Positions 1 to 64,000 of a stretch of DNA of 64,000 nucleotides are shown one piece after another. The translations under genes were made by a program, and so were the position numbers. Below the pieces are notes generated by a model. It ran no database searches. It was given only the letters and a program-made list of their open reading frames with translations, and was not told where the DNA came from. Positions within the stretch are counted from its first letter, which is position 1. Each line of letters opens with the position of its first letter. Source of the DNA: Caulobacter vibrioides. Its GTDB lineage: Bacteria > Pseudomonadota > Alphaproteobacteria > Caulobacterales > Caulobacteraceae. Location of the stretch: positions 1-64,000 of the forward strand of contig LNIY01000024.1 of assembly GCA_001449105.1 (NCBI GenBank), given 5' to 3'.

Positions 1-19
1 AGATGTGTATAAGAGACAG
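1..19 (+). other. Tn5/Nextera mosaic-end adapter left at the contig edge
   Basis: The first 19 bases, AGATGTGTATAAGAGACAG, are identical to the transposase mosaic end used in Nextera libraries. They are almost certainly untrimmed adapter, so genomic sequence starts at base 20. This marks the left edge as an assembly break and not a biological boundary. Confidence 0.96.
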
Positions 20-93
20 CCCCCAGAGGGGGAGGATCTACGCCGCAGATGCTCCCCCTCTGGGGGAGCTGTCGGCGAAGCCGACTGAGGGGG
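20..93. repeat. Family A palindromic repeat, copy 1
   Basis: Two copies of a CCCCCAGAGGGGG-type palindrome lie either side of a short spacer and are followed by a small hairpin (GTCGGCGAAGCCGAC) and a GGGGG tract. The same composite, with the same internal GGATCTA and CAGATGCTC words, recurs at 3182-3290. It sits just past the stop of the VWA gene. Copies of this type also occur near 23.6, 24.4, 32.8 and 47.5 kb. Confidence 0.85.
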
Positions 94-96
94 TCC

Positions 97-1275
97 TCAC
101 CCTCGCACCAGTTCCCGCATCGCCTTGTCGAGACCGTCGATGGTCAGCGGGAACATGCGGTCGTTCATCAGCTGCTTCATGACGCCGATCGACTGGGTGT
201 AGTCCCAGTGCCGCTCGGGCGTCGGATTGAGCCAGACGCAGCTCTGGTAGATGTCGGTGACCCGGCTCATCCAGATCGCGCCGGGCTCCTCGTTCCAGTG
301 CTCGACGCTGCCGCCCGGATAAGTGATCTCGTACGGGCTCATGGTGGCGTCGCCGACGAAGATCACCTTGTAGTCGGCCGGGAACTTGTGAAGCACCTCC
401 CACGTGGCGACCTTCTCGGTGTGCCGGCGCTTGTTGTCCTTCCACACGCCTTCGTAGAGGCAGTTGTGGAAGTAGTAGAACTCCAGGTTCTTGAACTCGG
501 TCTTGGCGGCGGAGAACAGCTCCTCGCAGAGCTTGATGTGGCCGTCCATCGAGCCGCCGATGTCGAAGAAGATCAGCACCTTGATGGCGTTGCGGCGCTC
601 GGGGCGCAACTGGATGTCGAGATAGCCCTTCTCGGCCGTGCCGCGGATGGTGCCCGGCAGATCCAGCTCCTCGGCCGCGCCGGTGCGGGCGAACTTGCGC
701 AGGCGGCGCAGCGCGACCTTGATGTTGCGGGTGCCCAGCTCGACCGAGTCATCGAGGTTCTTGTATTCGCGCTTGTCCCAGACCTTCACCGCGCGCCCAT
801 GACGGCCCTTGTCCTGGCCGATGCGCACGCCTTCGGGATTGTAGCCGTTGTTGCCGAACGGCGAGGTCCCGCCCGAGCCGATCCACTTGTTGCCGCCCTG
901 GTGGCGCTCCTTCTGCTCGGCCAGGCGCTCGCGCAGGGTCTCCATCAGCTTCTCGAAGCCGCCCAGCGCCTCGATCTGCGCCTTCTCCTCGTCGGTGAGG
1001 AACTTCTCGGTCAGGGCCTTGAGCCACTCTTCCGGGATGTCGGCCGTGATCCCCTCGCCCACCGTCTCCAGCCCCTTGAAGACGTGGCCGAACACGCGGT
1101 CGAACTTGTCGAGGTTCTTCTCGTCCTTCACCAGGCTGGCGCGCGACAGGTAGTAGAAGTCGTCGATCGAGCGGTCGATGACGCCCTTGTCCAGCGCCTC
1201 CATCAGCAGGAGGTATTCGCGCAGGGACACCGGCACCTTGGCCTGGCGCAGCTCGGAGAAGAAACGGAGGAACAT
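97..1275 (-). CDS. VWA domain-containing CoxE-like protein
   Basis: A 392 aa cytoplasmic protein of the CoxE-like VWA group. Relatives usually partner a MoxR-type AAA+ ATPase in maturing or remodelling metalloenzymes. No such ATPase is in view because the contig ends just downstream. Residues 1-125 are helical and charged. Residues about 230-380 form the von Willebrand A fold, and its metal site reads DIGGSMDG (238-245), so the first serine of the classic DxSxS is glycine. I chose the ATG at 1275 because relatives begin MFLRFF. An in-frame ATG at 1329 would add 18 residues and cannot be excluded. Confidence 0.85.
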   Translation of the reverse strand: MFLRFFSELRQAKVPVSLREYLLLMEALDKGVIDRSIDDFYYLSRASLVKDEKNLDKFDRVFGHVFKGLETVGEGITADIPEEWLKALTEKFLTDEEKAQIEALGGFEKLMETLRERLAEQKERHQGGNKWIGSGGTSPFGNNGYNPEGVRIGQDKGRHGRAVKVWDKREYKNLDDSVELGTRNIKVALRRLRKFARTGAAEELDLPGTIRGTAEKGYLDIQLRPERRNAIKVLIFFDIGGSMDGHIKLCEELFSAAKTEFKNLEFYYFHNCLYEGVWKDNKRRHTEKVATWEVLHKFPADYKVIFVGDATMSPYEITYPGGSVEHWNEEPGAIWMSRVTDIYQSCVWLNPTPERHWDYTQSIGVMKQLMNDRMFPLTIDGLDKAMRELVRG

Positions 1276-1352
1276 CGGCCAGGTCTCTGGGGCAGGATCT
1301 CGAACGTCTGTTCGAAAGAATGAAGCCATCCGCCCGCCGGCGCAACGGCCCG

Positions 1353-1652
1353 CTACTTTCGGCGGCGTCCGCCGCGCGAATGGCCGGCGGTCATCGGATC
1401 GGGCTTCTGCGGCGGAACCCAACCCGGGGGCCTGGCGGGAACCGGCTGGTCCGTGCCCAGACCCATCTTCCCCGGAACCTGTCGCTGGAAGTAGGAGGCC
1501 TGGGGCTCGGCCGCGTTCGGCGGCTCGCGCAGGCGCTCGGAGCGTCGCAGGGCGGCGATCTCGTCACGCAGGCGGCCGGCGGCCTCGAAGTCCTCGGCGG
1601 CGACGGCCTGGGCCATCCGCTCCTCCAGCGCCTCGATGTGGGTCTCGCTCAT
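1353..1652 (-). CDS. UvrB/UvrC motif-containing protein
   Basis: A 99 aa protein whose residues 2-36 match the UVR motif, the two-helix coiled segment through which UvrB and UvrC interact (EALEERMAQAV, then EDFEAAGRLRDEI). The rest is proline-rich and basic, with a KMGLGTDQPVP-type segment that I recognise from small alphaproteobacterial proteins. The ATG at 1652 has a good AAGGGAG ribosome-binding site; the frame is open further upstream, but that part overlaps the divergent exporter gene. It lies upstream of the VWA gene on the same strand. Its role is unproven; the motif alone does not make it a repair protein. Confidence 0.85.
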   Translation of the reverse strand: MSETHIEALEERMAQAVAAEDFEAAGRLRDEIAALRRSERLREPPNAAEPQASYFQRQVPGKMGLGTDQPVPARPPGWVPPQKPDPMTAGHSRGGRRRK

Positions 1653-1746
1653 GGCCACTCCCTTGCTGACCTGACGACAACGCTCCAAGCCGGCGTTCGC
1701 CCACTCTTTGCTTGAGGCGCCGGATACGGAGGCGTAGGCCATCGGC

Positions 1747-3180
1747 GTGTCCGATCCCGTCTCCGTCAATCCGGCCGCGCCGCCCCTGCCAGAGCCTTCG
1801 CCCTGGACCACGCGCCTGGTGTCGCTGGCCGTGGCCAGCGCCCTCCTGATGGAGTTCATCGACTCCACGGCTCTGTCCACCGCCCTGCCCCGCCTGGCCC
1901 ACGCCTTCTCGGCCGACCCTATCCACCTGAAGCTGGCGCTGACCTCCTACATCCTGGCGCTGGCGGTGTTCACCCCGGCCAGCGGCTGGGCGGCCCAGCG
2001 CTACGGCGCGCGGCGGGTGTTCCTGATCGCCATGCTGGTGTTCCTGGCCGGCTCGGCGCTGTGCGGCCTGTCGCAGAACCTCGGCCAACTGGTCGCCGCC
2101 CGCATCGTGCAGGGCATAGGCGGGGCGATGATGACGCCGGTGGCGCGGCTGATCGTCGTCGGCTCGACGCCCAAGGACAAGCTGATCAGCGCCATGGGCT
2201 GGTTCACCATGCCCGCCATGGTCGGGCCGCTGATCGGACCGCCGATCGCCGGCTTCGTGCTGTCGGTGGCCGACTGGCCGTGGATCTTCTACCTGAACCT
2301 GCCGATCGGCGTGGTCGGCGCGATCGCCGTCCGCCGTTTCGTGCCCAAGGGCGCGCCCGATCCCGAGGCCGGCCGCTTCGACACCCAGGGCTTCGTGATG
2401 AGCGCCATCGCGCTGTCGGGCCTGATCGGCCTGGCCGAGACGGCGGGCCTTTCCCTGCTGCCGCCGCTGGTCCAGGCGCTGCTGCTGGCGGTTTCGCTGG
2501 GCGCGGGCTGGTTGTACCTCAAGCACTGCCGGGCCCAGGCCAAGCCGATCCTGGATCTCACCCTGCTGCGCTATCCGACCTTCCGCGCCAGCCTGGTGGG
2601 CGGGACCTTCGTTCGCTTAGGCATCGGCGCCAGCCCGTTCCTGATGCCGCTGCTGCTGCAGGTGGCCCTGGGCTGGAGCCCGCTGAAGGCCAGCGGCGTG
2701 ACCATCGCCACGGGCCTGGGCGTGCTGGTCGCGCGCCCCTTCGCCGGCGCCCTGCTCAAGCGCTACGGCTTCCGCACGGCGCTGGCGGTGTTCGTGGTCG
2801 CCACGGCGCTGATGACGGCCGTGCCCGGCTTCTTCACGGCGTCGACGCCGATGTGGCTGATGATCGCCCTGCTGCTGATCGGCGGCTTCGCGCGGTCCAG
2901 CCAGTTCATCGCCGCCAACACCATCGCCTATGCCGACGTGCCCCAGCCGCGCGTGGCGGCCGCCTCGACCCTCGCGGCGGTCAGCCAGCAGGTGGGCCTG
3001 GCGCTGGGCGTCAGCTTCGGCGGCCTGATGCTGCACCTGACGCGCGGCGTCGGCGGCGCGGCTCTGACGCCGGCGAGCTTCGTCTGGCCGTTCGTGGCGA
3101 TCGGGGTAGTGACGCTACTGGCGCTGCCGGTCTACCTGCGGCTGGACAAGGACGCAGGGGCCAGCATCAGCGGGCGGTAG
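1747..3180 (+). CDS. MFS transporter, DHA2-like drug exporter
   Basis: A 477 aa inner-membrane protein with the hydrophobic pattern of a 12-14 helix major facilitator. After a proline-rich 20-residue tail, helix 1 carries the EFIDST signature (36-41) of proton-driven multidrug exporters. The loop between helices 2 and 3 has a motif-A-like GWAAQRYGARR, and a glycine/proline-rich motif C (GPLIGPPIAGF) lies near residue 170. The start is GTG, 17 bases after a weak GGAGG, so it is uncertain. It is divergent from the UVR-motif gene. The substrate cannot be told from sequence. Confidence 0.88.
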   Translation: MSDPVSVNPAAPPLPEPSPWTTRLVSLAVASALLMEFIDSTALSTALPRLAHAFSADPIHLKLALTSYILALAVFTPASGWAAQRYGARRVFLIAMLVFLAGSALCGLSQNLGQLVAARIVQGIGGAMMTPVARLIVVGSTPKDKLISAMGWFTMPAMVGPLIGPPIAGFVLSVADWPWIFYLNLPIGVVGAIAVRRFVPKGAPDPEAGRFDTQGFVMSAIALSGLIGLAETAGLSLLPPLVQALLLAVSLGAGWLYLKHCRAQAKPILDLTLLRYPTFRASLVGGTFVRLGIGASPFLMPLLLQVALGWSPLKASGVTIATGLGVLVARPFAGALLKRYGFRTALAVFVVATALMTAVPGFFTASTPMWLMIALLLIGGFARSSQFIAANTIAYADVPQPRVAAASTLAAVSQQVGLALGVSFGGLMLHLTRGVGGAALTPASFVWPFVAIGVVTLLALPVYLRLDKDAGASISGR

Positions 3181-3181
3181 G

Positions 3182-3290
3182 CCCCCTCCGGCCCTCCGGG
3201 CCACCTCCCCCAGAGGGGGAGGATCTAGAAGCCGGGCCAGATGCTCCCCCTCTGGGGGAGCTGTCGCGGAGCGACTGAGGGGGCCGCCGC
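3182..3290. repeat. Family A palindromic repeat, copy 2
   Basis: The same composite as at 20-93, preceded by an extra CCGGCCCTCCGGGCC hairpin. It fills almost the whole gap between the convergent MFS and leucine dehydrogenase genes. Such elements at convergent 3' ends may act as transcription ends or mRNA stabilisers, but this is inferred from position. Confidence 0.85.
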
Positions 3291-3296
3291 AGGCGG

Positions 3297-4358
3297 TTAG
3301 GGACGCGCCGCCGCGATGCGCGCGCGGGCGATCTCGTCGGCGACCAGGTTGGCCGGGCGCTTCTCGGCCAGCGACTGGTCGAGCACTTCGGCCAGCGTCA
3401 GGGCCAGGCGATCGAGCTTGGTGGCCACCCACTGCGGATCGAAGGCGCCGCCGGCTTCCAGGGCGCGGATCTCGGCGGCCACGTTGATGATGCCGCCGCC
3501 GTTGATGACGTAGTCCGGGGCGTAGAGGATGCCGCGATCGAACACGGTCTGGCCGATCATGGCGTCGGCCAGCTGGTTGTTGGCGCCGCCGGCGATGACC
3601 TTGACCTTCAGGCGCGGCAGGGTCGCGGCCGAGATCGCGCCGCCCAGGGCGCAGGGGGCGAAGACGTCGGCCTCGACGTCAAAGATGGCGTCGGTAGAGA
3701 CGATCTCGGCGCCGGTCTTGGCGGCGACCTCGTTCAGGGCGACCTGATTGACGTCGGCGATGATCAGCTTGGCGCCGGCGGCGTGCAGCTTTTCGGCCAG
3801 ATAGGCGCCGACGTGGCCGACGCCCTGGATGGCCACCTTCACGCCCGTCAGGTCACGGCCCAGGGCGCGCTCGACGCACAGGCGCACGCCGCGGAACACG
3901 CCCTCGGCGGTGACCGGCGACGGATCGCCCGAGGCGGCCGCGTGGCCTTCCAGGCCGGCGACGTAGCGGGTGGTCTTGCGGGTGTTTTCGAGATCGGCCG
4001 GCGAGACGCCGACGTCCTCGGCCGTCCAGTACGAACCGCCCAGGCTGTCGACCGCGCGGCCGAACGCTTCGAACAGTTCCGGCGTCTTCTGGCTGCGGCT
4101 GTCGCCGATGATCACGGCCTTGCCGCCGCCGAAGTCGAGGTCGGCCATGGCGTTCTTGTACGACATGCCGCGCGACAGGCGCAGGGCGTCGGTCAGGGCC
4201 GCCTCGCTGCTGGCGTAGTCCCACATCCGGCAGCCGCCGGCGGCCGGGCCGCGCGCGGTGGAGTGGATGGCGATGATCGACTTGAGGCCGGTCTTTTCGT
4301 CGTAGAACGAGTGGACGCCTTCATGCCCTTCGAAATCGGGCAGATCGAACAAGGTCAT
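3297..4358 (-). CDS. ldh: Glu/Leu/Phe/Val dehydrogenase, probably leucine dehydrogenase
   Basis: A 353 aa NAD-dependent amino-acid dehydrogenase that would convert leucine and other branched amino acids to the 2-oxo acid and ammonia. The N-terminal half has the glycine-rich active site with lysines at SYKNA (K68) and DFGGGK (K80). A Rossmann fold follows, with GVGHVG at 179-184. The length suits the short leucine/phenylalanine dehydrogenase class and not the roughly 450 aa glutamate enzymes. I chose the ATG at 4358 because it begins the conserved fold; upstream in-frame codons are arginine-rich and unlike coding sequence. Confidence 0.9.
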   Translation of the reverse strand: MTLFDLPDFEGHEGVHSFYDEKTGLKSIIAIHSTARGPAAGGCRMWDYASSEAALTDALRLSRGMSYKNAMADLDFGGGKAVIIGDSRSQKTPELFEAFGRAVDSLGGSYWTAEDVGVSPADLENTRKTTRYVAGLEGHAAASGDPSPVTAEGVFRGVRLCVERALGRDLTGVKVAIQGVGHVGAYLAEKLHAAGAKLIIADVNQVALNEVAAKTGAEIVSTDAIFDVEADVFAPCALGGAISAATLPRLKVKVIAGGANNQLADAMIGQTVFDRGILYAPDYVINGGGIINVAAEIRALEAGGAFDPQWVATKLDRLALTLAEVLDQSLAEKRPANLVADEIARARIAAARP

Positions 4359-4436
4359 TGCCGTGGGCCTCGCCTCAGCATGGAAAACAGTGCGCCGGGG
4401 TGTACGCCGCCACGAGCGCCGCCGCAAGGATCACTT

Positions 4437-4464
4437 CATCGGCCTTTCGTCGCATCGGCCGATG
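4437..4464. promoter_or_regulatory. CATCGGCC repeat and dyad upstream of leucine dehydrogenase
   Basis: CATCGGCC occurs at 4437-4444 and again at 4453-4460, where it forms the first part of the perfect 12-base palindrome CATCGGCCGATG (4453-4464). It lies 80-105 bases upstream of the dehydrogenase start and could be an operator. No protein can be assigned. Confidence 0.35.
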
Positions 4465-4501
4465 ATCGTTCTTTTCGCACTGCAATATGCCGGACGTTCG
4501 A

Positions 4502-5536
4502 CTAGCGTCCGGCCGGAACACCCTGAACTTTGACGACATTCGGCGCGGTCGGTGCCCCCGGGATCGGCGGCGCGCCCGACGGCAGGTCGGCCTGCGGGTC
4601 CTGCATGAACGCCGCCGCGTCGCGCCAGACCACCTGCGCCTGCTTGTCGACCAGCAGCAGGTGATAGCCGTCGGCGTAGAAGGCCGAACGATCGTCAGGC
4701 TTCAGGCGGCGAGCGGCCTGCTTGGTCGGCTCCTCGGGAATGATCTCGTCGCGCTCGCCGTAGAAGTAGGCGACCGGCACGCGCACTTTGCCCAGCGACG
4801 CCCAGGCGCGCTCCATCAGCCCGACCAGGCCGTAGAGGGTGTCGGATCGCGCGCCCCAGATCATCAGCGGGTCGCGGCCCATGCGCCGCAGTTCCTCGAT
4901 GTTGTCGGTGGGCTGGACCTTCTGCACCAGCCATTCGGGCGGCTTGACCACCCAGCCGCGGGCGGTGTGGGCGCTGACCCAGAGGCTGGTCTTGTAGGGC
5001 AGCGGCTGGGCCGACCAGCCCCAGACGGCGGGAGCGAACAGCAGCAGACTGTCGGCGGCCGGCGGATTGTCAGTGGCCATGGCGGCGATGGCTAGGCCCC
5101 CGCCCATGCTGACCCCGGCCAGCGAGACCTTGGCGTCGGGATGCGCCTCGCGGGCGAGCGACACCAGGGTGCGAACGTCCTCGATCATCAGGTCGGTCGA
5201 GGCCCAGACGCCCCGGCGCGGCGAGCGGCCAAAGCCCCGCAGGTCAAGCGCGTAGGTGGCGATCCCCTGTCCCGCCCACCATTCGGCGGCCAGGTGATAG
5301 GCGTTGGAATAGTCGTTCATGCCGTGCAGGCCGACGACCACGTGGGTGACCGGCCGGTCCTGCGGCAGCCAGCGCTTGAGGCCCAGCCTCGCCCCGTCGA
5401 AGGCGACCATCCAGTCGTCCTGCAGCCGCGCGCCGCGCAGGCCGAGCGGGGCCAGGGCGGGGCGCTGGGTGATGGGGGCGCAGGCGGCGGCGAGGCCGGC
5501 GGCCCCGACGGTCAGCAGGAGGCTCCGGCGGTTCAT
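4502..5536 (-). CDS. Alpha/beta hydrolase lipoprotein, lysophospholipase-like
   Basis: A 344 aa exported protein. Residues 1-19 are a signal peptide ending in the lipobox LAAAC, so C19 is probably lipidated. The alpha/beta hydrolase core follows: HGMND near 71 (oxyanion side), the nucleophile elbow GVSMGGG with S143, an acidic residue in GERDE and a C-terminal histidine in DGYHLL. The sequence resembles monoacylglycerol lipase/lysophospholipase types. Its ATG overlaps the stop of the upstream glycosylase gene (ATGA), so the two are translationally coupled. The substrate is unknown. Confidence 0.87.
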   Translation of the reverse strand: MNRRSLLLTVGAAGLAAACAPITQRPALAPLGLRGARLQDDWMVAFDGARLGLKRWLPQDRPVTHVVVGLHGMNDYSNAYHLAAEWWAGQGIATYALDLRGFGRSPRRGVWASTDLMIEDVRTLVSLAREAHPDAKVSLAGVSMGGGLAIAAMATDNPPAADSLLLFAPAVWGWSAQPLPYKTSLWVSAHTARGWVVKPPEWLVQKVQPTDNIEELRRMGRDPLMIWGARSDTLYGLVGLMERAWASLGKVRVPVAYFYGERDEIIPEEPTKQAARRLKPDDRSAFYADGYHLLLVDKQAQVVWRDAAAFMQDPQADLPSGAPPIPGAPTAPNVVKVQGVPAGR

Positions 5537-6117
5537 CTCGCCAGAATGCCCGCGACACGGCGGCGAAGATAGGGCGTGACCTCGTCCTCGAACCATGGAT
5601 TGCGCTTGAGCCAGGCGGTGTTGCGCCACGAGGGATGCGGCAGGGGCAGAACGCCGTAGGCCGCGTACTCGCTCCAGGCGGCGACGGTCTGCGTCATCGA
5701 GGGCTTCATCGCCTCGCCCAGCGCCCAGGCCTGGGCGTACCCCCCGACCAGCAGGGTCAGTTCGACATTGGGCAGAAGATCCAGCAGATCCTTGCGCCAA
5801 AGGGCCGCGCAGCGCGACGGCGGCGGATAGTCGCCGCCCTTGGGGTTCGTCCCGGGAAAGCAGAAGGCCATGGCCGCCACGCCGATCTCGGGCCGGTCGT
5901 AGAAGGTGTCGCGATCGACGCCCATCCACTGGCGCAGGCGATTGCCGGACGGGTCGTTGAACGGCAGGCCGGTCTCGTGCACCAGCCGTCCCGGGGCCTG
6001 GCCGCAGATCAGCAGGCGCGTCCCCTCGCCCACCCGCACGACCGGACGCGGCTCGGGCAGTTCCCCGGCGCAGGCCCGGCAGGCGCGGATTTCGGACAGC
6101 AGGGCGTCGAGCGACAT
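5533..6117 (-). CDS. Uracil-DNA glycosylase family protein
   Basis: A 194 aa protein of the uracil-DNA glycosylase superfamily, family 4-like. It has an N-terminal CRAC pair, the substrate-pocket motif GQAPGR (39-44) followed by PFNDPSGNRLRQWMG, a central MAFCFPG segment, and the C-terminal LPHPSWRN loop that intercalates DNA in relatives. The classic iron-sulphur cluster of family 4 needs four cysteines and only part of that set is evident, so activity on uracil is not certain. It is the first gene of a two-gene unit with the lipoprotein hydrolase. Confidence 0.85.
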   Translation of the reverse strand: MSLDALLSEIRACRACAGELPEPRPVVRVGEGTRLLICGQAPGRLVHETGLPFNDPSGNRLRQWMGVDRDTFYDRPEIGVAAMAFCFPGTNPKGGDYPPPSRCAALWRKDLLDLLPNVELTLLVGGYAQAWALGEAMKPSMTQTVAAWSEYAAYGVLPLPHPSWRNTAWLKRNPWFEDEVTPYLRRRVAGILAR

Positions 6118-6161
6118 GGCCGGCAGTTAGGACGCCGCACGCCCCGCGCCAAGGGGCGGCG

Positions 6162-7286
6162 TCACTGCGTCGCGACCGGGACCTGAAGGCTCAGGACGAT
6201 GAACTCCGCCGGCGCGGTCACGGCCAGCTTCAGGTCGATCCGCAGCAAGCCCTCGGCCACGGTCATCGGCGGATTGTTGGAGCCGTCGCAGATCACGGCG
6301 AAGGCGTCGGCGGCCTGTGCGCCCATCAGTCCCCCGGCCTGCCAGATCCCGGTCAGGAACATCGCGACCTCGTGGGACACCTGGGCGAACAGCGACGGGC
6401 TGGCGCTTTCGACCGCGGTCCAGGCCAGGCCGTTCAGCACGCTGACCTCAATGTGGTCCAGCAGGCGCTGTACGTTGAGGTGGCTCTGCGCCGAACGCGG
6501 CGCCAGGGTCACCGCGCCCCAGAGGCATAGGCCAGTTCCGAAGAGCAGCCGCACCCCGTTGATGCTGTGCGGGAACAGCAGGTTCAGGTCGTCATCCGTC
6601 AGATTGAGCAGCGCCCCCGCATAGGGCAAGACCGCATCCAACCCCGCAGGCGCGATCCAGACGCCCTTCTGGCGATCGGTCTTGGCCCACAGCCCGGCCG
6701 CGGCGCCGCTGACCGGGCGCGGAATCACCTGGCGATCAATCTGCACGGTCGCGCGCGGGAAATAGCAGGCGATCCGCCCAGCGGCCTCGATCAAGAAGTT
6801 TCCGAGATCGCCGACGTTCTGGGCCGCGTCCTGCGCGGTCGCCCAGACGGCCAGCGGGTCGAGGATCAGCACGGCCGTGCGCTGCACGACGTAGTTCGCC
6901 GCCGCCTCGCGGGCGAACAGCGGCGCGTCGCCCTCGATCTGGTCGGGCGATAGAACCAGGATGTTGAAATGCACCTCGTCGAGGGCGGTCAGGGCGGCGG
7001 CGAAGCCGGCCGGCGTGGTCGCCGCGCCGTCGAGCCGCACGATCACCGCCGTCTCTCCGCCGACGGCGAAGAAGTCGGAGACCGCCTGGGTCAGGGGATA
7101 GGCAGGATCGGTCGCGCCATAGGCGGCCTGGAACGCCTCTAGACCAGATATCTCTACGGCGACGCCCGCCTGCCCCTGGGCGGCGAGCCCGATGAAGGCC
7201 GTCACCGACGTGGCCACGCCGACGATGGGCGGCGCGTTCGCCGCCTCCTGGATCAGGACGCCTGGCGACGACAAGGTCTTGGACAT
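6162..7286 (-). CDS. Phage tail sheath-like protein, orphan
   Basis: A 374 aa protein with tail-sheath hallmarks: an N-terminal SPGVLIQEA strand, a SVTAFIGLAAQG segment, a YPLTQAVSDFFAVGG helix, and the C-terminal sheath domain ending in an APAEFIVLSL strand. Sheath proteins polymerise around a tube in contractile phage tails and related injection devices. No tube, baseplate, terminase, integrase or capsid gene flanks it; the neighbours are a glycosylase and a GST. The ATG at 7286 has a GGGGGAG ribosome-binding site. It is shorter than many phage sheaths and the frame is intact, so it may be domesticated. Confidence 0.85.
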   Translation of the reverse strand: MSKTLSSPGVLIQEAANAPPIVGVATSVTAFIGLAAQGQAGVAVEISGLEAFQAAYGATDPAYPLTQAVSDFFAVGGETAVIVRLDGAATTPAGFAAALTALDEVHFNILVLSPDQIEGDAPLFAREAAANYVVQRTAVLILDPLAVWATAQDAAQNVGDLGNFLIEAAGRIACYFPRATVQIDRQVIPRPVSGAAAGLWAKTDRQKGVWIAPAGLDAVLPYAGALLNLTDDDLNLLFPHSINGVRLLFGTGLCLWGAVTLAPRSAQSHLNVQRLLDHIEVSVLNGLAWTAVESASPSLFAQVSHEVAMFLTGIWQAGGLMGAQAADAFAVICDGSNNPPMTVAEGLLRIDLKLAVTAPAEFIVLSLQVPVATQ

Positions 7287-7359
7287 GAAAGCTGCTCCCC
7301 CGCACTCGCCGCTCAACCTCGAATGGCGAGCGCGGGTTGGCAACCCATTTGGCAAGCGA

Positions 7360-8016
7360 TCAGGCGGCTTCCGGCGGCGCGAACCTGGCCAGCAGAGCCT
7401 CTTCCTTGGCGATCAACTGGGCAAAGGCCGGGCGGGCCAGGACGGCGTCGACATAGGCCTTGGTGCGCGGCCAGCGCGACAGGTCGAGGGCGAGATGGCG
7501 CAGGTTGGCGAAGGGACTGGAGACGGCGATATCGGCCAGGGTGAGGCGGCCCTCCAGCAGGAAACCGCCGGCGTCCGGCACGATCCCCTCCAGATAGTCG
7601 AGCACCGGCGGCAGCTCTTGCGTCTCGGCCTTGGCGGCGACCGCCTCGTCGCCGGGCTTGCGCATGATGCGCGGAGCCACCAGCCGGTTGAAGAATATCT
7701 TGCCCGCGGCGGCCACCAGGATGGTGTCGGCGTACTCCTCGAACCAGACGGCCCGGGCGCGGGCGCGCGGCTCGGCCGGGATCAGGTTCGGCTCGGGATG
7801 CAGGGCTTCCAGATAGGTGATGATCGCCGTGGAGTCCGAGATGCGGAAGTCGCCGTCCTGGAAGCCCGGGATCTTCCGGAACGGGCTGCACTCGGCGAAT
7901 TCCGGATCCAGGCTCCCGGGCGGCGACACCCGGTTTTCGAGAACGAGGCCCTTCTCGGCCCCGAAGGCCAGGGTCTTGCGCACATAAGGCGACAACGACG
8001 AGCCGAACACGATCAT
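7360..8016 (-). CDS. Glutathione S-transferase family protein
   Basis: A 218 aa two-domain GST. Residues 1-80 are the thioredoxin-like domain with an SLSPYVRK active-site serine region, the cis-proline turn (KIPGF) and the glutathione-binding DSTAI. The rest is the all-helical domain with a conserved LTLADIAV. It would conjugate or reduce small electrophiles in the cytoplasm. The ATG at 8016 follows a strong GGGAGG. It is not an obvious zeta-class maleylacetoacetate isomerase, so I do not link it to the tyrosine operon at 18-24 kb. Confidence 0.9.
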   Translation of the reverse strand: MIVFGSSLSPYVRKTLAFGAEKGLVLENRVSPPGSLDPEFAECSPFRKIPGFQDGDFRISDSTAIITYLEALHPEPNLIPAEPRARARAVWFEEYADTILVAAAGKIFFNRLVAPRIMRKPGDEAVAAKAETQELPPVLDYLEGIVPDAGGFLLEGRLTLADIAVSSPFANLRHLALDLSRWPRTKAYVDAVLARPAFAQLIAKEEALLARFAPPEAA

Positions 8017-8101
8017 GAGAGCCTCCCGATGTATTTGGGAGGCTCATAGTTCATCGATTCAGTTTCTTTTCAAGACCCACCAGAAGGCGGGTCCTGAAGT
8101 C

Positions 8102-8416
8102 TCAATCCTCGGCGTTGTCGGCCGCGTCGTCCGCCACGTCTTCGACGTCGTCCGGGAAGCTGGTCGGGTCGCCTTCCATCGGCAGTCGCAGGCGGTAGAC
8201 GCCCCGGAACTTCTCGGGATTGGCCGGCTTGTTGTGGCGCAGGATGACGATCTTGCCTTCCTTGGCCAATTCGACGGCGTCGGTGCGGATGTGGCCCAGC
8301 AGGCGCTGCCAGCGCTCGGGCTGCAGGGCCTTGGCCACCGACATCGGGTCGATGGACTTGCCGGCCGGCAGTCCGGCCAGTTGCGAGAGGATGGTGTCTT
8401 GGATCGGGGTGGTCAT
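8102..8416 (-). CDS. DUF3253 domain-containing protein
   Basis: A 104 aa small protein that matches my memory of DUF3253: a short winged-helix-like unit with a KSIDPMSVAKAL helix, a WQRLLGHIRTDAVELA helix and a strand reading GKIVILRHNKPANPEKFRGVYRLRL. The C-terminus is acidic. The fold suggests nucleic-acid or protein contact, but no function is known. It is divergent from the thioesterase at 8529, so the 112-base gap should hold both promoters. Confidence 0.82.
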   Translation of the reverse strand: MTTPIQDTILSQLAGLPAGKSIDPMSVAKALQPERWQRLLGHIRTDAVELAKEGKIVILRHNKPANPEKFRGVYRLRLPMEGDPTSFPDDVEDVADDAADNAED

Positions 8417-8528
8417 GGGAAAGCCATGCCACGGTTCGGCCTTCGACGTAAGCGGGCGGCTTGCCTCGACGCGCGCCGGGGTCTTAGCTGAACCGCAATA
8501 ACAACGAGAAAGTACGGGAGCGCAGGGT

Positions 8529-8990
8529 ATGGACGGCGGCAACGAGATCGTCAGCGGACCAAGACTGATCGAGGACGGCGAGTGGGCCGGCTGGCGCACC
8601 TGGGCGGGGCTGGATCCGTTCGAGGATCAGACCGGGCCGTTCTATTTCCGCGAGGACGACGGCAAGGTGCGCTGCGCCTTCCGGGCCGAGCCGCGCCACA
8701 TGAACGGCGGCGGCTTCATGCACGGCGGCTGCATGCTGACCTTCGCCGACTTCTCGCTGTTCGCCATCGCCTGGCGCGAACTCGACAACGCCAAGGCCGT
8801 CACCGTTTCGCTGAACGGCGACTTCGTCGGCCCGGCCAAGGCCGGCGACCTCGTGGAGGCGACCGGCGAAGTGGTCCGCGCCGGCGGCTCGATGATCTTC
8901 GTGCGCGGCCTGCTCGCCACCGGCGGCCAGCCGATGCTGACCTTCTCCGGCGTGATCAAGAAGATCTGGACGATGGGCGGACCCGCCTGA
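8529..8990 (+). CDS. PaaI-family hotdog thioesterase
   Basis: A 153 aa hotdog-fold protein of the PaaI/acyl-CoA thioesterase group. The core GGGFMHGGCMLTFAD (about 60-75) is the hotdog helix with its substrate-side residues, followed by strands TVSLNGDFVGPAKAGDLVEATG. It should hydrolyse an acyl- or aryl-CoA thioester in the cytoplasm. GGGAG lies 8 bases upstream of the ATG. It converges with the downstream helix-hairpin-helix gene. Confidence 0.85.
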   Translation: MDGGNEIVSGPRLIEDGEWAGWRTWAGLDPFEDQTGPFYFREDDGKVRCAFRAEPRHMNGGGFMHGGCMLTFADFSLFAIAWRELDNAKAVTVSLNGDFVGPAKAGDLVEATGEVVRAGGSMIFVRGLLATGGQPMLTFSGVIKKIWTMGGPA

Positions 8991-9003
8991 GGCGGGCGGG
9001 GCC

Positions 9004-9693
9004 TTAAGCCCCTTCCGCCAGCCGCTTAGCCTGAGCGATCCAGGCGTCGCGCTCGGCGCGCCCCTTCAGGCTGAGCAGCTTGTCGAAGCTGTCGAGCTCG
9101 TCGGCGCTCCAGGCGGCGATCTGGCTGAAGCGGGTGACGCCCAGGTCGGCCAGCGAGGCCGCGAGCTTGGGACCGATGCCTACCAGTTGGGTCAGGTCGT
9201 CGGCCGCGCTCTTGGCGGCCTCGACCACCGGGGCGGCGACCTTCTCCACCGTTTCGACCGGCTTGGTCACGGCTTCGACCACAGGCTCGGGGGCGGCTTC
9301 GACGACGGCTTCCACCACCTCGACCGAGGCTTCGGCCACGGCGACGGGAACCTCGGCGGCGGCTTCGACCACTTCGACGGTCGCGGCGGTCAGGGGTTCG
9401 TCGACCGGCTCGGCCCCGGCCACGGCGGCCTCGACCAGCTTGGCCGGGGTCTCGGCCAGGGCCGGGGCGGGCTCGTCGATCACCCCGCGCGACACCGGCT
9501 CGGGCGCGATGGCGATCAGGGCTTCGAGATTGATCGCCTCGCGCCAGCGGTTGGACCACCACCACCAGGCCGCGCCCGCGGCGGCCGCGCCGCCGAACAC
9601 CGCCCACAGGGGCGAGGCCGCGCCGAGCAGCACGTTGGACGAAGGCGTCTGGGGACTTTCGGAAGACGAGGGCGGGAAGGACGAGGAAACCAT
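9004..9693 (-). CDS. Membrane-anchored Val/Glu/Ala-rich protein with C-terminal helix-hairpin-helix domain
   Basis: A 229 aa protein of unknown function. A serine/proline-rich start leads to one probable membrane segment (residues about 24-46, ending WWWWSNRW). A long low-complexity stretch of V, E, A, K and P (about 60-160) follows, built from loose repeats such as VVEAVVEAAPEPVVEAV. The last 65 residues form a helix-hairpin-helix module beginning DDLTQLVGIGPKLAASLADLGV, like those at the ends of some ribosomal L21 and NuoE proteins. GGAGTGA precedes the ATG at 9693. The repeats look like a flexible spacer between membrane and head domain. Confidence 0.8.
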   Translation of the reverse strand: MVSSSFPPSSSESPQTPSSNVLLGAASPLWAVFGGAAAAGAAWWWWSNRWREAINLEALIAIAPEPVSRGVIDEPAPALAETPAKLVEAAVAGAEPVDEPLTAATVEVVEAAAEVPVAVAEASVEVVEAVVEAAPEPVVEAVTKPVETVEKVAAPVVEAAKSAADDLTQLVGIGPKLAASLADLGVTRFSQIAAWSADELDSFDKLLSLKGRAERDAWIAQAKRLAEGA

Positions 9694-9777
9694 GGCCGTT
9701 CACTCCGTCGATCGAGATTGTGCGGCGCAGCATAGCATGGAACGCCGTTTCGCAAGCGCAAAAATGCTGCCCCTGCG

Positions 9778-11058
9778 TCAGCCTCCCAACAGCATCGTGC
9801 AGGCCACGCCCGCCACGGCCATCACCCCCACCAGGGCCAGGATCGGCAGCCGCAGGGCGAAGGTCAGGCCGCAGGCGAGCGCCACCAGGCCGAGCGCTGC
9901 CGGATCAAGGCTCGCGAGGTCGGGCAGCGTCGCCCTGAACGGCCCCCAGGTCGCCTCGTTCCCGGTCCGAAACAGCAAGTGAACGGCGAACCAGAGGGCT
10001 AGGCTGGCGATCACGCCGACGACCGCCGCCCCCACCCAAGACAACGCCGCCGCCGCCCGCGCGTGACCGCGCAGGCGCTCGACGAACGGCCCGCCGGCGA
10101 AGATCCAGAGGAAGGACGGCGCGAAGGTCGCCCAGGCGGCCATCAGCCCGCCCAGCACCGCCATGGGCCAGGCCATGGCCGGGTCGGCGTCGCGCCAGGC
10201 GGCGACGAAGCCGACGAAGACGAACACCAGCACCAGCGGCCCCGGCGTGGTCTCGGCCAGGCCCAGGCCGTCCAGCATCTGGGCGGGGGCCAGCCAGCCC
10301 AGCTCGCCGGAGACCTGACCCACATAGGCAAGAGCCGCATAGGCGCCGCCGAAGCTGACCACCGCCAGGCCGCTGAACACCGCGCCGATCTGGGCCAGGG
10401 CCGAGCGCGGCGCGAGCAGGAACGCCAGGGCGACCGGCGCCAGCCAGGCGGCCAGGCAGACCAGGGCCGCCCTCCCCGCCCCCTTCAGCGGCGGCGTCCC
10501 GGCATGATCGACGACCGCCTCGCCCCGCGCGCCGAAAAGCCAGCCGGCGAGCCCCGCGACGAGGATCACCAGCGGGAACGGCGCGACGGTGAAGGTCAGC
10601 GCCAGGAAGGCCAGGATCGCCGCGACCGCGCCGGCGCGGCCTCGCGCCGCCCGCCCCGCCATCCGCAGCAAGGCCTGCAGCACCAGGGCCACGACAGCCG
10701 CCTTCAGCCCCAGCAGCACCGGCGCGGCCCAGCGCGCCTGGCCGTGAACGACATAGAGCGCCGACAGGCCGATCATCGCCGCAAGGCCCGGCAGCACGAA
10801 CAGCAGCCCCGCGGCCAGGCCGCCGCGCACGCCGTGCAGCCGCCAGCCCAGCCAGGTGGCCAGCTGCTGGGCCTCGGGCCCGGGCAGCAGCATGCAGAAG
10901 CTCAGGGCGTGGGCGAAGCGGTCCTCATCGACCCAGCCGCGCTTCTCGACCACTTCCCGGTGCAGAAGGGCGATCTGCCCAGCCGGCCCGCCGAAGCCCA
11001 GGCAGCCGACCTTCAGCCAGACGGCGCAGGCCTGCCGAAGGCTGGGCGCCGCGCTCAC
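9778..11058 (-). CDS. chrA: Chromate transporter, CHR family
   Basis: A 426 aa full-length (two-half) CHR transporter of the inner membrane, which exports chromate using the proton gradient. The first half holds the signatures FGGPAGQIALLHREVVEKRGW and LLPGPEAQQLATWLGW. The second half carries the matching FGGAYAALAYV and ETTPGPLVLVFVFVG motifs. The start is probably GTG at 11058, five bases after the stop of rlmJ, so the two genes are likely co-transcribed. Substrate specificity within CHR is assumed, not proven. Confidence 0.88.
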   Translation of the reverse strand: MSAAPSLRQACAVWLKVGCLGFGGPAGQIALLHREVVEKRGWVDEDRFAHALSFCMLLPGPEAQQLATWLGWRLHGVRGGLAAGLLFVLPGLAAMIGLSALYVVHGQARWAAPVLLGLKAAVVALVLQALLRMAGRAARGRAGAVAAILAFLALTFTVAPFPLVILVAGLAGWLFGARGEAVVDHAGTPPLKGAGRAALVCLAAWLAPVALAFLLAPRSALAQIGAVFSGLAVVSFGGAYAALAYVGQVSGELGWLAPAQMLDGLGLAETTPGPLVLVFVFVGFVAAWRDADPAMAWPMAVLGGLMAAWATFAPSFLWIFAGGPFVERLRGHARAAAALSWVGAAVVGVIASLALWFAVHLLFRTGNEATWGPFRATLPDLASLDPAALGLVALACGLTFALRLPILALVGVMAVAGVACTMLLGG

Positions 11059-11062
11059 GCGG

Positions 11063-11887
11063 TCAGGCGCGCCAGACGCGACCGGCCGCGCCGGGCTCGC
11101 CCAGACGCTCGGCCAGGAAGGTGGTGATCTGCGCGACCTTCGGCTCAATCGCCGCCGGAGCGCCGACCAGCACCATCGCACTGCCGTTCATCTTCATCGG
11201 ATCTCGCAAGGGCCGCAGGCGAAGCTCGGCGATTAGCGCGTCGTCGGTGACGTTTTCTAGCGCGCGGATGAAGGCGTCGAAGGTTTCCAGGTCCTTCAGC
11301 GGCGTCCAGATCGCCAGCACGGCGTCCGGGTCGACCTTGCGCACTGCCCGCACCGTGGCCACGCACTGGGCGTAGTCGTCGGGACGCTCGAACGGCGGGT
11401 CGATCAGCACGAAGGTGCGCCCGCCACGCCCAGCGCGAGCCTCGGCCGTGGCGTAGCCGTCGGCCTTGAGCCCCTGGGCGAAGGCGTAGGGACCCAGCAC
11501 CTTGCGCAGTTGGTCGAAGTCGTCATCGCGCAGCTCGCAGGCGGTGTAGCGGTCGCTGCGCCGCAGGGCGCGGGCGATCAGCAGCGGCGAGCCCGGATAG
11601 AGCGGCGCGTCGGCCGCGCCGACGTTCAGTTCCTCCACCGCCTTCAGCAGCGGCGCGAACGGCGCGGGCGCGTCGCCCTCGGCCAGCAGGCGGCCGATGC
11701 CGGCGGCGGCTTCCTTCGACTTCAGAGCCATGTCGCCGCGCAGGTCGTAGGCCCCGGCCCCCGCGTGGGTGTCGATCACCGCCAGCGGCGACTCGTCGGC
11801 GGTCAGGGCTTCCAGCAGGGCCAGCAGGATCGCGTGCTTCTGCAGGTCGGCGAAGTTGCCGGCGTGAAAGGCGTGGCGGTAGTTCAT
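11063..11887 (-). CDS. rlmJ: 23S rRNA (adenine-2030-N6)-methyltransferase RlmJ
   Basis: A 274 aa SAM-dependent methyltransferase that modifies A2030 of 23S rRNA. It starts with the family signature YRHAFHAGNFADLQKH (3-18), has the cofactor-binding DTHAGAGAYDL (39-49), and the catalytic motif DPPF at 163-166. GGGGAG precedes the ATG. The chromate transporter follows within five bases, while topoisomerase IB is transcribed divergently. Confidence 0.93.
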   Translation of the reverse strand: MNYRHAFHAGNFADLQKHAILLALLEALTADESPLAVIDTHAGAGAYDLRGDMALKSKEAAAGIGRLLAEGDAPAPFAPLLKAVEELNVGAADAPLYPGSPLLIARALRRSDRYTACELRDDDFDQLRKVLGPYAFAQGLKADGYATAEARAGRGGRTFVLIDPPFERPDDYAQCVATVRAVRKVDPDAVLAIWTPLKDLETFDAFIRALENVTDDALIAELRLRPLRDPMKMNGSAMVLVGAPAAIEPKVAQITTFLAERLGEPGAAGRVWRA

Positions 11888-11992
11888 CGAAGCTCCCCGG
11901 AACGGACGAACCCTCTACCACGTTGGCCGGAATTGGGTTGGGAGCGAACGCATGACCCGGCATTTTTCCGTCCTCGGCGCAGGGTGAGCGCC

Positions 11993-13003
11993 GTGGCCCG
12001 CGACACCAACGAGGCCCCGGCCGCCGAAAAGACCCTGCTGGCCTATGTCAACGACCAGGAGCAGGGCCTCGCCCGCCTCGGCAAGCCCGGCGCCTTCTCC
12101 TACGCAGACGCCGACGGCCGCACGGTGAAGGACGCGGCGACGCTGGAGCGCATCCGCCTGCTGGCCATTCCCCCGGCCTGGACCGGCGTGTGGATCTGCC
12201 CTGATCCCAACGGCCACATCCAGGCGGTCGGCCGCGACCAGAAGGGCCGCAAGCAGTATCGCTATCACCCCGACTGGCGGGCCGACCGCGACGCCCGCAA
12301 GTACGAGCGGATGGCCGCCTTCGGTCGCGCCCTGCCGCGCCTGCGCAAGCGGGTCGAGGCCGATCTCTCGCGCCGGGGCCTGCCGCGCGAGAAGGTGCTG
12401 GCCGCCGTCGTGCGCCTACTGGAGCTGACCCTGATCCGGGTCGGCAACGACGAATACGCCAGGGCCAACAAGAGCTTCGGCCTGACGACCATGCAGAAGC
12501 GCCACCTGAAGCTGGCCGGCGGCGGGGCGGTGTTCGAGTTCAAGGGCAAGAGCGGCAAGGTCCACCGCACGGGCTTTCGCGACCAGCGCCTGGCGCGGAT
12601 CGTACGCGCCTGCCAGGAACTGCGCGGCCAGCGCCTGTTCCAGTACCTCGACGAGGACGGCCAGCGTCGCTCGATCGAAAGCCACGACGTCAACGACTAC
12701 ATCCGCGCCGTCGCCGGCGAGGACTTCTCGGCCAAGGACTTCCGCACCTGGTACGGCTCGCTGGCCGCGCTCGAGGCGCTGAGCCTGCAACCGTCTCCGG
12801 TGACGAAAACCGAGGCGAAGAAGGCCCTGAACCTCTGCATCAAGGCGGTGGCCGGCCTGCTGGGCAACACCCCCGCCGTCTGCCGCGCCGCCTACATCCA
12901 CCCCCGGGTGCTGGAGGCCTTCGAGACCAGCGCGCTGCCGAAGAGGCGGGCATCGTCCGAGAGGGCCCGGGAGCTGGCGCTGCTGCGGCTGGTCGGCGGC
13001 TAG
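11993..13003 (+). CDS. DNA topoisomerase IB
   Basis: A 336 aa poxvirus-type bacterial topoisomerase IB, which relaxes DNA by a transient 3'-phosphotyrosine bond. The active-site set is visible: R149 in RVGNDEYA, lysines at 184-189, R251 in RTWYGS and the nucleophile Y301 in AAYIHPRVLE. I chose GTG at 11993 because AGGGTGA lies at good spacing; GTG at 11984 is in frame and possible. The C-terminal tail is short and basic. Confidence 0.9.
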   Translation: MARDTNEAPAAEKTLLAYVNDQEQGLARLGKPGAFSYADADGRTVKDAATLERIRLLAIPPAWTGVWICPDPNGHIQAVGRDQKGRKQYRYHPDWRADRDARKYERMAAFGRALPRLRKRVEADLSRRGLPREKVLAAVVRLLELTLIRVGNDEYARANKSFGLTTMQKRHLKLAGGGAVFEFKGKSGKVHRTGFRDQRLARIVRACQELRGQRLFQYLDEDGQRRSIESHDVNDYIRAVAGEDFSAKDFRTWYGSLAALEALSLQPSPVTKTEAKKALNLCIKAVAGLLGNTPAVCRAAYIHPRVLEAFETSALPKRRASSERARELALLRLVGG

Positions 13004-13036
13004 AGGCGCTTCTTCCCTGGAGGGAGAAGGGTCGGA

Positions 13037-14014
13037 TCAGCGATGAGCCGCCAGCGCCTTCTCGAGTTCCTCGACCATGATCCGCTTGAGGCTCGGCGGC
13101 GAGACGATCTCGATCGCATTGCCCCAGGTGAACAGGTGCCAGGCCAGCTCCAGCATGCCGCTGGCCCGGAAGGCCACGGTGACCACGCCGCCCGGCCCTT
13201 GCGTCACCACCTGGTTGGAGTGGAAGCGCCAGCGCAGCGCGTCCTCGGCGCGTTCGGGCCGGATGCGCAGGACCACGTCCTCGATATCGCCGTGATAGAT
13301 GCCGAAGCTCTCGTCGGCGAACGCCTGCAGCGAGAAGTCGGACGGCGGCGAGGCAGGCCTTCCCAACGCCTCGACATCGCTCATCCGATCCAGGCGGAAG
13401 GTGCGCGGGCGCGGACTCTGCCCCTCCAGCGACACCAGGTAATTGCTGCGGCCGAACAGGATGCCCAGCGGCGTCACCGTACGCGTGCGCCCCGGCTGGC
13501 TGCCGCCCTCGTAGCGGAACGACAGGGCCGTCAGCCCCTTCACCGCCGACCGGATCTCGGCCAGCACGGCCTGGTCCTCGTACGGGCGCGGACCGGCGTG
13601 GACGGCGATGGTCTCGGCCTGGACCAGGGCCTCGACGTCGGGGGCCACGCGCCTGCGGGCCGAGCCCTTCAGCGCCGACAGCAGCTTGCCTTCCAGGGCG
13701 TAGAGCGCCGCGGCCCGTGCCTCGGCGCCCGCCGCGGCGTTGGAGTCGGCCGCCGTGCGCAGCGCCGCCAACTCCTCGGCGGTCGGGGTCTGGAACAGGC
13801 TGTCCAGGCCCGAGGGGATGCGAAAGCGCCGGGTCGGCGGATCCTCGATCGCCTCCATCTGCGGAAAGGCCGTCCACAGGGCGTCGCGCATGCGCTCGGC
13901 GGTACGCCGCCCCACCTCCATCGCCTGGGCCATCTCGTCCAGGGTCAGTCCCTCGGAGGAACTGGCCAGACGCCTGGCCAGATCGAGCAGTTTCGTCGCC
14001 TTCTCATGTCTCAT
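13037..14014 (-). CDS. WYL domain-containing HTH transcriptional regulator
   Basis: A 325 aa regulator. Residues about 1-60 form a winged helix-turn-helix (LTLDEMAQAMEVGRRTAERMRDAL). Residues about 140-215 form the WYL ligand-binding core (ALSFRYEGG, then TRTVTPLGILFGRSNYLVSLE, then FRLDRM). The WCX-like C-terminal domain follows. WYL regulators often respond to nucleic acids or nucleotides. It is divergent from the small gene at 14089 across a 74-base gap, so that gene is its most likely target, besides itself. Confidence 0.87.
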   Translation of the reverse strand: MRHEKATKLLDLARRLASSSEGLTLDEMAQAMEVGRRTAERMRDALWTAFPQMEAIEDPPTRRFRIPSGLDSLFQTPTAEELAALRTAADSNAAAGAEARAAALYALEGKLLSALKGSARRRVAPDVEALVQAETIAVHAGPRPYEDQAVLAEIRSAVKGLTALSFRYEGGSQPGRTRTVTPLGILFGRSNYLVSLEGQSPRPRTFRLDRMSDVEALGRPASPPSDFSLQAFADESFGIYHGDIEDVVLRIRPERAEDALRWRFHSNQVVTQGPGGVVTVAFRASGMLELAWHLFTWGNAIEIVSPPSLKRIMVEELEKALAAHR

Positions 14015-14088
14015 TCCGGATCATTACGACCGTTTTTGACGCAACGCACGTGGAAAAGAGAACATCGCAATCGCTCGGAGAAACCGAC

Positions 14089-14433
14089 ATGAGCCGCCTC
14101 GCCTGCCAGTCCTGGCACGTCCGCCCGGTCAGCGCCGCGATGATCTCGGCCGTGCTGGCCTTCGCCGACATCCACCGCGACATGGGCGCCGGCCGCACGC
14201 TGATGCGCCTGAGCCCCGAGCGCGCGGCCAAGGCCGACGTGATCCTGCTGCTGGGTGCCGACGCCGAGCGGGCGACGGACGTCGGACTGGTCTGGAACGA
14301 TCGGGAGGACCAGCTGGTGCGGGTGATCGACGACGCCGCCCTGCGCGAAACCCGGCTGGCGGCCTGGGAAGAGGCCTTCGACCTTTTCGACGCCGACGAG
14401 CAAGAGGCCGAGCCTGCCCGTCTCTGCGCCTGA
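14089..14433 (+). CDS. Hypothetical protein divergent from the WYL regulator
   Basis: A 114 aa protein I do not recognise. It is soluble, acidic at the C-terminus, and contains no membrane segment or signal peptide. The middle reads ADVILLLGADAERATDVGLVWNDRED. The ATG at 14089 has a GGAG six to nine bases upstream. Codon use matches the neighbours. Head-to-head placement with the WYL regulator suggests control by it. Confidence 0.7.
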   Translation: MSRLACQSWHVRPVSAAMISAVLAFADIHRDMGAGRTLMRLSPERAAKADVILLLGADAERATDVGLVWNDREDQLVRVIDDAALRETRLAAWEEAFDLFDADEQEAEPARLCA

Positions 14434-14674
14434 GCGCGCGGTGAGGACAGTTTGAATCTTCGCCCGCGAAATCCGCTCTTGCCCCGGGACTTCCCAGGTC
14501 GAGACCGCAATTTCCGAGTCTAATTATCGCTTCGAAGTCATCATGACTTGCACCGCGAAAACCCTCGCTTCAGCCGTCGCGGCTGCATCCATCGAGGTTA
14601 ACAAAGCAATTAAGTAAACACTGCGGTAACCGCGACATTTTCACTCAATGTCAAGAACATTACGAAACATTGCA
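14434..14674. other. Upstream region of flagellin, no gene seen
   Basis: This stretch is visibly more AT-rich than its surroundings. It holds one CcrM methylation site (GAGTC, 14516-14520) and a pair of TTAA words eight bases apart (14598-14613), one base off a true CtrA box. I looked for a sigma-54 GG-N10-GC pair, usual for Caulobacter flagellins, and did not find a convincing one. Confidence 0.5.
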
Positions 14675-14733
14675 GGAGGGCAAAAAGCCCTCCGGCATCA
14701 AAATGACGCCGGACACCTCAAGAAGGAGTCTTC
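14675..14733 (+). promoter_or_regulatory. Structured 5' leader of flagellin mRNA, possible FlbT target
   Basis: Three hairpins fit end to end before the start codon. GGAGGGC-AAAAA-GCCCTCC spans 14675-14693. A second stem, CCGGC.TCA-AAA-TGA.GCCGG, spans 14692-14712 and shares two bases with the first. A short GAAG-gagt-CTTC stem (14722-14733) embeds the AAGGAG ribosome-binding site. In C. crescentus, FlbT binds the leader of fljK mRNA to block translation; this leader is a good candidate for the same control. Confidence 0.6.
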
Positions 14734-14736
14734 GTA

Positions 14737-15558
14737 ATGGCGCTGAACAGCATCAACACGAACTCGGGGGCGATGATCGCCCTGCAGAACCTGAACTCGA
14801 CCAACAGCGAACTGCAAGTCACCCAACAGCGCATCAACACCGGCAAGAAGATCGGTAGCGCCAAGGACAACGGCGCCATCTGGGCGACCGCCAAGAACCA
14901 ATCGGCCACCTCTTCCTCGATCAACGCCGTGAAGGACTCGCTGCAACGCGGTCAGTCCACCATCGACGTCGCGCTGGCGGCCGGCGACACCGTCACCGAC
15001 CTGCTCGGCAAGATGAAGGAAAAGGCCCTGGCCGCTTCCGACACCTCGCTGAACACGGCTTCGTTCAACGCGCTGAAGGCCGACTTCAACTCGCTGCGCG
15101 ACCAGATCACCAAGGCCGTCAGCAACGCCAAGTTCAACGGCGCCAGCATCATCGACGGCAAGACCACCAAGCTGTCCTACCTGGCCAACTCGGACGGCTC
15201 GGGCATCACGGTGAACTCCAAGACCCTGTCGCTGGCCGGCATCGGTCTGTCGACCACCACCACCTTCACGACCGCCGCCGCGGCCAAGACGATGATCACC
15301 ACCATCGACACGGCCCTGCAAACGGCGACCAACAAGCTGGCCTCGCTGGGCACCAGCTCGACCGGCCTGGACACCCACCTGACCTTCGTCGGCAAGCTGC
15401 AAGACAGCCTCGACGCCGGCGTGGGCAACCTCATCGACGCCGACCTGGCCAAGGAAAGCGCCAAGCTCCAAGCCCTGCAAACCAAGCAGCAGCTGGGCAT
15501 CCAGGCGCTCTCGATCGCCAACCAGTCGTCGAGCTCGATCCTGAGCCTGTTCCGCTAA
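14737..15558 (+). CDS. Flagellin, Caulobacter FljK/FljL type
   Basis: A 273 aa short flagellin with only the conserved D0/D1 ends and a small middle. The N-terminus ([18 protein letters not shown], then [18 protein letters not shown]) and the C-terminal coiled helix (LADAGVGNL-like, then [16 protein letters not shown]) polymerise into the filament. Asparagine and threonine are enriched and cysteine is absent, as expected for an exported filament subunit. AAGGAG lies eight bases before the ATG. It stands alone, without flaF, flbT or other flagellin genes nearby. Confidence 0.93.
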
Positions 15559-15581
15559 GCGGACCAGCGACCAAGACTACC

Positions 15582-15605
15582 GGGGCGGGCCTCACGGCCC
15601 GCCCC
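15582..15605 (+). terminator. Hairpin downstream of flagellin
   Basis: A perfect 10-base-pair stem (GGGGCGGGCC-TCAC-GGCCCGCCCC) begins 23 bases after the flagellin stop. Only a weak T-containing tail follows, so it may stabilise the mRNA or terminate inefficiently. Confidence 0.6.
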
Positions 15606-15780
15606 ACTCTTCGCGTCGAGGCGCGATGGGGCTGGAGCAACGCTCGCCCGGATTTTTTCTCATAAATTGTATTTCGTGACGCTTCTTGCATAGCGAGCGG
15701 CCGCGCCGATGCCCGAAAACCGACGGCGGATCTACGCCTCTGGCCACGCCCCTGTGGTCGCCGGCATCATGGAGCTGCCT

Positions 15781-17130
15781 ATGAGCATCGACTGCACCCT
15801 GCAGATCATCAACATGACCGGTCACCCGGTCAGCATCACGACCACGCTCGTCAACGCCAAGGACTGGGCCCAGCCCGGTAAACAGAACCCCCTGGTGTTC
15901 AGCGGCGGCCAGATCCCCGCATACGGAAAGACCGTCGCCAGCCCGCAGGTGCTCGCCCAAGGCCACAACTCCGCGGAATTCCGCCTGAGCTTCACCACGC
16001 CGCTGGGCGAAGTCGGCACGCTGGCTGACGCGCGGCCCGTCACCGCGCCCGACCTGGCCAAGAACATGGGCTGCCGAAAAGGCTATCTGCCCACGTTCGG
16101 CGACGCCGCGACCCATTTCCAGGTACTGGAAGCCCAGCACCCCGCCTCCTCTAACGGGAACGACGGCGCCCTGACCATTGTCCTGATACCGAAGATCGAT
16201 CCCAAGACCTGGATGTCGAAACTTCCCGACGACCTCTATCTGCGCGACCTCACCCTCCCTGGATCCCACGACGCCGGCACCGCCGCCTACATCATCGGCC
16301 TAAGCCGCTGTCAGGACCTGTCGATCGGCGAACAGCTCGACAAGGGCGCCCGCTATTTCGACATCCGCCTGGATTCCACCTACCCGCTCGAGATCGTCCA
16401 CGGCGCATCGAACACCGGGAAGTACTTCGAAAAGGACTGCCTCGCGCCGATGGCCGAGTTCCTCAAGCACCGGGGAACCGAGGAAACGATCGTGATGTGC
16501 ATAAACTCCGGCGCCGAGGACCACTTCCACGACAGCGTCATCGGCCTGGTGCGCCGCGCGCTGAACAACACCTTCGGCGGCGACAGCTGGCTGGAACACT
16601 TCGAGATCGACACCCACCAGAAACCCCTGAAGGATCTGCGGCAGAAGATCGTCTTCATGCGGCGCTATCCGTTCGACAAGGCCAGCAGCAAGTATCTCCA
16701 TTGCCGCGGCATCGAAATGATCGACTTCAAGAACCTGACCGGCTCGGGTTCCTTCAAATGGCCGGATGACAGCGACAGCTTCACCGAAGCCGGAGGATAC
16801 CTGCTCAACACGGCGGGCGAATCCTATGCGATCCAGGATCGATACGGCCTCAACTCATTCCCGATCCCCAGCAAGGTCGCCCTTATCGAGAATTACCTGG
16901 CCCGCTGGCAAAAGGGCGCGTGGTTCCTGAACTTCCTCAGCGGCTCGGAAGCCTACCTGCTTCCGCGCGGCGTCGCCGAGGGCTTCTACATGATCAATGC
17001 CCACATCTTCGACTACATCATCAAGAATGGGGTCAAATCCTACGGCACCCTGCCCATGGACTTCATGACCCAGCCGGAAGGCCTGCTCGACCTGATGATC
17101 GCCAGCAACCAGAAGCTCTTCGTGAAATAA
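15781..17130 (+). CDS. PI-PLC X-domain protein with an extra N-terminal beta domain
   Basis: A 449 aa protein. Residues about 1-140 are strand-rich with no family I can name. Residues about 140-440 are a phosphatidylinositol-specific phospholipase C-like barrel: LPGSHDAGT with catalytic H163, ARYFDIRL with R191/D194, and IVHG with H207. The enzyme family cleaves phosphoinositides or GPI-like lipids. No signal peptide is seen. I chose ATG 15781 for its GGAG six bases upstream, rather than in-frame ATG 15709. Codon use is slightly less GC-biased than the neighbours, hinting at transfer. Confidence 0.82.
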   Translation: MSIDCTLQIINMTGHPVSITTTLVNAKDWAQPGKQNPLVFSGGQIPAYGKTVASPQVLAQGHNSAEFRLSFTTPLGEVGTLADARPVTAPDLAKNMGCRKGYLPTFGDAATHFQVLEAQHPASSNGNDGALTIVLIPKIDPKTWMSKLPDDLYLRDLTLPGSHDAGTAAYIIGLSRCQDLSIGEQLDKGARYFDIRLDSTYPLEIVHGASNTGKYFEKDCLAPMAEFLKHRGTEETIVMCINSGAEDHFHDSVIGLVRRALNNTFGGDSWLEHFEIDTHQKPLKDLRQKIVFMRRYPFDKASSKYLHCRGIEMIDFKNLTGSGSFKWPDDSDSFTEAGGYLLNTAGESYAIQDRYGLNSFPIPSKVALIENYLARWQKGAWFLNFLSGSEAYLLPRGVAEGFYMINAHIFDYIIKNGVKSYGTLPMDFMTQPEGLLDLMIASNQKLFVK

Positions 17131-17150
17131 CCGGCGGCCGGCTCCGGCGC

Positions 17151-17702
17151 CTAGCGCGCCGGGGCCGGTCCCAGGGCCTTGCCCATCCGCGCCAGCGGCA
17201 CGTCATAGCCCTTGGAAGTCGGCGCGGTAAACGGCTCGATCAGCGTGTAGCCGCAGGCCTCGTACAGCGGCACGCCGCCCATGGTCGCGGCCATCTCGAC
17301 GCGGGTGAATCCCTCGCCCGAGGCCGCCTGCTCGCAGGCCGCCAGGATCATCCGGCCGACGCCTTTCCGCACGTGGTCGGGGTGGGTGTACATCGCCCGC
17401 ACCCGCGCGGCGTCGCGCGACGGGTCCAGCAAGGCCGCGTCGCGCCCGGCCGAGTGGTCGCCGCCGAACAAGGTCGCCCGCCGGCTCCATCCGCCGCAGC
17501 CGGCGATCTCGCCCCCATCCTCGACCACGAAATAGGCGCCGTCGGCGATCAGCTGGCTGTCCAGGCCCATCACCTCGAACGAGGCCTTCACGCCCTCCGG
17601 CGGCAGGAACGGCGTCAGCAGTTCGGCGATCGCCGCGTTCATCAGGACGGTCAGGGCCGGAATGTCTTCCGGCCGAGCCAGGCGCAGGGTCAGATCGGTC
17701 AT
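17151..17702 (-). CDS. GNAT family N-acetyltransferase
   Basis: A 183 aa acetyltransferase of the GNAT fold. The opening LRLARPEDIPALTVLMN, the acetyl-CoA site (MYTHPDHVRKGVGRMILAACE) and the C-terminal YEACGYTLIEPF are all standard. The substrate is unknown. It converges with the PI-PLC-like gene 20 bases away and is divergent from cytochrome c. Confidence 0.88.
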   Translation of the reverse strand: MTDLTLRLARPEDIPALTVLMNAAIAELLTPFLPPEGVKASFEVMGLDSQLIADGAYFVVEDGGEIAGCGGWSRRATLFGGDHSAGRDAALLDPSRDAARVRAMYTHPDHVRKGVGRMILAACEQAASGEGFTRVEMAATMGGVPLYEACGYTLIEPFTAPTSKGYDVPLARMGKALGPAPAR

Positions 17703-17833
17703 GCCACCGACATACGCCCGCCCGGTCCAGGCGCAAGACCTCGCGCCCTATCTCATCGGCGCCCGCCTCGGCTAACCTGCGCGCGACGGAGCCGACGCCG
17801 TCGAATCGAAGACACCCTCCCCGGGGAGACCCT

Positions 17834-18199
17834 ATGCACCGCAACGCCACCTTCGCCGCCCTGGTCCTGACCGGGGCCGCCCTGCCGGCCGCCTCGGCCC
17901 TCGCCGCCCCGCCGCCGGGCAAGACGCTCTACGACGACAACTGCGCGGCCTGTCACCAGGCGAGCGGCAAGGGCGTAAAGGGCGCCTACCCCGCCCTGGC
18001 CGGCACGCCGCTGATCCAGGGCGACGCCAAGCCGCTGCTCTCCATCGTCCTGAACGGCAAGAACGAGATGCCGGGCTTCAAGGACGACATGACCGACGCC
18101 GACCTCGCCGGCCTGCTGACCTATGTCCGCGCCGCGTGGGGCAACAAGGGCAAGGCCGTCACCCCCGCCGAGGTCGCCGCGGCGCGTCGGCGGAAATAG
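17834..18199 (+). CDS. Class I c-type cytochrome, periplasmic
   Basis: A 121 aa monohaem cytochrome c. A signal peptide covers residues 1 to about 25 (cleavage after SALA). The haem site is CAACH (C37, C40, H41), and M79 in NEMPGF is the likely sixth ligand. Such cytochromes carry electrons to oxidases or dehydrogenases in the periplasm. CGGGGAG precedes the ATG. The C-terminal tail is basic (AARRRK). Confidence 0.92.
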   Translation: MHRNATFAALVLTGAALPAASALAAPPPGKTLYDDNCAACHQASGKGVKGAYPALAGTPLIQGDAKPLLSIVLNGKNEMPGFKDDMTDADLAGLLTYVRAAWGNKGKAVTPAEVAAARRRK

Positions 18200-18251
18200 G
18201 CCCGAAAACACGCCGAGGCGCCCTGGCGAACTTTTTTCGCCCAAAGCTTCA

Positions 18252-18288
18252 TGACAACGTTGTCACGCGCGACGGAAGCGGCTATACA
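18252..18288 (+). promoter_or_regulatory. Promoter with palindromic operator for the candidate small RNA
   Basis: A -35 TTGTCA (18260-18265) and a -10-like TATACA (18283-18288) are separated by exactly 17 bases. A perfect 14-base palindrome, TGACAACGTTGTCA (18252-18265), overlaps the -35. Its central AACGTT is typical of LacI-family operators, so repression by such a protein is plausible. Confidence 0.55.
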
Positions 18289-18294
18289 GGTTCT

Positions 18295-18362
18295 GCCCTT
18301 CCTGGGCGTTTCCTCCCAATTCACTCGGCCGCCTTCTTCTCCTGGAGGGCGGCTTTTCTTTT
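18295..18362 (+). ncRNA. Candidate anti-Shine-Dalgarno small RNA
   Basis: Between a promoter-like sequence and a terminator lies a transcript of about 68 bases with no convincing reading frame. It would fold into a 5' hairpin (GCCC-uuccu-GGGC, 18295-18307), a single-stranded stretch with UCCUCCC (18310-18318), and a terminator hairpin whose loop holds CUCCU. Three exposed CCU-rich elements are the hallmark of alphaproteobacterial small RNAs that pair with ribosome-binding sites. This is inference from structure only. Confidence 0.55.
18328..18362 (+). terminator. Rho-independent terminator of the small RNA
   Basis: An eight-base-pair stem (GCCGCC core, 18328-18335 with 18346-18353) is followed by TTTTCTTTT. 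The T tract is on the plus strand, so it ends plus-strand transcripts and not the converging Rieske gene. Confidence 0.75.
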
Positions 18363-18388
18363 GGGCGCTTTCAGGTCTTTTGAGCGCT

Positions 18389-18763
18389 TCAGGCGGTCCT
18401 GATCCGGCCGTCCTTCACCCGCACCGGCCAGGGCGTCAGTCGCCCGCCGGCGCAGGGCCCGCTCAGGCAGGCGCCGTCCTCGATGGAAAACACCGCCCCG
18501 TGCCAGGAGCAGGCGATCATGCCGCCGTCCGGCGTCAGGTACTGGTCGAGCTGCTGGGCCAAAGGCAGGCCGGCGTGCGGGCAGCGGTCGACATAGCCGA
18601 ACACCGCCTCGCCCCGCCGCACCACGAAGCCGTGGAAGCGGTTCTCGCCGATCTGCAGCACGTAGTTGCGCGCCGCCCCGTCGGCGATCAGGTCGAGCGG
18701 GCCGAGATTGACCCCGGCCGGCGTCGACCAGACCCTTCCGACAGCAGCGGCCTCTTCCGTCAA
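18389..18763 (-). CDS. Rieske [2Fe-2S] ferredoxin-like protein
   Basis: A 124 aa soluble Rieske domain. The cluster ligands are clear: CPHAG (C61, H63) and CSWHG (C85, H88). It resembles the ferredoxin components that feed electrons to ring-hydroxylating oxygenases, though none lies nearby. The best start is TTG at 18763, which overlaps the stop of the FAH gene (TTGA), making it the last, translationally coupled gene of the tyrosine operon. Its job there is unknown. Confidence 0.85.
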   Translation of the reverse strand: MTEEAAAVGRVWSTPAGVNLGPLDLIADGAARNYVLQIGENRFHGFVVRRGEAVFGYVDRCPHAGLPLAQQLDQYLTPDGGMIACSWHGAVFSIEDGACLSGPCAGGRLTPWPVRVKDGRIRTA

Positions 18764-19764
18764 ACCCGCTCGACCTGCTGCTCGATGGCGCCGAAGATGG
18801 TGTGGCCCTTGGCGTCCTTCATCTCGATGCGGACGGTGTCGTCGCCCAGCAGGAACGGCGTCCTGGGCGCGCCGTGCACGATGGTCTCGACGGTGCGCAG
18901 CTCGGCCAGGCACGAATAGCCAAGGCCGCCCTCGGCGATGGACTTGCCCGGGCCGCCGTCTTCGCCGCGGTTGGACACCGTGCCCGAGCCGACGATGGTG
19001 CCGGCCGCCAGCGCGCGGGTCTTGGCCGCGTGGGCCACCAGGGTCCCGAAGTCGAAGGTCATGTCGACGCCGGCGTCGGCCTTGCCGAAGTCCTTGCCGT
19101 TCAGCTCGACCAGCAACGCGCCCGAGAGCTTGCCGTCGCTCCACCCCGGCAGGGCGTCGGGGCTGACCGCCACCGGCGAGAAGGCGCTGGCCGGCTTGGA
19201 CTGCACGAAGCCGAAGCCCTTGCCGAGCTCGGCCGGGATCAGGTTGCGCAGGGAGACGTCGTTGCACAGCATGACCAGGCGAATGGCCGCCAGGGCCTCT
19301 TCGCGGCTGGCGCCTAGCGGCACGTCGCCGACGATGACGGCGACCTCGCCCTCCAGGTCGCAGCCCCAGGCCGCATCGGCCAGCGGGATCGTGTCGCGGG
19401 GCGCCAGGAAGCCGTCCGAGGCGCCCTGGTACATCAGCGGATCGGTCCAGAAGCTGTCGGGCATCTCGGCCCCGCGCGCCTTGCGCACCAGCTGCACGTG
19501 ATTGACGTAGGCGCTGCCGTCCACCCACTGGTAGGCGCGCGGCAGCGGACTGGCCGCATCGTGCTCGTGGAAGCGGTCCTTGGGCACGCCGCCGTGCTCG
19601 AGGCTTTCGGCAAGGCCTCGCAGCAGCGGCTCACAGCGCTCCCAGTCGTCGAGCGCGGCCTGCAGCGTCGGCGCGATCGTCCCAGCGTCGGTGCACCAGG
19701 CCAAGTCGTTCGACACCACGACCAGCCGGCCGTCGCGGCCGCCCTTCAGAGACGCGAGCTTCAT
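18760..19764 (-). CDS. Fumarylacetoacetate hydrolase family protein
   Basis: A 334 aa FAH-superfamily enzyme with the metal-binding DLEGEVAVIVGD strand, the CNDVSLRN segment and the C-terminal barrel. The operon position after hmgA indicates fumarylacetoacetate hydrolysis to fumarate and acetoacetate, the last step of tyrosine breakdown. It is shorter than classical eukaryote-type FahA (about 420 aa) but matches a short bacterial form. AGAGGAAG precedes ATG 19764; hmgA ends 25 bases upstream. Confidence 0.88.
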   Translation of the reverse strand: MKLASLKGGRDGRLVVVSNDLAWCTDAGTIAPTLQAALDDWERCEPLLRGLAESLEHGGVPKDRFHEHDAASPLPRAYQWVDGSAYVNHVQLVRKARGAEMPDSFWTDPLMYQGASDGFLAPRDTIPLADAAWGCDLEGEVAVIVGDVPLGASREEALAAIRLVMLCNDVSLRNLIPAELGKGFGFVQSKPASAFSPVAVSPDALPGWSDGKLSGALLVELNGKDFGKADAGVDMTFDFGTLVAHAAKTRALAAGTIVGSGTVSNRGEDGGPGKSIAEGGLGYSCLAELRTVETIVHGAPRTPFLLGDDTVRIEMKDAKGHTIFGAIEQQVERV

Positions 19765-19789
19765 TCGGCGCTTCCTCTTTCTGTTCTGG

Positions 19790-21067
19790 TTACGGCAGGC
19801 GGGCCTTGGGGAACCCGCTCCAGCACGCGTCATAGTCGGCCTGAAGCGCGCGATGCTCCAGCGCGAACTTCGTCGGCGCGATCACCCAGCGGCTCTCGAA
19901 CATGAAGGCCAGGGTGTTGTCGATCTTGTGCGGGCCAAGCTCGGCGTCCGTCGCCTTGCGATGGCTGGCCACATCCGGCCCGTGATCGCTCATGCAGTTG
20001 TGCAGGCTGGCGCCGCCCGGGGCGAAACCGCCTTCCTTGGCGTCGTAGGCGCCGTGCACCAGCCCCATGAACTCGCTCATCACGTTGCGGTGGAACCAGG
20101 GCGGCCGGAAGGTGTGCTCGGCCACCATCCAGCGCGGCGGGAAGATCACGAAGTCGACGTTGGCCGTCCCCGGCGTGTCGCTGGGCGAGGTCAGCACCGT
20201 GAAGATCGACGGGTCGGGATGGTCGTAGCTGACCGTGTTGATGGTGTTGAAGCGCGCCAGGTCGTAGCGGTAGGGCGCGAGGTTGCCGTGCCAGGCCACC
20301 ACGTCGAGCGGGCTGTGGTCCCACTCGGCGGCCCACAGCCCGCCCTGGAACTTCTGGATGACCAGGGTCGGCGTATCGACGTCCTCGAAGGCCGCCACCG
20401 GCGTCTCGAAGTCGCGCGGATTGGCCAGGCCGTTGGAGCCGATCGGCCCCAGTTCGGGCAGGCGCAGGGCCGCGCCGAAATTCTCGCAGACATAGCCGCG
20501 CGAGGGACCATCGACCTCGACCCGGAAGCGCACGCCGCGCGGGATCACCGCGATGTGGCCGGGCCCGGCCTTCAGGCGGCCCATCTCGGTCACCAGGGTC
20601 AGCACGCCCTGCTGCGGCACGATCAGCAATTCGCCGTCGGCGTCGTAGAACACCCGGTCCTTCATCGAGGCGTTGGCGAGATACAGGTGCACGCCCATGC
20701 CGGCCTGCGCCGCCACGTCGCCGTTGCCGGCCAGGGTGAGCAGGCCGTCGACGAAGTCGGTCGGCTCGGCGGGGATCTCGATCGGGCTCCAGCGCAGGCG
20801 GTTTGGCGTCGCCGGGCCGTCGAAGGCGCTGGTCAGGCGCGGCTGGTCGTAGGGCTTGTAGGCGCCGTGCCCGGCGCTGGGCCGCAGGCGGTAGAGCCAG
20901 CTTCTGCGGTTCTCGTGCCGGGGCGCGGTGAAGGCCGTGCCCGACAGCTGCTCGGCATAAAGACCGAACGGCACGTGCTGCGGCGAGTTCTGCCCCACGG
21001 GCAGAGCGCCGGCCACGGCCTCGGTCGCGAAGTGGGCGCCGAAGCCGGTCTGGTAGCGGAGGTCCAT
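19790..21067 (-). CDS. hmgA: Homogentisate 1,2-dioxygenase
   Basis: A 425 aa non-haem iron dioxygenase that opens the ring of homogentisate to give maleylacetoacetate. The start [13 protein letters not shown] and the segment [18 protein letters not shown] are family-typical. The iron region includes [23 protein letters not shown] and [10 protein letters not shown]. Length is normal for the family. An inverted pair of palindromic repeats separates it from hppD upstream, so it may have reduced readthrough. Confidence 0.94.
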
Positions 21068-21102
21068 GTGCGTTTCCGTGCCTTTTCCCAGCACTTTTCT
21101 CT

Positions 21103-21200
21103 CGTCATCCCGGACGGCCTGAAAGGCCGATCCGGGACCCAGCGGCCGTACGCACCGCCTCTGGGTCCCGGCTCTACGCTACGCTTCGGCCGGGATGACG
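21103..21200. repeat. Family B palindromic repeat pair, copy 1
   Basis: Two inverted units begin CGTCATCCCGG and end near CCGGGACCCAG; together they form a near-perfect inverted repeat flanking about 20 bases. The same arrangement occurs at 29226-29365. Here it lies between hppD and hmgA inside an operon. A T7 run (TTTTTTT) follows at the hppD side. Confidence 0.85.
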
Positions 21201-21226
21201 ACGAAGGGTATTTTTTTGAGGTCAGC

Positions 21227-22288
21227 TTACGCGTCGACCGTGATCACGCCGCGGCGGATCTGGTCCAGCTCGATGCTCTCGAACAGGGCCTGGAAGTTGC
21301 CGTTGCCGAAGCCCTCGTTGCCCTTGCGCTGGATGATCTCGAAGAAGATCGGTCCGAACAGGTTCTCGGTGAATATCTGCAGCAGCAGGCCCTCGTCGCC
21401 GACATTGCCGTCGATCAGAATGCGGTTCTTGCGCAGCCGCTCAAGGTCTTCACCATGACCGGGCACGCGCTTGTCGACCAGCTCGTAATAGGTCTCGATG
21501 GTGTCCTGCAGCTTCACGCCGCGGGCGCGCAGCCTCTCGACCGTGCCGTAGATGTCGTCCGTCGTCAGGGCCAGGTGCTGGATGCCTTCGCCGTTGTACT
21601 GGCGGATGAATTCCTCGATCTGGCTCTTGTCGTCCTGGCTTTCGTTCAGCGGGATGCGGATAGCCTTGTCGGGCGCGATCATCGCCTGGCTGAACAGGCC
21701 CGTGGCCTGGCCCTTGATGTCGAAGTACTTCTGCTCCTCGAAGCCGAAGACCTGGTTGTAGAAGGTCGACCACGTGCGCATCTGGCCGCGCTTGACGTTG
21801 TGGGTCAGGTGATCGAGCAAATCCAGGCCCACCGAGTTGGCGGCTTCGGCCTCGGCCGCGCCGGCGACCGGCGTCCAGGCCTCATAGATGCCGCCCTCGC
21901 CTTCGACGAGATAGAGCAAGGACCCGCCGATGCCTTCCAGCACCTTGGCGCCCTCGCCCAGCACCGAGCGTGAGGCGTCGGCGGCCTTGGCGCCGCGCTT
22001 CAAGGCGTCTTCGAAGGCCTGCTCGGCGTTGTCGACGCGGAACGCCATGCCGTTGGCCGACGGGCCGTGGTCGGCGCGGAAGTCGGCGACCTGGCCGGCG
22101 GCCTCCTCGTTGACCAGCAGGTTGATGCGGCCCTGCTTGTAGCGGGTCACGGCCTTGGTCGGATGGGTGCTGGCGGGCACGAAGCCCAGTTGCTCGATGA
22201 TCGCCTTCATCGCCGCCGGATCGGGGCTGGTGAATTCGACGAACTCGAAGCCGTTCAGGCCGAGGGGGTTTTCGGGCGTGACGGGCAT
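21227..22288 (-). CDS. hppD: 4-hydroxyphenylpyruvate dioxygenase
   Basis: A 353 aa enzyme turning 4-hydroxyphenylpyruvate into homogentisate. It has two vicinal-oxygen-chelate domains. The Fe(II) ligands are H160 (LLDHLTHNV), H238 (IQHLAL) and E317 (FFEIIQRKG). The conserved C-terminal gate helix with GFGNGNFQALFESIE is present. AGGGAGG precedes the ATG, and the aminotransferase lies 30 bases upstream, so the two are co-transcribed. Confidence 0.95.
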   Translation of the reverse strand: MPVTPENPLGLNGFEFVEFTSPDPAAMKAIIEQLGFVPASTHPTKAVTRYKQGRINLLVNEEAAGQVADFRADHGPSANGMAFRVDNAEQAFEDALKRGAKAADASRSVLGEGAKVLEGIGGSLLYLVEGEGGIYEAWTPVAGAAEAEAANSVGLDLLDHLTHNVKRGQMRTWSTFYNQVFGFEEQKYFDIKGQATGLFSQAMIAPDKAIRIPLNESQDDKSQIEEFIRQYNGEGIQHLALTTDDIYGTVERLRARGVKLQDTIETYYELVDKRVPGHGEDLERLRKNRILIDGNVGDEGLLLQIFTENLFGPIFFEIIQRKGNEGFGNGNFQALFESIELDQIRRGVITVDA

Positions 22289-22318
22289 GCGGGCCTCCCT
22301 AAGGCTCGTTGTATGTCG

Positions 22319-23446
22319 TTACGGGACCAGCGCGGCCGGCAGGCCGGCGATCAGGCGGTCGTTGTCGGCCGGTCGGCCGATGGTGATGCGCACCCAGCCG
22401 CCCTTGACGGGCGTCGGGCGTACGATCAGCCCTTCGTGCAACAAACGCATGGCGGTGGCTTCGGGGCCGGCCGGCGTGCGCAGGAAGACGAAATTGGCTT
22501 CCGAGCGGGTGTGTTCGACGCCCATCTCGTCCAGCGCCGCCTCGACGCGGGCGCGCTCGGACAGGGTCAGGGCGACGGTCGAGGCCAGGTGCTCGCGGTC
22601 GTCCCAGGCGGCCAGGGCGGCGGCTTGGCTGACGGCGGTGACGTTGAACGGCGGACGCAGGCGGTCGAGATAGGCGATCAGCTCTTCGCTGGAGGCGACG
22701 CCGTAGCCCACCCGCATGCCGGCCAGGCCATAGGCCTTGGAGAAGGTGCGTGCGGCGATCCAGGGGCCGCCCCAGGCCTCCAGCACGGCCAGCATGTCGT
22801 AGGCCTCGAAATACTCGCGATAGGCCTCGTCGACGAACACCAGGGTGGTCTTCGGCGTGGCGGCCAGCACGGCCTCGACGGCGTCCTTGGACAGCGCGTT
22901 GCCTGTCGGGTTGTTGGGCGTGCAGAGGATCAGCAGCTTGGGGCCCTGGGCGGCCGCGGCGGCGACGGCCGGGACGTCGAGGTCGAAATTTGCCAGGCGC
23001 GGCACGTCGACGATCCTGGCCTCGGCGCAGCGGGCGAAGATGTCGTAGGCCGGGAAGGTCGGCGAGGAGAGCAGGATCGTATCGCCCGGCGCCAGCACGG
23101 CGCGGAACACATAGTCGATCAGGGCTTCCGAACCCGGTGAGACGACGATGCGGTTCGACGAGACGTCCAGACGCGCGCCGATGGCCGCGCGCAGGGTCTC
23201 GCAATAGGGGTCGGGATAGATCTGCGGCTCGGCCACGGCGGCCATCACCGCGTCGGCGACCTTGGGGCTGGCGCCCAGCAGGTTCTCGTTGCTGGCCAGC
23301 TTGGCGAAGTCCGACAGGCCCGTGCGGCGACCGGCCTCAGCCAGGGTCATGCCGGCCTTGTAGGCGACGACGCCGTCGAGCGCGGCGCGCATCGGGGTCG
23401 CGGCGGCCGAAGAGCCGGATTGGGGCTTGCGATCGAGAACCAGCAT
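22319..23446 (-). CDS. HisC-like class I/II aminotransferase, probably aromatic amino acid transaminase
   Basis: A 375 aa PLP enzyme of fold type I, similar to histidinol-phosphate aminotransferase. K237 in SKAYGLAG binds PLP; LASNENLLG (50-58) and CTPNNPTGN (175-183) are the substrate and cofactor loops. As first gene of the tyrosine operon it most likely makes 4-hydroxyphenylpyruvate from tyrosine, or phenylpyruvate from phenylalanine. A biosynthetic HisC role cannot be excluded from sequence, but the other his genes are not here. Confidence 0.87.
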   Translation of the reverse strand: MLVLDRKPQSGSSAAATPMRAALDGVVAYKAGMTLAEAGRRTGLSDFAKLASNENLLGASPKVADAVMAAVAEPQIYPDPYCETLRAAIGARLDVSSNRIVVSPGSEALIDYVFRAVLAPGDTILLSSPTFPAYDIFARCAEARIVDVPRLANFDLDVPAVAAAAAQGPKLLILCTPNNPTGNALSKDAVEAVLAATPKTTLVFVDEAYREYFEAYDMLAVLEAWGGPWIAARTFSKAYGLAGMRVGYGVASSEELIAYLDRLRPPFNVTAVSQAAALAAWDDREHLASTVALTLSERARVEAALDEMGVEHTRSEANFVFLRTPAGPEATAMRLLHEGLIVRPTPVKGGWVRITIGRPADNDRLIAGLPAALVP

Positions 23447-23515
23447 GACGGCCGCTCCGGGAGTCGGGGATACGGACGTCAGGATAGGTCAGGCGCGGAG
23501 ACGCGTTGTGGCGAT

Positions 23516-23562
23516 TATGACCGATAAAAAGGTCATATGGGTCACTTTATGACCTCATATGA
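23516..23562 (-). promoter_or_regulatory. Multi-dyad operator upstream of the tyrosine catabolic operon
   Basis: TATGACC-N8-GGTCATA (23516-23537) is a perfect seven-base inverted repeat. GGTCA-N5-TGACC follows at 23540-23554 and TCATATGA at 23555-23562. Four GACC/GGTC half-sites at roughly helical spacing suit an Lrp/AsnC octamer. The Lrp-type gene just upstream is the obvious binder, with hppD-pathway genes as the target. Confidence 0.6.
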
Positions 23563-23594
23563 TCGTCATTCAAACTTCCGAGGCCGCCCTTAAA

Positions 23595-23762
23595 GCCCCT
23601 CTCCCGTGGGGAGAGGGAGGGGCTCGCCGCGAAGCGGTGGGAGGGTGAGGGCGTACGCCGTCAGACGCGCTTGCCCCGACCATATCAAGATGAACGGCCA
23701 AGGCCCGATCCCCTCACCCTCCCAGGCTTCGCCTGGGCCCCTCCCTCTCCCTCTGGGAGAGG
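23595..23762. repeat. Family A-type palindromic repeat, copy 3
   Basis: An inverted pair of CCCTCTCCC.GGGAGAGGG stems, each with a small GC hairpin (CGCCGCGAAGCGG and CCCAGGCTTCGCCTGGG), flanks about 70 bases of unique sequence. It lies downstream of the regulator stop and may end its transcript. Confidence 0.75.
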
Positions 23763-23785
23763 TGTGTCGTTGGGGAGAAGGATTC

Positions 23786-24256
23786 TTACTCCAGATAATC
23801 CAGCGGCAGGGCCGTGGAGTCCTTGATCGTCTCCAGGACAAAGCTCGACTGGATGTCCTTCACGGCCGGCATCTTCAGCAGGCGCTTCATCGTGAACTCG
23901 GCATAGGCGTCGAGGTTGGGGGCCACCACCCGCAGCAGGTAGTCGTAGCTGCCGGTCATGGCGTGGCAGCCCACCACCATCGGCTCGCGCAGCACGGCCT
24001 CCTTGAAGGCCTCGGCGGCGGCTTCGTTGTGGCGATCGACCGCCACCTCGACATAGGCCAGCAGGTCGAGCCTGGCCTTGCGGCGATCGAGCAGCGCCAC
24101 ATAGCCGCTGATCAGGCCGGCGGCCTCCAGCTGCTTGACCCGGCGCAGGCACGGACTGGCCGACAGCCCCACCCGCTCGGCCAGCTCGACGTTCGTGACC
24201 CCGCTGTCGTGCTGCAGGACGTCGAGGATCTTCTTGTCGGTGCGAGTGAGCTTCAT
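23786..24256 (-). CDS. Lrp/AsnC family transcriptional regulator
   Basis: A 156 aa feast/famine regulator. Residues 1-60 are the helix-turn-helix (LTRTDKKILDVLQHD, then VTNVELAERVGLSASPCLRRVKQLE). The rest is the RAM/Lrp ligand-sensing domain (CHAMTGSYDYLLRVVAPNLDAYAEF). It is transcribed in the same direction as, and just upstream of, the tyrosine-degradation operon, so it probably senses an aromatic amino acid and controls it. The ATG at 24256 is the family start; the upstream frame is repeat-derived. Confidence 0.9.
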   Translation of the reverse strand: MKLTRTDKKILDVLQHDSGVTNVELAERVGLSASPCLRRVKQLEAAGLISGYVALLDRRKARLDLLAYVEVAVDRHNEAAAEAFKEAVLREPMVVGCHAMTGSYDYLLRVVAPNLDAYAEFTMKRLLKMPAVKDIQSSFVLETIKDSTALPLDYLE

Positions 24257-24309
24257 CGTGACCGGATCGGATGATTTGCCGGCAGTATATGACGAGTTCG
24301 CGCTGTGAT

Positions 24310-24479
24310 CCTCCCCCAGAAGGGGGAGGTGGCCCGACTTCGCTCCTCCCTCGCTTTGGCGGGGGAGGTGGCGCGCTGCGGATGCGCAGCGTGACGGAGG
24401 GGGCGAGTGACAGGGCGCCGAGCCCAGCCTCGCCCTCCCCCACTTCGTGGTCCCCCTCCCCTGTTTCATGGGGGAGGAT
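24310..24479. repeat. Family A palindromic repeat, copy 4
   Basis: CCTCCCCCAGAAGGGGGAGGTGG starts the block, followed by a GCGCTGCGGATGCGCAGCG hairpin and a GGAGGGGG tail. An inverted partner ends in CCCCTGTTTCATGGGGGAGG. The outer words match copies near 32.8 and 47.5 kb (GGGGGAGGTGGCCCG). Confidence 0.8.
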
Positions 24480-24514
24480 AAAAAGCAAAACGCCCGGGGC
24501 AGAGACCCCGGGCG
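24478..24514 (-). terminator. Rho-independent terminator of ftsZ
   Basis: Read on the minus strand, a nine-base-pair CGCCCGGGG/CCCCGGGCG stem (24491-24514) is followed by TTTTGCTTTTT. It lies 55 bases after the ftsZ stop and should end the ftsZ transcript. Confidence 0.88.
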
Positions 24515-24521
24515 CTTCGAC

Positions 24522-24552
24522 TTACGCTTTACGCTTACTGTTACGCTTACTG
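24522..24552. repeat. Short tandem repeat after ftsZ
   Basis: TTACGCTTACTG occurs twice in perfect tandem (24529-24540 and 24541-24552), preceded by a partial copy TTACGCTT (24522-24529). It sits between the ftsZ stop and its terminator. Function is unknown. Confidence 0.8.
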
Positions 24553-24568
24553 GTTACTAACTCGGTGT

Positions 24569-26116
24569 TCAGTTGGCCAGGCGACGCAGGAACGACGGGA
24601 TCTCGAGATCCTCGCCGTCGTCGGCCTGGGGCGGATCGATCGGTTGAAGCTGCGGACGGGCCGAGCCGGTCTGGCGGGCCTGGGGCTGCGGGGCCGGCTC
24701 GTAGCGTTGCTGGCGACCGCCGCCGAACAGGCTCATCCAGCCGCCGCTCTTCTGCTGACGGCGATCCTCGTAGTGATCGCTGTACAGCGGCTCGTCGTCG
24801 GCTTCGGCGACCATCGGGTCGACGATGCGGGTGACGCGCGGCGCGGGAGCCGGCTCATAGACCGGTTCCGGCTCGTAGGCGGCTTCCGGCTGGGCGTAGA
24901 GGTCGGCCTGGGCGTGCGGCTGCGGAGCCGGCTCGTAGGCCGGTTCCGGATAGGCCGTGGCGGTCGGGCGCTCGATCGGACGGGCTTCGTAGCGCGAACC
25001 CGGGCGGATCTCCGGCTGGGCCGGAGCCTGGGCGACCGGCTGCGGGGCGGGTTGCGGAGCCGGCTGCGGCGCAGGACGCGAGGTCTCGGCGAGCAGCGGC
25101 GGAGCCTGGGTGTTGCGGGAGACCGGCTTGGGCTCGATCTGCTGGATAGAGGCGCCGTCCATGCCGGTGGCGACCACCGACACGCGGATCACGCCGTCCA
25201 GCGACGGATCGAAAGCCGCGCCGAAGATGATGTTGGCTTCCGCGTCGACCTGGTCCGAGATCGCGTTGGCGGCCTCGTCCACTTCGAGCAGGGTCATGTC
25301 CATGCCGCCGGTCACGTTGACCAGCACGGCCTTGGCGCCCTTCAGCGACACTTCGTCGAGCAGCGGGTTGGCGATGGCGTTCTGAGCGGCCATCAGGGCG
25401 CGGTCTTCACCGGTGCCCTCGCCGGTGCCCATCATCGCCTTGCCCATCTCGGTCATGACCGTGCGGACGTCGGCGAAGTCGAGGTTGATCAGGCCCGGCA
25501 GGACCATCAGGTCGGTGATCGAACGGACGCCCGAGTGCAGCACCTGGTCGGCCATGCCGAAGGCTTCGGCGAAGGTCGTGCGTTCGTTGGCGACGCGGAA
25601 CAGGTTCTGGTTCGGGATGACGATCAGGGTGTCGACGTAGCGCTGCAGCTCCTGGATGCCGGCGTCGGCCAGACGCATGCGGTGACGGCCTTCGAAGTGG
25701 AAGGGCTTGGTCACGACGCCGACGGTCAGGATGCCGCGCTCGCGGGCGCACTTGGCGATGATCGGGGCGGCGCCGGTGCCGGTGCCGCCGCCCATGCCGG
25801 CGGTGATGAACACCATGTGAGCGCCTTCGAGGTGCTCGCCGATCTCGGGGAAGCTTTCTTCGGCGGCGCTCATGCCCACTTCGGGGTGCGCACCGGCGCC
25901 CAGGCCCTGCGTGATCTGCACGCCGAGCTGGATGCGACGGTCGGTCTTGGCGAACTGAAGCTGCTGGGCGTCGGTGTTGGCGACGACGAACTCGACACCT
26001 TCGAGGCCCGCCTCGATCATGTTGTTCACGGCGTTGCCGCCAGCGCCGCCGACCCCGAAGACCACGATACGCGGCTTCAGCTCGGTGGTGCGCGGCGCCG
26101 AAAGTGAAATAGCCAT
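24569..26116 (-). CDS. ftsZ: Cell division protein FtsZ
   Basis: A 515 aa tubulin-like GTPase that forms the division ring. The GTP signature GGGTGTG is at 109-115, with [10 protein letters not shown] (21-30) before it and the T7 synergy loop ([11 protein letters not shown]) after. A long proline/alanine/glutamate-rich linker (about 340-490) is typical of alphaproteobacteria. The C-terminal peptide [10 protein letters not shown] would bind FtsA and other membrane tethers. It has its own promoter region, because ftsA upstream ends in a terminator. Confidence 0.97.
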
Positions 26117-26485
26117 GGGGACCCTCGCGTCCTTACGCCGAATTCGTCAAATGAACCGACCGCAAGCCGGTAACGCCTCGACGATCGGGTTAACAGAACA
26201 ACCACCATCGTTAACTGGCGGTTAAAGCCATAATCTGAGTCGGCTGCAGGTCGATCCCGCTTACAGGGAAAAAAGCGAGTTATCCAAAGGAATTGCTTGG
26301 AACTCCTGGGTTTCCAAGCTGGGCCGGAAGGGCTGTGCGGCGGAACGCCGCTGGCCTGTTTTTTGCGTCCAGCCCCTCGGATTCGGGGGCGCGAAACTAC
26401 ACCGTTTGGCCTTTCAGGCACTTAGAAAGTTAAACGACAGGGTTAATTCACCCGTGGGGCGAGCCAGGTGATTTGGTCCGCGCAC
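26117..26485 (-). promoter_or_regulatory. ftsZ promoter region with CtrA box and CcrM sites
   Basis: A perfect CtrA box, TTAA-N7-TTAA, lies at 26211-26225. Two GANTC sites for the CcrM methylase are at 26237-26241 and 26380-26384. A further TTAA pair (26430-26446) is spaced by nine bases and is probably not a box. In C. crescentus, CtrA represses and CcrM methylation stimulates ftsZ; the same logic is visible here. The whole 442-base gap between ftsZ and ftsA has no gene. Confidence 0.8.
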
Positions 26486-26521
26486 GGCAAAACGCCCCGC
26501 CCCTTTCAGGGCGAGGCGCTT
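26486..26521 (-). terminator. Rho-independent terminator of ftsA
   Basis: On the minus strand, CGCCTCGCCC-TGAAAG-GGGCGGGGCG (26493-26518, one G-U pair) is followed by TTTTGCC. It lies about 40 bases after the ftsA stop and separates the ftsQA transcript from ftsZ. Confidence 0.75.
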
Positions 26522-26558
26522 GGAATTCCCGGGTCGGGACAGAGCCCCGCGGCAGGGC

Positions 26559-27884
26559 TTAGAGGTTGTCGCGCAGCCAGGCGGCGGCCTTGGCCACCGG
26601 CGAGGCGTTGGGGTCCATCGGACGCTTGCGCATCTGGGCGCCGGTCAGGGCCTTGGGCGAGACCACCTCGCGCGGACCGAAGGCCGTGCGGTGCAGGACG
26701 CCGGCGGCGGCGCAGAAGGCCGGCCCCGAGGCGGCGTCGGCCAGGTGAGGCACCCGGCGCGGACGGCCCAGGCGGACCGGACGGTCGAACACCCGCACGG
26801 CCACTTCGCGCACACCGGCCAGTTGGCTGGCGCCGCCGGTCAGGACGATGCCAGCGCCCGGCTCGACCGGCGCGCCCGAGGCCTTCAGGCGCTCGCGCAG
26901 CAGTTCCAGCGTCTCTTCGACGCGCGGCTGGATGATGCCCTTGAGCAGGGACCGGGGCGCGATCACCGGGCCCGCGCCCGGATCGTCGCCGCGCGGCGGT
27001 GCCTCGATCATCTCGCGGTCCTCGTTGGCCGAGGCGATGGCCGATCCGTGCAGGGTCTTGATGCGCTCGGCGCCGGCGACCGAGGTCTGCAGGCCGCGTG
27101 CGATGTCCTGGGTCACGTGCCCGCCGCCGACGGCCAAGCTGTCGACGTGGCACAGGGCGCCGTTGTTGAACACCGCCACCGAGGTCGAACCGCCGCCCAT
27201 GTCGATGCAGACGGCGCCAAGGTCCATCTCGTCCTCTTCCAGGGCCGCCAGGGCCGAGGCGAAGGGCGCGGCGACGATGCCTTCGAACGACAGGTGGGCG
27301 CGTTCGACGCAGTGGGCCAGGGTGTGGAAGATGTTCTCGTTGACCGAGACGACCAGCAGCTCCAGGCCGAGCGAGCGGCCGAACATGGCGCGCGGGTCGC
27401 GGATGCCCTTCTGGCCGTCGACCGACCAGGCGATCGGCAGCAGGTGGATCGGCTTGCGGCCCGGCAGGCGCACCTGCGCCAGGGCCGAAGAGATGGCGCG
27501 CGACAGATCCCCATCGGCGATGGGCCGGGCGCCCAGCGAAACCTGGGTCTGGACGCGATGGCTGGCCAGCTGGCCGCCGGCCGTACAGACCGACACGCCC
27601 TGGACGCTGACGCCGGCGACCGTCTCGGCGCGCTCCACGGCTTGCGCGATCGCTTGCGCGGCCTCGTCCAGATTGACGATCGCCCCGCCGCGCACGCCGC
27701 GCGACTGAACGTAGCCGACACCGGCGGTCGTCAGGGTGCGGTTGTCGCGGTGGACGCCGTCCGCCTTCATGATGAAGCACGTGACTTTCGACGCCCCCAG
27801 GTCCACGGCCGCGACCGCGGGCTGACGCACGAGCGTCGCCTTCAGGCCGTCACGGGCCTGTCTCCGGTCCTCAAGTCGCGACAT
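26559..27884 (-). CDS. ftsA: Cell division protein FtsA
   Basis: A 441 aa actin-like ATPase that tethers FtsZ to the membrane and recruits later division proteins. AAVDLGASKVTCFI is the first phosphate loop, VCIDMGGGSTSVAVF the second, and GIVLTGGASQLAGV the adenosine motif. The last residues (PVAKAAAWLRDNL) form the amphipathic membrane-targeting helix. I prefer ATG 27884, with a GAGG about 11 bases away; GTG at 27896 is in frame and possible. ftsQ ends 33 bases upstream. Confidence 0.95.
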   Translation of the reverse strand: MSRLEDRRQARDGLKATLVRQPAVAAVDLGASKVTCFIMKADGVHRDNRTLTTAGVGYVQSRGVRGGAIVNLDEAAQAIAQAVERAETVAGVSVQGVSVCTAGGQLASHRVQTQVSLGARPIADGDLSRAISSALAQVRLPGRKPIHLLPIAWSVDGQKGIRDPRAMFGRSLGLELLVVSVNENIFHTLAHCVERAHLSFEGIVAAPFASALAALEEDEMDLGAVCIDMGGGSTSVAVFNNGALCHVDSLAVGGGHVTQDIARGLQTSVAGAERIKTLHGSAIASANEDREMIEAPPRGDDPGAGPVIAPRSLLKGIIQPRVEETLELLRERLKASGAPVEPGAGIVLTGGASQLAGVREVAVRVFDRPVRLGRPRRVPHLADAASGPAFCAAAGVLHRTAFGPREVVSPKALTGAQMRKRPMDPNASPVAKAAAWLRDNL

Positions 27885-27917
27885 GGTCAGGGTCACCTCA
27901 GTCCATCGTTTCTGTTC

Positions 27918-28826
27918 TTAAGCCCCGTTGGCCACCGGCTGCCCGGGCAGCACGGTGTCGCGAGGCCGGATCGCCACCATCTCGGGATCGCGCAGGTCGA
28001 TGCGCGCGAAGCCGAGATCGAGGATGCGTTGCCGCTGGTCCAGTTGATCCAATTGAATCAACGCGGATTCTTCGTCAATGGCCGGCAGCTGGATCAGCGA
28101 GCCGTCCTTCAATCTCAGGTCCCAGCGACGATCGTCGACGCGCACCAGCGCTTCCAGGCGATCGCGCAGGCGCGGCCGGGCGTTGACCGCCGGCAGGATG
28201 TTTCCCGCGGCCTGGTCGGCGCCCTGCCCCACCACCAGCGGCAGGTGCGGGAAGCGCGCGGCGTCGGCCTCGCGGATGATGCGCCCCTCGGCGTCGATCA
28301 CCTTCAGGCGGCCGGAGTGCTGCCACACGGCCAGGGCCGGGCGCTCCTCGACGGCGATCATCACGGTGTCGGGCAGCAGGCGAACCACCTTGGCCGACTT
28401 CACCCAGCCCACGCCTTCGACGCGGGACTTCAGATCCACCAGGTCCATGCCCAGCGTGGGCTGGTCCTGATAGAGGCCGGTGGCCTTCAGGATGTCGGCC
28501 TGGGCCGTGGCCGAGGCGCCGGTCACGTGCACGGCCTTCAGCTTGAAGCCCAGGTTGGCGAACTCGCCGTCGACGCCGTGGACCATGGCCTGGCCCAGGC
28601 GCTCGGCGCGGTGGCCGGTGGCCAGGGTGACGACCAGGGCCAGCGCGAGGGCGCCGCCGGCGACGCCCAGGGCCAGGCCCGGCGACACGCCGACGCCGCC
28701 GCGCGCGGCATGCAGCTTTCCCGCCGGCTGCTGTTGCTGAGCCGGGCGAGCCTTGTTCGGACCTGCGGGCGCTTCGGCCCGGGGGCGCGCTGGCTTGCGC
28801 GGTCCCCCCCGCACTGCCGCGGGCAT
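27918..28826 (-). CDS. ftsQ: Cell division protein FtsQ
   Basis: A 302 aa bitopic inner-membrane division protein. The first 44 residues are a basic, proline-rich cytoplasmic tail. One membrane helix spans about 45-70. The periplasmic POTRA domain (LKAVHVTGASATAQADILKATGL) and the beta domain (VKSAKVVRLLPDTVMIAVEERPALAVW) follow. GGAGG precedes ATG 28826. In many relatives ddl lies directly upstream and overlaps; here it is absent (see findings). Confidence 0.93.
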   Translation of the reverse strand: MPAAVRGGPRKPARPRAEAPAGPNKARPAQQQQPAGKLHAARGGVGVSPGLALGVAGGALALALVVTLATGHRAERLGQAMVHGVDGEFANLGFKLKAVHVTGASATAQADILKATGLYQDQPTLGMDLVDLKSRVEGVGWVKSAKVVRLLPDTVMIAVEERPALAVWQHSGRLKVIDAEGRIIREADAARFPHLPLVVGQGADQAAGNILPAVNARPRLRDRLEALVRVDDRRWDLRLKDGSLIQLPAIDEESALIQLDQLDQRQRILDLGFARIDLRDPEMVAIRPRDTVLPGQPVANGA

Positions 28827-29387
28827 AAGCGTCCTCCACCATCAGACACTAGAAAAACGGAACCCTTGGGAGCCTCTTCCGGCCCGACCGTCGTTCGACG
28901 ACGGAGCGGTTTCGGGCGAAGCGCCTACGGAGGCGTAGAAAGGCCCGAAGGTCGTTAATGCCGTCATAACGAAGAGGCCGTCGCGTTACGGCTCGGCAAC
29001 CAAGACGCGCACCATTCTGGGACAGGCGTTAACGCCTCGCCGCCTTGCGCCGTCAGGGTTTACGGCGCGTTTTCCCTGCGCCGCCGGGGCTTTGGGCCGC
29101 GATGATGCGGCGCCGCAAATCTGTGGATGAGCACATAAAGTATGAACGGCCGCGCTTCGCGACCTTTTGACTCACCCGACGGTCGCGGCGACGCGTCGCA
29201 CGCGCGGGGAGTGTTTAGCTTCGCTCGTCATCCCGGCCGAAGCGAAGCGTAGAGCCGGGACCCAGGGGCCGCCGCTATGCGTCGGCGACCGCTGGGCGCC
29301 CAGCCCAACCGCTGAGCCCAGTCCCCTGGGTCCCGGATAGCCGCTGCGCGGCTTCCGGGATGACGACAAAGGGGTGCGGCTTAAGCC
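28827..29387. other. Upstream region of ftsQ with CtrA-like and DnaA-like sites
   Basis: This 561-base gap has no convincing gene. TTAA-N7-ATAA (28955-28969) is one base off a CtrA box. TGTGGATGA (29122-29130) is a one-mismatch DnaA box. GACTC (29169-29173) is a CcrM site. A family B repeat occupies 29226-29365 next to the M28 peptidase stop. The sites suit cell-cycle control of ftsQA. Confidence 0.55.
29226..29365. repeat. Family B palindromic repeat pair, copy 2
   Basis: An inverted pair of CGTCATCCCGG ... CCGGGACCCAGGGG units, each with its own inner hairpin (GAAGCGAAGCGTAGAGC and AGCCGCTGCGCGGCT). The layout equals copy 1 at 21103-21200 but the inner hairpins differ. It lies 22 bases past the M28 peptidase stop. 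Confidence 0.85.
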
Positions 29388-30788
29388 TCAGTGCCCCGCC
29401 TGGGCCGGCTCGGCGGCGCTCAGGGCGCGGAAGTCGATGTCGCTGTCTGCCACCAGGTAGATGAAGCTCGTCCAGGCGGCGACGTTCTGGGCCAGCTGGA
29501 TCGGGTCCACCTTGTCCAGGGTGTCGTCTGCGGTGTGGTGGTAGTCGAAGTAGCGGCTGGCGTCCTGGTTCAGGTTCACCACCGGCACGCCCGCGCCTTC
29601 GATGCCGCCGATGTCGGCCCCGCCGTGCGCGGCCGGGTTCTTGTCGAAATAGACCTTCAGCGGGCTCAGCACCTGGATGGCCGTCTTCATGGCCGGATGG
29701 CCTTCCGAGCCCTTGGGCAGCTGCAGGCTGTAGATGCGGTCCGCGCCGGTGTCGCTCTCGCCGGCCAGGACGAGCTTCTCCAGGTTGACCTTGTTGGCCG
29801 CCAGGAAGGCGTCGGACGAGCCGCCGCTCTCCTCGGAGCCCCACATCACCACGCGAATGGTGCGCTTGGGATGCTTGGGCAGCTCGCCGATCAGCTTGGC
29901 GGCGGCCGTGGTGATGGCGATGCCGGCCGCGTCGTCGAAGGCGCCGGTGCCGACGTCCCAGCTGTCGAGGTGGCCGCCGATGACGATCACCTCGTCGGGC
30001 TTTTCCGAGCCCTTGATGTCGGCCGAGATGTTCCAGGCCACGTCGCCGGCGTCGACGCTCGAGGCCAGCTTCAGCTTGATGCGCAGCGGACCCTTCTTGG
30101 CCAGGCGCTCCAGCTGCTCGGCCTCAGGCACGCCCAGGGCGGCGGCCGGGATGGTGACCACGTCGGCGCCGTTGGTGGTCACGCCGGTGTGCGGCACGGT
30201 CGAGCTGGAGGTCGAGACCGAACGGATCAGCAGGCCCACGGCCCCGCGCTTGGCGGCCTCGACCGGGCCGGCGCGACGCGAGATGCCGGCGATCCCGTAG
30301 CCGGCTCCGTCCTGGGCGCGAACCATCGGCTGGGTGATGACGACGATCTTGCCCTTGATGGCGGCGGCCGGCGCGGCGACCATCTCGGCATAGGTCGAGA
30401 ACAGGGCGACTTCGGCCTCGATACCTTCGGCCGGCGTCGGGATGGTGCGGCCAAGGCCCACGATCGACAGCTTCATCGGATAGGGCGCGACCAGCTCGGC
30501 GCTCTCTTCGCCGCGCGTCCACGAGGGCTTGGCGAACTGGTCGACCTTGATGTTGGTGAAGCCCAGCGCCTTGAACTTGGCCACGCCCCAGTCCTTGGCG
30601 CGCTCCATGCCCGGCGAGCCGACGAGACGCGGACCGATGTTGGTGGTCAGGTCCTCGGTGATGTCCCAGGCCAGGCGGTCGTTCAGGGCCTTGTCGCGCA
30701 GCGCCTCGGCGGTCTTGACGTCCTGGGCTTGGGCCGCGCCCACGAGCAGGGCGGAGGCGGCGACGGCGGTCAGCAGGCTGCGGATCAT
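29388..30788 (-). CDS. M28 family zinc aminopeptidase, exported
   Basis: A 466 aa secreted metallopeptidase. A signal peptide ends near residue 21 (GAAQA). A protease-associated domain (about 120-250) is inserted before the catalytic core. Zinc ligands and catalytic residues are in GGHLDSWD, DDAAG, WGSEESGG, ESDTG and the final YHHTADDT. It should remove N-terminal amino acids from peptides in the periplasm. GGGGAG lies upstream of the ATG. It is on the same strand as ftsQ but separated by 560 bases and a repeat. Confidence 0.9.
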   Translation of the reverse strand: MIRSLLTAVAASALLVGAAQAQDVKTAEALRDKALNDRLAWDITEDLTTNIGPRLVGSPGMERAKDWGVAKFKALGFTNIKVDQFAKPSWTRGEESAELVAPYPMKLSIVGLGRTIPTPAEGIEAEVALFSTYAEMVAAPAAAIKGKIVVITQPMVRAQDGAGYGIAGISRRAGPVEAAKRGAVGLLIRSVSTSSSTVPHTGVTTNGADVVTIPAAALGVPEAEQLERLAKKGPLRIKLKLASSVDAGDVAWNISADIKGSEKPDEVIVIGGHLDSWDVGTGAFDDAAGIAITTAAAKLIGELPKHPKRTIRVVMWGSEESGGSSDAFLAANKVNLEKLVLAGESDTGADRIYSLQLPKGSEGHPAMKTAIQVLSPLKVYFDKNPAAHGGADIGGIEGAGVPVVNLNQDASRYFDYHHTADDTLDKVDPIQLAQNVAAWTSFIYLVADSDIDFRALSAAEPAQAGH

Positions 30789-30900
30789 GAGCAGGATTCT
30801 CCCCTAAGGCGTGCTTGTCATAGCATCGCTCTTCCGGTGGAGAACCCCGCTCGGCGCCCACTTTTGTCAGCAGTCGTCAGCCAGGGCGGAAATCCCCTCG

Positions 30901-31989
30901 TCAGGGACGCGGCGCGGCCCCAAGCAGCTTGTCGGCGAAGAGATCCAGCGCCTTCTGCGACAGGTCGGTGTTGTTGAGGATCACCACCGTGTCGCCGGTA
31001 TCCAGTCGGTGGCCCAGCACCGAGCGGTAGCCGGCCGTGCGCCCGGTCTCCCAGGCCGCCAGCTTGACCTGGCCGCCGATCGTCGGACTCCGCACCCGGC
31101 CGCCCAGCGCATAGTCCTGCTCGGGCACGAGAATGGTGGTCAGCGCCTTGCGCGAAGCCTCGCTGAGGAAAGGCGTGTCGAAGACGACGTGCGCGGCGAC
31201 CAGCAGGTCGTCGACCGTGCTGAAATAGCCGCCGCTGGCGGCCATGACGTCCATCCGCGGATTGGCCCGCCGCGCCAGGGGCGGCCCGGCATAGTAGGAG
31301 ACGGCCACGTCCGGTTCGACGTCGACGCCGAGGCCCGCCCGGGTGTGAGCCATCTTGAGGGGATCGGTCGTCAGGTCCTTCACCACCGCCAGGAACGGCT
31401 TGCCGGTTACGGCCTCGACGATGGCGCTGACCACGAACCAGTTGACCGGGTGGTAGTCGAACTTCGTCCCCGGCGCGAACAGCGGATCGCCCTGGGCGAA
31501 GGCCTTCACGGACTCGGCGGCCGACAGGTTCTTCTTCAGGAGGTCCGGATCGGCCTTGAGGGCCGGCATGAAGCCGTTGGGAATGCCGCTGGTGTTGGAC
31601 AGCAGGTGCGTCAGCGTCACCGTCTTGCCGGTGTCGGGTCGCTGGTCCGGCAGCCACGTGGCGATCGGCGCGTCGAGGGAAAGCTTGCCCTGCTCCACCA
31701 GCCGCAGCACCGCGATCGTGGTCAGCCACTTCGAGATCGAGGCGACGCAGTAGACCGTATCGCGTGTGGCGGGCTTGCCGGCCTCGATGTCGGCCGAACC
31801 GAAGGCGCGGACATAGGACGCCTTGCCCTTGCGTCCGATCATCACCACGCCCTGGAACTTCTGTTCGGCGACGAAGGCGTCGACCGCCGGATTGTCGGGT
31901 CCCAGCCTGGCCGGCGCAGCCGCGAAGGACAGGCCGGGCGCGGCGCACAGCGCCCCGGCGGCGGCGAACAGGCCGCGACGATCGATCAT
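30901..31989 (-). CDS. Serine hydrolase, class C beta-lactamase-like
   Basis: A 362 aa exported protein. The first 24 residues are a signal peptide (IDRRGLFAAAGALCAAPGLSFAA). The beta-lactamase/esterase fold shows the SxxK nucleophile motif (SISK, in VASISKWLTT), a tyrosine in FDYHPVNW and a C-terminal GHRLDTG in place of KTG. This pattern fits esterases or D-alanyl peptidases more than true beta-lactamases. It is divergent from a TetR regulator across 147 bases and may be its target. Confidence 0.85.
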   Translation of the reverse strand: MIDRRGLFAAAGALCAAPGLSFAAAPARLGPDNPAVDAFVAEQKFQGVVMIGRKGKASYVRAFGSADIEAGKPATRDTVYCVASISKWLTTIAVLRLVEQGKLSLDAPIATWLPDQRPDTGKTVTLTHLLSNTSGIPNGFMPALKADPDLLKKNLSAAESVKAFAQGDPLFAPGTKFDYHPVNWFVVSAIVEAVTGKPFLAVVKDLTTDPLKMAHTRAGLGVDVEPDVAVSYYAGPPLARRANPRMDVMAASGGYFSTVDDLLVAAHVVFDTPFLSEASRKALTTILVPEQDYALGGRVRSPTIGGQVKLAAWETGRTAGYRSVLGHRLDTGDTVVILNNTDLSQKALDLFADKLLGAAPRP

Positions 31990-32136
31990 AAACTTAACTC
32001 CCCACGCTCGCCGCCCCCAGCGATGGCCGAGACCGTGACCCGGCGCGCGCGCCAAGTCCCGTTAAGCTTTGGCAATGAGCGAACATTGGCATCCGGCCAG
32101 AAGCGCTCTAGGTCTGGGACGTCACAGGAGACCTCC

Positions 32137-32799
32137 ATGCCGAAGCCGACGGTCGATCCGGCCGCCGACATCCCGCTCGACGCCAAGCTGCGCCCGACCC
32201 AGGCGCGCGCCCAGGACACCTACGAGGTGGTTCTGGTCACCGCCGGCGAGCTGCTGATCGAGTCCGGCTTCGAGCAGCTGACCACCAACGCCATCTGCAA
32301 GCGGGCGGGCCTGACCCCGCCGGCGCTCTATCGCTACTTCCCCAACAAGTACGCGATCCTGAAAGAGCTGGGCGACCGGCTGATGCGGCTGCAGGACGAG
32401 GCCGTGTTCGCCTGGATGGCGGCCGGCGGCCTGGAGGGCGACACCGCGTCCGAGCGCGTGGCCAAGACCGCCGCCCTGCTGACCGACGTCATCGACATGA
32501 CCCGCCGTTTTCCCGGCGGCGCGGCCATCGGCCGGGCGCTGCGGGCGGTGCCGATGCTGCAGCAGCTGCGCTTCGCCTCGCGCGACATGGTCGCCGGCCA
32601 GTTTGGCGAAGTGCTGGCCGCACGGTTTCCCACCGTGCCCCCCATCCGGATCCGCACCGCCACGCGGATGATGGTCGAGCTGACCTACGCCGCCACCGAA
32701 ATGGCCGTCGAGGAACCGGAACAGGACGCCGAGGCCCTGGCGCGAGAGATCGGCCGGCTGTTCGACTGCTATTTCGAGACCTTCGATACCGAGCTCTAA
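32137..32799 (+). CDS. TetR family transcriptional regulator
   Basis: A 220 aa repressor-type protein. Residues about 25-75 hold the TetR helix-turn-helix (LLIESGFEQLTTNAICKRAGL, then PALYRYFPNKYAIL). The rest is a helical ligand domain with no assignable inducer. AGGAGA lies at good spacing before ATG 32137. It faces the serine hydrolase and probably controls it and itself. Confidence 0.9.
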   Translation: MPKPTVDPAADIPLDAKLRPTQARAQDTYEVVLVTAGELLIESGFEQLTTNAICKRAGLTPPALYRYFPNKYAILKELGDRLMRLQDEAVFAWMAAGGLEGDTASERVAKTAALLTDVIDMTRRFPGGAAIGRALRAVPMLQQLRFASRDMVAGQFGEVLAARFPTVPPIRIRTATRMMVELTYAATEMAVEEPEQDAEALAREIGRLFDCYFETFDTEL

Positions 32800-32802
32800 G
32801 AT

Positions 32803-32933
32803 CCTCCCCCTCTGGGGGAGGTGGCCCGAAGGGCCGGAGGGGGGCCGTTTTCAGCTTCCGCTGACTTCGCAGCCATTCCCCTCTCCGTCGGCTTCGCCGA
32901 CACCTCTCCCACAGGGAGAGGGCCTCAAAAACG
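32803..32933. repeat. Family A palindromic repeat, copy 5
   Basis: CCTCCCCCTCTGGGGGAGG, then GTGGCCCGAAGGGCCGG and a G6 tract, followed by an inverted partner ending in CTCTCCCACAGGGAGAGG. It starts four bases after the tetR stop and ends shortly before the oxidase promoter. Confidence 0.82.
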
Positions 32934-32957
32934 ATCACATAACACCGACTTGCAATA

Positions 32958-32977
32958 ACGATAGTTTTTACTATCGT
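32958..32977 (+). promoter_or_regulatory. Perfect dyad upstream of the lactone oxidase gene
   Basis: ACGATAGT-TTTT-ACTATCGT is an eight-base perfect inverted repeat in an AT-rich patch, ending 26 bases before the start codon. It could be an operator or a leader hairpin controlling the oxidase and the following PLP enzyme. Confidence 0.5.
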
Positions 32978-33003
32978 CAGTCCATCGCAGCGGGGGAACG
33001 CCG

Positions 33004-34278
33004 ATGGAGGGCTGGAAGAACTGGTCGGGCAGCGTGGCGGCCACGCCCGGCAGGATCGCAAGACCCCGCACGCTTGACGAGCTGTCGCGGCTGGTCCGCG
33101 AGGCCGACAAGGTCCGCGTGGTCGGCGCCGGCCACTCCTTCATGCCGCTGTGCGAGACGGGCGGCCTGCTGCTCGACCTGTCGGAGCTTGAAGGCGCCGT
33201 CGAGATCGCTCCCGACCGCCAGACCGTCTGGGCCCCCGCCGGCTGGAGCCTCAAGCGCCTGACCGCCGCCCTCTGGGCCGAAGGCCTGTCGCTGATCAAT
33301 CAGGGCGACATCAATCCCCAGTCCCTGGCCGGCGCCACGGCCACCGGCACCCACGGCACCGGCGCGGAGCTGGGCAGCCTGTCGACCCAGACCCTGGGCT
33401 TTCGGCTGATCACCGCCGACGGCCGCCTCGTCGAATGCGGTCCCGGCCTGGAGCCCGAGCTCTACCAGGCCCAGCGCCTGTCGCTCGGCCTGCTGGGCGT
33501 GGCCGTCGCCATCCGCATCAACGTGGTCCCGGCCTACTGCCTGGAAGAGCGCGTCAGCCGCATGCCGTTGGCCGAAGTGTTCGAACGGATCGACGAACTG
33601 GCCGCCGCCACCCGGCACATGGAGTTCTGGGTCTTTCCCTACAGCGACGACGTCATCTTCAAGACCCTGCACCCCGTCCCGGCCGAGGCCGCCGACGCGG
33701 CCCTGGGCAAGAGCGGCGAAGGCGACGAGGACACCTTCCGTACGATCTGCGACCTGTGCGCCGCCCTGCCCGTCCTGACCGCGCCCTTGCAGAAGCTGAT
33801 GATGAAGGTCGCCGGCAAGCCCGCCCGCCGCGCCGGCCCGGCCTACGAGGTGTTCCCCTCCGAGCGGAACGTGCGCTTCGAGGAGATGGAGTACGAGCTG
33901 CCCCGCGAGGCCGGCCTGCCCACCCTGAAGGCGGCCATGGCCCATATCCGCAAGCGCCGGCTGCCGATCACCTTCCCGTTCGAGTTCCGCCTCGTGGCGG
34001 GCGACGACATCTGGCTCAGCCCCTTCCACATCGGCCAGGGCGCCTCGATCTCGTTCCACCAGTACGCCAAGATGCCGTGGAAACCGGCCTTCGCCGAGGT
34101 CGAGCCTGTGCTCGCCGCCGGCGGCGGGCGGCCGCACTGGGCCAAGCGCCACACCTTGACCCCCGCCGACGTCCATCGCCTCTATCCCCGCGCGGGCGAC
34201 TTCCTGCGGGTGCGCCAGGCCTGGGATCCGTCCGCCAAGTTCGCCAACGCCCACCTGACCCAACTGCTGGGGATCTGA
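33004..34278 (+). CDS. FAD-linked oxidoreductase, D-arabinono-1,4-lactone oxidase-like
   Basis: A 424 aa flavoprotein of the VAO/aldonolactone oxidase family. The FAD domain holds GAGHSFMP (41-48), where H44 is the usual site of covalent flavin, and GATATGTHGTG near 110. The C-terminal ALO domain ends with the conserved HWAKRH and an RQAWDPSAKF motif. Relatives oxidise sugar lactones or alditols using oxygen. GGGGGAA precedes the ATG. The next gene starts four bases after the stop, so the two form a unit. Confidence 0.88.
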   Translation: MEGWKNWSGSVAATPGRIARPRTLDELSRLVREADKVRVVGAGHSFMPLCETGGLLLDLSELEGAVEIAPDRQTVWAPAGWSLKRLTAALWAEGLSLINQGDINPQSLAGATATGTHGTGAELGSLSTQTLGFRLITADGRLVECGPGLEPELYQAQRLSLGLLGVAVAIRINVVPAYCLEERVSRMPLAEVFERIDELAAATRHMEFWVFPYSDDVIFKTLHPVPAEAADAALGKSGEGDEDTFRTICDLCAALPVLTAPLQKLMMKVAGKPARRAGPAYEVFPSERNVRFEEMEYELPREAGLPTLKAAMAHIRKRRLPITFPFEFRLVAGDDIWLSPFHIGQGASISFHQYAKMPWKPAFAEVEPVLAAGGGRPHWAKRHTLTPADVHRLYPRAGDFLRVRQAWDPSAKFANAHLTQLLGI

Positions 34279-34281
34279 TCC

Positions 34282-35430
34282 ATGAGCGACATCGCCCTGC
34301 ACGCCGATCTGGTCGGCCGCCCCGGCTCCCGCGAGCAGCTCAACACGCCCGTCCTGGTCGTCGACCGCGCGGCCCTGACCGCCAACATCGCGACCATGGC
34401 CGCCTTCGCCGCGAGCAAGGGCCTGAAGCTTCGCCCCCACGCCAAGACCCACAAGAGCGCCGACATCGCCCGCCTGCAGCTGGAAGCCGGCGCCTTGGGC
34501 CTGTGCTGCGCCAAGATTGGCGAGGCCGAGGCCCTGGCGGCGCAGGGCGTGTCGAGCGGCCTGCTGATCACCTCGCCCGTGGTCTCGCCCCCGGCCATCG
34601 CCCGCCTGGTCGCGCTGAACCTCGCCACCGAAGGCCTGAAGGTCGTCGTCGACCACCCCGACAACGTCGCCGCCCTCGGCGCGGCCGCCGCCGAAGCCGG
34701 CAAGCCGCTGGAGGTTCTGATCGATCTGGACCCCGGCATCCACCGCACAGGCGTCGCCTCGCCCGACGCGGCCGTCGCCCTGTTCGAGGCCATCAAGGCC
34801 CAGGCCGGCCTCACCTACGCCGGCCTGCAATGCTATTGCGGCGTCCAGCAGCACATCGAAGCCTTCGATGTTCGCAAGACGGCCCTGGAGGATCGCGGGG
34901 CCTATATCCGCGAGGTCATCGCCGCCCTGACCGCCGCCGGCGGCGCGCCGCCGATCGTTTCCGGCTCAGGCACCGGCTCGCACCGCATCGACGCCGAGCT
35001 CGGCATCTTCACCGAGCTGCAGGTCGGCTCCTACGTGTTCATGGACGACCAGTACCTGGCCTGCGACCTCGCGGGAGAAGGCGCGGACGCCAGCCCCTAC
35101 CGGCGCTCGCTGTTCATCGACGCCCGCGTGGTCAGCGCCAACAGCCCTGGCATGGTCACGGTCGACGCCGGCTTCAAGGCGATGTCGACCGACGCGGATC
35201 CGCCCCAGGTGGTGGCCGGCGCGCCGGAGGGCTCGCGCTACTTCTTCATGGGCGACGAGCACGGGGCCCTGGTCCCGTCGTCGGGCTCGCCTCCGCCGCT
35301 CGGCGCCCGCGTCACCCTGGCCGCCCCGCACTGCGATCCGACCGTCAACCTCTACGACGCCTATCACGTGGTCGAGGACGACGCGCTGGTCGCCATCTGG
35401 CCGGTCACCGCGCGGGGACGGTCACGGTAA
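34282..35430 (+). CDS. DSD1-family PLP enzyme, D-threonine aldolase/D-serine dehydratase-like
   Basis: A 382 aa fold-type III PLP protein. The N-terminal alanine-racemase-like barrel holds the PLP lysine in RPHAKTHK. The C-terminal domain has metal-ligand candidates in HCDPTVNLYDAYHVV. Relatives cleave D-threonine or dehydrate D-serine. It is tightly coupled to the lactone oxidase, suggesting a shared pathway for a hydroxylated or D-configured substrate, but the link is only positional. Confidence 0.87.
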   Translation: MSDIALHADLVGRPGSREQLNTPVLVVDRAALTANIATMAAFAASKGLKLRPHAKTHKSADIARLQLEAGALGLCCAKIGEAEALAAQGVSSGLLITSPVVSPPAIARLVALNLATEGLKVVVDHPDNVAALGAAAAEAGKPLEVLIDLDPGIHRTGVASPDAAVALFEAIKAQAGLTYAGLQCYCGVQQHIEAFDVRKTALEDRGAYIREVIAALTAAGGAPPIVSGSGTGSHRIDAELGIFTELQVGSYVFMDDQYLACDLAGEGADASPYRRSLFIDARVVSANSPGMVTVDAGFKAMSTDADPPQVVAGAPEGSRYFFMGDEHGALVPSSGSPPPLGARVTLAAPHCDPTVNLYDAYHVVEDDALVAIWPVTARGRSR

Positions 35431-35517
35431 CAGCCCGTACTCGTCTTCAGAAAAACCGCTTTGGCCTGGGGCGCGTTGAAGACTATCCATGGCGTCCGTT
35501 CTGGATCGTCCGCCCGC

Positions 35518-36129
35518 ATGACCACCGCCGCCCTCTCAGCCGCTCCCGCCAAGAAGCCCCGCCGCAACCGGCGTCGGCGCTCGGCGCGCTGGGCGCGCGC
35601 GGGCCTGCTGGTGCTGGCCGCCGGCGTGTCGCTGACGGTGATCGGCCAGACGGCCTACCGCATGCTCGACGCCCGCAACGCCGCCCGGGCCCAGACCGCC
35701 GCGCCGCTGGCCATGGACAATCCGCGCTTCACCGGCGCCATGCGCGACGGCCGCGCCTTCCTGATCACCGCACGCCGCGCCGAGCGCGACGCGACCGATC
35801 CCAACAAGGTCAAGCTGGTCGAGCCGACCCTGGTGCGCGGCTACGGCGCGCCCGACGCCAGCAAGGTCACCTCCAAGGACGGCGTCTACCAGGAGGCCCA
35901 GAACCTGCTGGTGCTGACCCAGGACGTGAAGATCGACAACGGCCAGGGCTACCAGTTCGCCTCGCAGGAAGCCCGCATCGACACCAAGACCGGCGAGGTC
36001 GTCGGCGGCGCGCCGGTGGCCGGCGCCGGCCCGCGCGGCAATGTCAGCGCCGACAGCTACAGCGTCAGCGACAAGGGCGATCGCGTGGTCTTCAAGGGCC
36101 GCGTCCGCACCCGCGTCCAGCCCCGCTAG
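35518..36129 (+). CDS. LptC-like periplasmic bridge protein
   Basis: A 203 aa bitopic inner-membrane protein of the LptC family. A basic tail and one membrane helix (about 27-45) precede a periplasmic beta-jellyroll domain (NPRFTGAMRDGRAFLITA, then GVYQEAQNLLVLTQDVKI, then NVSADSYSV). LptC passes LPS from the LptB2FG extractor to the LptA bridge. This copy begins the sphingolipid export/synthesis cluster and is not next to lptA or lptB, so it is probably a paralogue serving another lipid. The start at 35518 is the first ATG of the family-like region; its ribosome-binding site is weak. Confidence 0.82.
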   Translation: MTTAALSAAPAKKPRRNRRRRSARWARAGLLVLAAGVSLTVIGQTAYRMLDARNAARAQTAAPLAMDNPRFTGAMRDGRAFLITARRAERDATDPNKVKLVEPTLVRGYGAPDASKVTSKDGVYQEAQNLLVLTQDVKIDNGQGYQFASQEARIDTKTGEVVGGAPVAGAGPRGNVSADSYSVSDKGDRVVFKGRVRTRVQPR

Positions 36130-36141
36130 GTCGACCGCCCC

Positions 36142-37302
36142 ATGAACGGCCTCGGCCTCCTCGACCAGCAGCGCGCCCGCGCCACGCGCGTCTGCTTCCT
36201 CTACATCGCCCAGCCGCACCAGGTGTGGCACAGCCTGTCGATCGCCGTGGCCATGGCTCGCGACTGGCCGGAGATCCGCGTCGAGATCGCCGCCACCTCG
36301 GCCGGCCACCTCGACTACATCCAGGGCATGCTCGACGCCCTGGGCGGCGCGCCCGTCACCCTGCGCCTGCTGCCGCCGGCCTGGCTGCGGCGGATGTCGA
36401 AGAACGCCCCGCCGCCCAAGGCCCTGATGCTGGCCCTGAACGCCGGCCGGCTGTCGACCTACGACGCCGTGGTCACGCCCGAGCGCACCACCGCCCTTCT
36501 GCGCAAGCTGGGCGTCCGCCGCACCGCCCTCGTCTACACCCAGCACGGCGCCGGCGATCGCGGCGGTCCGTTCGAGCCGCGCCTGCGGGTCTTCGACCTG
36601 GTGATGGCCGCCGGCCCCAAGCAGCGCGACCGGATGGTCGACGAGGGCTGGGTCCGCCCGGAAGCCTGCGCCATGGTCGGCTATCCGAAGTTCGACCTGG
36701 TCGACGCCCTGCCGCCCAGCGTGACGCCCGCCTTCGCCCAGGCCCTGCCGACGGTCGTCTACAATCCGCACTTCCATGCCGCCCTCGGCTCGTGGAGCGC
36801 CTTCGGCCTGTCGATCCTCGAGCAGTTCGCCGACGACGAGCGGTTCAACCTGATCTTCGCCCCGCATGTGCGCCTGTTCGAGACCGCGTCCGAAGCCGAT
36901 CGCCGCGCGGTGGCGAGCTTCGAGGGCCATCCGCGCATCCACCTCGATCTCGGCGGCCCGGCCGCCTTCGACATGACCTATACCCGCCTGGCCGATCTCT
37001 ATCTCGGCGACGTCTCCAGCCAGGTCTACGAGTTCCTGCGCACGCCCAAGCCCTGCCTGTTCCTCAATCCGTCACGGGCCGACTGGAAGGGCGACGAGAG
37101 CTTCCATCACTGGCTGTACGGCCCGGTGCGCGAGACCGCCGACGGGATCTGCGACGCGGTCGCCGCCGCCATCGCCGGCCACGGCGACTTCCTGGACGCC
37201 CAGCGCACGGGCGTGGCCCAGACCTTCGACCTGACCGACACTCCCTCGTCGCAGCGCGCCGCCCGCGCCATCGTCGACCGCCTGGCCGTTCTCGACCGAT
37301 GA
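36142..37302 (+). CDS. CDP-glycerol glycerophosphotransferase-like glycosyltransferase
   Basis: A 386 aa GT-B fold protein. The C-terminal half has the TagB/TagF-type signatures VVYNPHFH, IFAPHVRLF and YLGDVSSQVYEFL. The N-terminal half is a less conserved Rossmann-like domain. Relatives transfer glycerol phosphate or other activated groups. Its stop overlaps the flippase start (ATGA) and it lies 12 bases after the LptC-like gene. In this setting it could decorate a sphingolipid head group, but a separate envelope polymer is also possible. Confidence 0.78.
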   Translation: MNGLGLLDQQRARATRVCFLYIAQPHQVWHSLSIAVAMARDWPEIRVEIAATSAGHLDYIQGMLDALGGAPVTLRLLPPAWLRRMSKNAPPPKALMLALNAGRLSTYDAVVTPERTTALLRKLGVRRTALVYTQHGAGDRGGPFEPRLRVFDLVMAAGPKQRDRMVDEGWVRPEACAMVGYPKFDLVDALPPSVTPAFAQALPTVVYNPHFHAALGSWSAFGLSILEQFADDERFNLIFAPHVRLFETASEADRRAVASFEGHPRIHLDLGGPAAFDMTYTRLADLYLGDVSSQVYEFLRTPKPCLFLNPSRADWKGDESFHHWLYGPVRETADGICDAVAAAIAGHGDFLDAQRTGVAQTFDLTDTPSSQRAARAIVDRLAVLDR

Positions 37303-38711
37303 GCTCCGCCTCCCAGGACGCGTCCCCAAAGGACGCGAAGGTCAATCCCCTGACCCGGATGCTGGCCAATGTGGGCGCCCTGCTCAGCGGTCGCGGTCTC
37401 AACGCCATCGTCGGCCTGGCCTATATCGCCGTCACCACCCGCAGTCTCGGCATCGAGGTCTTCGGCTTCCTGACCCTGATCAACGCCTTCGCCCAGGCCC
37501 TGGGCGAGATGGCCAAGTTCCAGTCCTGGCAGACCGTCGTGCAGTACGGCGCCAAGCCGCTGATGGACGGCGACCGCAAGACCTTCCAGCAGGTGATGCG
37601 CCTGGCCCTGGTGCTCGACGGCATCGGCGCGGTGATCGGCGTGGCCATCGGCGTGGGCGGCAGCCTGCTGTTCAGCCACTACATGGGCTGGCCCGACGAG
37701 CTGGCGCCGGAGGCCGCGCTCTACTGCCTGTCGATCGGGGTCATGACCTCGGCCACGGGCGTGGGCCTGCTGCGCCTGTTCGACCGCTTCCGCATGCTGG
37801 CCGCCGAGCAGGTGGTCTCCTCGGCGGTGCGCCTGATCGGCTGCGCGATCGCCGCTTCGATGGACGCGCCGATCGAGATGTTCCTGCTGGCCTGGGCGGC
37901 CGGCACCGTGGCCTCGTTCGTCTATGTCGCCATTATCGCGGTCTGGAGCCTGCTGCAGCGCGGCCTGCTGGACGGCTTCAGCCTCTTTGGCCCCCTTGGC
38001 GCGGGCCTGCCCGGCGTCTGGCGCTTCGCCTGGGCGACCAATTTCAGCAGCACCATCGAGGTCGGCTTCACCCACGTGCTGACCCTGGCCATCGGCGCGC
38101 TGGTCGGCCCCGCCCAGGCCGCCATGTGGCGCGTCGGCCGACAGGTGGCCGACGGCATGGCCAAGCCCGCCCGCCTGATGCTGCCGGCCCTGCATCCCGA
38201 GTTCGCCCGCCTGCGCGCGCAAAAGGACGATGCGGCCATGCTGCGCCTGGCCCGCCAGATCGCCCTGATCGGCGGCGGCGTCGCCGGGGTGCTGCTGGCG
38301 GTCTGCCTGCTGGCCGGCCCCTGGCTGCTGACCATGATCATGGGCGCCGAGTACGCCTCGGCCGCCGGCATCATGAGCTGGCAGGTCGCCGCGGCCGCCA
38401 TCAGCATCATGGCCTTGCCGATCGAGCCGATGCTGGTCTCGATGCACGCGGCCGGCGCGGCCCTGCGCGTGCGCATCGTGGTCATCGCGATCTATTTCGC
38501 CGCTCTCGTGCCGCTGCTGCAGGTCTTCGACCTGACCGGGGCGGGCGCCGCGCTGGTCCTGGCCTCGACCTGCATGGCGATCGGCATGTTCATCACCCTC
38601 CGGTCGCGTCTCGCTGCGGAAGCCGCCGCCGAGCGCGAGGACAAAAGCGCTCTGCCGCTTGAACAGACTTGCGCGGAACCCCGGAACGAGCGCAAAGGCG
38701 ATCCGCAATGA
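37299..38711 (+). CDS. Lipopolysaccharide-type flippase, MOP superfamily (Wzx-like)
   Basis: A 470 aa inner-membrane protein with about 12-14 hydrophobic helices and the polysaccharide-transporter start GRGLNAIVGLAYIAVTTRSLG. Wzx-type proteins flip lipid-linked sugars across the membrane. The ATGA start overlap with the transferase and the ATGA overlap with the acyl-ligase gene make it part of one translationally coupled set. It may flip the sphingolipid or its precursor. The C-terminal tail is charged and cytoplasmic. Confidence 0.85.
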   Translation: MSSASQDASPKDAKVNPLTRMLANVGALLSGRGLNAIVGLAYIAVTTRSLGIEVFGFLTLINAFAQALGEMAKFQSWQTVVQYGAKPLMDGDRKTFQQVMRLALVLDGIGAVIGVAIGVGGSLLFSHYMGWPDELAPEAALYCLSIGVMTSATGVGLLRLFDRFRMLAAEQVVSSAVRLIGCAIAASMDAPIEMFLLAWAAGTVASFVYVAIIAVWSLLQRGLLDGFSLFGPLGAGLPGVWRFAWATNFSSTIEVGFTHVLTLAIGALVGPAQAAMWRVGRQVADGMAKPARLMLPALHPEFARLRAQKDDAAMLRLARQIALIGGGVAGVLLAVCLLAGPWLLTMIMGAEYASAAGIMSWQVAAAAISIMALPIEPMLVSMHAAGAALRVRIVVIAIYFAALVPLLQVFDLTGAGAALVLASTCMAIGMFITLRSRLAAEAAAEREDKSALPLEQTCAEPRNERKGDPQ

Positions 38712-40432
38712 ATACGCCCACCGCTTCCGGCAGGACCGTCCGTCTCGCCGACTTCCCGACCCTGACCGCCGCCCTGGATTTCGCCGCGACCGGCGAGACC
38801 GGGATCAACCTGCATTCGCTGCGCGGCGAACTGGTCGAGGCCCTGACCTACGCGACCTTGCGCGAACAGGCCCAGGGCCTGGCCCGCCGCCTGCTCGCCG
38901 TCGGCGCCCCAGGGGGTGTAAAGGTCGGCGACAGCGTCGCCCTGATCGCCGAGACCGACGGCGACTTCGTGCGCGCCTTCTTCGCCTGCCAGTACGCGGG
39001 CCTGGTCCCGGCCCCCCTGCCCCTGCCCGCGCCGCTGGGCGGCCGCGAGGCCTATATCGAGCAGATCGGCCGCATGTGCGCCTCGGCCCACGCCCGCATC
39101 CTGATCGGTCCGGCCGGCATGGCCGAGTGGCTGACGCAGATCGGCGACGCCGCCGGCCTCGACTTCGCCGCCCCGCTGTCCGCTCTGCCGGAAGACGCCG
39201 GCGCGGCCCTGCCGGAGATCACGCCCGAGCACCCCTGCTACCTGCAGTTCTCGTCGGGCAGCACCCGCTTCCCCACCGGCGTCCTGGTGACCCACAAGGC
39301 CCTGATGGCCAACGCCGTGGCGATCACGCGCGACGGGTTGCAGGTCAAGCCGGAAGACCGCGCCGTCTCGTGGCTGCCGCTCTATCACGACATGGGCCTG
39401 ATCGGCTTCCTGCTCAGCCCCCTGACCAGCCAGATGAGCGTCGACCTGCTGCCCACCGGCGCCTTCGTGCGCCGGCCGCTGCTGTGGCTCGACCTGATCA
39501 GCCGCAACGGCGGCACGATCGCCTACAGCCCGACCTTCGGCTACGAGCTCTGCGCCCGCCGCGCCGAGGCCGCCTCGATCGAGCACCTGGACCTGTCGCG
39601 CTGGCGCAGCGCGGGCCTGGGCGGCGACATGATCCGCACCGCCCCGGTCGAGGCCTTCGCCGAGCGCTTCGCCGCCGTCGGCTTCTCGGAAAAGGCCTAT
39701 GTGGCCAGCTACGGCATGGCCGAGGCGACCCTGGCCCTGTCGATGGCCCCGCTGGGCAAGGGCCTGCGCGTCGAGATCCTCGACATCGAGCGCCTTGAGC
39801 GCGACGACCTGGCCGTCACGGTCGGCGCCGACGCCCCCCGCGCCCGAGCCTTCGCCCGCTGCGGCCCCGCCCTGCCCCACCACCAGCTGGAAGTCCGCGA
39901 CGCCGACGGCAAGCCGGTGGCCGAGCGCCACGTCGGCCGCATCTTCGCCAGGGGTCCCAGCCTCATGGGCGGCTACTTCGAGCAGCCCGAGGAAACCGCC
40001 CGCGTGCTGGACGCCGACGGCTGGCTCGACACCGGCGACCTCGGCTTCCTGGTCGAGGACGAGATCGTCATCACCGGCCGCGCCAAGGACCTGATCATCC
40101 TCAACGGGCGCAACATCTGGCCGCAGGACCTGGAATGGACCGCCGAGCGCGAGGTCCCCGGCCTGCGCAGCGGCGACGTGGCCGCCTTCTCCGTCCCCGG
40201 CGACGCGGCGGAAGAAGAGATCGTCACCATCCTGGTCCAGGCCCGCGGCGGCGACGCCGACAGCCGCGCGGCCCTAGTCGAGACCGTGGCCGGCGTGCTG
40301 CGCTCGCGCCATGGCGTCGAGACCCAGGTCAAGCTGGTCGGCGCCCACGCCCTGCCCCAGACCTCGTCGGGCAAGCTCAGCCGCTCCAAGGCCAAGGCCG
40401 CCTACCTCGCCGGCGCCTACGAGCGCGCCTGA
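38708..40432 (+). CDS. aasR: Acyl-ACP synthetase / fatty acyl-AMP ligase for sphingolipid synthesis
   Basis: A 574 aa adenylate-forming enzyme of the FAAL type. Motifs: FSSGSTRFPTGVLVTHKAL (phosphate loop), WLPLYHDMGLIG, SYGMAEATLA, GWLDTGDLGF and a C-terminal KLSRSKAKAAY lysine. It adenylates a fatty acid and loads it onto a carrier protein, here the ACP two genes on. It matches the gene I know as aasR in C. crescentus ceramide synthesis. The ATGA overlap with the flippase fixes the start. Confidence 0.88.
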   Translation: MNTPTASGRTVRLADFPTLTAALDFAATGETGINLHSLRGELVEALTYATLREQAQGLARRLLAVGAPGGVKVGDSVALIAETDGDFVRAFFACQYAGLVPAPLPLPAPLGGREAYIEQIGRMCASAHARILIGPAGMAEWLTQIGDAAGLDFAAPLSALPEDAGAALPEITPEHPCYLQFSSGSTRFPTGVLVTHKALMANAVAITRDGLQVKPEDRAVSWLPLYHDMGLIGFLLSPLTSQMSVDLLPTGAFVRRPLLWLDLISRNGGTIAYSPTFGYELCARRAEAASIEHLDLSRWRSAGLGGDMIRTAPVEAFAERFAAVGFSEKAYVASYGMAEATLALSMAPLGKGLRVEILDIERLERDDLAVTVGADAPRARAFARCGPALPHHQLEVRDADGKPVAERHVGRIFARGPSLMGGYFEQPEETARVLDADGWLDTGDLGFLVEDEIVITGRAKDLIILNGRNIWPQDLEWTAEREVPGLRSGDVAAFSVPGDAAEEEIVTILVQARGGDADSRAALVETVAGVLRSRHGVETQVKLVGAHALPQTSSGKLSRSKAKAAYLAGAYERA

Positions 40433-40433
40433 G

Positions 40434-41384
40434 GTGGAAAGCGCCGGGACCATCGCCGTCACCGGCGCCACCGGCTTCCTCGGCCAGCACCTGGTGCGCG
40501 CCATCGCCGAACGGGGCCTGACGCCCCGCATCCTGTCGCGTCGCGACCCGATCTCGCCGTTCTGGCGCGGGATCGAGCCGCAGGTCGTGCTGGGGGACCT
40601 GTCCAACGCCACGGCCCTGGATCGCCTGTGCGACGGCGCCGGGGTGGTGGTCCACCTGGCCGGCCTGATCAAGGCGGCCGACCGCGCGGCCTTCGACAAG
40701 GTCAATGTCGACGGCGCCCGGGCGTCAGCTAAGGCCGCGACGCGTGCCGGGGCCCGCTTCGTGCTGGTTTCCAGCCTCGCCGCGCGCGAGCCGCAGCTCT
40801 CCGACTACGCCGCCAGCAAGCGCGCGGGCGAGGAGGCGGTGCTGGCCGTCGCGCCCGACGCCCTGATCGTCCGCCCGCCGGCCATCTACGGCCCCGGCGA
40901 CCGCGAGACCGTCGGCCTGTTCGCCGCCGCGCAGGGCAGCCGCGTCCTGCCCGTGCTGTCGCCGGCCTCGCGCGTGGCGATGATCGAGGTGCGCGACGCC
41001 GCCGCCCAGATCCTCGACCTCGTGGCCGCCGGCCGCACGGGCCTGGCCTCGATCTGCGACGCGCGCCCCGACGGCTACGCCTGGACCGAGATCATGGGCG
41101 CCGCCGCGGCCGCCGTCGGCTCGCCGGCGCCCCGCCTGCTGCGGGTGCCCGAAGGGCTGATCCGCGCGGCCGGAAGCATCGCCGATCTGGCGAGTAAGCT
41201 CTCAAAACAACCCTCGGTGTTCGGATCAGGCAAGGCGCGCGAACTGTCGCATGCAGATTGGGCGTTTTCGGACGATCCATCCCTTGCGTCGTCGCCGAGT
41301 CGTCACGATGTTGCCCGCGGCTTCGGCGACACCGTCGACTGGTATCGGTCGGCCGGCTGGTTGTCGAAAAAATACAGCGACTAG
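40434..41384 (+). CDS. cerR: NAD(P)-dependent 3-oxo-ceramide reductase, extended SDR
   Basis: A 316 aa extended short-chain dehydrogenase. The nucleotide loop is GATGFLG (11-17); the catalytic set is S113/S114, Y125 and K129 (DYAASK). By context it is CerR, which reduces the 3-oxo group after N-acylation of ketosphinganine in bacteria. The start is GTG at 40434, one base after the aasR stop. The coding run ends 79 bases before acpR, where a dyad-rich gap suggests a separate promoter. Confidence 0.88.
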   Translation: MESAGTIAVTGATGFLGQHLVRAIAERGLTPRILSRRDPISPFWRGIEPQVVLGDLSNATALDRLCDGAGVVVHLAGLIKAADRAAFDKVNVDGARASAKAATRAGARFVLVSSLAAREPQLSDYAASKRAGEEAVLAVAPDALIVRPPAIYGPGDRETVGLFAAAQGSRVLPVLSPASRVAMIEVRDAAAQILDLVAAGRTGLASICDARPDGYAWTEIMGAAAAAVGSPAPRLLRVPEGLIRAAGSIADLASKLSKQPSVFGSGKARELSHADWAFSDDPSLASSPSRHDVARGFGDTVDWYRSAGWLSKKYSD

Positions 41385-41401
41385 TTCAATTGTGGCAGAT
41401 A

Positions 41402-41436
41402 TCTGACAGAGACACTGTTACGGTGCGGTCACAGTG
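41402..41436 (+). promoter_or_regulatory. Dyads upstream of acpR-spt
   Basis: TCTGACAGA (41402-41410) is an odd-length palindrome and CACTGT-N12-ACAGTG (41413-41436) is a six-base inverted repeat. They sit in the 79-base gap between cerR and acpR. They may be operators of a promoter that drives the carrier protein and serine palmitoyltransferase independently of the upstream genes. Confidence 0.5.
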
Positions 41437-41463
41437 CTTTGACGGGGGCGTCTGGCGTTTGGC

Positions 41464-41715
41464 ATGGATACAGTGACAGATCTGAGTTTGCGTGAGATCG
41501 GGCTGGCGACGAGCAAGGTGCTCGGCCGGACGGTCGAGGTGACGAACGACACCCACATCGGCCGCGACCTGGCCGTGGATTCCCTCGCCCTGATGAACAT
41601 CGTGATGGAGCTCGAAGACGCCTTCGACATATCCATCCCGCTCGATCGCCTCGCCTCGGTGGAAACCGCCGGCGACCTCTCCAAACTGATCAACGATCTC
41701 CGAACCAAGGCTTGA
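41464..41715 (+). CDS. acpR: Dedicated acyl carrier protein for sphingolipid synthesis
   Basis: An 83 aa acyl carrier protein. S40 in DSLALM carries the 4'-phosphopantetheine arm, and the flanking helices read GRDLAVDSLALMNIVMELEDAF. It should receive an acyl group from the acyl-ACP synthetase and offer it to serine palmitoyltransferase, whose gene starts four bases after its stop. It is distinct from the housekeeping fatty-acid ACP in lacking the usual acidic start. Confidence 0.9.
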   Translation: MDTVTDLSLREIGLATSKVLGRTVEVTNDTHIGRDLAVDSLALMNIVMELEDAFDISIPLDRLASVETAGDLSKLINDLRTKA

Positions 41716-41718
41716 CCG

Positions 41719-42933
41719 ATGGGTCTGTTCGACAAGCACCTGGCCTATCGCGACGCGTACAAGGCCATCCAGCAAGCGGGCGCCGACCCGTTCACCGTCC
41801 GTTTCGACGCCGTGGTCTCGCCGACCGAGGGCATCGTCGACGGTCGTCCCACCATCCTGCTGGGCACCAACAACTATCTGGGCCTGACCTTTGACGAGAA
41901 GGCGATCGCCGCCTCGGTCAAGGCCGTCCAGGAACGTGGCACCGGCACCACCGGTTCCCGCATCGCCAACGGCAGCTTCGAGGCCCACGTGGCCCTGGAG
42001 ACAGCGCTGGCCAAGTTCTACGGCCGCAAGCACGCCATGGTGTTCACCACCGGCTATCAGGCCAACCTGGGCGTCCTGTCGACCCTGGTCGGCCGCGGCG
42101 ACCACCTGATCCTCGACGCCGACAGCCACGCCTCGATCTATGACGGCTCGCGCCTGGGCCACGCCGAGGTCATCCGCTTCCGCCACAACGATCCCGAAGA
42201 CCTGGCCAAGCGCCTGCGTCGCCTCAAGGACGTCCCGGGCGAGCGCCTGATCGTCGTCGAAGGCATCTATTCGATGATCGGCGACACCGCGCCGCTCAAG
42301 GAAATCGCCGCCGTTAAGCGCGAGATGGGCGGCTACCTGCTGGTCGACGAGGCCCACTCGATGGGCGTGCTCGGCGCCACCGGCCGGGGCCTGGCCGAGG
42401 CCGCGGGCGTGGAAGACGACGTCGACTTCATCGTCGGCACCTTCTCCAAGAGCCTGGGCGCCATCGGCGGCTTCTGCGTGTCCAGCCTGGACGACTTCGA
42501 AGTCATGCGGGTGATCTGCCGCCCGTACATGTTCACCGCCTCGCTGCCGCCGGCCGTGGTCGCCTCGACCCTGGTGGCGCTGGAGCAGATGATCGCCAAG
42601 CCGCAGCTGCGCGAGCAGCTGAACAGCAACGCCTGCCGCCTGTACGACGGCCTCACCGCGCTGGGCTTCGTCACCGGCCCGGCCGCCAGCCCGATCGTCG
42701 CGGCCACCATGCCCGACGTCGAGCGCGCCATCGCCATGTGGAACGGCCTGCTGCAGTCGGGCGTCTACCTGAACCTCGCCCTGCCGCCGGCCACGCCCGA
42801 CAGCCGCCCGCTGCTGCGCGCCAGCATCAGCGCCGCCCACACCCACGAGCAGATCGACCAGGTCCTCAAGGTGTTCGCCGAAGTCGGCACGGCGCTCGGC
42901 GTCATCGACGGCCAGCAGCGCGCCTTCGCTTAA
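41719..42933 (+). CDS. spt: Serine palmitoyltransferase
   Basis: A 404 aa PLP enzyme of the alpha-oxoamine synthase family. PLP lysine K244 lies in TFSKSLGA; H137 (DSHAS) stacks on the ring; D210 and H213 are in VDEAHS; GTGTTGSR is the acyl-pocket motif. It condenses serine with an acyl thioester to 3-ketosphinganine. AONS and KBL share the fold, but adjacent AcpR, CerR and AasR genes fit serine palmitoyltransferase. A strong terminator follows. Confidence 0.92.
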   Translation: MGLFDKHLAYRDAYKAIQQAGADPFTVRFDAVVSPTEGIVDGRPTILLGTNNYLGLTFDEKAIAASVKAVQERGTGTTGSRIANGSFEAHVALETALAKFYGRKHAMVFTTGYQANLGVLSTLVGRGDHLILDADSHASIYDGSRLGHAEVIRFRHNDPEDLAKRLRRLKDVPGERLIVVEGIYSMIGDTAPLKEIAAVKREMGGYLLVDEAHSMGVLGATGRGLAEAAGVEDDVDFIVGTFSKSLGAIGGFCVSSLDDFEVMRVICRPYMFTASLPPAVVASTLVALEQMIAKPQLREQLNSNACRLYDGLTALGFVTGPAASPIVAATMPDVERAIAMWNGLLQSGVYLNLALPPATPDSRPLLRASISAAHTHEQIDQVLKVFAEVGTALGVIDGQQRAFA

Positions 42934-42958
42934 GGGCGAGCGCACCGCCGAAAGAACG

Positions 42959-42990
42959 AAGCCCCGGTCGCAAGGCCGGGGCTTTTTCTT
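42959..42990 (+). terminator. Rho-independent terminator of the acpR-spt transcript
   Basis: GCCCCGG-N8-CCGGGGC (42961-42982) is followed by TTTTTCTTT, 25 bases after the spt stop. It cleanly ends the plus-strand ceramide unit. Confidence 0.9.
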
Positions 42991-43060
42991 TGCCGCGAGG
43001 GGGCTGGACAGCCACGCGCGGCTTCAGCTTCACTGTCGCGACAATTGCAGTGAGAGCATC

Positions 43061-43525
43061 GTGCGCGCCTGCCTCGGCATCCGCTTCGCCACCGCCCTGG
43101 TCGCCGGCCTGACGTTGACGGTCGCCGTCTCCCAGGACGCGTCCGCCGACCAGATACCCACGCCTCGGACCAGGCTCGGCCTGACCATCGTCTCGCCCCA
43201 GGGAACCTGGACGATCCCCAGCGATCGCGCGGAAACGCTGTATCCCGACCGAGCGCGCAGAATTGGCAAGAACGGCAGCGCCTATCTCGTCTGCAAGCCC
43301 GCCGAGGGAGAGGTCGCCTCGACCTGCGACCTGGTGCGCGAGGAAGGCGAGTACGGCTTCGGGCCTTCGGCGCTCAAGCTGATGACCCGCCTCCCCTTCA
43401 AGGTGGAAGGCGATGTCCAGGTCAGGTTCGAAATGCAGTATCTCGATCCACCGCAACTTCTGTCGCCCCGCGATGGCGACTGGCCTCCACGGATCACCGA
43501 GGCGGCCGACGATCCCAAGCCCTAG
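43061..43525 (+). CDS. Hypothetical periplasmic protein
   Basis: A 154 aa exported protein. A signal peptide ends near residue 29 (QDASA). The mature part has two cysteines (VCKPAEGEVASTC), which could form a disulphide, and a strand-rich end resembling the small periplasmic proteins with a TonB-C-like fold, though I cannot confirm that. The start is GTG at 43061. Its stop overlaps the opposing gene's stop by four bases (CTAG). A role in the envelope lipid system is only suggested by position. Confidence 0.72.
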   Translation: MRACLGIRFATALVAGLTLTVAVSQDASADQIPTPRTRLGLTIVSPQGTWTIPSDRAETLYPDRARRIGKNGSAYLVCKPAEGEVASTCDLVREEGEYGFGPSALKLMTRLPFKVEGDVQVRFEMQYLDPPQLLSPRDGDWPPRITEAADDPKP

Positions 43526-44436
43526 CCGCCTCGCGTCCTGCGCCACTTCCACAGGCCCAGCAGGATGCCCGGCGCGGCCAGCACCGGATGGCGCTCGCGC
43601 CAGGGGGTCAGCACCACCTTGAAGCCGGTATGGCGCTCGATCTTCCAGGCGGCGTAGCGGGCCGCGCCCTGGAAGGTGAAGGCCGCTTTGACCAGGCGCG
43701 CCACGTTCAGCGACTTGCCGAGATTGCGCCGCAGCCGCCAGGCTGCCGTCAGGCGCTTGCGCTCGACGGGCGACATCTCGGGCGCGGGCCTGCCCTCGCC
43801 GTCGAACCGGCCGTCATCGGCCCAGCAGGCCGGCAGCAGGCGCTGGTAGTGCGCCGGATCGAACGCCAGGATCGAGGCCTCGCGGCCGGCCTTCTCGACC
43901 CGGAACTCGGCGGCGTAGGTCTCCTGGAACAGCGCCGTCCAGTAGGCTTCCGGCGGCCCGTCCTCGGGGCCGAGCGCCGTGGCGAAACGGGCGGCGGTGC
44001 GGGCGGCGCGGCGGACGGCCTCGACCACCGCCTCGCGCGCGGCCTCGTCGGCGGCCCAGACGAGGCCCGAGGGCTGCACGAAGCGGGTCCACAGGGTGGT
44101 GTCGATCCCCCTGCCCCTCACCGCCTGCGAAAACCGCGACAGGGTCATCGAGGCGACCTTGGCCCGCAGGGTGAGGCCCTCGTGCTCCAGCTCATGATAG
44201 CTGACGTCGGGCCACAATATGCGGGTGGCCACGCCGCGCAGGCCGCGCGGCGGCCGCTCGGTCAGGACGTAGAAATCGAGAACGCCCGAAAGGTCGCCCG
44301 TGCGCAGGATCGAGCCGTAGAACAGCACCGCCCGCGCGGTCGGAAACAGGCCCGTCAGGTGTTCGGCGAAGGCGCGGATCGGCGCCGGGATCGGCTGCGC
44401 CAGTTCGGCCTCGACCAGCGGCCGGACCGCGCTCAT
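43522..44436 (-). CDS. Nucleotidyltransferase-fold protein, sphingolipid head-group gene
   Basis: A 304 aa protein. The segment YGSILRTGDLSGVLDFYVL (40-58) matches a minimal nucleotidyltransferase core (GS, then D54), but the second aspartate of DxD is tyrosine (D54-F-Y56). The remainder is helical and basic near the C-terminus. Its ATG overlaps the kinase stop (ATGA). It corresponds by order to one of the cpgABC genes needed for ceramide phosphoglycerate in C. crescentus. Whether it transfers a nucleotide is doubtful. Confidence 0.72.
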   Translation of the reverse strand: MSAVRPLVEAELAQPIPAPIRAFAEHLTGLFPTARAVLFYGSILRTGDLSGVLDFYVLTERPPRGLRGVATRILWPDVSYHELEHEGLTLRAKVASMTLSRFSQAVRGRGIDTTLWTRFVQPSGLVWAADEAAREAVVEAVRRAARTAARFATALGPEDGPPEAYWTALFQETYAAEFRVEKAGREASILAFDPAHYQRLLPACWADDGRFDGEGRPAPEMSPVERKRLTAAWRLRRNLGKSLNVARLVKAAFTFQGAARYAAWKIERHTGFKVVLTPWRERHPVLAAPGILLGLWKWRRTRGG

Positions 44437-45344
44437 CCGACCACGAACCGCAGCGGCGCGCCCAGGGCCAGGGCCAGCTTGCCGCCCTCGAACACCTCGC
44501 CGTCGAGCACGAAGTCGAACTGGCCCGAGGCATAGAGCGCGGCCGGATCGCGTCGGCGATAGCCGCGCGTCTCCAGGATCGGCTTGGACTTGCCCGACAG
44601 CACGGTCGGCAGCATCCGCAGCAGGCGCTGGGGCGGTGCATCGACATCCAGCACCTTCAACCCCTCCCGCGGCGGGCCGAAGGGCTTGAGATCGAACGGC
44701 AGGCGCTTCAGCGCCGTGGCCAGCAGCACGAAGCGCTCGCCAGCGGGCTGGGCTTCGCCGTCCATGGCCACCTTCACCGCCACGCCCTGGCGCCATTGGT
44801 CGCGGGCGCCGCCGAACAGCGCGCCCAGGGTGGCGCCGGCCAGGGTCACCGCCACCGACAGGCTCTGGAACACGCCCATGCGGTTGACGCGCTTGGACAG
44901 GGCCGTGGCCCGCACAAGCGCGCCCAGCCCGAAGAAGAAGCCCCGCAGCGGCGGACGGCCGTCGGCGAAGCGCACCTCGAGCGGAGCGCGGATCTTCACC
45001 CGAGGCTCGGCCTGGGCGGCGGCGACCAGGGCCTCCTCCAGCCGCCAGTCGCGCGGCGCGCCCAGGTCGATGGCCAGCACGTTGGTCTTGCCCGACGGCA
45101 GGATCGCCAGCATCGGCATGTCGTCGCCGAAGGTCGAGGGCGTCAGGCCCAGGACGTCGCGCACCGTTCCGTCGCCGCCGTCGATGACCAGCAGGTCGAT
45201 CTTCTCCTCGGCGAAGCGGGCCAGTTCCTCGCCCAGCGCCTCGCGCGTCGCCGGCTCGACCACGCGCACGCCCTGCGGCGTGGGCGCATGCACCCGGCCC
45301 TGGTTGGCGTGGCTACGCGGGTTCCTGACGACGCCGACGCGCAT
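44433..45344 (-). CDS. cpgB: Lipid kinase, ceramide kinase type (DAGK catalytic domain)
   Basis: A 303 aa kinase with the diacylglycerol/sphingosine kinase fold. The ATP loop is GGDGTV (56-61), followed by ILPSGKTNVLA and, in the second domain, DGEAQP and FVLDGEVFEGG. It should phosphorylate ceramide on the cytoplasmic face. In C. crescentus the gene in this position is cpgB, reported as a ceramide kinase. Start and stop overlap both neighbours, so the three head-group genes are translated together. Confidence 0.85.
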   Translation of the reverse strand: MRVGVVRNPRSHANQGRVHAPTPQGVRVVEPATREALGEELARFAEEKIDLLVIDGGDGTVRDVLGLTPSTFGDDMPMLAILPSGKTNVLAIDLGAPRDWRLEEALVAAAQAEPRVKIRAPLEVRFADGRPPLRGFFFGLGALVRATALSKRVNRMGVFQSLSVAVTLAGATLGALFGGARDQWRQGVAVKVAMDGEAQPAGERFVLLATALKRLPFDLKPFGPPREGLKVLDVDAPPQRLLRMLPTVLSGKSKPILETRGYRRRDPAALYASGQFDFVLDGEVFEGGKLALALGAPLRFVVG

Positions 45345-46468
45345 CAGCGCGACAGCCAGGACTGGATCGAGCCCTTCGGCGCGAGCGCGCCCTGCACGAT
45401 CTGCAGGGCGTGGACCAGGAAGCAGATCGCCGTCCAGACCGCCACCAGCACGAAGCCGATGTCGGGCCGGCCGACCAGCACGCTGCCGGTCAGCAGGATC
45501 AGGTTCGGGTTGCGGCGGGCGGTGATCAGCCGGAAGAAGCTGTCGAACGGCCGCCAGGCGTGCATCTCCAGCTTGAAGAGCGACAGGAAGATCCCCTCCT
45601 CCACCCGCTGGGCCACGTAGCCGCCGACGACGATGGCCAGCAGCCACGGCGCGTAAGGCATCGACAGGCCGACGGCGAACACGCCGACGTACCAGGCCCA
45701 CCACCAGAACGGCGGGTGCACCAGGTCGATGCCGTGGTCGAAGACATTGCCCCACTTGGACGAGGTCAGGGTCACGCGGGCCAGCTTGCCGTCGACGGTG
45801 TCGAGGAAGGTCATGATCCAGGCGCAGACCAGGCCCCAGCCGAAGTGGCCGCGCCAGAACAGCACGAAGGCGGCGATTGTCAGCAGGAAGCCGATGAAGG
45901 TCACCTGGTTCGGCGTCATCTTGGCAAGGGCGCACCAGCGGGTGACGATCCGCGCCGGGGTCGGCCAGACGTACTTGGTGACCAGATCGGTGACGCCCTT
46001 GTACGAGCCCTGGAACAGGCGCTTCTCGACCGCGCGCACGCTGTCCTTGGTCAGGCGCTCCAGCACCGGCGGCTCGCGCTTGCGCAGGGCGCTGTTGTAG
46101 GCCGAGCCCAACTCCAGCGCCGTCAGGCGGGTAAAGCGGGCGTCGATCGTCGAGGGATCCTTGCCTTCGGCCAGGGCCGCGACCGCGCCTTGCGCGACCT
46201 CGGCCGGCGCGTTCACCGCCGTCGGCGCGCCCGCGTCGTCGATCAGCACCGCCCATGGCCGGCCGGCCAGGGCCTTGATCAGCGACTCGTCGAACACCCA
46301 GCCGGCATGGACCGCGATCGCGTCACCGCCCTCGTTCGCGACTTCCGGAACGCCGATCCGGCGATAGATGCGCGACAGCCGCTCGCCCGAGGTCATGCCC
46401 CAGATCCGCGCCTCGCTGGCGCCCACCGTCACGGCGCGCGGAACGACTGGATTGATTTCGCCGGTCAC
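45344..46468 (-). CDS. CDP-alcohol phosphatidyltransferase-family protein with N-terminal domain
   Basis: A 374 aa membrane protein. Residues about 10-130 form a soluble domain starting RAVTVGASEARIWGMTSGERL. The membrane part has a perfect CDP-alcohol motif: D223, D226-G227, A230-R231, G240, D244, D248. Such enzymes join a CDP-alcohol to a second alcohol, here presumably in building the sphingolipid head group; it is one of the cpgABC-type genes. The start is GTG at 46468, kept because the N-terminal motif needs it. Confidence 0.85.
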   Translation of the reverse strand: MTGEINPVVPRAVTVGASEARIWGMTSGERLSRIYRRIGVPEVANEGGDAIAVHAGWVFDESLIKALAGRPWAVLIDDAGAPTAVNAPAEVAQGAVAALAEGKDPSTIDARFTRLTALELGSAYNSALRKREPPVLERLTKDSVRAVEKRLFQGSYKGVTDLVTKYVWPTPARIVTRWCALAKMTPNQVTFIGFLLTIAAFVLFWRGHFGWGLVCAWIMTFLDTVDGKLARVTLTSSKWGNVFDHGIDLVHPPFWWWAWYVGVFAVGLSMPYAPWLLAIVVGGYVAQRVEEGIFLSLFKLEMHAWRPFDSFFRLITARRNPNLILLTGSVLVGRPDIGFVLVAVWTAICFLVHALQIVQGALAPKGSIQSWLSR

Positions 46469-46546
46469 CGGTACTTAAACCCCTTGAAAGCCGAGGCGAT
46501 TGATAAGCAGCTTCGCCGAAATTCGCCACAATCGCGCTGGTCCCTC

Positions 46547-47434
46547 TTGTCGATATTCCGCCTCGCCCATCTGTCGGACCCTCACCTGCCGCCGCCGCCG
46601 GGCGCGTTCGGCTGGCGCGACCTGGCCTCCAAGCGGCTGCTCAGCCGCATCGCCTGGCGTCGCAAGCACAAGATCCATCGTCCGGAAGTCCTCGAAGCCC
46701 TGGTCGCCGACCTGAAGGCCCACGCCCCCGACCATGTGGCGATTACCGGCGATCTCACCAACTTCGCCTCGGAAATAGAAATCTCGGCCGCCCGTCGCTG
46801 GCTTGAAAGTCTCGGCCCCGCCGAGACCGTGACCGTCAGCCCCGGCAACCACGACGCCCTGGTCGGCGAGACCGACCAAGCCCGCTTCGCCCCCTGGACC
46901 GCCTGGCTGGGCGACGACGAGGACGCCGCCTTCCCGCAGGTGCGCCTGCGCGGCCCCGTGGCGATCATCAACCTGTGCTCGGCCGTACCCACCGCCCTGC
47001 ACCTGGCCACCGGCCGCCTGGGCGAGCGGCAGCTCGAACGGCTCGAGGCCCTGCTGGCCGATCCGGCTCATGCCGACCGCTTCAAGGTGGTGCTACTGCA
47101 CCATCCGCCCACCGCCGGCGCGGTCACCGGCCGCAAGGAGCTGGACGACCAGGCCGGGCTGCGCGCGGTGCTCGCCCGCCGGGGCGCCGACCTGGTGCTG
47201 CACGGCCACGCCCACCAGTCGCTGATCGCGAACGTTCCCGGCCCTGACGGCCGCACCATTCCCGTGCTGGGCGTGCCGTCGGCCTCGGCCTGGATCGGCG
47301 GCCACTCGCCCGCGCGCTGGCACGCGCTGGAGATCGAACCGCGCGACGGCGGCTATTCGCTGCGGGTCATCGCCCGAGGGCTGGACCCGGCCACGGGCGG
47401 CATCCGCGAGCTGGGCCGGTACTCGCTCGCTTAG
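46547..47434 (+). CDS. Calcineurin-like metallophosphoesterase
   Basis: A 295 aa two-metal phosphoesterase. The ligands are in order: HLSDPHL (D11, H13), ITGDLTNF, PGNHD, HHPP and HGHAH. The best start is TTG at 46547 with no clear ribosome-binding site, because no ATG or GTG fits the conserved FRLAHLSDPHL. It is divergent from the CDP-alcohol gene with only 78 bases between. It might remove a phosphate from a lipid or nucleotide in the same pathway, but no sequence feature proves this. Confidence 0.83.
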   Translation: MSIFRLAHLSDPHLPPPPGAFGWRDLASKRLLSRIAWRRKHKIHRPEVLEALVADLKAHAPDHVAITGDLTNFASEIEISAARRWLESLGPAETVTVSPGNHDALVGETDQARFAPWTAWLGDDEDAAFPQVRLRGPVAIINLCSAVPTALHLATGRLGERQLERLEALLADPAHADRFKVVLLHHPPTAGAVTGRKELDDQAGLRAVLARRGADLVLHGHAHQSLIANVPGPDGRTIPVLGVPSASAWIGGHSPARWHALEIEPRDGGYSLRVIARGLDPATGGIRELGRYSLA

Positions 47435-47435
47435 A

Positions 47436-47570
47436 CCCTCCCCTGAAGGGGGAGGTGTCGGCGCAGCCGACGGAGGGGGACGTGACTGCCGCCCTCGCGA
47501 TCGAACCGACTTCAGAAGGGACTTCCCCCTCCGGCCCTTCGGGCCACCTCCCCCTCCAGGGGGAGGATCT
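47436..47570. repeat. Family A palindromic repeat, copy 6
   Basis: CCCTCCCCTGAAGGGGGAGG with GTGTCGGCGCAGCCGACGG, and an inverted partner CCGGCCCTTCGGGCCACC with CCCCCTCCAGGGGGAGG. It fills the gap between the convergent metallophosphoesterase and DUF2141 genes. Confidence 0.85.
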
Positions 47571-47574
47571 ATCC

Positions 47575-48060
47575 CTACTTCCCGTAGCGCATCCGCACGC
47601 GAATGGTGTTCTCCCCGGAGTTCACGTTGAACCGCGCGGAATCGAACGACGGCACGCCGAAGCGCGAGGGGGCGTCGTTCGAAAAGCCGTAGCCTTCGGT
47701 CGGCACCCCCACCGCGTTGCGGTCGAAATCATGGTTGCCGTTGGCGTCGTGATAGACGGCCACCGCATAGATGTCGGCCTTCGGCAGGTTGAAGCAGGCC
47801 TCGGTGGTCGGCGCGCTGGCCGGGACCCGCAGGCGCAGCAGCTTGCCGCGCGGCGCCAGGAAGCGACTCGGGTCGGACGGATAGACCGTGACCGTCACCT
47901 CGCCCGTCTCGGACTTCAGGCGGCCGACCTCCACGGTCAGCCGCACGCCGGTGTCCCGGCCCACGCAATCCTGCTTCGCCGCCGCCGGCGTCGCCATCCC
48001 CAGCAAGCCCAGCAGCGTCCCTAGCGCCGCAAGGCCTGGAAGAACGGTTCGTGCTTCCAT
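47575..48060 (-). CDS. DUF2141 domain-containing periplasmic protein
   Basis: A 161 aa exported protein with a signal peptide ending near residue 28 (TPAAA). The mature part fits DUF2141: LTVEVGRLKSETGEVTVTVY, then AVAVYHDANGNHDFDRN, then GVPTEGYGFSNDAPSRFGVPSF. The DANGNHDFD loop looks like a calcium-binding turn. Function is unknown. It is divergent from the HIT-like gene that starts the LptF operon. Confidence 0.87.
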   Translation of the reverse strand: MEARTVLPGLAALGTLLGLLGMATPAAAKQDCVGRDTGVRLTVEVGRLKSETGEVTVTVYPSDPSRFLAPRGKLLRLRVPASAPTTEACFNLPKADIYAVAVYHDANGNHDFDRNAVGVPTEGYGFSNDAPSRFGVPSFDSARFNVNSGENTIRVRMRYGK

Positions 48061-48134
48061 GTAAAAGGCCGTGTCCCTATTGTCGCCCCGACGCGATCAG
48101 CGCCCGCAGACTCGCCTGAAGTATCGGTTGCCGC

Positions 48135-48572
48135 ATGCCCAACCCCACAGCCCTCGCATTCGGCTACCCACGCTCGAAAGTGGCCGAAACCGACCACTGG
48201 TTGGTCCTTGTACGTCCCAAGCAGCCGACTTTCGGGTCTCTCGTCCTGGTATGCAAGGAACCCGTGCAGGCGTTCTCGGATCTGAGTCCCGAGGCCTTCG
48301 CCGACATGGGGATCGCCGTCGCCGGAATCGAACGCCTGCTGAAGGCCAGGATCGCCTACGAGAAGATCAACTATCTGATGCTGATGATGGTCGACCGCGA
48401 CGTCCATTTCCACGTCCTGCCCCGCTACGAGGGCGCGCGCGAACACGAGGGGCAGAGCTTCCCTGACACCGGTTGGCCCGCCGCCCCGGCGCTCGGCTCG
48501 GCCGTCGCGCTGGACGACGCCGCCGTCGAGCGCCTCGCCGACGATTTCGCAGCCGCGTGGTCCGCCGCGTGA
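48135..48572 (+). CDS. HIT-like protein, first gene of the LptF-LptG-CerS operon
   Basis: A 145 aa protein of the histidine-triad superfamily. The triad region reads DVHFHVLPRY: H91 and H93 are present but the third histidine is leucine (HFHVL). HIT proteins hydrolyse or transfer nucleotide-phosphate bonds. The missing residue suggests altered chemistry, as in the GalT/APA branches. Its stop TGA overlaps the GTG start of the LptF-like gene, so expression is coupled to the exporter. Confidence 0.75.
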   Translation: MPNPTALAFGYPRSKVAETDHWLVLVRPKQPTFGSLVLVCKEPVQAFSDLSPEAFADMGIAVAGIERLLKARIAYEKINYLMLMMVDRDVHFHVLPRYEGAREHEGQSFPDTGWPAAPALGSAVALDDAAVERLADDFAAAWSAA

Positions 48573-49798
48573 GCAAGCTGAAGAAGAAGTTCGACGTGCG
48601 GCGGCTGACGGCCATGGGCCTGATCGACCGCTACCTGCTGCGCCTGCTGGGCTGGCCGCTGGCCGGATGCCTTGGCCTGACCGTGGTGGCCCTGCTGCTC
48701 GAGCGCGTGCTGCGCCTGCTCGACCTCCTATCGCAAAGCGCCGCCCGCTTCGACTACGTCACCCAGCTGGCCTTGAACCTCTTGCCGCACTATCTGGGCC
48801 TGGCCCTGCCGGTGGCGTTCTTCGTCGCCCTGTTCATCGTCATCAGCAAGCTGTCGGACGGCTCGGAGATCGACGCCCTGCTGGCCGGCGGCCAGTCGCT
48901 GGAGCGCATCGCCGCGCCCTTCGTCTGCATCGGCCTGGCGCTCAGCATCTTCAGCGTCGCGGTGTTCGGCTACGTCCAGCCCTACAGCCGCTACGCCTAT
49001 CGCGCCGTGATGCACGCCGCCGTCAACGCCGGCTGGAACGGTCGCCTCTCGGGCGGGGCCTTCATCGACGACGACGGCTCGCTGATGACCGCCGACAGCG
49101 CCGACCTCGCCGGCCAGCGCCTGACCCGCGTCTTCATCCGCCGCCCCGACGCGGCCGGCCACGAGGAGCTGATCACCGCCGCCAGCGCCACGCTTCAAGT
49201 CTCGGCCGACGGCAAGACCGTGACCATGCGCCTGAAGTCGGGCCGCCGCATCGGCAGCGACGCACGCGGCAACTACCGGAGCCTGGCCTTCGACGACCTG
49301 ACCACCGAGGCCCCGCTGAAGGCCGCCGCCAGCCTGCTGCGGGCCCGCGGCGGCGACGAGCGCGAGCTGACCCTGGGCGAGCTGCTGCACCAGGCCAAGT
49401 CGCCCAATCCGGTCGTGCCCAAGGCCACGCTGATGGCCGAGTTCTACGGGCGTATCGCCCGCGCCGCCTTCCTGCCGTTCCTGCCGCTGCTGGCCTTCCC
49501 GCTGGGCCTGGCCGCCAAGCGCGGCAACCGCGCGCCGGGCCTGCTGCTGGCCGGGGTGCTGCTGCTGGCCTTCCAGCACAGCCTGCTGCTGGGCCAGAGC
49601 CTGGCCGAATCCGGCCGCATCGCCTCGCTGCCCGCCGTCGGCCTGCCGTTCCTGATCTTCACGGGCCTGGCCGTCTGGCTGTTCGTCGGCAGCCGCACGC
49701 GGCCCGGCGACACCCCGATCTCGCGCCTCGTCCTGGCCATGAGCGCCCAGTTCCGCCGCGCCCTCAAGCCGTTCCAGCGCAAGGAGCGCGCCGCATGA
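48569..49798 (+). CDS. LptF-like permease of an Lpt-type lipid exporter
   Basis: A 409 aa inner-membrane protein of the LptF/LptG (YjgP/YjgQ) family: three helices near the N-terminus (LIDRYLLRLLGWPLAGCLG onward), a periplasmic beta-jellyroll (about 140-290), and three C-terminal helices (FLPFLPLLAFPLGLAAKR). LptF with LptG and the LptB ATPase extracts lipid from the inner membrane. I chose GTG 48569 for its overlap with the previous stop; ATG 48614 would give 394 aa. No LptB gene is nearby, so it would borrow LptB or another ATPase. Confidence 0.83.
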   Translation: MSKLKKKFDVRRLTAMGLIDRYLLRLLGWPLAGCLGLTVVALLLERVLRLLDLLSQSAARFDYVTQLALNLLPHYLGLALPVAFFVALFIVISKLSDGSEIDALLAGGQSLERIAAPFVCIGLALSIFSVAVFGYVQPYSRYAYRAVMHAAVNAGWNGRLSGGAFIDDDGSLMTADSADLAGQRLTRVFIRRPDAAGHEELITAASATLQVSADGKTVTMRLKSGRRIGSDARGNYRSLAFDDLTTEAPLKAAASLLRARGGDERELTLGELLHQAKSPNPVVPKATLMAEFYGRIARAAFLPFLPLLAFPLGLAAKRGNRAPGLLLAGVLLLAFQHSLLLGQSLAESGRIASLPAVGLPFLIFTGLAVWLFVGSRTRPGDTPISRLVLAMSAQFRRALKPFQRKERAA

Positions 49799-50856
49799 AG
49801 CTGCAGCTCTACGTCCTGCGCACCGTCGCCACCCGCGCGCTCGGCGCCGTCCTGATCCTGATGGCCATCCTGCAGATCCTCGACCTGCTGGAAGTCACCA
49901 CCGACATCCTCGATCGCGGCCTCGGCGTCGGCGGGGTCGCCTACTACGCCGCCCTGCGCGCCCCGGCCCTGTTCCAGCAGGTCGCGCCCCTGGCGGTGCT
50001 GGCCGGCGGCCTGTTCGCCTTCTCGCAGCTGGCCCGCGAGAACGCCGTGGTGGCCATGCGCGCCGCCGGCATCTCGGGCTATCGCATCGTCGCCATGGCC
50101 GTTCCGGTGGCGATCGCCGTGCTGGCGCTCGACGCCCTGTGCGCCCAGGTGGTCTCGCCGCGCACCGATCCGACGCTCAGCGCCTGGTGGGCCGCCACCA
50201 CGCCGGTCGCCGAGCGCAAGCCCGCCGCCGCGCGCACCTTCCGCGCCGGCGAGGACCTGGTCACCGCCAAGGAAGCGACCGCCAACGGCGCGCGCCTGAC
50301 CGAGCTGACCATCTATCGCCGCGACAACTCCGGCGCCCTGACCGAGCGCGTCGTCGCCCCGTCGGCCCAGTTCCAGAACGGCGCCTGGCGGCTGCAATCG
50401 CCAGTGACCACGCGCTATCTGGGCGACCGGGTCGAGCCGATGACCGCCGCCTCGGCCACCTGGCCCACGGCCCTGCGTCCGGCCGATGTGCAGGCGCTGT
50501 TCGCCGACGCCCCCGCCCCGTCCGCCGCCTCGGCCCGCCGCGCGCTGGAGAACGGCGGCTCCGACCGCCCGCAGAGCTTCTACGCCACCCGCCTGCAGAC
50601 GGCCTTCTCCGGCCCGATCGCGGCGCTGGTCATGCTGCTGCTCAGCGCCCCGGTGGCCTGGGCCAACTTCCGCAGCGGCCAGGGCGCGGTCCTGCTGACC
50701 ACGGGCCTGGCCGCCGGCCTGCTGTTCCTGGTCGCCGACGGCCTGCTGTCGGCCCTGGGCGAATCCGGCTCGCTGTCGCCGATCCTGGCCGCCTGGGCCG
50801 CCCCCGTCGTCTTCGCCGCCCTCGCCGTGCGCGCCTTCGTGTCCCTGGAGGGATGA
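49795..50856 (+). CDS. LptG-like permease of an Lpt-type lipid exporter
   Basis: A 353 aa LptF/G-family membrane protein and partner of the preceding gene. The N-terminal helices read YVLRTVATRALGAVLILMAILQILDLLE. The coupling region (QLARENAVVAMRAAGISGYRI) is the segment that contacts LptB in the true complex. A periplasmic domain (about 110-250) and three final helices follow. It overlaps LptF (ATGA) and CerS (ATGATG). Sequence cannot tell whether it carries LPS or sphingolipid; its position favours the latter. Confidence 0.84.
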   Translation: MKLQLYVLRTVATRALGAVLILMAILQILDLLEVTTDILDRGLGVGGVAYYAALRAPALFQQVAPLAVLAGGLFAFSQLARENAVVAMRAAGISGYRIVAMAVPVAIAVLALDALCAQVVSPRTDPTLSAWWAATTPVAERKPAAARTFRAGEDLVTAKEATANGARLTELTIYRRDNSGALTERVVAPSAQFQNGAWRLQSPVTTRYLGDRVEPMTAASATWPTALRPADVQALFADAPAPSAASARRALENGGSDRPQSFYATRLQTAFSGPIAALVMLLLSAPVAWANFRSGQGAVLLTTGLAAGLLFLVADGLLSALGESGSLSPILAAWAAPVVFAALAVRAFVSLEG

Positions 50857-52010
50857 TGCCTTTCGATTCCGCGTCCGAGGCGATCTCGGTCCTGCCCGTG
50901 CGCACGCCCGATGAGCTGAAGCGCTTCATCGCCCTGCCCGCGCGCCTCAACGCCAAGGACCCCCACTGGATCACGCCGCTGACCCTGGAGCGGACCGAGG
51001 CCCTGTCGCCCAAGACCAACCCGTTCTTCCAGCACGCCGAGGTGCAGCTGTTCCTGGCCGTGCGCGGCGGCCGCGACGTCGGCCGGATCAGCGCCCAGAT
51101 CGACGAGCTGACCCCGCAGAAGACGCCCGGGCGCCTGGACGGCCACTTCGGCCTGATCGCCGCCGAGGACGACGCCGAGGTCTTCGCCGCCCTGCTGCTC
51201 ACGGCCGAGGCCTGGCTGCGCGAGCGCGGCCGCACCCACGTGATGGGTCCGTTCAACCTGTCGATCAACGAGGAGGTCGGCCTGCTGGTCGACGGCTTCG
51301 ACACTCCGCCGATGGTGATGATGGGCCATGATCCGGCCTATGCCGGGGGCCGCGTCGAGCAGCAGGGCTACGCCAAGGCCAAGGACGTCTACGCCTACTA
51401 CGCGCCGATGCACGTCGACCTGCCGCCGGCCGTGCGTCGCCGGGCCGAGCGGCCGCCGGCCGAGGGCGTGGTGCTGCGCCAGCTGGACATGAGCCGCTAC
51501 GACGAGGAAGTGGTCACCCTGACCGACATCCTCAACGACGCCTGGAAGGACAACTGGGGCTTCACCCCCACCACCGAGGCCGAGACCGCCCAGCTGGCCA
51601 AGGCCCTCAAGGCCGTGATCGACAAGCGCCTGACCTGGTTCGCCGAGATCGACGGCGAGGCCGCCGGCTTCCTGGTGTTCCTGCCCAACGTCAACGAGGC
51701 CATCGCCGATCTCGACGGCAAGCTGCTGCCGTTCGGCTGGGCCAAGCTGCTGTGGCGGCTGAAGGTCAAGCGCGTGAAGTCGGCCCGCATCCCGCTGATG
51801 GGCGTGAAGCGCAAGTTCGCCGAGAGCATCCGCGGCCGCATGCTGCCGTTCCAGATGATGCACGCGGGCCGCACCTCGGCGCTCGCGCTGGGCTACGAGC
51901 GGTTCGAAATCTCGTGGGTGCTGGAAGAGAACATGCCCATGCGTCGCATCGCCGAGGCCATCGGCTCGCAGGTCTACAAGACCTATCGCATCTATGAGAA
52001 GGCGCTCTAG
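50856..52010 (+). CDS. cerS: Bacterial ceramide synthase, GNAT-like
   Basis: A 384 aa protein that matches what I know as bacterial ceramide synthase in C. crescentus: an N-terminal RFIALPARLNAKDPHWITPLTLER region, NPFFQHAEVQLFLAVRGG, MGPFNLSINEEVGLLVDGF, and a C-terminal GNAT domain (LNDAWKDNWGFTPTTEAE, then WFAEIDGEAAGFLVFLPNVNE). It N-acylates 3-ketosphinganine with an acyl-CoA. The start codon at 50856 has GGAGG four bases upstream; ATG 50853 is in frame. It is co-translated with LptG. Confidence 0.87.
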   Translation: MPFDSASEAISVLPVRTPDELKRFIALPARLNAKDPHWITPLTLERTEALSPKTNPFFQHAEVQLFLAVRGGRDVGRISAQIDELTPQKTPGRLDGHFGLIAAEDDAEVFAALLLTAEAWLRERGRTHVMGPFNLSINEEVGLLVDGFDTPPMVMMGHDPAYAGGRVEQQGYAKAKDVYAYYAPMHVDLPPAVRRRAERPPAEGVVLRQLDMSRYDEEVVTLTDILNDAWKDNWGFTPTTEAETAQLAKALKAVIDKRLTWFAEIDGEAAGFLVFLPNVNEAIADLDGKLLPFGWAKLLWRLKVKRVKSARIPLMGVKRKFAESIRGRMLPFQMMHAGRTSALALGYERFEISWVLEENMPMRRIAEAIGSQVYKTYRIYEKAL

Positions 52011-52772
52011 GTGAGCCAGCCGTTCAAGGCTCTGGTCCTGGCCGGCTCGCGGCCGGGCGAGATCGACAGCGCCGCGGCCTATGCCGGCGTCTCGCACAAG
52101 GGCCTGATCACGCTGGAGGGGCGCACCCTGCTCGACCGCGTGCTGGGCGCCGTCCAGGCGGCGGGCGCGCAGGCCATCGGCGTCTCGACCTCCGACGCGG
52201 CCATCGCCCAGGCCCTGCCCCAAGGCGTTCGCGCCATCGCCGCCTCGACCGAAGGTCCCAGCCAGAGCGTCCGCGAAGGCGCCGAGACCCTGGGCTTTCC
52301 GCTGCTGATCACCACGGTCGACCACGCGCTGCTGAAGCCCGAGTGGATCACCCAGTTCCTGGCCGACGCCCCGGCCGGCGCCGACGTCGCCCTGATGCTG
52401 GCCCCGGAGGAGCGCGTCCGTGCGGCCGCCCCCGACACCAAGCGCACCTATCTTGCGTTCCGCGACGGCCGCTTCTCGGGCTGCAACCTCTTCCTGTTCC
52501 GCAGCGAGGCCGCCCTGCCCGCCATCGCCCTGTGGCGCCGCGTCGAGCAGAACCGCAAGCAGCCCTGGAAGATCGCCGCCATGCTCGGCCCGGGCCTGCT
52601 GGTCCGCTACCTGCTGGGCCTGCTGACCCTCGACGAGGCCATCGCGCGCCTGGGCCTGCTGGCCGGCGTCAAGGCCGCCGCCGTGCGTGCGCAGGACGGC
52701 CTGGCCGCCGTCGACGTCGACAAACCCGCCGACCTCGACCTGGTGCGCCGGATCGTCGGCGAGACGGCCTAG
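52011..52772 (+). CDS. MobA-like NTP transferase domain protein
   Basis: A 253 aa Rossmann-like nucleotidyltransferase. The start FKALVLAGSRPGEID carries the nucleotide-binding LAGSRPG, and TTVDHALLKPEW includes a metal-binding aspartate. Relatives make NDP- or CMP-activated compounds (molybdopterin, choline, sugars). It starts with GTG one base after the cerS stop, so it is the last gene of the LptF-LptG-cerS operon. It could activate the sphingolipid head-group precursor, such as a glycerate or glycerol derivative; this is inference. Confidence 0.8.
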   Translation: MSQPFKALVLAGSRPGEIDSAAAYAGVSHKGLITLEGRTLLDRVLGAVQAAGAQAIGVSTSDAAIAQALPQGVRAIAASTEGPSQSVREGAETLGFPLLITTVDHALLKPEWITQFLADAPAGADVALMLAPEERVRAAAPDTKRTYLAFRDGRFSGCNLFLFRSEAALPAIALWRRVEQNRKQPWKIAAMLGPGLLVRYLLGLLTLDEAIARLGLLAGVKAAAVRAQDGLAAVDVDKPADLDLVRRIVGETA

Positions 52773-52993
52773 CGCCAGTAGCCGTTCGCCGCCGCCACGG
52801 TGGCGAAGTTCACGGCGACCACGTGCGACACGGCCACCAAAGCCTGCGCGTCGTTCTCGTAGATCGCCCGCAGCCGGGCGCGAACCTCGTCGGAGGCCTG
52901 CGTCTTCTTGACCGCCATGCGCGACAGCTTGACGGCCAGGTCATAGCCCTCCTCGGGCGTGGCGGTGATCAGGCTGGGCAGCCAGGTCGGCAT
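52769..52993 (-). CDS. Hexameric tyrosine-coordinated haem protein (HTHP)
   Basis: A 74 aa small haem protein. Nearly the whole length matches the HTHP family: SLITATPEEGYDLAVKLSRMAV, then EVRARLRAIYENDA, then the end VVAVNFATVAAANGYWR. Y45 is at the position of the tyrosine haem ligand in the characterised marine homologue. The family has peroxidase and catalase-like activity. Its stop overlaps the end of the NTP-transferase gene on the other strand by four bases. Confidence 0.87.
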   Translation of the reverse strand: MPTWLPSLITATPEEGYDLAVKLSRMAVKKTQASDEVRARLRAIYENDAQALVAVSHVVAVNFATVAAANGYWR

Positions 52994-53092
52994 CGGACGT
53001 CACTCACGTTGTTGCTCCTGGAAGGCTAGACCGCCCGGCCGGCGCGACGATTGGACGAAAGGCTCCGCCGTTCCGTCCAATTGCGCGGGGTT

Positions 53093-53572
53093 TCAGGCGC
53101 TGAGCCGCACGATGATCCCCAAGCCCGCCGCGGCGACGGCCAGGGCGACCGGGATGGTCAGGATCTGGGCCAGGGCCGAGCCGGCGCCGACCCGGCCGGT
53201 CCAGGTGGACAGCCCCTGGCGGAGGAAGTCGGCCAGATCCGGCCGGGTCTCCGCCTTGGGCTCCATGCGCAGGATCACGGCCGGCACGCCCAGATAGACG
53301 GCCAGGTAAGCGGCGCAGACCCCCAGCACCAGCCCGACCTCGGCGTCGCCGAGGAAGGCCAGGCCGAACGCCCCGAGGATGGCGCCATAGGCGCCGACGA
53401 TCATCCAGCCCACGGCCTTGGGCAGGTCGGGCGTCGAGGGCTCCGGCGCCTGGGGCGCACGGGGCGCGGCTTCGACCGCCGCCGGGACCGTCCGCGCGCG
53501 CGGCGCGGGCGGCTCCCAGGAGGTCCCTTCATAGAAGGCGTAGGTCGGCGACGTGGTGGAGACATAGTCCAT
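53093..53572 (-). CDS. Hypothetical membrane protein next to hmp
   Basis: A 159 aa protein with a proline/alanine-rich cytoplasmic start and three probable membrane helices (about 53-72, 79-99 and 135-157). I recognise no family. AAGGAG precedes the ATG. It lies 56 bases downstream of hmp on the same strand and may belong to that nitric-oxide transcript. Confidence 0.7.
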   Translation of the reverse strand: MDYVSTTSPTYAFYEGTSWEPPAPRARTVPAAVEAAPRAPQAPEPSTPDLPKAVGWMIVGAYGAILGAFGLAFLGDAEVGLVLGVCAAYLAVYLGVPAVILRMEPKAETRPDLADFLRQGLSTWTGRVGAGSALAQILTIPVALAVAAAGLGIIVRLSA

Positions 53573-53628
53573 GACAGGCTCCTTCGGCCGCTCGGCGGCC
53601 GCGTTCAGGAAGGAAGGGACACGCGCGC

Positions 53629-54840
53629 TCAGACGGCCAGGGCCTCATCGGCCGGGCCGAAGAACTCGTAGTGGATACGCTCGGACGCCACCCCGGCCCG
53701 CGACAGCCCGCCGACGAAGGCCTTCAGGAACGGCCTGGGACCGCACAGGAAGAAATCGGCGGCCTCGAACGGGGTGTTGGCCTTCAGCCAGTCGACGGTG
53801 ATCAGGCCGTCGTGGTCGTGGGTGCGGCCGGCTTCGTCATTGGCCGCCGGCCTGGCGTAGAAGGTGGCCACCGAGGTCTTGCCGTGGGCCTTGGCCAGGG
53901 CCCGGACGTGGCCGTCCATGGCGTGGCTGGGACCGTCCAGCGCGCCGTGCACGAAGGCCGTCTCCAACTGCGGATGCCTCTGGGCGATGGTCTCCAGCAT
54001 GGCCACCATCGGCGTCAGGCCTACGCCGCCAGACAGCAGCACCACCGGCCGCTCCGGCGCCTGCGGCAGGAAGAACTCGCCGGCCGGCGGCGTCGTCTCC
54101 AGCACCGTCCCCACCTCGACGAGATCGTGCAGGAAGCGCGAACCGCCCTGCCCGCCGTCCTCGCGCTTGACAGAGATGCGATAGGCCTCGTCGTTCGGCG
54201 CGTTCGAGATCGAGTAGTGGCGCTTGATCTCGCCCCGGTCGGGCGTGTCCAGCCGGAAGGTCAGGTACTGGCCGGGCTTGTGGCGCAGCACCTTGCCGCC
54301 GTCGACGGGCCGCAGCACGAACGAGGTGATCAGGGTGCTCTCGACCGTCTTCTCGGCGACTACGAACGGACGCCAGCCGGTCCAGCCGCCCGAAGCGGCC
54401 TCGATCTCGTCGCGGATCGCCTGCTCGCGATCCTTCAGCAGGTCGGCCAGGAACCAGTAGGCCTCGCCCCAGGCGGCCAGCACCTCGTCGGTCGCCGCCT
54501 CGCCCAGCACGTCGCCGATAGCGCCCAGCAGGGCCTTGGCCACGTAGGGATAGTGCTCGGGCAGGATGTTGTAGCCGATGTGCTTCTGGGCCATCCGCTC
54601 GACCGCCGGACCCAGCACTTCCAGGTTCTCGATGTTCTGGGCGTAGGCCACGATGGCGCCGGCCAGGGCGTGGTGCTGCTTACCCGTGGCCTGGTTGGCG
54701 TGGTTGAACAGCGCCTTGATGTGGGCGTCCTGGAACAGCCGGCCGTACATGGCCTTGGTGATCTGCGGCGCGACGGCGGCGACGGCGGGGGCCGTGGCCT
54801 TCACGCAGGCGATCGTCTCCGCGCTCAGCGGCTTGGGCAT
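53629..54840 (-). CDS. hmp: Flavohaemoglobin, nitric oxide dioxygenase
   Basis: A 403 aa cytoplasmic enzyme that turns nitric oxide into nitrate using oxygen and NAD(P)H. Residues 1-140 are the globin with haem ligand histidine in MAQKHIGYNI. The FAD domain holds RHYSISNA, and the NAD domain holds LSGGVGLTPMVAML and FFLCGPRPFLKAF. AAGGAG precedes the ATG. The truncated haemoglobin gene ends 33 bases upstream, so both likely share the NsrR-controlled promoter. Confidence 0.95.
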   Translation of the reverse strand: MPKPLSAETIACVKATAPAVAAVAPQITKAMYGRLFQDAHIKALFNHANQATGKQHHALAGAIVAYAQNIENLEVLGPAVERMAQKHIGYNILPEHYPYVAKALLGAIGDVLGEAATDEVLAAWGEAYWFLADLLKDREQAIRDEIEAASGGWTGWRPFVVAEKTVESTLITSFVLRPVDGGKVLRHKPGQYLTFRLDTPDRGEIKRHYSISNAPNDEAYRISVKREDGGQGGSRFLHDLVEVGTVLETTPPAGEFFLPQAPERPVVLLSGGVGLTPMVAMLETIAQRHPQLETAFVHGALDGPSHAMDGHVRALAKAHGKTSVATFYARPAANDEAGRTHDHDGLITVDWLKANTPFEAADFFLCGPRPFLKAFVGGLSRAGVASERIHYEFFGPADEALAV

Positions 54841-54873
54841 GGTGTTGCTCCTTGGAAAACAGGGTGTGAGGCG

Positions 54874-55533
54874 TCAGGCGGCCGACGCCGGCTCGCGGTC
54901 GTAGAAGTCCACCTGCATGCGGATCGGCCCGAGGGGCTCGACCCGATGGATCTGCTGCGGCCGCACCAGACCGCGCACGCCGGGGCTCAGTTCGACCGAC
55001 GGGGTGTCGGCGTCGTCGTAGTGCAGGACCAGCCGGCCCTCGATCAGGCGGATCACGCCCCAGACGCCGGCCCGGGTGCTGTGATCGCGGCGCAGGCCCT
55101 CGGGCAGGGTCGTCTCGTCGAACACCGGGGTCGAGCGGTAGGGCGCGTCGGGCGCCGGACGGCGGCTTTCCAGCGCGCCGCTCAGGTTCCGGGCCATGCG
55201 CTCGGCCTTCTCCTGCAGCTCGGCCGCGTGGCGGGGCGGAACGAACGCGTCGGTCGCCTCGCGCCACAGCGCCAGCCAGCGGTCGAACATGGCCGGCTCT
55301 ATGCGCTCGACGTGCTTCATGTGCGCCGCCAGCGGATTGCCCTTGTAGCGGGCCGAGGCGCGCATCACCGACGACCAGAAGTCGGCCAGCCGGTCGAGAT
55401 GTTCGTCCCAGTGCTCCACCGCGCCGGCGAAGACGGGACCCAGCTGCGGATCCTTGCGCACGGCGGCGTAAAAGCCGGTCAGCAGCGCCGGCAGGACGGT
55501 GTCGTCGAAGTCGAAGACGGGGTTGGCGGACAT
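54874..55533 (-). CDS. Group III truncated haemoglobin fused to a DUF1971 (YeaR-like) domain
   Basis: A 219 aa two-domain protein. Residues about 1-125 are a group III truncated globin (FYAAVRKDPQLGPVF, then HMKHVERIEPAMFDRWLALWREA). Residues about 130-215 are a DUF1971/YeaR-type cupin (PYRSTPVFDETTLPEGLRRDHSTRAGVWG, then RPQQIHRVEPLG). yeaR of E. coli is a nitrate- and NO-induced gene under NsrR, and here the domain is physically joined to an NO-reactive haemoglobin. It is the first gene before hmp. Confidence 0.85.
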   Translation of the reverse strand: MSANPVFDFDDTVLPALLTGFYAAVRKDPQLGPVFAGAVEHWDEHLDRLADFWSSVMRASARYKGNPLAAHMKHVERIEPAMFDRWLALWREATDAFVPPRHAAELQEKAERMARNLSGALESRRPAPDAPYRSTPVFDETTLPEGLRRDHSTRAGVWGVIRLIEGRLVLHYDDADTPSVELSPGVRGLVRPQQIHRVEPLGPIRMQVDFYDREPASAA

Positions 55534-55558
55534 GACGCCCTCAATTCATTCATCTATA

Positions 55559-55602
55559 ATGCATCTATTCTCGCGACCTAAAACATGCAATTGGAATGCA
55601 TG
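55559..55602. promoter_or_regulatory. Candidate NsrR operators in the nsrR/haemoglobin intergenic region
   Basis: The 104-base divergent gap holds CATGCA-N7-TGCATG (55584-55602), an inverted repeat of the ATGCAT core typical of NsrR sites. A second AATGCATCTA half-site lies at 55559-55567. The patch is AT-rich. NsrR made from the right-hand gene would repress both directions until it meets nitric oxide. Confidence 0.65.
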
Positions 55603-55637
55603 GTTTATCCGCCGCGCCGAACCCTTAAGGGGAGCCG

Positions 55638-56060
55638 ATGAAGCTCACCCGCTACACCGACTACGCGGTGCGGACGGTCATCTACCTGGCCAACCAGGAA
55701 GGCCGCCTGGCCTCGATCGCCGAGATCGCCCGCGCCTACGACATCTCGCAGAACCACCTGATGAAGGTGGTGCAGCAACTGGCGGCCGCCGGCTTCGTCG
55801 AGACGGTGCGCGGACGTGGCGGCGGCCTGCGGCTGGCCCTTCCCGCCGACCAGGTGAACGTCGGCGCCCTGGTGCGCGAGACCGAGGGCGGCTTCGACCT
55901 CGTCGATTGCTCCAGTTGCGTGGCCGCCCCGGGCTGCGGCCTGCCAAGGATGCTGGCCGAGGCGACCCGCGCCTTCCTGGCCGTTCTCGACGGCTACAGC
56001 GTCGCCGACATCTCGCGCCAGCCCGAGGTGATGCGCCAGCTCTTCGTCCAGCGGGCCTGA
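55638..56060 (+). CDS. nsrR: Rrf2-family nitric oxide-sensing repressor NsrR
   Basis: A 140 aa Rrf2 regulator. Residues about 1-60 hold the winged helix (LTRYTDYAVRTVIYLANQ, then ISQNHLMKVVQQLAAAGFVETVRGRGGG). Three cysteines (C91, C94, C100) can bind the iron-sulphur cluster that reacts with nitric oxide. AAGGGGAG precedes ATG 55638. Divergence from the haemoglobin-hmp genes supports NsrR over IscR. Confidence 0.9.
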   Translation: MKLTRYTDYAVRTVIYLANQEGRLASIAEIARAYDISQNHLMKVVQQLAAAGFVETVRGRGGGLRLALPADQVNVGALVRETEGGFDLVDCSSCVAAPGCGLPRMLAEATRAFLAVLDGYSVADISRQPEVMRQLFVQRA

Positions 56061-56196
56061 GGCTCTCCGGTCACACAACGACAAAACACGGCGTTCGGCT
56101 TTGCATGCGACCGGCTGCGGACCTATGTGCCGGCCATCGCCGCCGTCCGCACCGACGGCGGCCGCCTTTGTTTTCGCCTTGTTCGAAGTCTGTCTC

Positions 56197-57120
56197 GTGC
56201 CGTCTTTCCTTCGCCGCGCCGCCGTCCTGGGCGCCCTGCTTCTGCTGTCGGCCTGCGCCAGCGTCGATCTGCCCGCCTCGCCCAAGGCCGCTTTCAGCCG
56301 CAGCGCCTCGAGCGTCCTGTCGCCGGGCGTGACCTATTGGAGCGAGACCCGCGAGAACCCGCTACGGCAGGTCTATCACGTGGTCCAGCTGGACCTGGCC
56401 GATCCCAAGGTCGAGCTGTTCGTCTCCCCGCCCAATGACGGCGCGGGGCAGTACCACGCCCGCACGACCTCGGAGTTCGTGACCGCCTCGGGCGCCCTCC
56501 TGGCCGTCAACGCCAGCTATTTCGTGCCATTCAAGGCCGGCACGCCCGGCGGCGACGACTTCATCCCGCATGCCGGCGAGCACGTCGATCCGGTCGGCAA
56601 GGTGATCGTCGGCGGCCGCGAGGTGGCCCCGCCGGACGACCCCGAGATCGATCCCCGGGTCAACGCCATCCTCTGCATCCACCCCTCGTTCGTCGAGATC
56701 CGCTCGGGCGCGACCTGCCGCTGGGACGTCGTCGATGCGGTGGCCGCTGGACCCGTCCTGCTGGTCGACGGCGCCGAGCAGTCGTTCCAGAACGCCGGCC
56801 CCAAATACGCCCGCGATCGCCATCCGCGCACCGCCTTCGGCGTCTCGGCCGACGGTCGTACGGGCTGGCTGGTGGTGGTCGACGGCCGCCAGACCGTGAT
56901 CAGCGAGGGCGCCACCCTGGCCGAGCTGACCGCCTTCTTCCGCGACCTGGGCGCGGCCGACGCCATCAATCTCGACGGCGGCGGCTCGACCACCCTGGCG
57001 GTCGACGACGGCTTCGGCCGCCCCCGCGTTCTGAACTCGCCGATCCACACCGGCGTGCCGGGGCGCGAGCGACCCGTGGCCAACCAGATCGGCGTGCGGG
57101 TCCTGCCGTCGCGGCCCTGA
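56197..57120 (+). CDS. Phosphodiester glycosidase family lipoprotein
   Basis: A 307 aa exported protein of the NAGPA-type phosphodiester glycosidase family. A signal peptide ends in a lipobox (LLLLSAC). The core has TTSEFVTASGALLAVNASYF, RTAFGVSADGRTGWLVVVDG and the signature AINLDGGGSTTLAV. Relatives remove sugars linked by phosphodiester, for example from envelope glycans. I chose GTG 56197, which opens the lipoprotein signal; the frame is open 32 codons further upstream but without signal character. Confidence 0.85.
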   Translation: MPSFLRRAAVLGALLLLSACASVDLPASPKAAFSRSASSVLSPGVTYWSETRENPLRQVYHVVQLDLADPKVELFVSPPNDGAGQYHARTTSEFVTASGALLAVNASYFVPFKAGTPGGDDFIPHAGEHVDPVGKVIVGGREVAPPDDPEIDPRVNAILCIHPSFVEIRSGATCRWDVVDAVAAGPVLLVDGAEQSFQNAGPKYARDRHPRTAFGVSADGRTGWLVVVDGRQTVISEGATLAELTAFFRDLGAADAINLDGGGSTTLAVDDGFGRPRVLNSPIHTGVPGRERPVANQIGVRVLPSRP

Positions 57121-57150
57121 GCGATCGACATTCGGGCCCAGTGCGTGGTC

Positions 57151-57233
57151 CTCGTCCTTCGACAAGCTCAGGATGAGGACCAAGGCACGCGGCGGCAGTC
57201 GAAAACCTCATCCTGAGCCTGTCGAAGGACGAG
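57151..57233. repeat. Family C inverted repeat pair
   Basis: CCTTCGACAAGCTCAGGATGAGG and its inverted partner CCTCATCCTGAGCCTGTCGAAGG lie about 25 bases apart. I recognise this word as a common dispersed repeat in Caulobacterales and sphingomonads. The pair could fold into one long hairpin and lies just past the glycosidase stop. Confidence 0.85.
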
Positions 57234-57314
57234 GTTTTCGTCTCGGATATTGCATGTCGATCGCCCCTAGGGCGGATCGACATTCAAGGGCTTGCCGGTC
57301 CCAACCCGCCCAAT

Positions 57315-57407
57315 CCCCGCGAAGGCGGGGACCCAAGCCGGCTTTCAGGGCATGGCTAAGCCTTGGATCATCTCCAAGCTCAGCTTGGGTCCCCGCCTTC
57401 GCGGGGA
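57315..57407. repeat. Family D inverted repeat pair
   Basis: CCCCGCGAAGGCGGGGACCCAAGC and its inverted partner GCTTGGGTCCCCGCCTTCGCGGGG lie about 45 bases apart, each with its own small hairpin. This too is a word I know as a dispersed repeat in this group of bacteria. Confidence 0.85.
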
Positions 57408-57448
57408 CGCTCGGAGAAAAGGTCAGAACTGCTGAATGTCGATCGTCC

Positions 57449-57886
57449 CTAGGCCTGCGGAGCCAGGAAGGCGGCGGTGACGTTGCTGAGCGGGCCCGGC
57501 CAGTCGCCGAACACGATCGCGCCGCTGTAGACGTCGACCGGCGAGGCCGGGAAGCACAGGTTCATGCTGAACTTCAGCAGCGCGTCGCTCGTGCTCTGGG
57601 CCATGATGGTCAGCGGAAAGCCGATGGCCGGAGCGTTGTCATAGATGAACAATAGCCCCGTGAACGGCGAGATCACCGGCGCGGCGGGATTGGGGAACGA
57701 CAGTTCGCCCTTCACCGGCACGACCTCGCAGCGCGCCGTCGAGCCCGCTTCCGGCGCGCCCTCGCCGGCGGCCGAGACCTTGTCGTCAGGGATCACCAGG
57801 GTCAGCTCGTACTCGAACCCGACCTGGCCGTCGGCCACGATGTCGGGCTTGTAGACGGTCAGTTTCAGGGCGCCGGTCTGTTGCAT
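57449..57886 (-). CDS. Hypothetical protein
   Basis: A 145 aa protein I do not recognise. It has no signal peptide. The composition is strand-rich (LKLTVYKPDIVADGQVGFEYELTLVIP), with two cysteines, and is reminiscent of the small unknown near the tyrosinase gene in style but not in sequence. GAGGATGC precedes ATG 57886. It is read towards the repeat cluster. Confidence 0.65.
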   Translation of the reverse strand: MQQTGALKLTVYKPDIVADGQVGFEYELTLVIPDDKVSAAGEGAPEAGSTARCEVVPVKGELSFPNPAAPVISPFTGLLFIYDNAPAIGFPLTIMAQSTSDALLKFSMNLCFPASPVDVYSGAIVFGDWPGPLSNVTAAFLAPQA

Positions 57887-58056
57887 GAGCGCATCCTCGA
57901 TCAGGGCGGCGCGACGAAGCTCGCGCAACCTATGATCGCATCAACGCATGACACATTCTTTGAGGGAACGCCGATCCGCCAAAACGACGCGCCAATCGCC
58001 CGCCTGCGCACGGCGCGGGCGGGTGGTGACGCTTACGGACGCAGGGCGCCCTCGCC

Positions 58057-58815
58057 TCAGGCCGGGGTCGCCTCGGCCACGGCCCAGCGGGCGGCCAGCT
58101 CGCGGTTCTTCGGCAGGTCCTCGGGAAAGTCCATCTCGGCCCAATCCAGGCCCTGGATCGAGCGCACGGCCACGGCGTCGTGGGCGCGGGCGATCTGGTC
58201 GATGGCCGACAGGTACCAGCGGCGCAGGCCCTCGGGCGTGCGCAGCGAGCGTTCGACGATGTCGGTGAACAGGGCCGCGCCTTCCGGTTCGAAGCGCAGG
58301 AAGCCGATCGACTCGGCGTCGTACTCAGTGATCGTCTTGCCGATCTCGCGCAGGGAAGAGCCTTCCGTGCGCACCTTCATGTCATCGGCGTCATAGCCGT
58401 CCTTGCGGTCGATGGTCACCGTGATCGGCGCCGACGGGGCCGACAGCAGGCGCTCGGCGATGGCCGGCTCGAACAGGGTGTCGCCGTTCAGCAGCAGGAA
58501 CGAGCCCTGCATCTCGCCGCGCGCCATCCACACCGAGGCCAGGTTGTCGCTGACGCTGTAGAACGGATTGAAGAGCGTACGCAGGGTCAGGCCCGGCAGG
58601 CGCAGCTTGGCCAGTTCCGCCTCGACCAGGTCGGCGGCGAAGCCGGTGACGACCACCACCTCGGTGACGCCGGCGCGGTGCAGGTGGCGGATCTGCCATT
58701 CCAGGACCGAGCGGCCCGACAGGTCCACCAGGCACTTGGGGCGGGTGTCCGTCAGCGGCGACAGGCGCTTGCCCTGTCCGGCGCTGAGGATGATGGCTTT
58801 GACCGGCGACTGCAT
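58057..58815 (-). CDS. Nucleotidyltransferase, sugar-phosphate or phosphocholine cytidylyltransferase type
   Basis: A 252 aa NTP transferase. The activated-nucleotide loop reads LSAGQGKRLSPLTDTRPKCLV (10-30), and a metal aspartate lies in LLNGDTLFEP. FNPFYSVSDNLASVWMARGEM is a segment I associate with LicC-like choline-phosphate cytidylyltransferases. The product would be a CDP- or NDP-activated compound. It stands alone, 180 bases from the DJ-1-like gene. The exact substrate is not resolved. Confidence 0.83.
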   Translation of the reverse strand: MQSPVKAIILSAGQGKRLSPLTDTRPKCLVDLSGRSVLEWQIRHLHRAGVTEVVVVTGFAADLVEAELAKLRLPGLTLRTLFNPFYSVSDNLASVWMARGEMQGSFLLLNGDTLFEPAIAERLLSAPSAPITVTIDRKDGYDADDMKVRTEGSSLREIGKTITEYDAESIGFLRFEPEGAALFTDIVERSLRTPEGLRRWYLSAIDQIARAHDAVAVRSIQGLDWAEMDFPEDLPKNRELAARWAVAEATPA

Positions 58816-58997
58816 GGCTAAAACTCGGGCGCGTCGCGAGAGCGACGGCGAAGACGGGGGTGAAAGGGCGAGGACGACTCGAAGCGAGCCATATCAGCGC
58901 AAATTGTGCGCGACCATAGCCGTGGCAAGGTTAGGCGTCCCGCAAAACGCCGCTTGCGACAATGTGCGCGCCCCCAGCGCCTCGCCCTTCCCCGTCG

Positions 58998-59789
58998 TCA
59001 GGCCTCGACCGTCGCCTTGTAGGACTTGGTCGCCGGATGCAGTCGCGCCTCGATCGCCTTGTCGAGGGCGGCCCTGAAGTCGGCCATGCCCGCGTTCACC
59101 GGTTCGAACACCTCATAGTCGACCGAGCATGGATCACCGCCGGGGAACGGCGGGTCGGGATTGTACTGGATCGACAGCTGCGCCTGCTGCGAGGCCAGCT
59201 GCGCCTTTTCTTCCGCGTCCGAACCGCCGGCGAGGTCAGTGACGATCGTCTGGACCATGAACAGCGACTCGTCGATCGACGACGATATGCCCGCCCCGGT
59301 GATGCGGTTGCCGTCCTTGATCCAGCGCGGACAGCCATTGACCACCGTCACCTTGGGGAACAGCTTCAGGCACTCGATGAAGCCCCAGTGGGTGGTGGCC
59401 TTGTAGCCGTCCAGCAAGCCCGCCGAGGCCAGCAGCAGGCCGCCCGTGCAGACCGAGACCACGTAGCGCGCCTTGCCGGCGCGATCGCTCAGGAAGTCGA
59501 GCAGCGCCGCATCGCCGATGGCGTCCTGCAGGCCGTTCCCGGCGCCGGGCACGAACAGCATGTCGATGTGCGGGGCGGCGTCGTACTCGTACTGCGCCAC
59601 CACCTTCAGCACGCCCGAGGTCTGGATCGGGTCGGTGCTCGCCGCCACCGTCGCCACCTGGATGGTCCGGCCGATCACCGTCCCGTCGAAGAAGGCGAAC
59701 ACCTCGTGCGGCCCGGCGACGTCCAGGATGTCGACGCCCGGATAGAGGACGATGCCTACCGTGAACGGCGGAAGCGGCTGGGTGGTCAT
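58998..59789 (-). CDS. DJ-1/PfpI family protein
   Basis: A 263 aa protein of the DJ-1/PfpI superfamily, isonitrile hydratase-like in type. The nucleophile elbow reads VVSVCTGGLLL with C114; LDVAGPHEVFAF and FVPGAGNG are also typical. No AraC domain is attached. The long C-terminal region (about 190-263) is unusual and unassigned. Its start overlaps the preceding small gene (ATGA), placing it in the phenol-oxidase cluster. Confidence 0.85.
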   Translation of the reverse strand: MTTQPLPPFTVGIVLYPGVDILDVAGPHEVFAFFDGTVIGRTIQVATVAASTDPIQTSGVLKVVAQYEYDAAPHIDMLFVPGAGNGLQDAIGDAALLDFLSDRAGKARYVVSVCTGGLLLASAGLLDGYKATTHWGFIECLKLFPKVTVVNGCPRWIKDGNRITGAGISSSIDESLFMVQTIVTDLAGGSDAEEKAQLASQQAQLSIQYNPDPPFPGGDPCSVDYEVFEPVNAGMADFRAALDKAIEARLHPATKSYKATVEA

Positions 59790-60199
59790 TGGGCCACCGC
59801 GATGAACGAGGCCGTCACCCCGGCCGGCTCGCCGTTGTGCGGCTTGGCCCGCACGATGGTGCCGACGATCGACGGAACCTGGTCCACGCCGTCGGGCCAC
59901 ATGTAGCCCGGCCAGCCATGATAGTCGTACTCCCAGCCCGCCGTCGGCGTGCCGTCACGGCCAAAGCCCTTGATGGCGATGGTCGAGGGTCCGTCGCAGT
60001 CGGGATCGACCGTCCCCTTCAGGTCCAGCACATAGCCGCCGCCCATGTCGAGCGTGCCCAGGATGACGCGCGACGTCGGGGTCTCGAAGGTGAACACCCC
60101 CTCGCCGAAGATCAGGCTGAGCGCGGTCTGGGCGTCGTCGCCGACCAGCTCGGGATTGTTCAGGTAGCTGCGATAGGTCCACTTGCCGGCCAGGGTCAT
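59786..60199 (-). CDS. Hypothetical protein in the tyrosinase cluster
   Basis: A 137 aa soluble protein with no family I can name. It begins LAGKWTYRSYLNNPELVGDD and is strand-rich, like a lipocalin or immunoglobulin-like barrel (EGVFTFETPTSRVILGTLDMGGGYVLDLKG). I chose ATG 60199 because GGGAGG lies seven bases upstream; ATG 60205 is too close to it. It lies 24 bases after the tyrosinase stop and overlaps the DJ-1-like gene. Confidence 0.72.
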   Translation of the reverse strand: MTLAGKWTYRSYLNNPELVGDDAQTALSLIFGEGVFTFETPTSRVILGTLDMGGGYVLDLKGTVDPDCDGPSTIAIKGFGRDGTPTAGWEYDYHGWPGYMWPDGVDQVPSIVGTIVRAKPHNGEPAGVTASFIAVAQ

Positions 60200-60223
60200 G
60201 GCCATCCTCCCTCTTCACCCGCC

Positions 60224-61939
60224 TCAGTAGGCCTTGACCTCGACGTTCAGAAGCTGCGGCGCGGCCACGGTCGCGCCCGGAGCCGGCCCGTGGTCGTGGG
60301 ACGGCCCGGTGTTCGACAGCACCGGCGGCTTCAGGCGCACCAGGCGGATGTTCAGGCCCGCGTCCGAGGCGGCCGCGCCCAACCCCTTGGCCATGGCCAG
60401 CTTGGCCAGCGGCGGCGAGATCGGGACGGTGAAGGTCACGGGACGGGTCACCAGGTGCTGGCCGAACATCGACAGGGTCGTGACGAAGCCGGGCGAATTG
60501 ACGCCCACCGTCTCGCCCTCGGGCGTGTTGCCCCCCACCGCCAGGTCGTGGCCGTGCTCGAACGGCGGCAGCTCCACCGTCAGGGTGGCCAGCAGCTTGG
60601 GTCCGTCCACCTTGACCGCCTCGGTCAGCAGGGCCTTGGGCACCGCGACGTCGCCCGAGGCGATGCTGGCCTGGGTGGGCACCTTCAGCTTGGCCACGAA
60701 CTGCTGGGGCTTGGGGGCCACGGCCGCCTTCAGCCGGCCGGCCGGACGCGGCGGCGGCACGACGTTCTCGCCCGAGCCCGGCTGATAGTCGTAGTCGAAG
60801 GCGCCGATGGTCTCGTAGGCCCCGGCCACCTGCTGGGCGGGCGGCAGCGGCTGGCCGTCGGCGTTGCGGAAGAACAGGAACGGCTCGGCCCGCCACTGGC
60901 CCAGGTCGCCGCGCGGGTTCAGGTAGTTGGGGTTGTCGTCGGGCAGGGTCGGATAGCCGTAGCCCTGCTGCTTGCGCGTCCAGAGGTCCCAGATGCGGTC
61001 GATGTTGGCGTGGTGCAGGAAGAACAGGGGATCCACCGGCGACAGGTTCGACTGCATGAAGCCGTCGCCATAGGTCGTCTTGCCGTTGGGGTCGGTCCAG
61101 ATGCCGCCGACGCAGTTGTGCACCTTGTTGTGCGGTTGGCCCTCCATCACGCCGAAGCCGGTGATGCTGCTGTGGAACTGCGACTTGGGGCTGGCGAAGC
61201 CGATGAAGTCGCGCGGCGCCAGGGCGTTGTCGAGCATCCAGGACGAGACGGCGCGGTTGGTGATGTCGTCGAAGCCCGGCCGCTGCGGGGTCGAGCCGCG
61301 CGAATTCGGCGGCGCGAAGAACATCGGGCCGCCCTTGGGTCCGATGTCGAAGATCAGGTCGGCCGGGAAGCGCAGGCCGCGGATCAGCAGTTGCTGGGTC
61401 TGGGCGCTGCTGAGACCGTTCCAGAACTTCTCGAGCACCGGCCCGAAGGTGCGATTGAAGGCGTCCAGGCTCTGGATGTAGCCCGGATAGGTGCTGGGAT
61501 TGAGCACGCCCTGGAACATCTCGGCCGGCACCACCGGGCTGGCCGTCCAGTCCCAGTAGGGGAAGGCGAAGCTGTTGTCGCCGCTGAGCTTTCGGACCAC
61601 CTGCTCGAACCAGCCGACATAGCCCCGGTGCCAGACCACGAACCACCAGTTGCCGTGCGGGCAGTCGATCGTGTGGGTCAGGGCGTGGTTGTACCAGTTG
61701 TAGGGATGCTCGGGCGGCAGCTTGAGCATGATGTCGATGGCCCGGGCGTAGCTGGCCAGGGCGCGCTTGCCCTCGGGGCTGGCGACGTTCCAGCGCCGCC
61801 AGCGGGCCTTGGTCGGCGCGGCGGGCTGGGCCAGCGCCTGGCCCGCGGCCATGGCGCCCACGACGGCGGCGCCGCCCGCCATCAGGTCGCGGCGCGACGG
61901 AGCGGAAAAGGGGCCGGCGGCGGTGGGATCCTGGGTCAT
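60224..61939 (-). CDS. Tyrosinase family copper oxidase, Tat-exported
   Basis: A 571 aa type-3 copper protein. A twin-arginine signal (SRRDLMAGGAA, arginines 16-17) precedes the core. CuA ligands are likely H85 or H89, H95 (CPHGNWWF) and H104 (WHRGYVGWFE). CuB ligands lie in HNKVHN and FFLHHANIDRIWDLW. It would oxidise phenols to quinones in the periplasm. A C-terminal domain of about 200 residues follows the core, as in plant polyphenol oxidases, and might shield the active site. Confidence 0.92.
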   Translation of the reverse strand: MTQDPTAAGPFSAPSRRDLMAGGAAVVGAMAAGQALAQPAAPTKARWRRWNVASPEGKRALASYARAIDIMLKLPPEHPYNWYNHALTHTIDCPHGNWWFVVWHRGYVGWFEQVVRKLSGDNSFAFPYWDWTASPVVPAEMFQGVLNPSTYPGYIQSLDAFNRTFGPVLEKFWNGLSSAQTQQLLIRGLRFPADLIFDIGPKGGPMFFAPPNSRGSTPQRPGFDDITNRAVSSWMLDNALAPRDFIGFASPKSQFHSSITGFGVMEGQPHNKVHNCVGGIWTDPNGKTTYGDGFMQSNLSPVDPLFFLHHANIDRIWDLWTRKQQGYGYPTLPDDNPNYLNPRGDLGQWRAEPFLFFRNADGQPLPPAQQVAGAYETIGAFDYDYQPGSGENVVPPPRPAGRLKAAVAPKPQQFVAKLKVPTQASIASGDVAVPKALLTEAVKVDGPKLLATLTVELPPFEHGHDLAVGGNTPEGETVGVNSPGFVTTLSMFGQHLVTRPVTFTVPISPPLAKLAMAKGLGAAASDAGLNIRLVRLKPPVLSNTGPSHDHGPAPGATVAAPQLLNVEVKAY

Positions 61940-62037
61940 GTCACGGACTCTCTCTGGGGATCGAACTCTGGGGATCGGAAAGGAACAGGCGCGAAAAGCC
62001 GAGCGGCGCGGCCCCGAAAGGCCGCGCCAGGCAGTCG

Positions 62038-64000
62038 TCAGTGGTGGCCGTGGGAGACGCCGCCGGTGCCGTCGGGCAGCACGATCTGGACGTTCTGCAT
62101 CATGCCCTGGTCCTCGTGGTCGAGGATGTGGCAGTGCAGGACGTACTCGCCGATGTAGCGCTGGTAGCGGGTGCGCACGATCAGGGTGTAGGGCAGGTAC
62201 GGACCGTTGTCGGTCTTCTGCACGCTCTTGACCCACAGGGTGTCCTTCCAGGCGCCCTTCAGGCCCGGATACTGCGGGTCGGGCGGCCCGGGACCGAAGT
62301 CGTCCACCGCGCCGGGCGCGCTGACGTCCTTGCCGGTCGGATCCAGGATCTTGACGATCTGGAACGGGTTCACGTGGATGTGGAACGGGTGGCTGACGAA
62401 CTCCGAGCGCAGTTCCCACTCCTGGGCCGTGCCCAGCACCAGGGTGCGGTCGACGCGGTCGGGCGAATAGGGACGCGGCGCGTAGTCCTGCGACCCCACC
62501 TCGAACTGCACCGGCATGTTGGTGTTCTGGCCGGGAATGGCGATGTTGAAGAGCACCTTCTCGGTCTCCGAGCCCTTGATCTCGGCTTCGGTGATCGTCG
62601 GGTGCGGCACGAAGCGGGTCAGCTTCAGGCCGTTCCTCAGGTCGGCGATGACGCTGGCCTTCACGTCGGCCGGCATCTGGGCGTTGGCCGCGGCCACCAG
62701 CTCGCCTGTGACGAAGGCGGGGATGTCCTTGACCTCCTGGCCGGGCGAGACGCTGACCTTGCCCAGCAGGCGCGTGCCGACGGCGATGCTGTTGACCGTG
62801 GCGCTGGGCGCGGTGTCGGCGTCGAGCATGCAGTAGTTGCCGGCCTTGGGGAAAACCACCAGCAGGTCGTTGCGATAGCCCGGCTGCAGGGTGACCACCG
62901 TGGTCTTGCGCGCCTGGGCGTCGGTCAGGCCGTCGTCGGCGACGATGTAGAACGGCACGGGATCGCCGATGCAGTAGGTCTTCTGGAAGGCCGGGCCGTC
63001 GGCCGCCGCCAGGCGCTCCATGGCCGCCGGACCGCCATCAGCCATCTTCACGAACTGCAGCGAGATGGTGTCGCGCACGCCGGCGTGGATCATCCGCCAG
63101 CGGGCCAGCTCGCCCTGCCTGGCCGGCAGGGTGGCCAGCACCTGGCCGTTGATGCTGGTGTAGCGGCCCGACTGGCCCCAGCTGCCGGGTCCGAAGCCGT
63201 TGCCGTTGGCGTCGCTGTAGAACTCGATCACGCCGGTGTCGCCGGGATCGCAGACCCACTCGACCACGTTGCCCTTGGCGTCGGTCCTGACCTTGATGTT
63301 GCCGCTCTTGTCGAGGCAGGCGTACTGGATCTGCTGGAACACCAGCAGCTTTTCCGGGATCGGCGCGCCGTTCTTGTAGAGCAGGGTGTCGAGGTCGCCG
63401 TTGGCGCTCGGCGTCGGCTTGCGGTCGCCCTTGATGACCAGGGCCCCGGCCATGCCGCTGGAGACCTGCAGCGCCGTCGAGCCGTGACGGTGGGTATGGT
63501 ACCAGAAGGTGCCGGCCGGATGGTCGCGCGGGATGTTGTATTCGTACTCGAACTTCACCCCGGGATTGATCGACAGCAGCACGTTGTCGCTGTTTCCGGT
63601 CGGGCTGACCCACAGGCCGTGGCTGTGCAGGTTAGTGCCGTTGTAGCAGTGCGGCACATTGATCAGCCAGTTGGGATCGGTGCAGCTGGGATCGGCCGGC
63701 AGCCGGTTGTCCAGCGCCACCCGCACCGTCTCGCCCGGCCGCGTCAGGATCGTCGGCGCCACATAGGGCGTGGTCGGCGAGACGTCGGTGCCGTTGTAGC
63801 TGCGCAGGTGGACCTTGTCGTAGCGGCCGTTGGCGGGGTTGTAGAGCCGGCCGTCGGTGTAGACGATGTTCAGGGCCAGCCGCCTGTCGCCCGTGATCGG
63901 CGTGGTCGCCGGCGGGATGACGTAGCTCCTGTCGCCCGAGGCGGTGCCGGTGATGGCCAGCAGATTGGTCGTCGCCTTCAGGGACGGGTTCTGCGCCCCC
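62038..64000 (-). CDS. Multicopper oxidase, laccase-like (5' end missing)
   Basis: A copper oxidase whose frame stays open to the right edge, so its start lies outside the window. The 653 visible residues include four copper motifs: LHSHGLWV, WYHTHRHGS, HPFHIHVNPFQ and HCHILDHEDQGMM. These bind the T1 copper and trinuclear centre, so it should couple phenol or metal oxidation to oxygen reduction. The visible N-terminal part (RLALNIVYTDG) is the first cupredoxin domain. It ends 98 bases before the tyrosinase start, on the same strand. Confidence 0.92.
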   Translation of the reverse strand, partial: GAQNPSLKATTNLLAITGTASGDRSYVIPPATTPITGDRRLALNIVYTDGRLYNPANGRYDKVHLRSYNGTDVSPTTPYVAPTILTRPGETVRVALDNRLPADPSCTDPNWLINVPHCYNGTNLHSHGLWVSPTGNSDNVLLSINPGVKFEYEYNIPRDHPAGTFWYHTHRHGSTALQVSSGMAGALVIKGDRKPTPSANGDLDTLLYKNGAPIPEKLLVFQQIQYACLDKSGNIKVRTDAKGNVVEWVCDPGDTGVIEFYSDANGNGFGPGSWGQSGRYTSINGQVLATLPARQGELARWRMIHAGVRDTISLQFVKMADGGPAAMERLAAADGPAFQKTYCIGDPVPFYIVADDGLTDAQARKTTVVTLQPGYRNDLLVVFPKAGNYCMLDADTAPSATVNSIAVGTRLLGKVSVSPGQEVKDIPAFVTGELVAAANAQMPADVKASVIADLRNGLKLTRFVPHPTITEAEIKGSETEKVLFNIAIPGQNTNMPVQFEVGSQDYAPRPYSPDRVDRTLVLGTAQEWELRSEFVSHPFHIHVNPFQIVKILDPTGKDVSAPGAVDDFGPGPPDPQYPGLKGAWKDTLWVKSVQKTDNGPYLPYTLIVRTRYQRYIGEYVLHCHILDHEDQGMMQNVQIVLPDGTGGVSHGHH

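Follow-up and report, generated by a model that had tools for sequence, protein, structure and literature searches.

Three proteins of Caulobacter crescentus, encoded by CC_1168, CC_1156, and CC_1155, were named LptC2, LptF2, and LptG2 in 2024 (PMC11324152). The parts of that paper drawn on here offer, as a proposal only, that phosphosphingolipids are transported from the inner to the outer membrane in a manner analogous to LPS; published cofitness with CC_1159, to which the paper gives a headgroup role, is 0.60 for CC_1156 and 0.78 for CC_1168. The same genes, in the same cluster, lie in the window analyzed here, a 64,000-nucleotide stretch of Caulobacter vibrioides DNA. A preliminary description of this DNA had regarded them as the best candidate for an under-described system; the idea had already been printed in 2024, and what we add is a natural test, supplied by genomes that have lost LPS genes. 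Since the permease pairs follow sphingolipid genes and persist where LPS genes are lost, they most likely carry sphingolipids to the outer membrane by way of the machine that also serves LPS. We consider it very probable that LptF2 and LptG2 form a second LptB2FG-type extractor for the sphingolipid of their own cluster, working on a shared LptB/LptA/LptD machine.

Gene order and family of the window's permeases

The features of the locus are collected in Table 1. The name cerS was assigned by position from PMC11324152, and the real start of cerR probably lies downstream of aasR. The TGA that closes the HIT-domain frame overlaps the GTG start of lptF2 (GTGA), the end of lptF2 overlaps the ATG of lptG2 (ATGA), and cerS begins at one of two ATG codons at the end of lptG2 (ATGATG); the overlaps claimed earlier for this gene run are thus confirmed on the sequence. 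The lptF2 start was checked in 33 Caulobacter-like loci (L114-L146), 24 of them readable: 20 of the 24 have, upstream of the same conserved stretch, a GTG and then a codon for Ser or Thr, versus 5 that have the window's downstream ATG, which was rejected as the start.

Table 1. Features of the sphingolipid locus, with positions in the window and the basis of each assignment
Feature	Position	Strand	Basis
lptC2 (CC_1168 ortholog)	35518..36129; ORF opens 35461	+	PF06835 62.6 bits; LptC tree
Putative flippase (CC_1166 ortholog)	37299..38711; ATG 37299	+	PF01943 36.1 bits (cut-off 28.2)
aasR, acyl-CoA/ACP synthetase of ceramide synthesis	38708..40432; ATG 38708; ORF opens 38669	+	PF00501 172 bits
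cerR, epimerase-family reductase	40311..41384; ORF opens 40311	+	PF01370 from residue 48
spt, serine palmitoyltransferase	41719..42933	+	PF00155 174 bits; recurrent neighbor
Ceramide-kinase-like gene (CC_1160 ortholog by position)	44433..45344; ATG 45344	-	PF00781 in enclosing ORF; recurrent neighbor
Headgroup gene (CC_1159 ortholog by position)	45344..46468	-	Recurrent neighbor
HIT-domain gene (CC_1157 ortholog), overlaps lptF2	48135..48572	+	PF01230 24.9 bits (cut-off 21.5)
lptF2, type 2 LptF (CC_1156 ortholog), 409 aa, GTG start	48569..49798	+	PF03739; tree; AlphaFold model
lptG2, type 2 LptG (CC_1155 ortholog), 353 aa	49795..50856	+	PF03739; type 2 in tree
cerS, bacterial ceramide synthase (CC_1154 ortholog)	50856..52010; alternative ATG 50853	+	Position; relatives
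Nucleotidyltransferase-like gene (CC_1153 ortholog by position)	52011..52772	+	PF12804 55 bits; recurrent neighbor

Both permeases belong to the LptF_LptG family PF03739 (LptF2, 198.3 bits; LptG2, 227.2 bits; cut-off, 27.9). Their best NCBIfam models are LptF TIGR04407 (177.9 bits) and LptG TIGR04408 (231.5 bits), below the respective equivalog cut-offs of 230 and 240, and identity to the canonical copies of the same genome is 24% for LptF2 against F1 and 32% for LptG2 against G1. In the AlphaFold model of LptF2 (pLDDT 81.6), helices surround a six-strand insertion, matching the membrane helices around a periplasmic β-jellyroll of solved LptF and LptG; the model's top matches in the PDB are chains of LptF or LptG (best E, 2.1e-14; TM, 0.53/0.61).

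Judged by match positions, 41 of 45 genomes have their type 2 permease genes (defined below) no more than 10 kb from cerS. Among the named loci, which are the best 80 of 513 LptF2 relatives and include 33 that are Caulobacter-like, cerS occurs within 3.2 kb in 73, gammaproteobacteria included (downstream in 72; upstream and on the other strand in L167), and the HIT-domain gene in 67. The seven without cerS are cut off by a contig edge no more than 0.6 kb from lptF or lptG. Permease-cerS adjacency is not due to chance. A pair that exported some other lipid coevolving with CerS, or a headgroup intermediate, might be expected in a cluster with many headgroup genes and a HIT-domain gene without an assigned role. 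We think this highly improbable, given that cerS, spt, and the kinase gene are recurrent partners across distant taxa, and that the lipids reported from the cluster, in the parts of PMC11324152 used here, are sphingolipids.

Copy number, permease type, and LPS status in alphaproteobacteria

LptF/G genes were counted in 389 alphaproteobacterial genomes. LPS status was judged by LpxC alone: a genome was scored LpxC- if it had no PF03331 match and a completeness of at least 95%, which gave 48 genomes, 20 named directly and 28 taken as absent from the list of 341 positives. CerS+ denotes a match to the window's CerS protein at E ≤ 1e-10, some of these matches being weak (29-40% identity, family f19). 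Two pairs (at least four LptF/G genes) are present in 22 of 25 LpxC+CerS+ genomes versus 2 of the 364 others (Fisher P = 1.4e-30, kinship ignored); by family, 12 of 14 include at least one LpxC+CerS+ genome with at least four such genes. A single pair is the rule in LpxC+CerS- genomes (two genes in 299 of 316). LpxC is absent from CerS+ genomes of 13 numbered families (37 of the 389 genomes, four of them single-contig: G009, G048, G098, and G242), and 26 of these 37 have two LptF/G genes, or 28 once sub-cut-off fragments are removed (G307 and G355). LptF/G copy number thus tracks the lipids predicted from LpxC and CerS content.

The LptF and LptG trees each divide into a type 1 and a type 2 (SH-aLRT support: F2, 99.7; F1, 98.3; G2, 98.5; G1, 100). 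Placed beside canonical copies, as the preliminary description had advised, the window's LptF2 and LptG2 fall in type 2, outside the type 1 clade, which is that of the LpxC+CerS- genomes. E. coli groups with type 2 in the LptG tree and weakly with type 1 in the LptF tree; because of this conflict, rooting of the duplication was dropped, and the split is called only deep. Left out of the classification were G308, with one truncated copy, and the LpxC+CerS+ genomes G116, G304, and G169; G358 was typed by LptG only, the fourth gene of G187 was not placed, and loci L206, L208, and L209 were not included in comparisons.

LptF2 and LptG2 belong to the LPS permease family and their genome has LpxC, so they might instead export LPS, as a second system or in times of stress, and sit in a ceramide cluster by chance. 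We regard this as very unlikely. All 30 classified LpxC-CerS+ genomes carry type 2 and no type 1 (23 by tree and 7 by HMM), with one LptD each and with cerS within 10 kb in 29. All 20 LpxC+CerS- genomes taken into the tree carry type 1, and the type 2 clade includes no pair from them, these 20 of 316 being mostly genomes with listed match positions and hence high scorers. The residues point the same way. The basic LptG residues K40 and K41 are LPS contacts according to the part of PMC6744409 drawn on here; at least one basic residue occupies these positions in 38 of 39 type 1 sequences, while 30 of 36 type 2 sequences have none, and the window's LptG2 has T and D. Type 2 LptF is marked by E29 (33 of 36 sequences versus 0 of 38 in type 1) and K/R30 (35 of 36 versus 2 of 38). 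A comparison at LptF R292 was set aside with no inference drawn, since its columns look shifted between the types in the alignment.

Co-occurrence with cerS, also proposed for testing in that description, holds across the class with exceptions: 9 of the 62 CerS+ genomes have no second pair at all. Six LpxC-CerS+ genomes gave no LptFG match (G048, G206, G266, G319, and G368, of one genus, and G377), yet G377 retains LptD. Three LpxC+CerS+ genomes have type 1 only. In two of them the CerS match is weak (G024, 37%; G354, 33%); the third, G057, has matches to aasR, cerR, spt, and cerS along with LpxC, so CerS does not always require type 2. The second pair is E. coli-like in G182 and G263 by tree and probably in G362 by score pattern; it lies near cerS in G263 and G362 and on a separate contig in G182. 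That of G346 is divergent, its LptG grouping with type 2 and its LptF not. Among CerS- genomes, G015 (LpxC+) carries a second pair that is divergent, with an LptF scoring nearer type 2 than type 1 (72.6 versus 34.0), and G042, the one classified of five two-copy LpxC-CerS- genomes, keeps type 1.

Other Lpt components and LptC2

The possibility that the window holds the genome's sole lptFG pair, named beforehand as a case against a paralogous exporter, was rejected, since a genome search found second copies of lptF, lptG, and lptC: a separate lptFG pair and, with the window's own, two lptC genes. Matches over the cut-off for lptA, lptB, and lptD are single. Counts of LptB and LptA cover the window's genome only; LptC and LptD were searched in 80 genomes (62 CerS+, 4 LpxC-CerS-, and 14 LpxC+CerS-). 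One LptD was found in all 25 LpxC+CerS+ genomes, in G169 as two contig-edge pieces, and LptD is retained in 32 of 37 LpxC-CerS+ genomes; LptB is close to LptC in 9 of 10 of the latter that were checked. The sharing of LptB, LptA, and LptD with LPS that had been suggested for this pair fits the single LptB, LptA, and LptD.

A wholly separate machine, in which LptF2 and LptG2 would have LptB, LptA, and LptD paralogs of their own, is improbable on these counts, even though paralogs distant from the family models could escape such searches and 56 weaker ABC-ATPase matches rank below the single LptB in the window's genome. The 80 named clusters contain no LptA, LptC, or LptD match (LptD without a positive control among the loci searched), so dedicated copies there were rejected; 6 of the 80 have generic ABC matches only (28-33% identity to LptB). 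The glutamate that couples to LptB is also kept across type 2 as a group (LptF, 36 of 36 sequences; LptG, 35 of 36). The window's LptF2 has it in the coupling helix (LptF E84 position); LptG2 has Ala at the E88 position and Glu two residues earlier, as do 31 of 33 Caulobacter-like loci.

The LptC-like gene at 35518, previously proposed as part of the exporter, is indeed a second lptC, above the PF06835 cut-off of 21 and below that of the equivalog TIGR04409 (35 versus 38), but it does not look like a constant member. LptC2 beside LptC1 was found only in this genome of the 25, a single LptC being present in the other 24 of 24 LpxC+CerS+ genomes searched; PF06835 overlooks some LptC, with no match in 14 of 37 LpxC-CerS+ genomes. 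LptC2 is nearest to the LptC1 of its own genome (44-49% identity; none of the 27 other LptC compared exceeds 33%), though the bootstrap of the Caulobacter trio in the LptC tree is only 61. With LptC2 rejected as a core part, it looks like a local duplicate rather than a general component, and is probably a Caulobacterales refinement.

Proposed role and comparison with known systems

LptF2 and LptG2 would be the transmembrane subunits of the second extractor and would assemble with the cell's sole LptB ATPase. Presumably they act on the sphingolipid that their own cluster produces (ceramide phosphoglycerates in Caulobacter) and would pass it on to LptC, LptA, and the one LptD that also serves LPS, so that it reaches the outer leaflet. 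The two permease pairs would thus be interchangeable substrate modules on one bridge; type 2 resembles a permease cartridge, specific to its substrate, that fits a common LptB/A/D machine. We also lean toward the view that type 2 LptFG enabled LPS loss in alphaproteobacteria and that, in the 30 genomes, the Lpt bridge including LptD was turned over to sphingolipids, served by type 2 permeases only. That would make LptD a translocon for sphingolipids, and the LPS identity of the outer membrane would be set by the cartridge present.

If this is correct, sphingolipids are exported by exchanging the permeases of the Lpt machine, and such an exchange would also account for how many Gram-negative lineages could live without LPS. 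LptB, LptA, and LptD would be needed beyond LPS, which is relevant to antibiotics aimed at them, and the presence of lpt genes could no longer be read as the presence of LPS.

The C. crescentus report offers orthologs in six other species, and its parts drawn on here contain no copy-number or LPS-loss test; nor was an LPS-loss test found in print in a literature search within one open-licence collection. Beyond that report, the present analysis contributes the class-wide survey, the two-type trees, the single LptA, LptB, and LptD, and the restriction of LptC2 to 1 of 25 genomes. With LptB2FGC of E. coli and Shigella, as described in the portions of PMC6744409 and PMC5082905 used, the pair shares its family, the predicted fold of LptF2, and, at group level, the coupling glutamates. 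Type 2 differs in mostly lacking basic residues at LptG 40/41 (PMC6744409), in carrying the motif E-[KR]-x-x-R in TM1 of LptF, in adjoining ceramide genes, and in being the type carried by LpxC-less CerS+ genomes. The Lpt-like system of Borrelia burgdorferi, as far as the part of PMC10353723 used describes it, likewise occurs in a diderm that lacks LPS, but this bacterium is a spirochete.

The lptF2-lptG2 locus and the Lpt genes of the genome

The window covers positions 1-64000 of contig 24 in a 5.32-Mb genome of 160 contigs, and its LptF2 shares 90 to 99% identity with the LptF2 of Caulobacter endophyticus, zeae, radicis, hibisci and two further strains. The gene order HIT-lptF2-lptG2-cerS with overlapping ends, reported in the preliminary description, was borne out by the sequence; farther left come spt, cerR, aasR, a gene resembling flippases, and lptC2, which is LptC-like. 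Judged by gene order and content, the cluster is that of Caulobacter crescentus CC_1168-CC_1152, as set out in PMC11324152. There the HIT gene was judged probably unrelated; it lies immediately 5' of lptF2 and recurs in 67 of 80 related loci, and so may be part of the pathway.

Features of the locus and the genome's other, canonical permease pair
Feature	Position	Strand	C. crescentus gene
lptC2	window 35518..36129	+	CC_1168
HIT gene	window 48135-48572		
lptF2	window 48569..49798	+	CC_1156
lptG2	window 49795..50856	+	CC_1155
cerS	window 50856..52010	+	
Other LptF/G pair	C2:108366-110572		

Second copies of lptF, lptG and lptC were sought in the whole genome and found: it holds four LptF/G genes and two LptC genes, with one LptA-type domain, one LptD and, out of 57 ABC matches, one LptB scoring above the family cut-off. 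Contig 98 carries the canonical lptC, lptA and lptB as a group; on contig 2, lptD adjoins the canonical lptFG pair.

Permease copy number and type across Alphaproteobacteria

CerS, PF03739 and LpxC were surveyed in the same 389 genomes of the class, each at least 95% complete, with LPS status predicted by LpxC match alone. CerS was found in 62 genomes and LpxC in 341; LpxC was absent from 37/62 CerS+ versus 11/327 CerS- genomes. LptF/G copies numbered two in 299 of the 316 LpxC+CerS- genomes (more in 9, fewer in 8) and four or five in 22 of the 25 LpxC+CerS+ genomes (two in 3). The 37 LpxC-CerS+ genomes had two copies in 26 cases, none in 6, one in 1, three in 3 and four in 1; the 11 lacking both markers had none (6) or two (5). 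When 40 genomes were searched more closely, the surplus copies in G307, G355 and G346 proved to be fragments below the cut-off, and two of the five in G018 contig-edge pieces. LpxC-CerS+ genomes span 13 numbered families, of which f21, f27, f59, f61 and f69 also have LpxC+ members, so LpxC was probably lost repeatedly.

Trees of LptF and LptG from 61 genomes, the window and E. coli K-12 (159 domains, or 189 with named relatives) both gave two groups, type 1 and type 2, within each protein. The 20 fetched LpxC+CerS- genomes all have type 1 pairs, as do G042 and the three LpxC+CerS+ exceptions with two copies; the 23 fetched LpxC-CerS+ genomes all have type 2 pairs. Both types occur in twelve LpxC+CerS+ genomes, including the window's, with one G187 gene unplaced. 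HMMs built for the four groups misplaced no training member and assigned type 2 to a further seven LpxC- and three LpxC+ genomes. The final tally was 30 type 2, 6 without LptFG and 1 unclassified for LpxC-CerS+, and 15 with both types, 3 type 1 only, 3 whose second pair is E. coli-like, 1 divergent (G346) and 3 unclassified for LpxC+CerS+. Type 2 lay within 10 kb of cerS in 41/45 genomes (29/30 LpxC-, 12/15 LpxC+). The expected co-occurrence with cerS holds, with exceptions: copy number tracks CerS and LpxC status across the 389 genomes, and type does so among the genomes classified.

Type 2 is the usual solution, not the sole one. Five genomes of genus g50, family f49 (G048, G206, G266, G319, G368), have CerS and Spt and no LpxC, LptFG, LptC or LptD match, and no LptFG was found in their cerS neighbourhoods (L097, L099, L225-L227). 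G377 has LptD, with LptFG and LptC not found. G057 (LpxC+CerS+) has type 1 LptFG only. E. coli-like second pairs occur in G182 and G263 (by tree) and G362 (by score pattern), where they stand in place of type 2 (L027, L033, L224; CerS+LpxC+), suggesting independent recruitment or transfer. G015, one of the 20 LpxC+CerS- genomes and without a CerS match, carries an additional, divergent pair that falls in neither type.

Several loci showed individual features. Divergent extra LptFG-like pairs at L072 (G015) and L035 (G346) sit on long branches, their LptF copies grouping together, and G181 has an additional LptF-like gene nearer type 2. LpxC-less G254 carries two type 2 pairs (L059, L060) and two cerS matches, as if running two sphingolipid export modules. 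Between spt and cerS lie a metallophosphoesterase gene in L097 and a fatty acid hydroxylase gene (PF04116) in L094, the ceramide cluster of G057. A Devosia-labelled MAG contig (L160) has a Caulobacter-like cluster with an LptG2 piece 88% identical; the label is perhaps a binning error.

Partner proteins of the type 2 pair

LptD was single in 25/25 LpxC+CerS+ genomes (two contig-edge pieces in G169) and present in 32/37 LpxC-CerS+ genomes. The 80 named clusters contain ceramide and headgroup genes; searched with this genome's LptA, LptC and LptD they gave no match, and ABC-ATPase matches in six had 28-33% identity to LptB, versus 55-65% for LptB genes of LptC-adjoining stretches. This gene content implies that the type 2 pair must use partner proteins encoded outside the clusters. 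Near LptC, LptB was found in 9/10 LpxC-CerS+ and 4/4 LpxC+CerS+ stretches, and LptA in 8/10 and 4/4. The preliminary description had counted LptC2 in the exporter set; a second lptC is indeed present here, but the claim does not appear to generalize, LptC being single in 24/24 other LpxC+CerS+ genomes. LptC2 is nearest to LptC1, and clusters with it and LptC of G366, a CerS- congener, at a bootstrap of only 61.

Comparison with E. coli and with the published proposal

In E. coli, the permeases are coupled to LptB through E84 of LptF and E88 of LptG (PMC5082905). The coupling Glu is kept in type 2 LptF (36/36) and LptG (35/36), the sole exception being the window's LptG2; this near-universal residue is lost in Caulobacter LptG2. 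With 78 of the 80 named loci readable, Caulobacter-like LptG2 had Ala there and Glu two residues earlier in 31/33, and the other loci the usual Glu in 45/45. The remaining two (L143, L144; Caulobacterales MAGs) have Glu at both positions, a state that looks like an intermediate.

In LptG, K40 contacts the 4'-phosphate of lipid A, and K41 contacts the core (PMC6744409). At least one basic residue occupies 40/41 in 38/39 type 1 and 6/36 type 2 proteins. The position of K34, another LPS contact, is Asp in 32/39 type 1 and 32/36 type 2 proteins, so alphaproteobacterial type 1 differs from E. coli too. In LptF, position 29 is Glu in 33/36 type 2 and 0/38 type 1 proteins, and position 30 Lys/Arg in 35/36 and 2/38; the window's counterparts are E45 and R46, and R49 is invariant. 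From these residues we infer that a putative charged lipid-binding site moved from LptG towards LptF. Structure prediction gives LptF2 the fold of LptF.

The reading of the pair as a paralogous sphingolipid exporter rests on a real observation and is well supported, with LptF2 and LptG2 as putative export permeases. It rediscovers a published, itself inferential proposal of sphingolipid transport, printed in 2024 (PMC11324152), which gives mutant cofitness with the headgroup gene CC_1159 of 0.78 for CC_1168 and 0.60 for CC_1156. The LptF2/LptG2/LptC2 names and CC locus tags returned no other relevant paper in the accessible content of one open-licence library. What the present analysis adds to that proposal is a double dissociation of permease type and predicted lipid, together with a sign that LptC2 is local.
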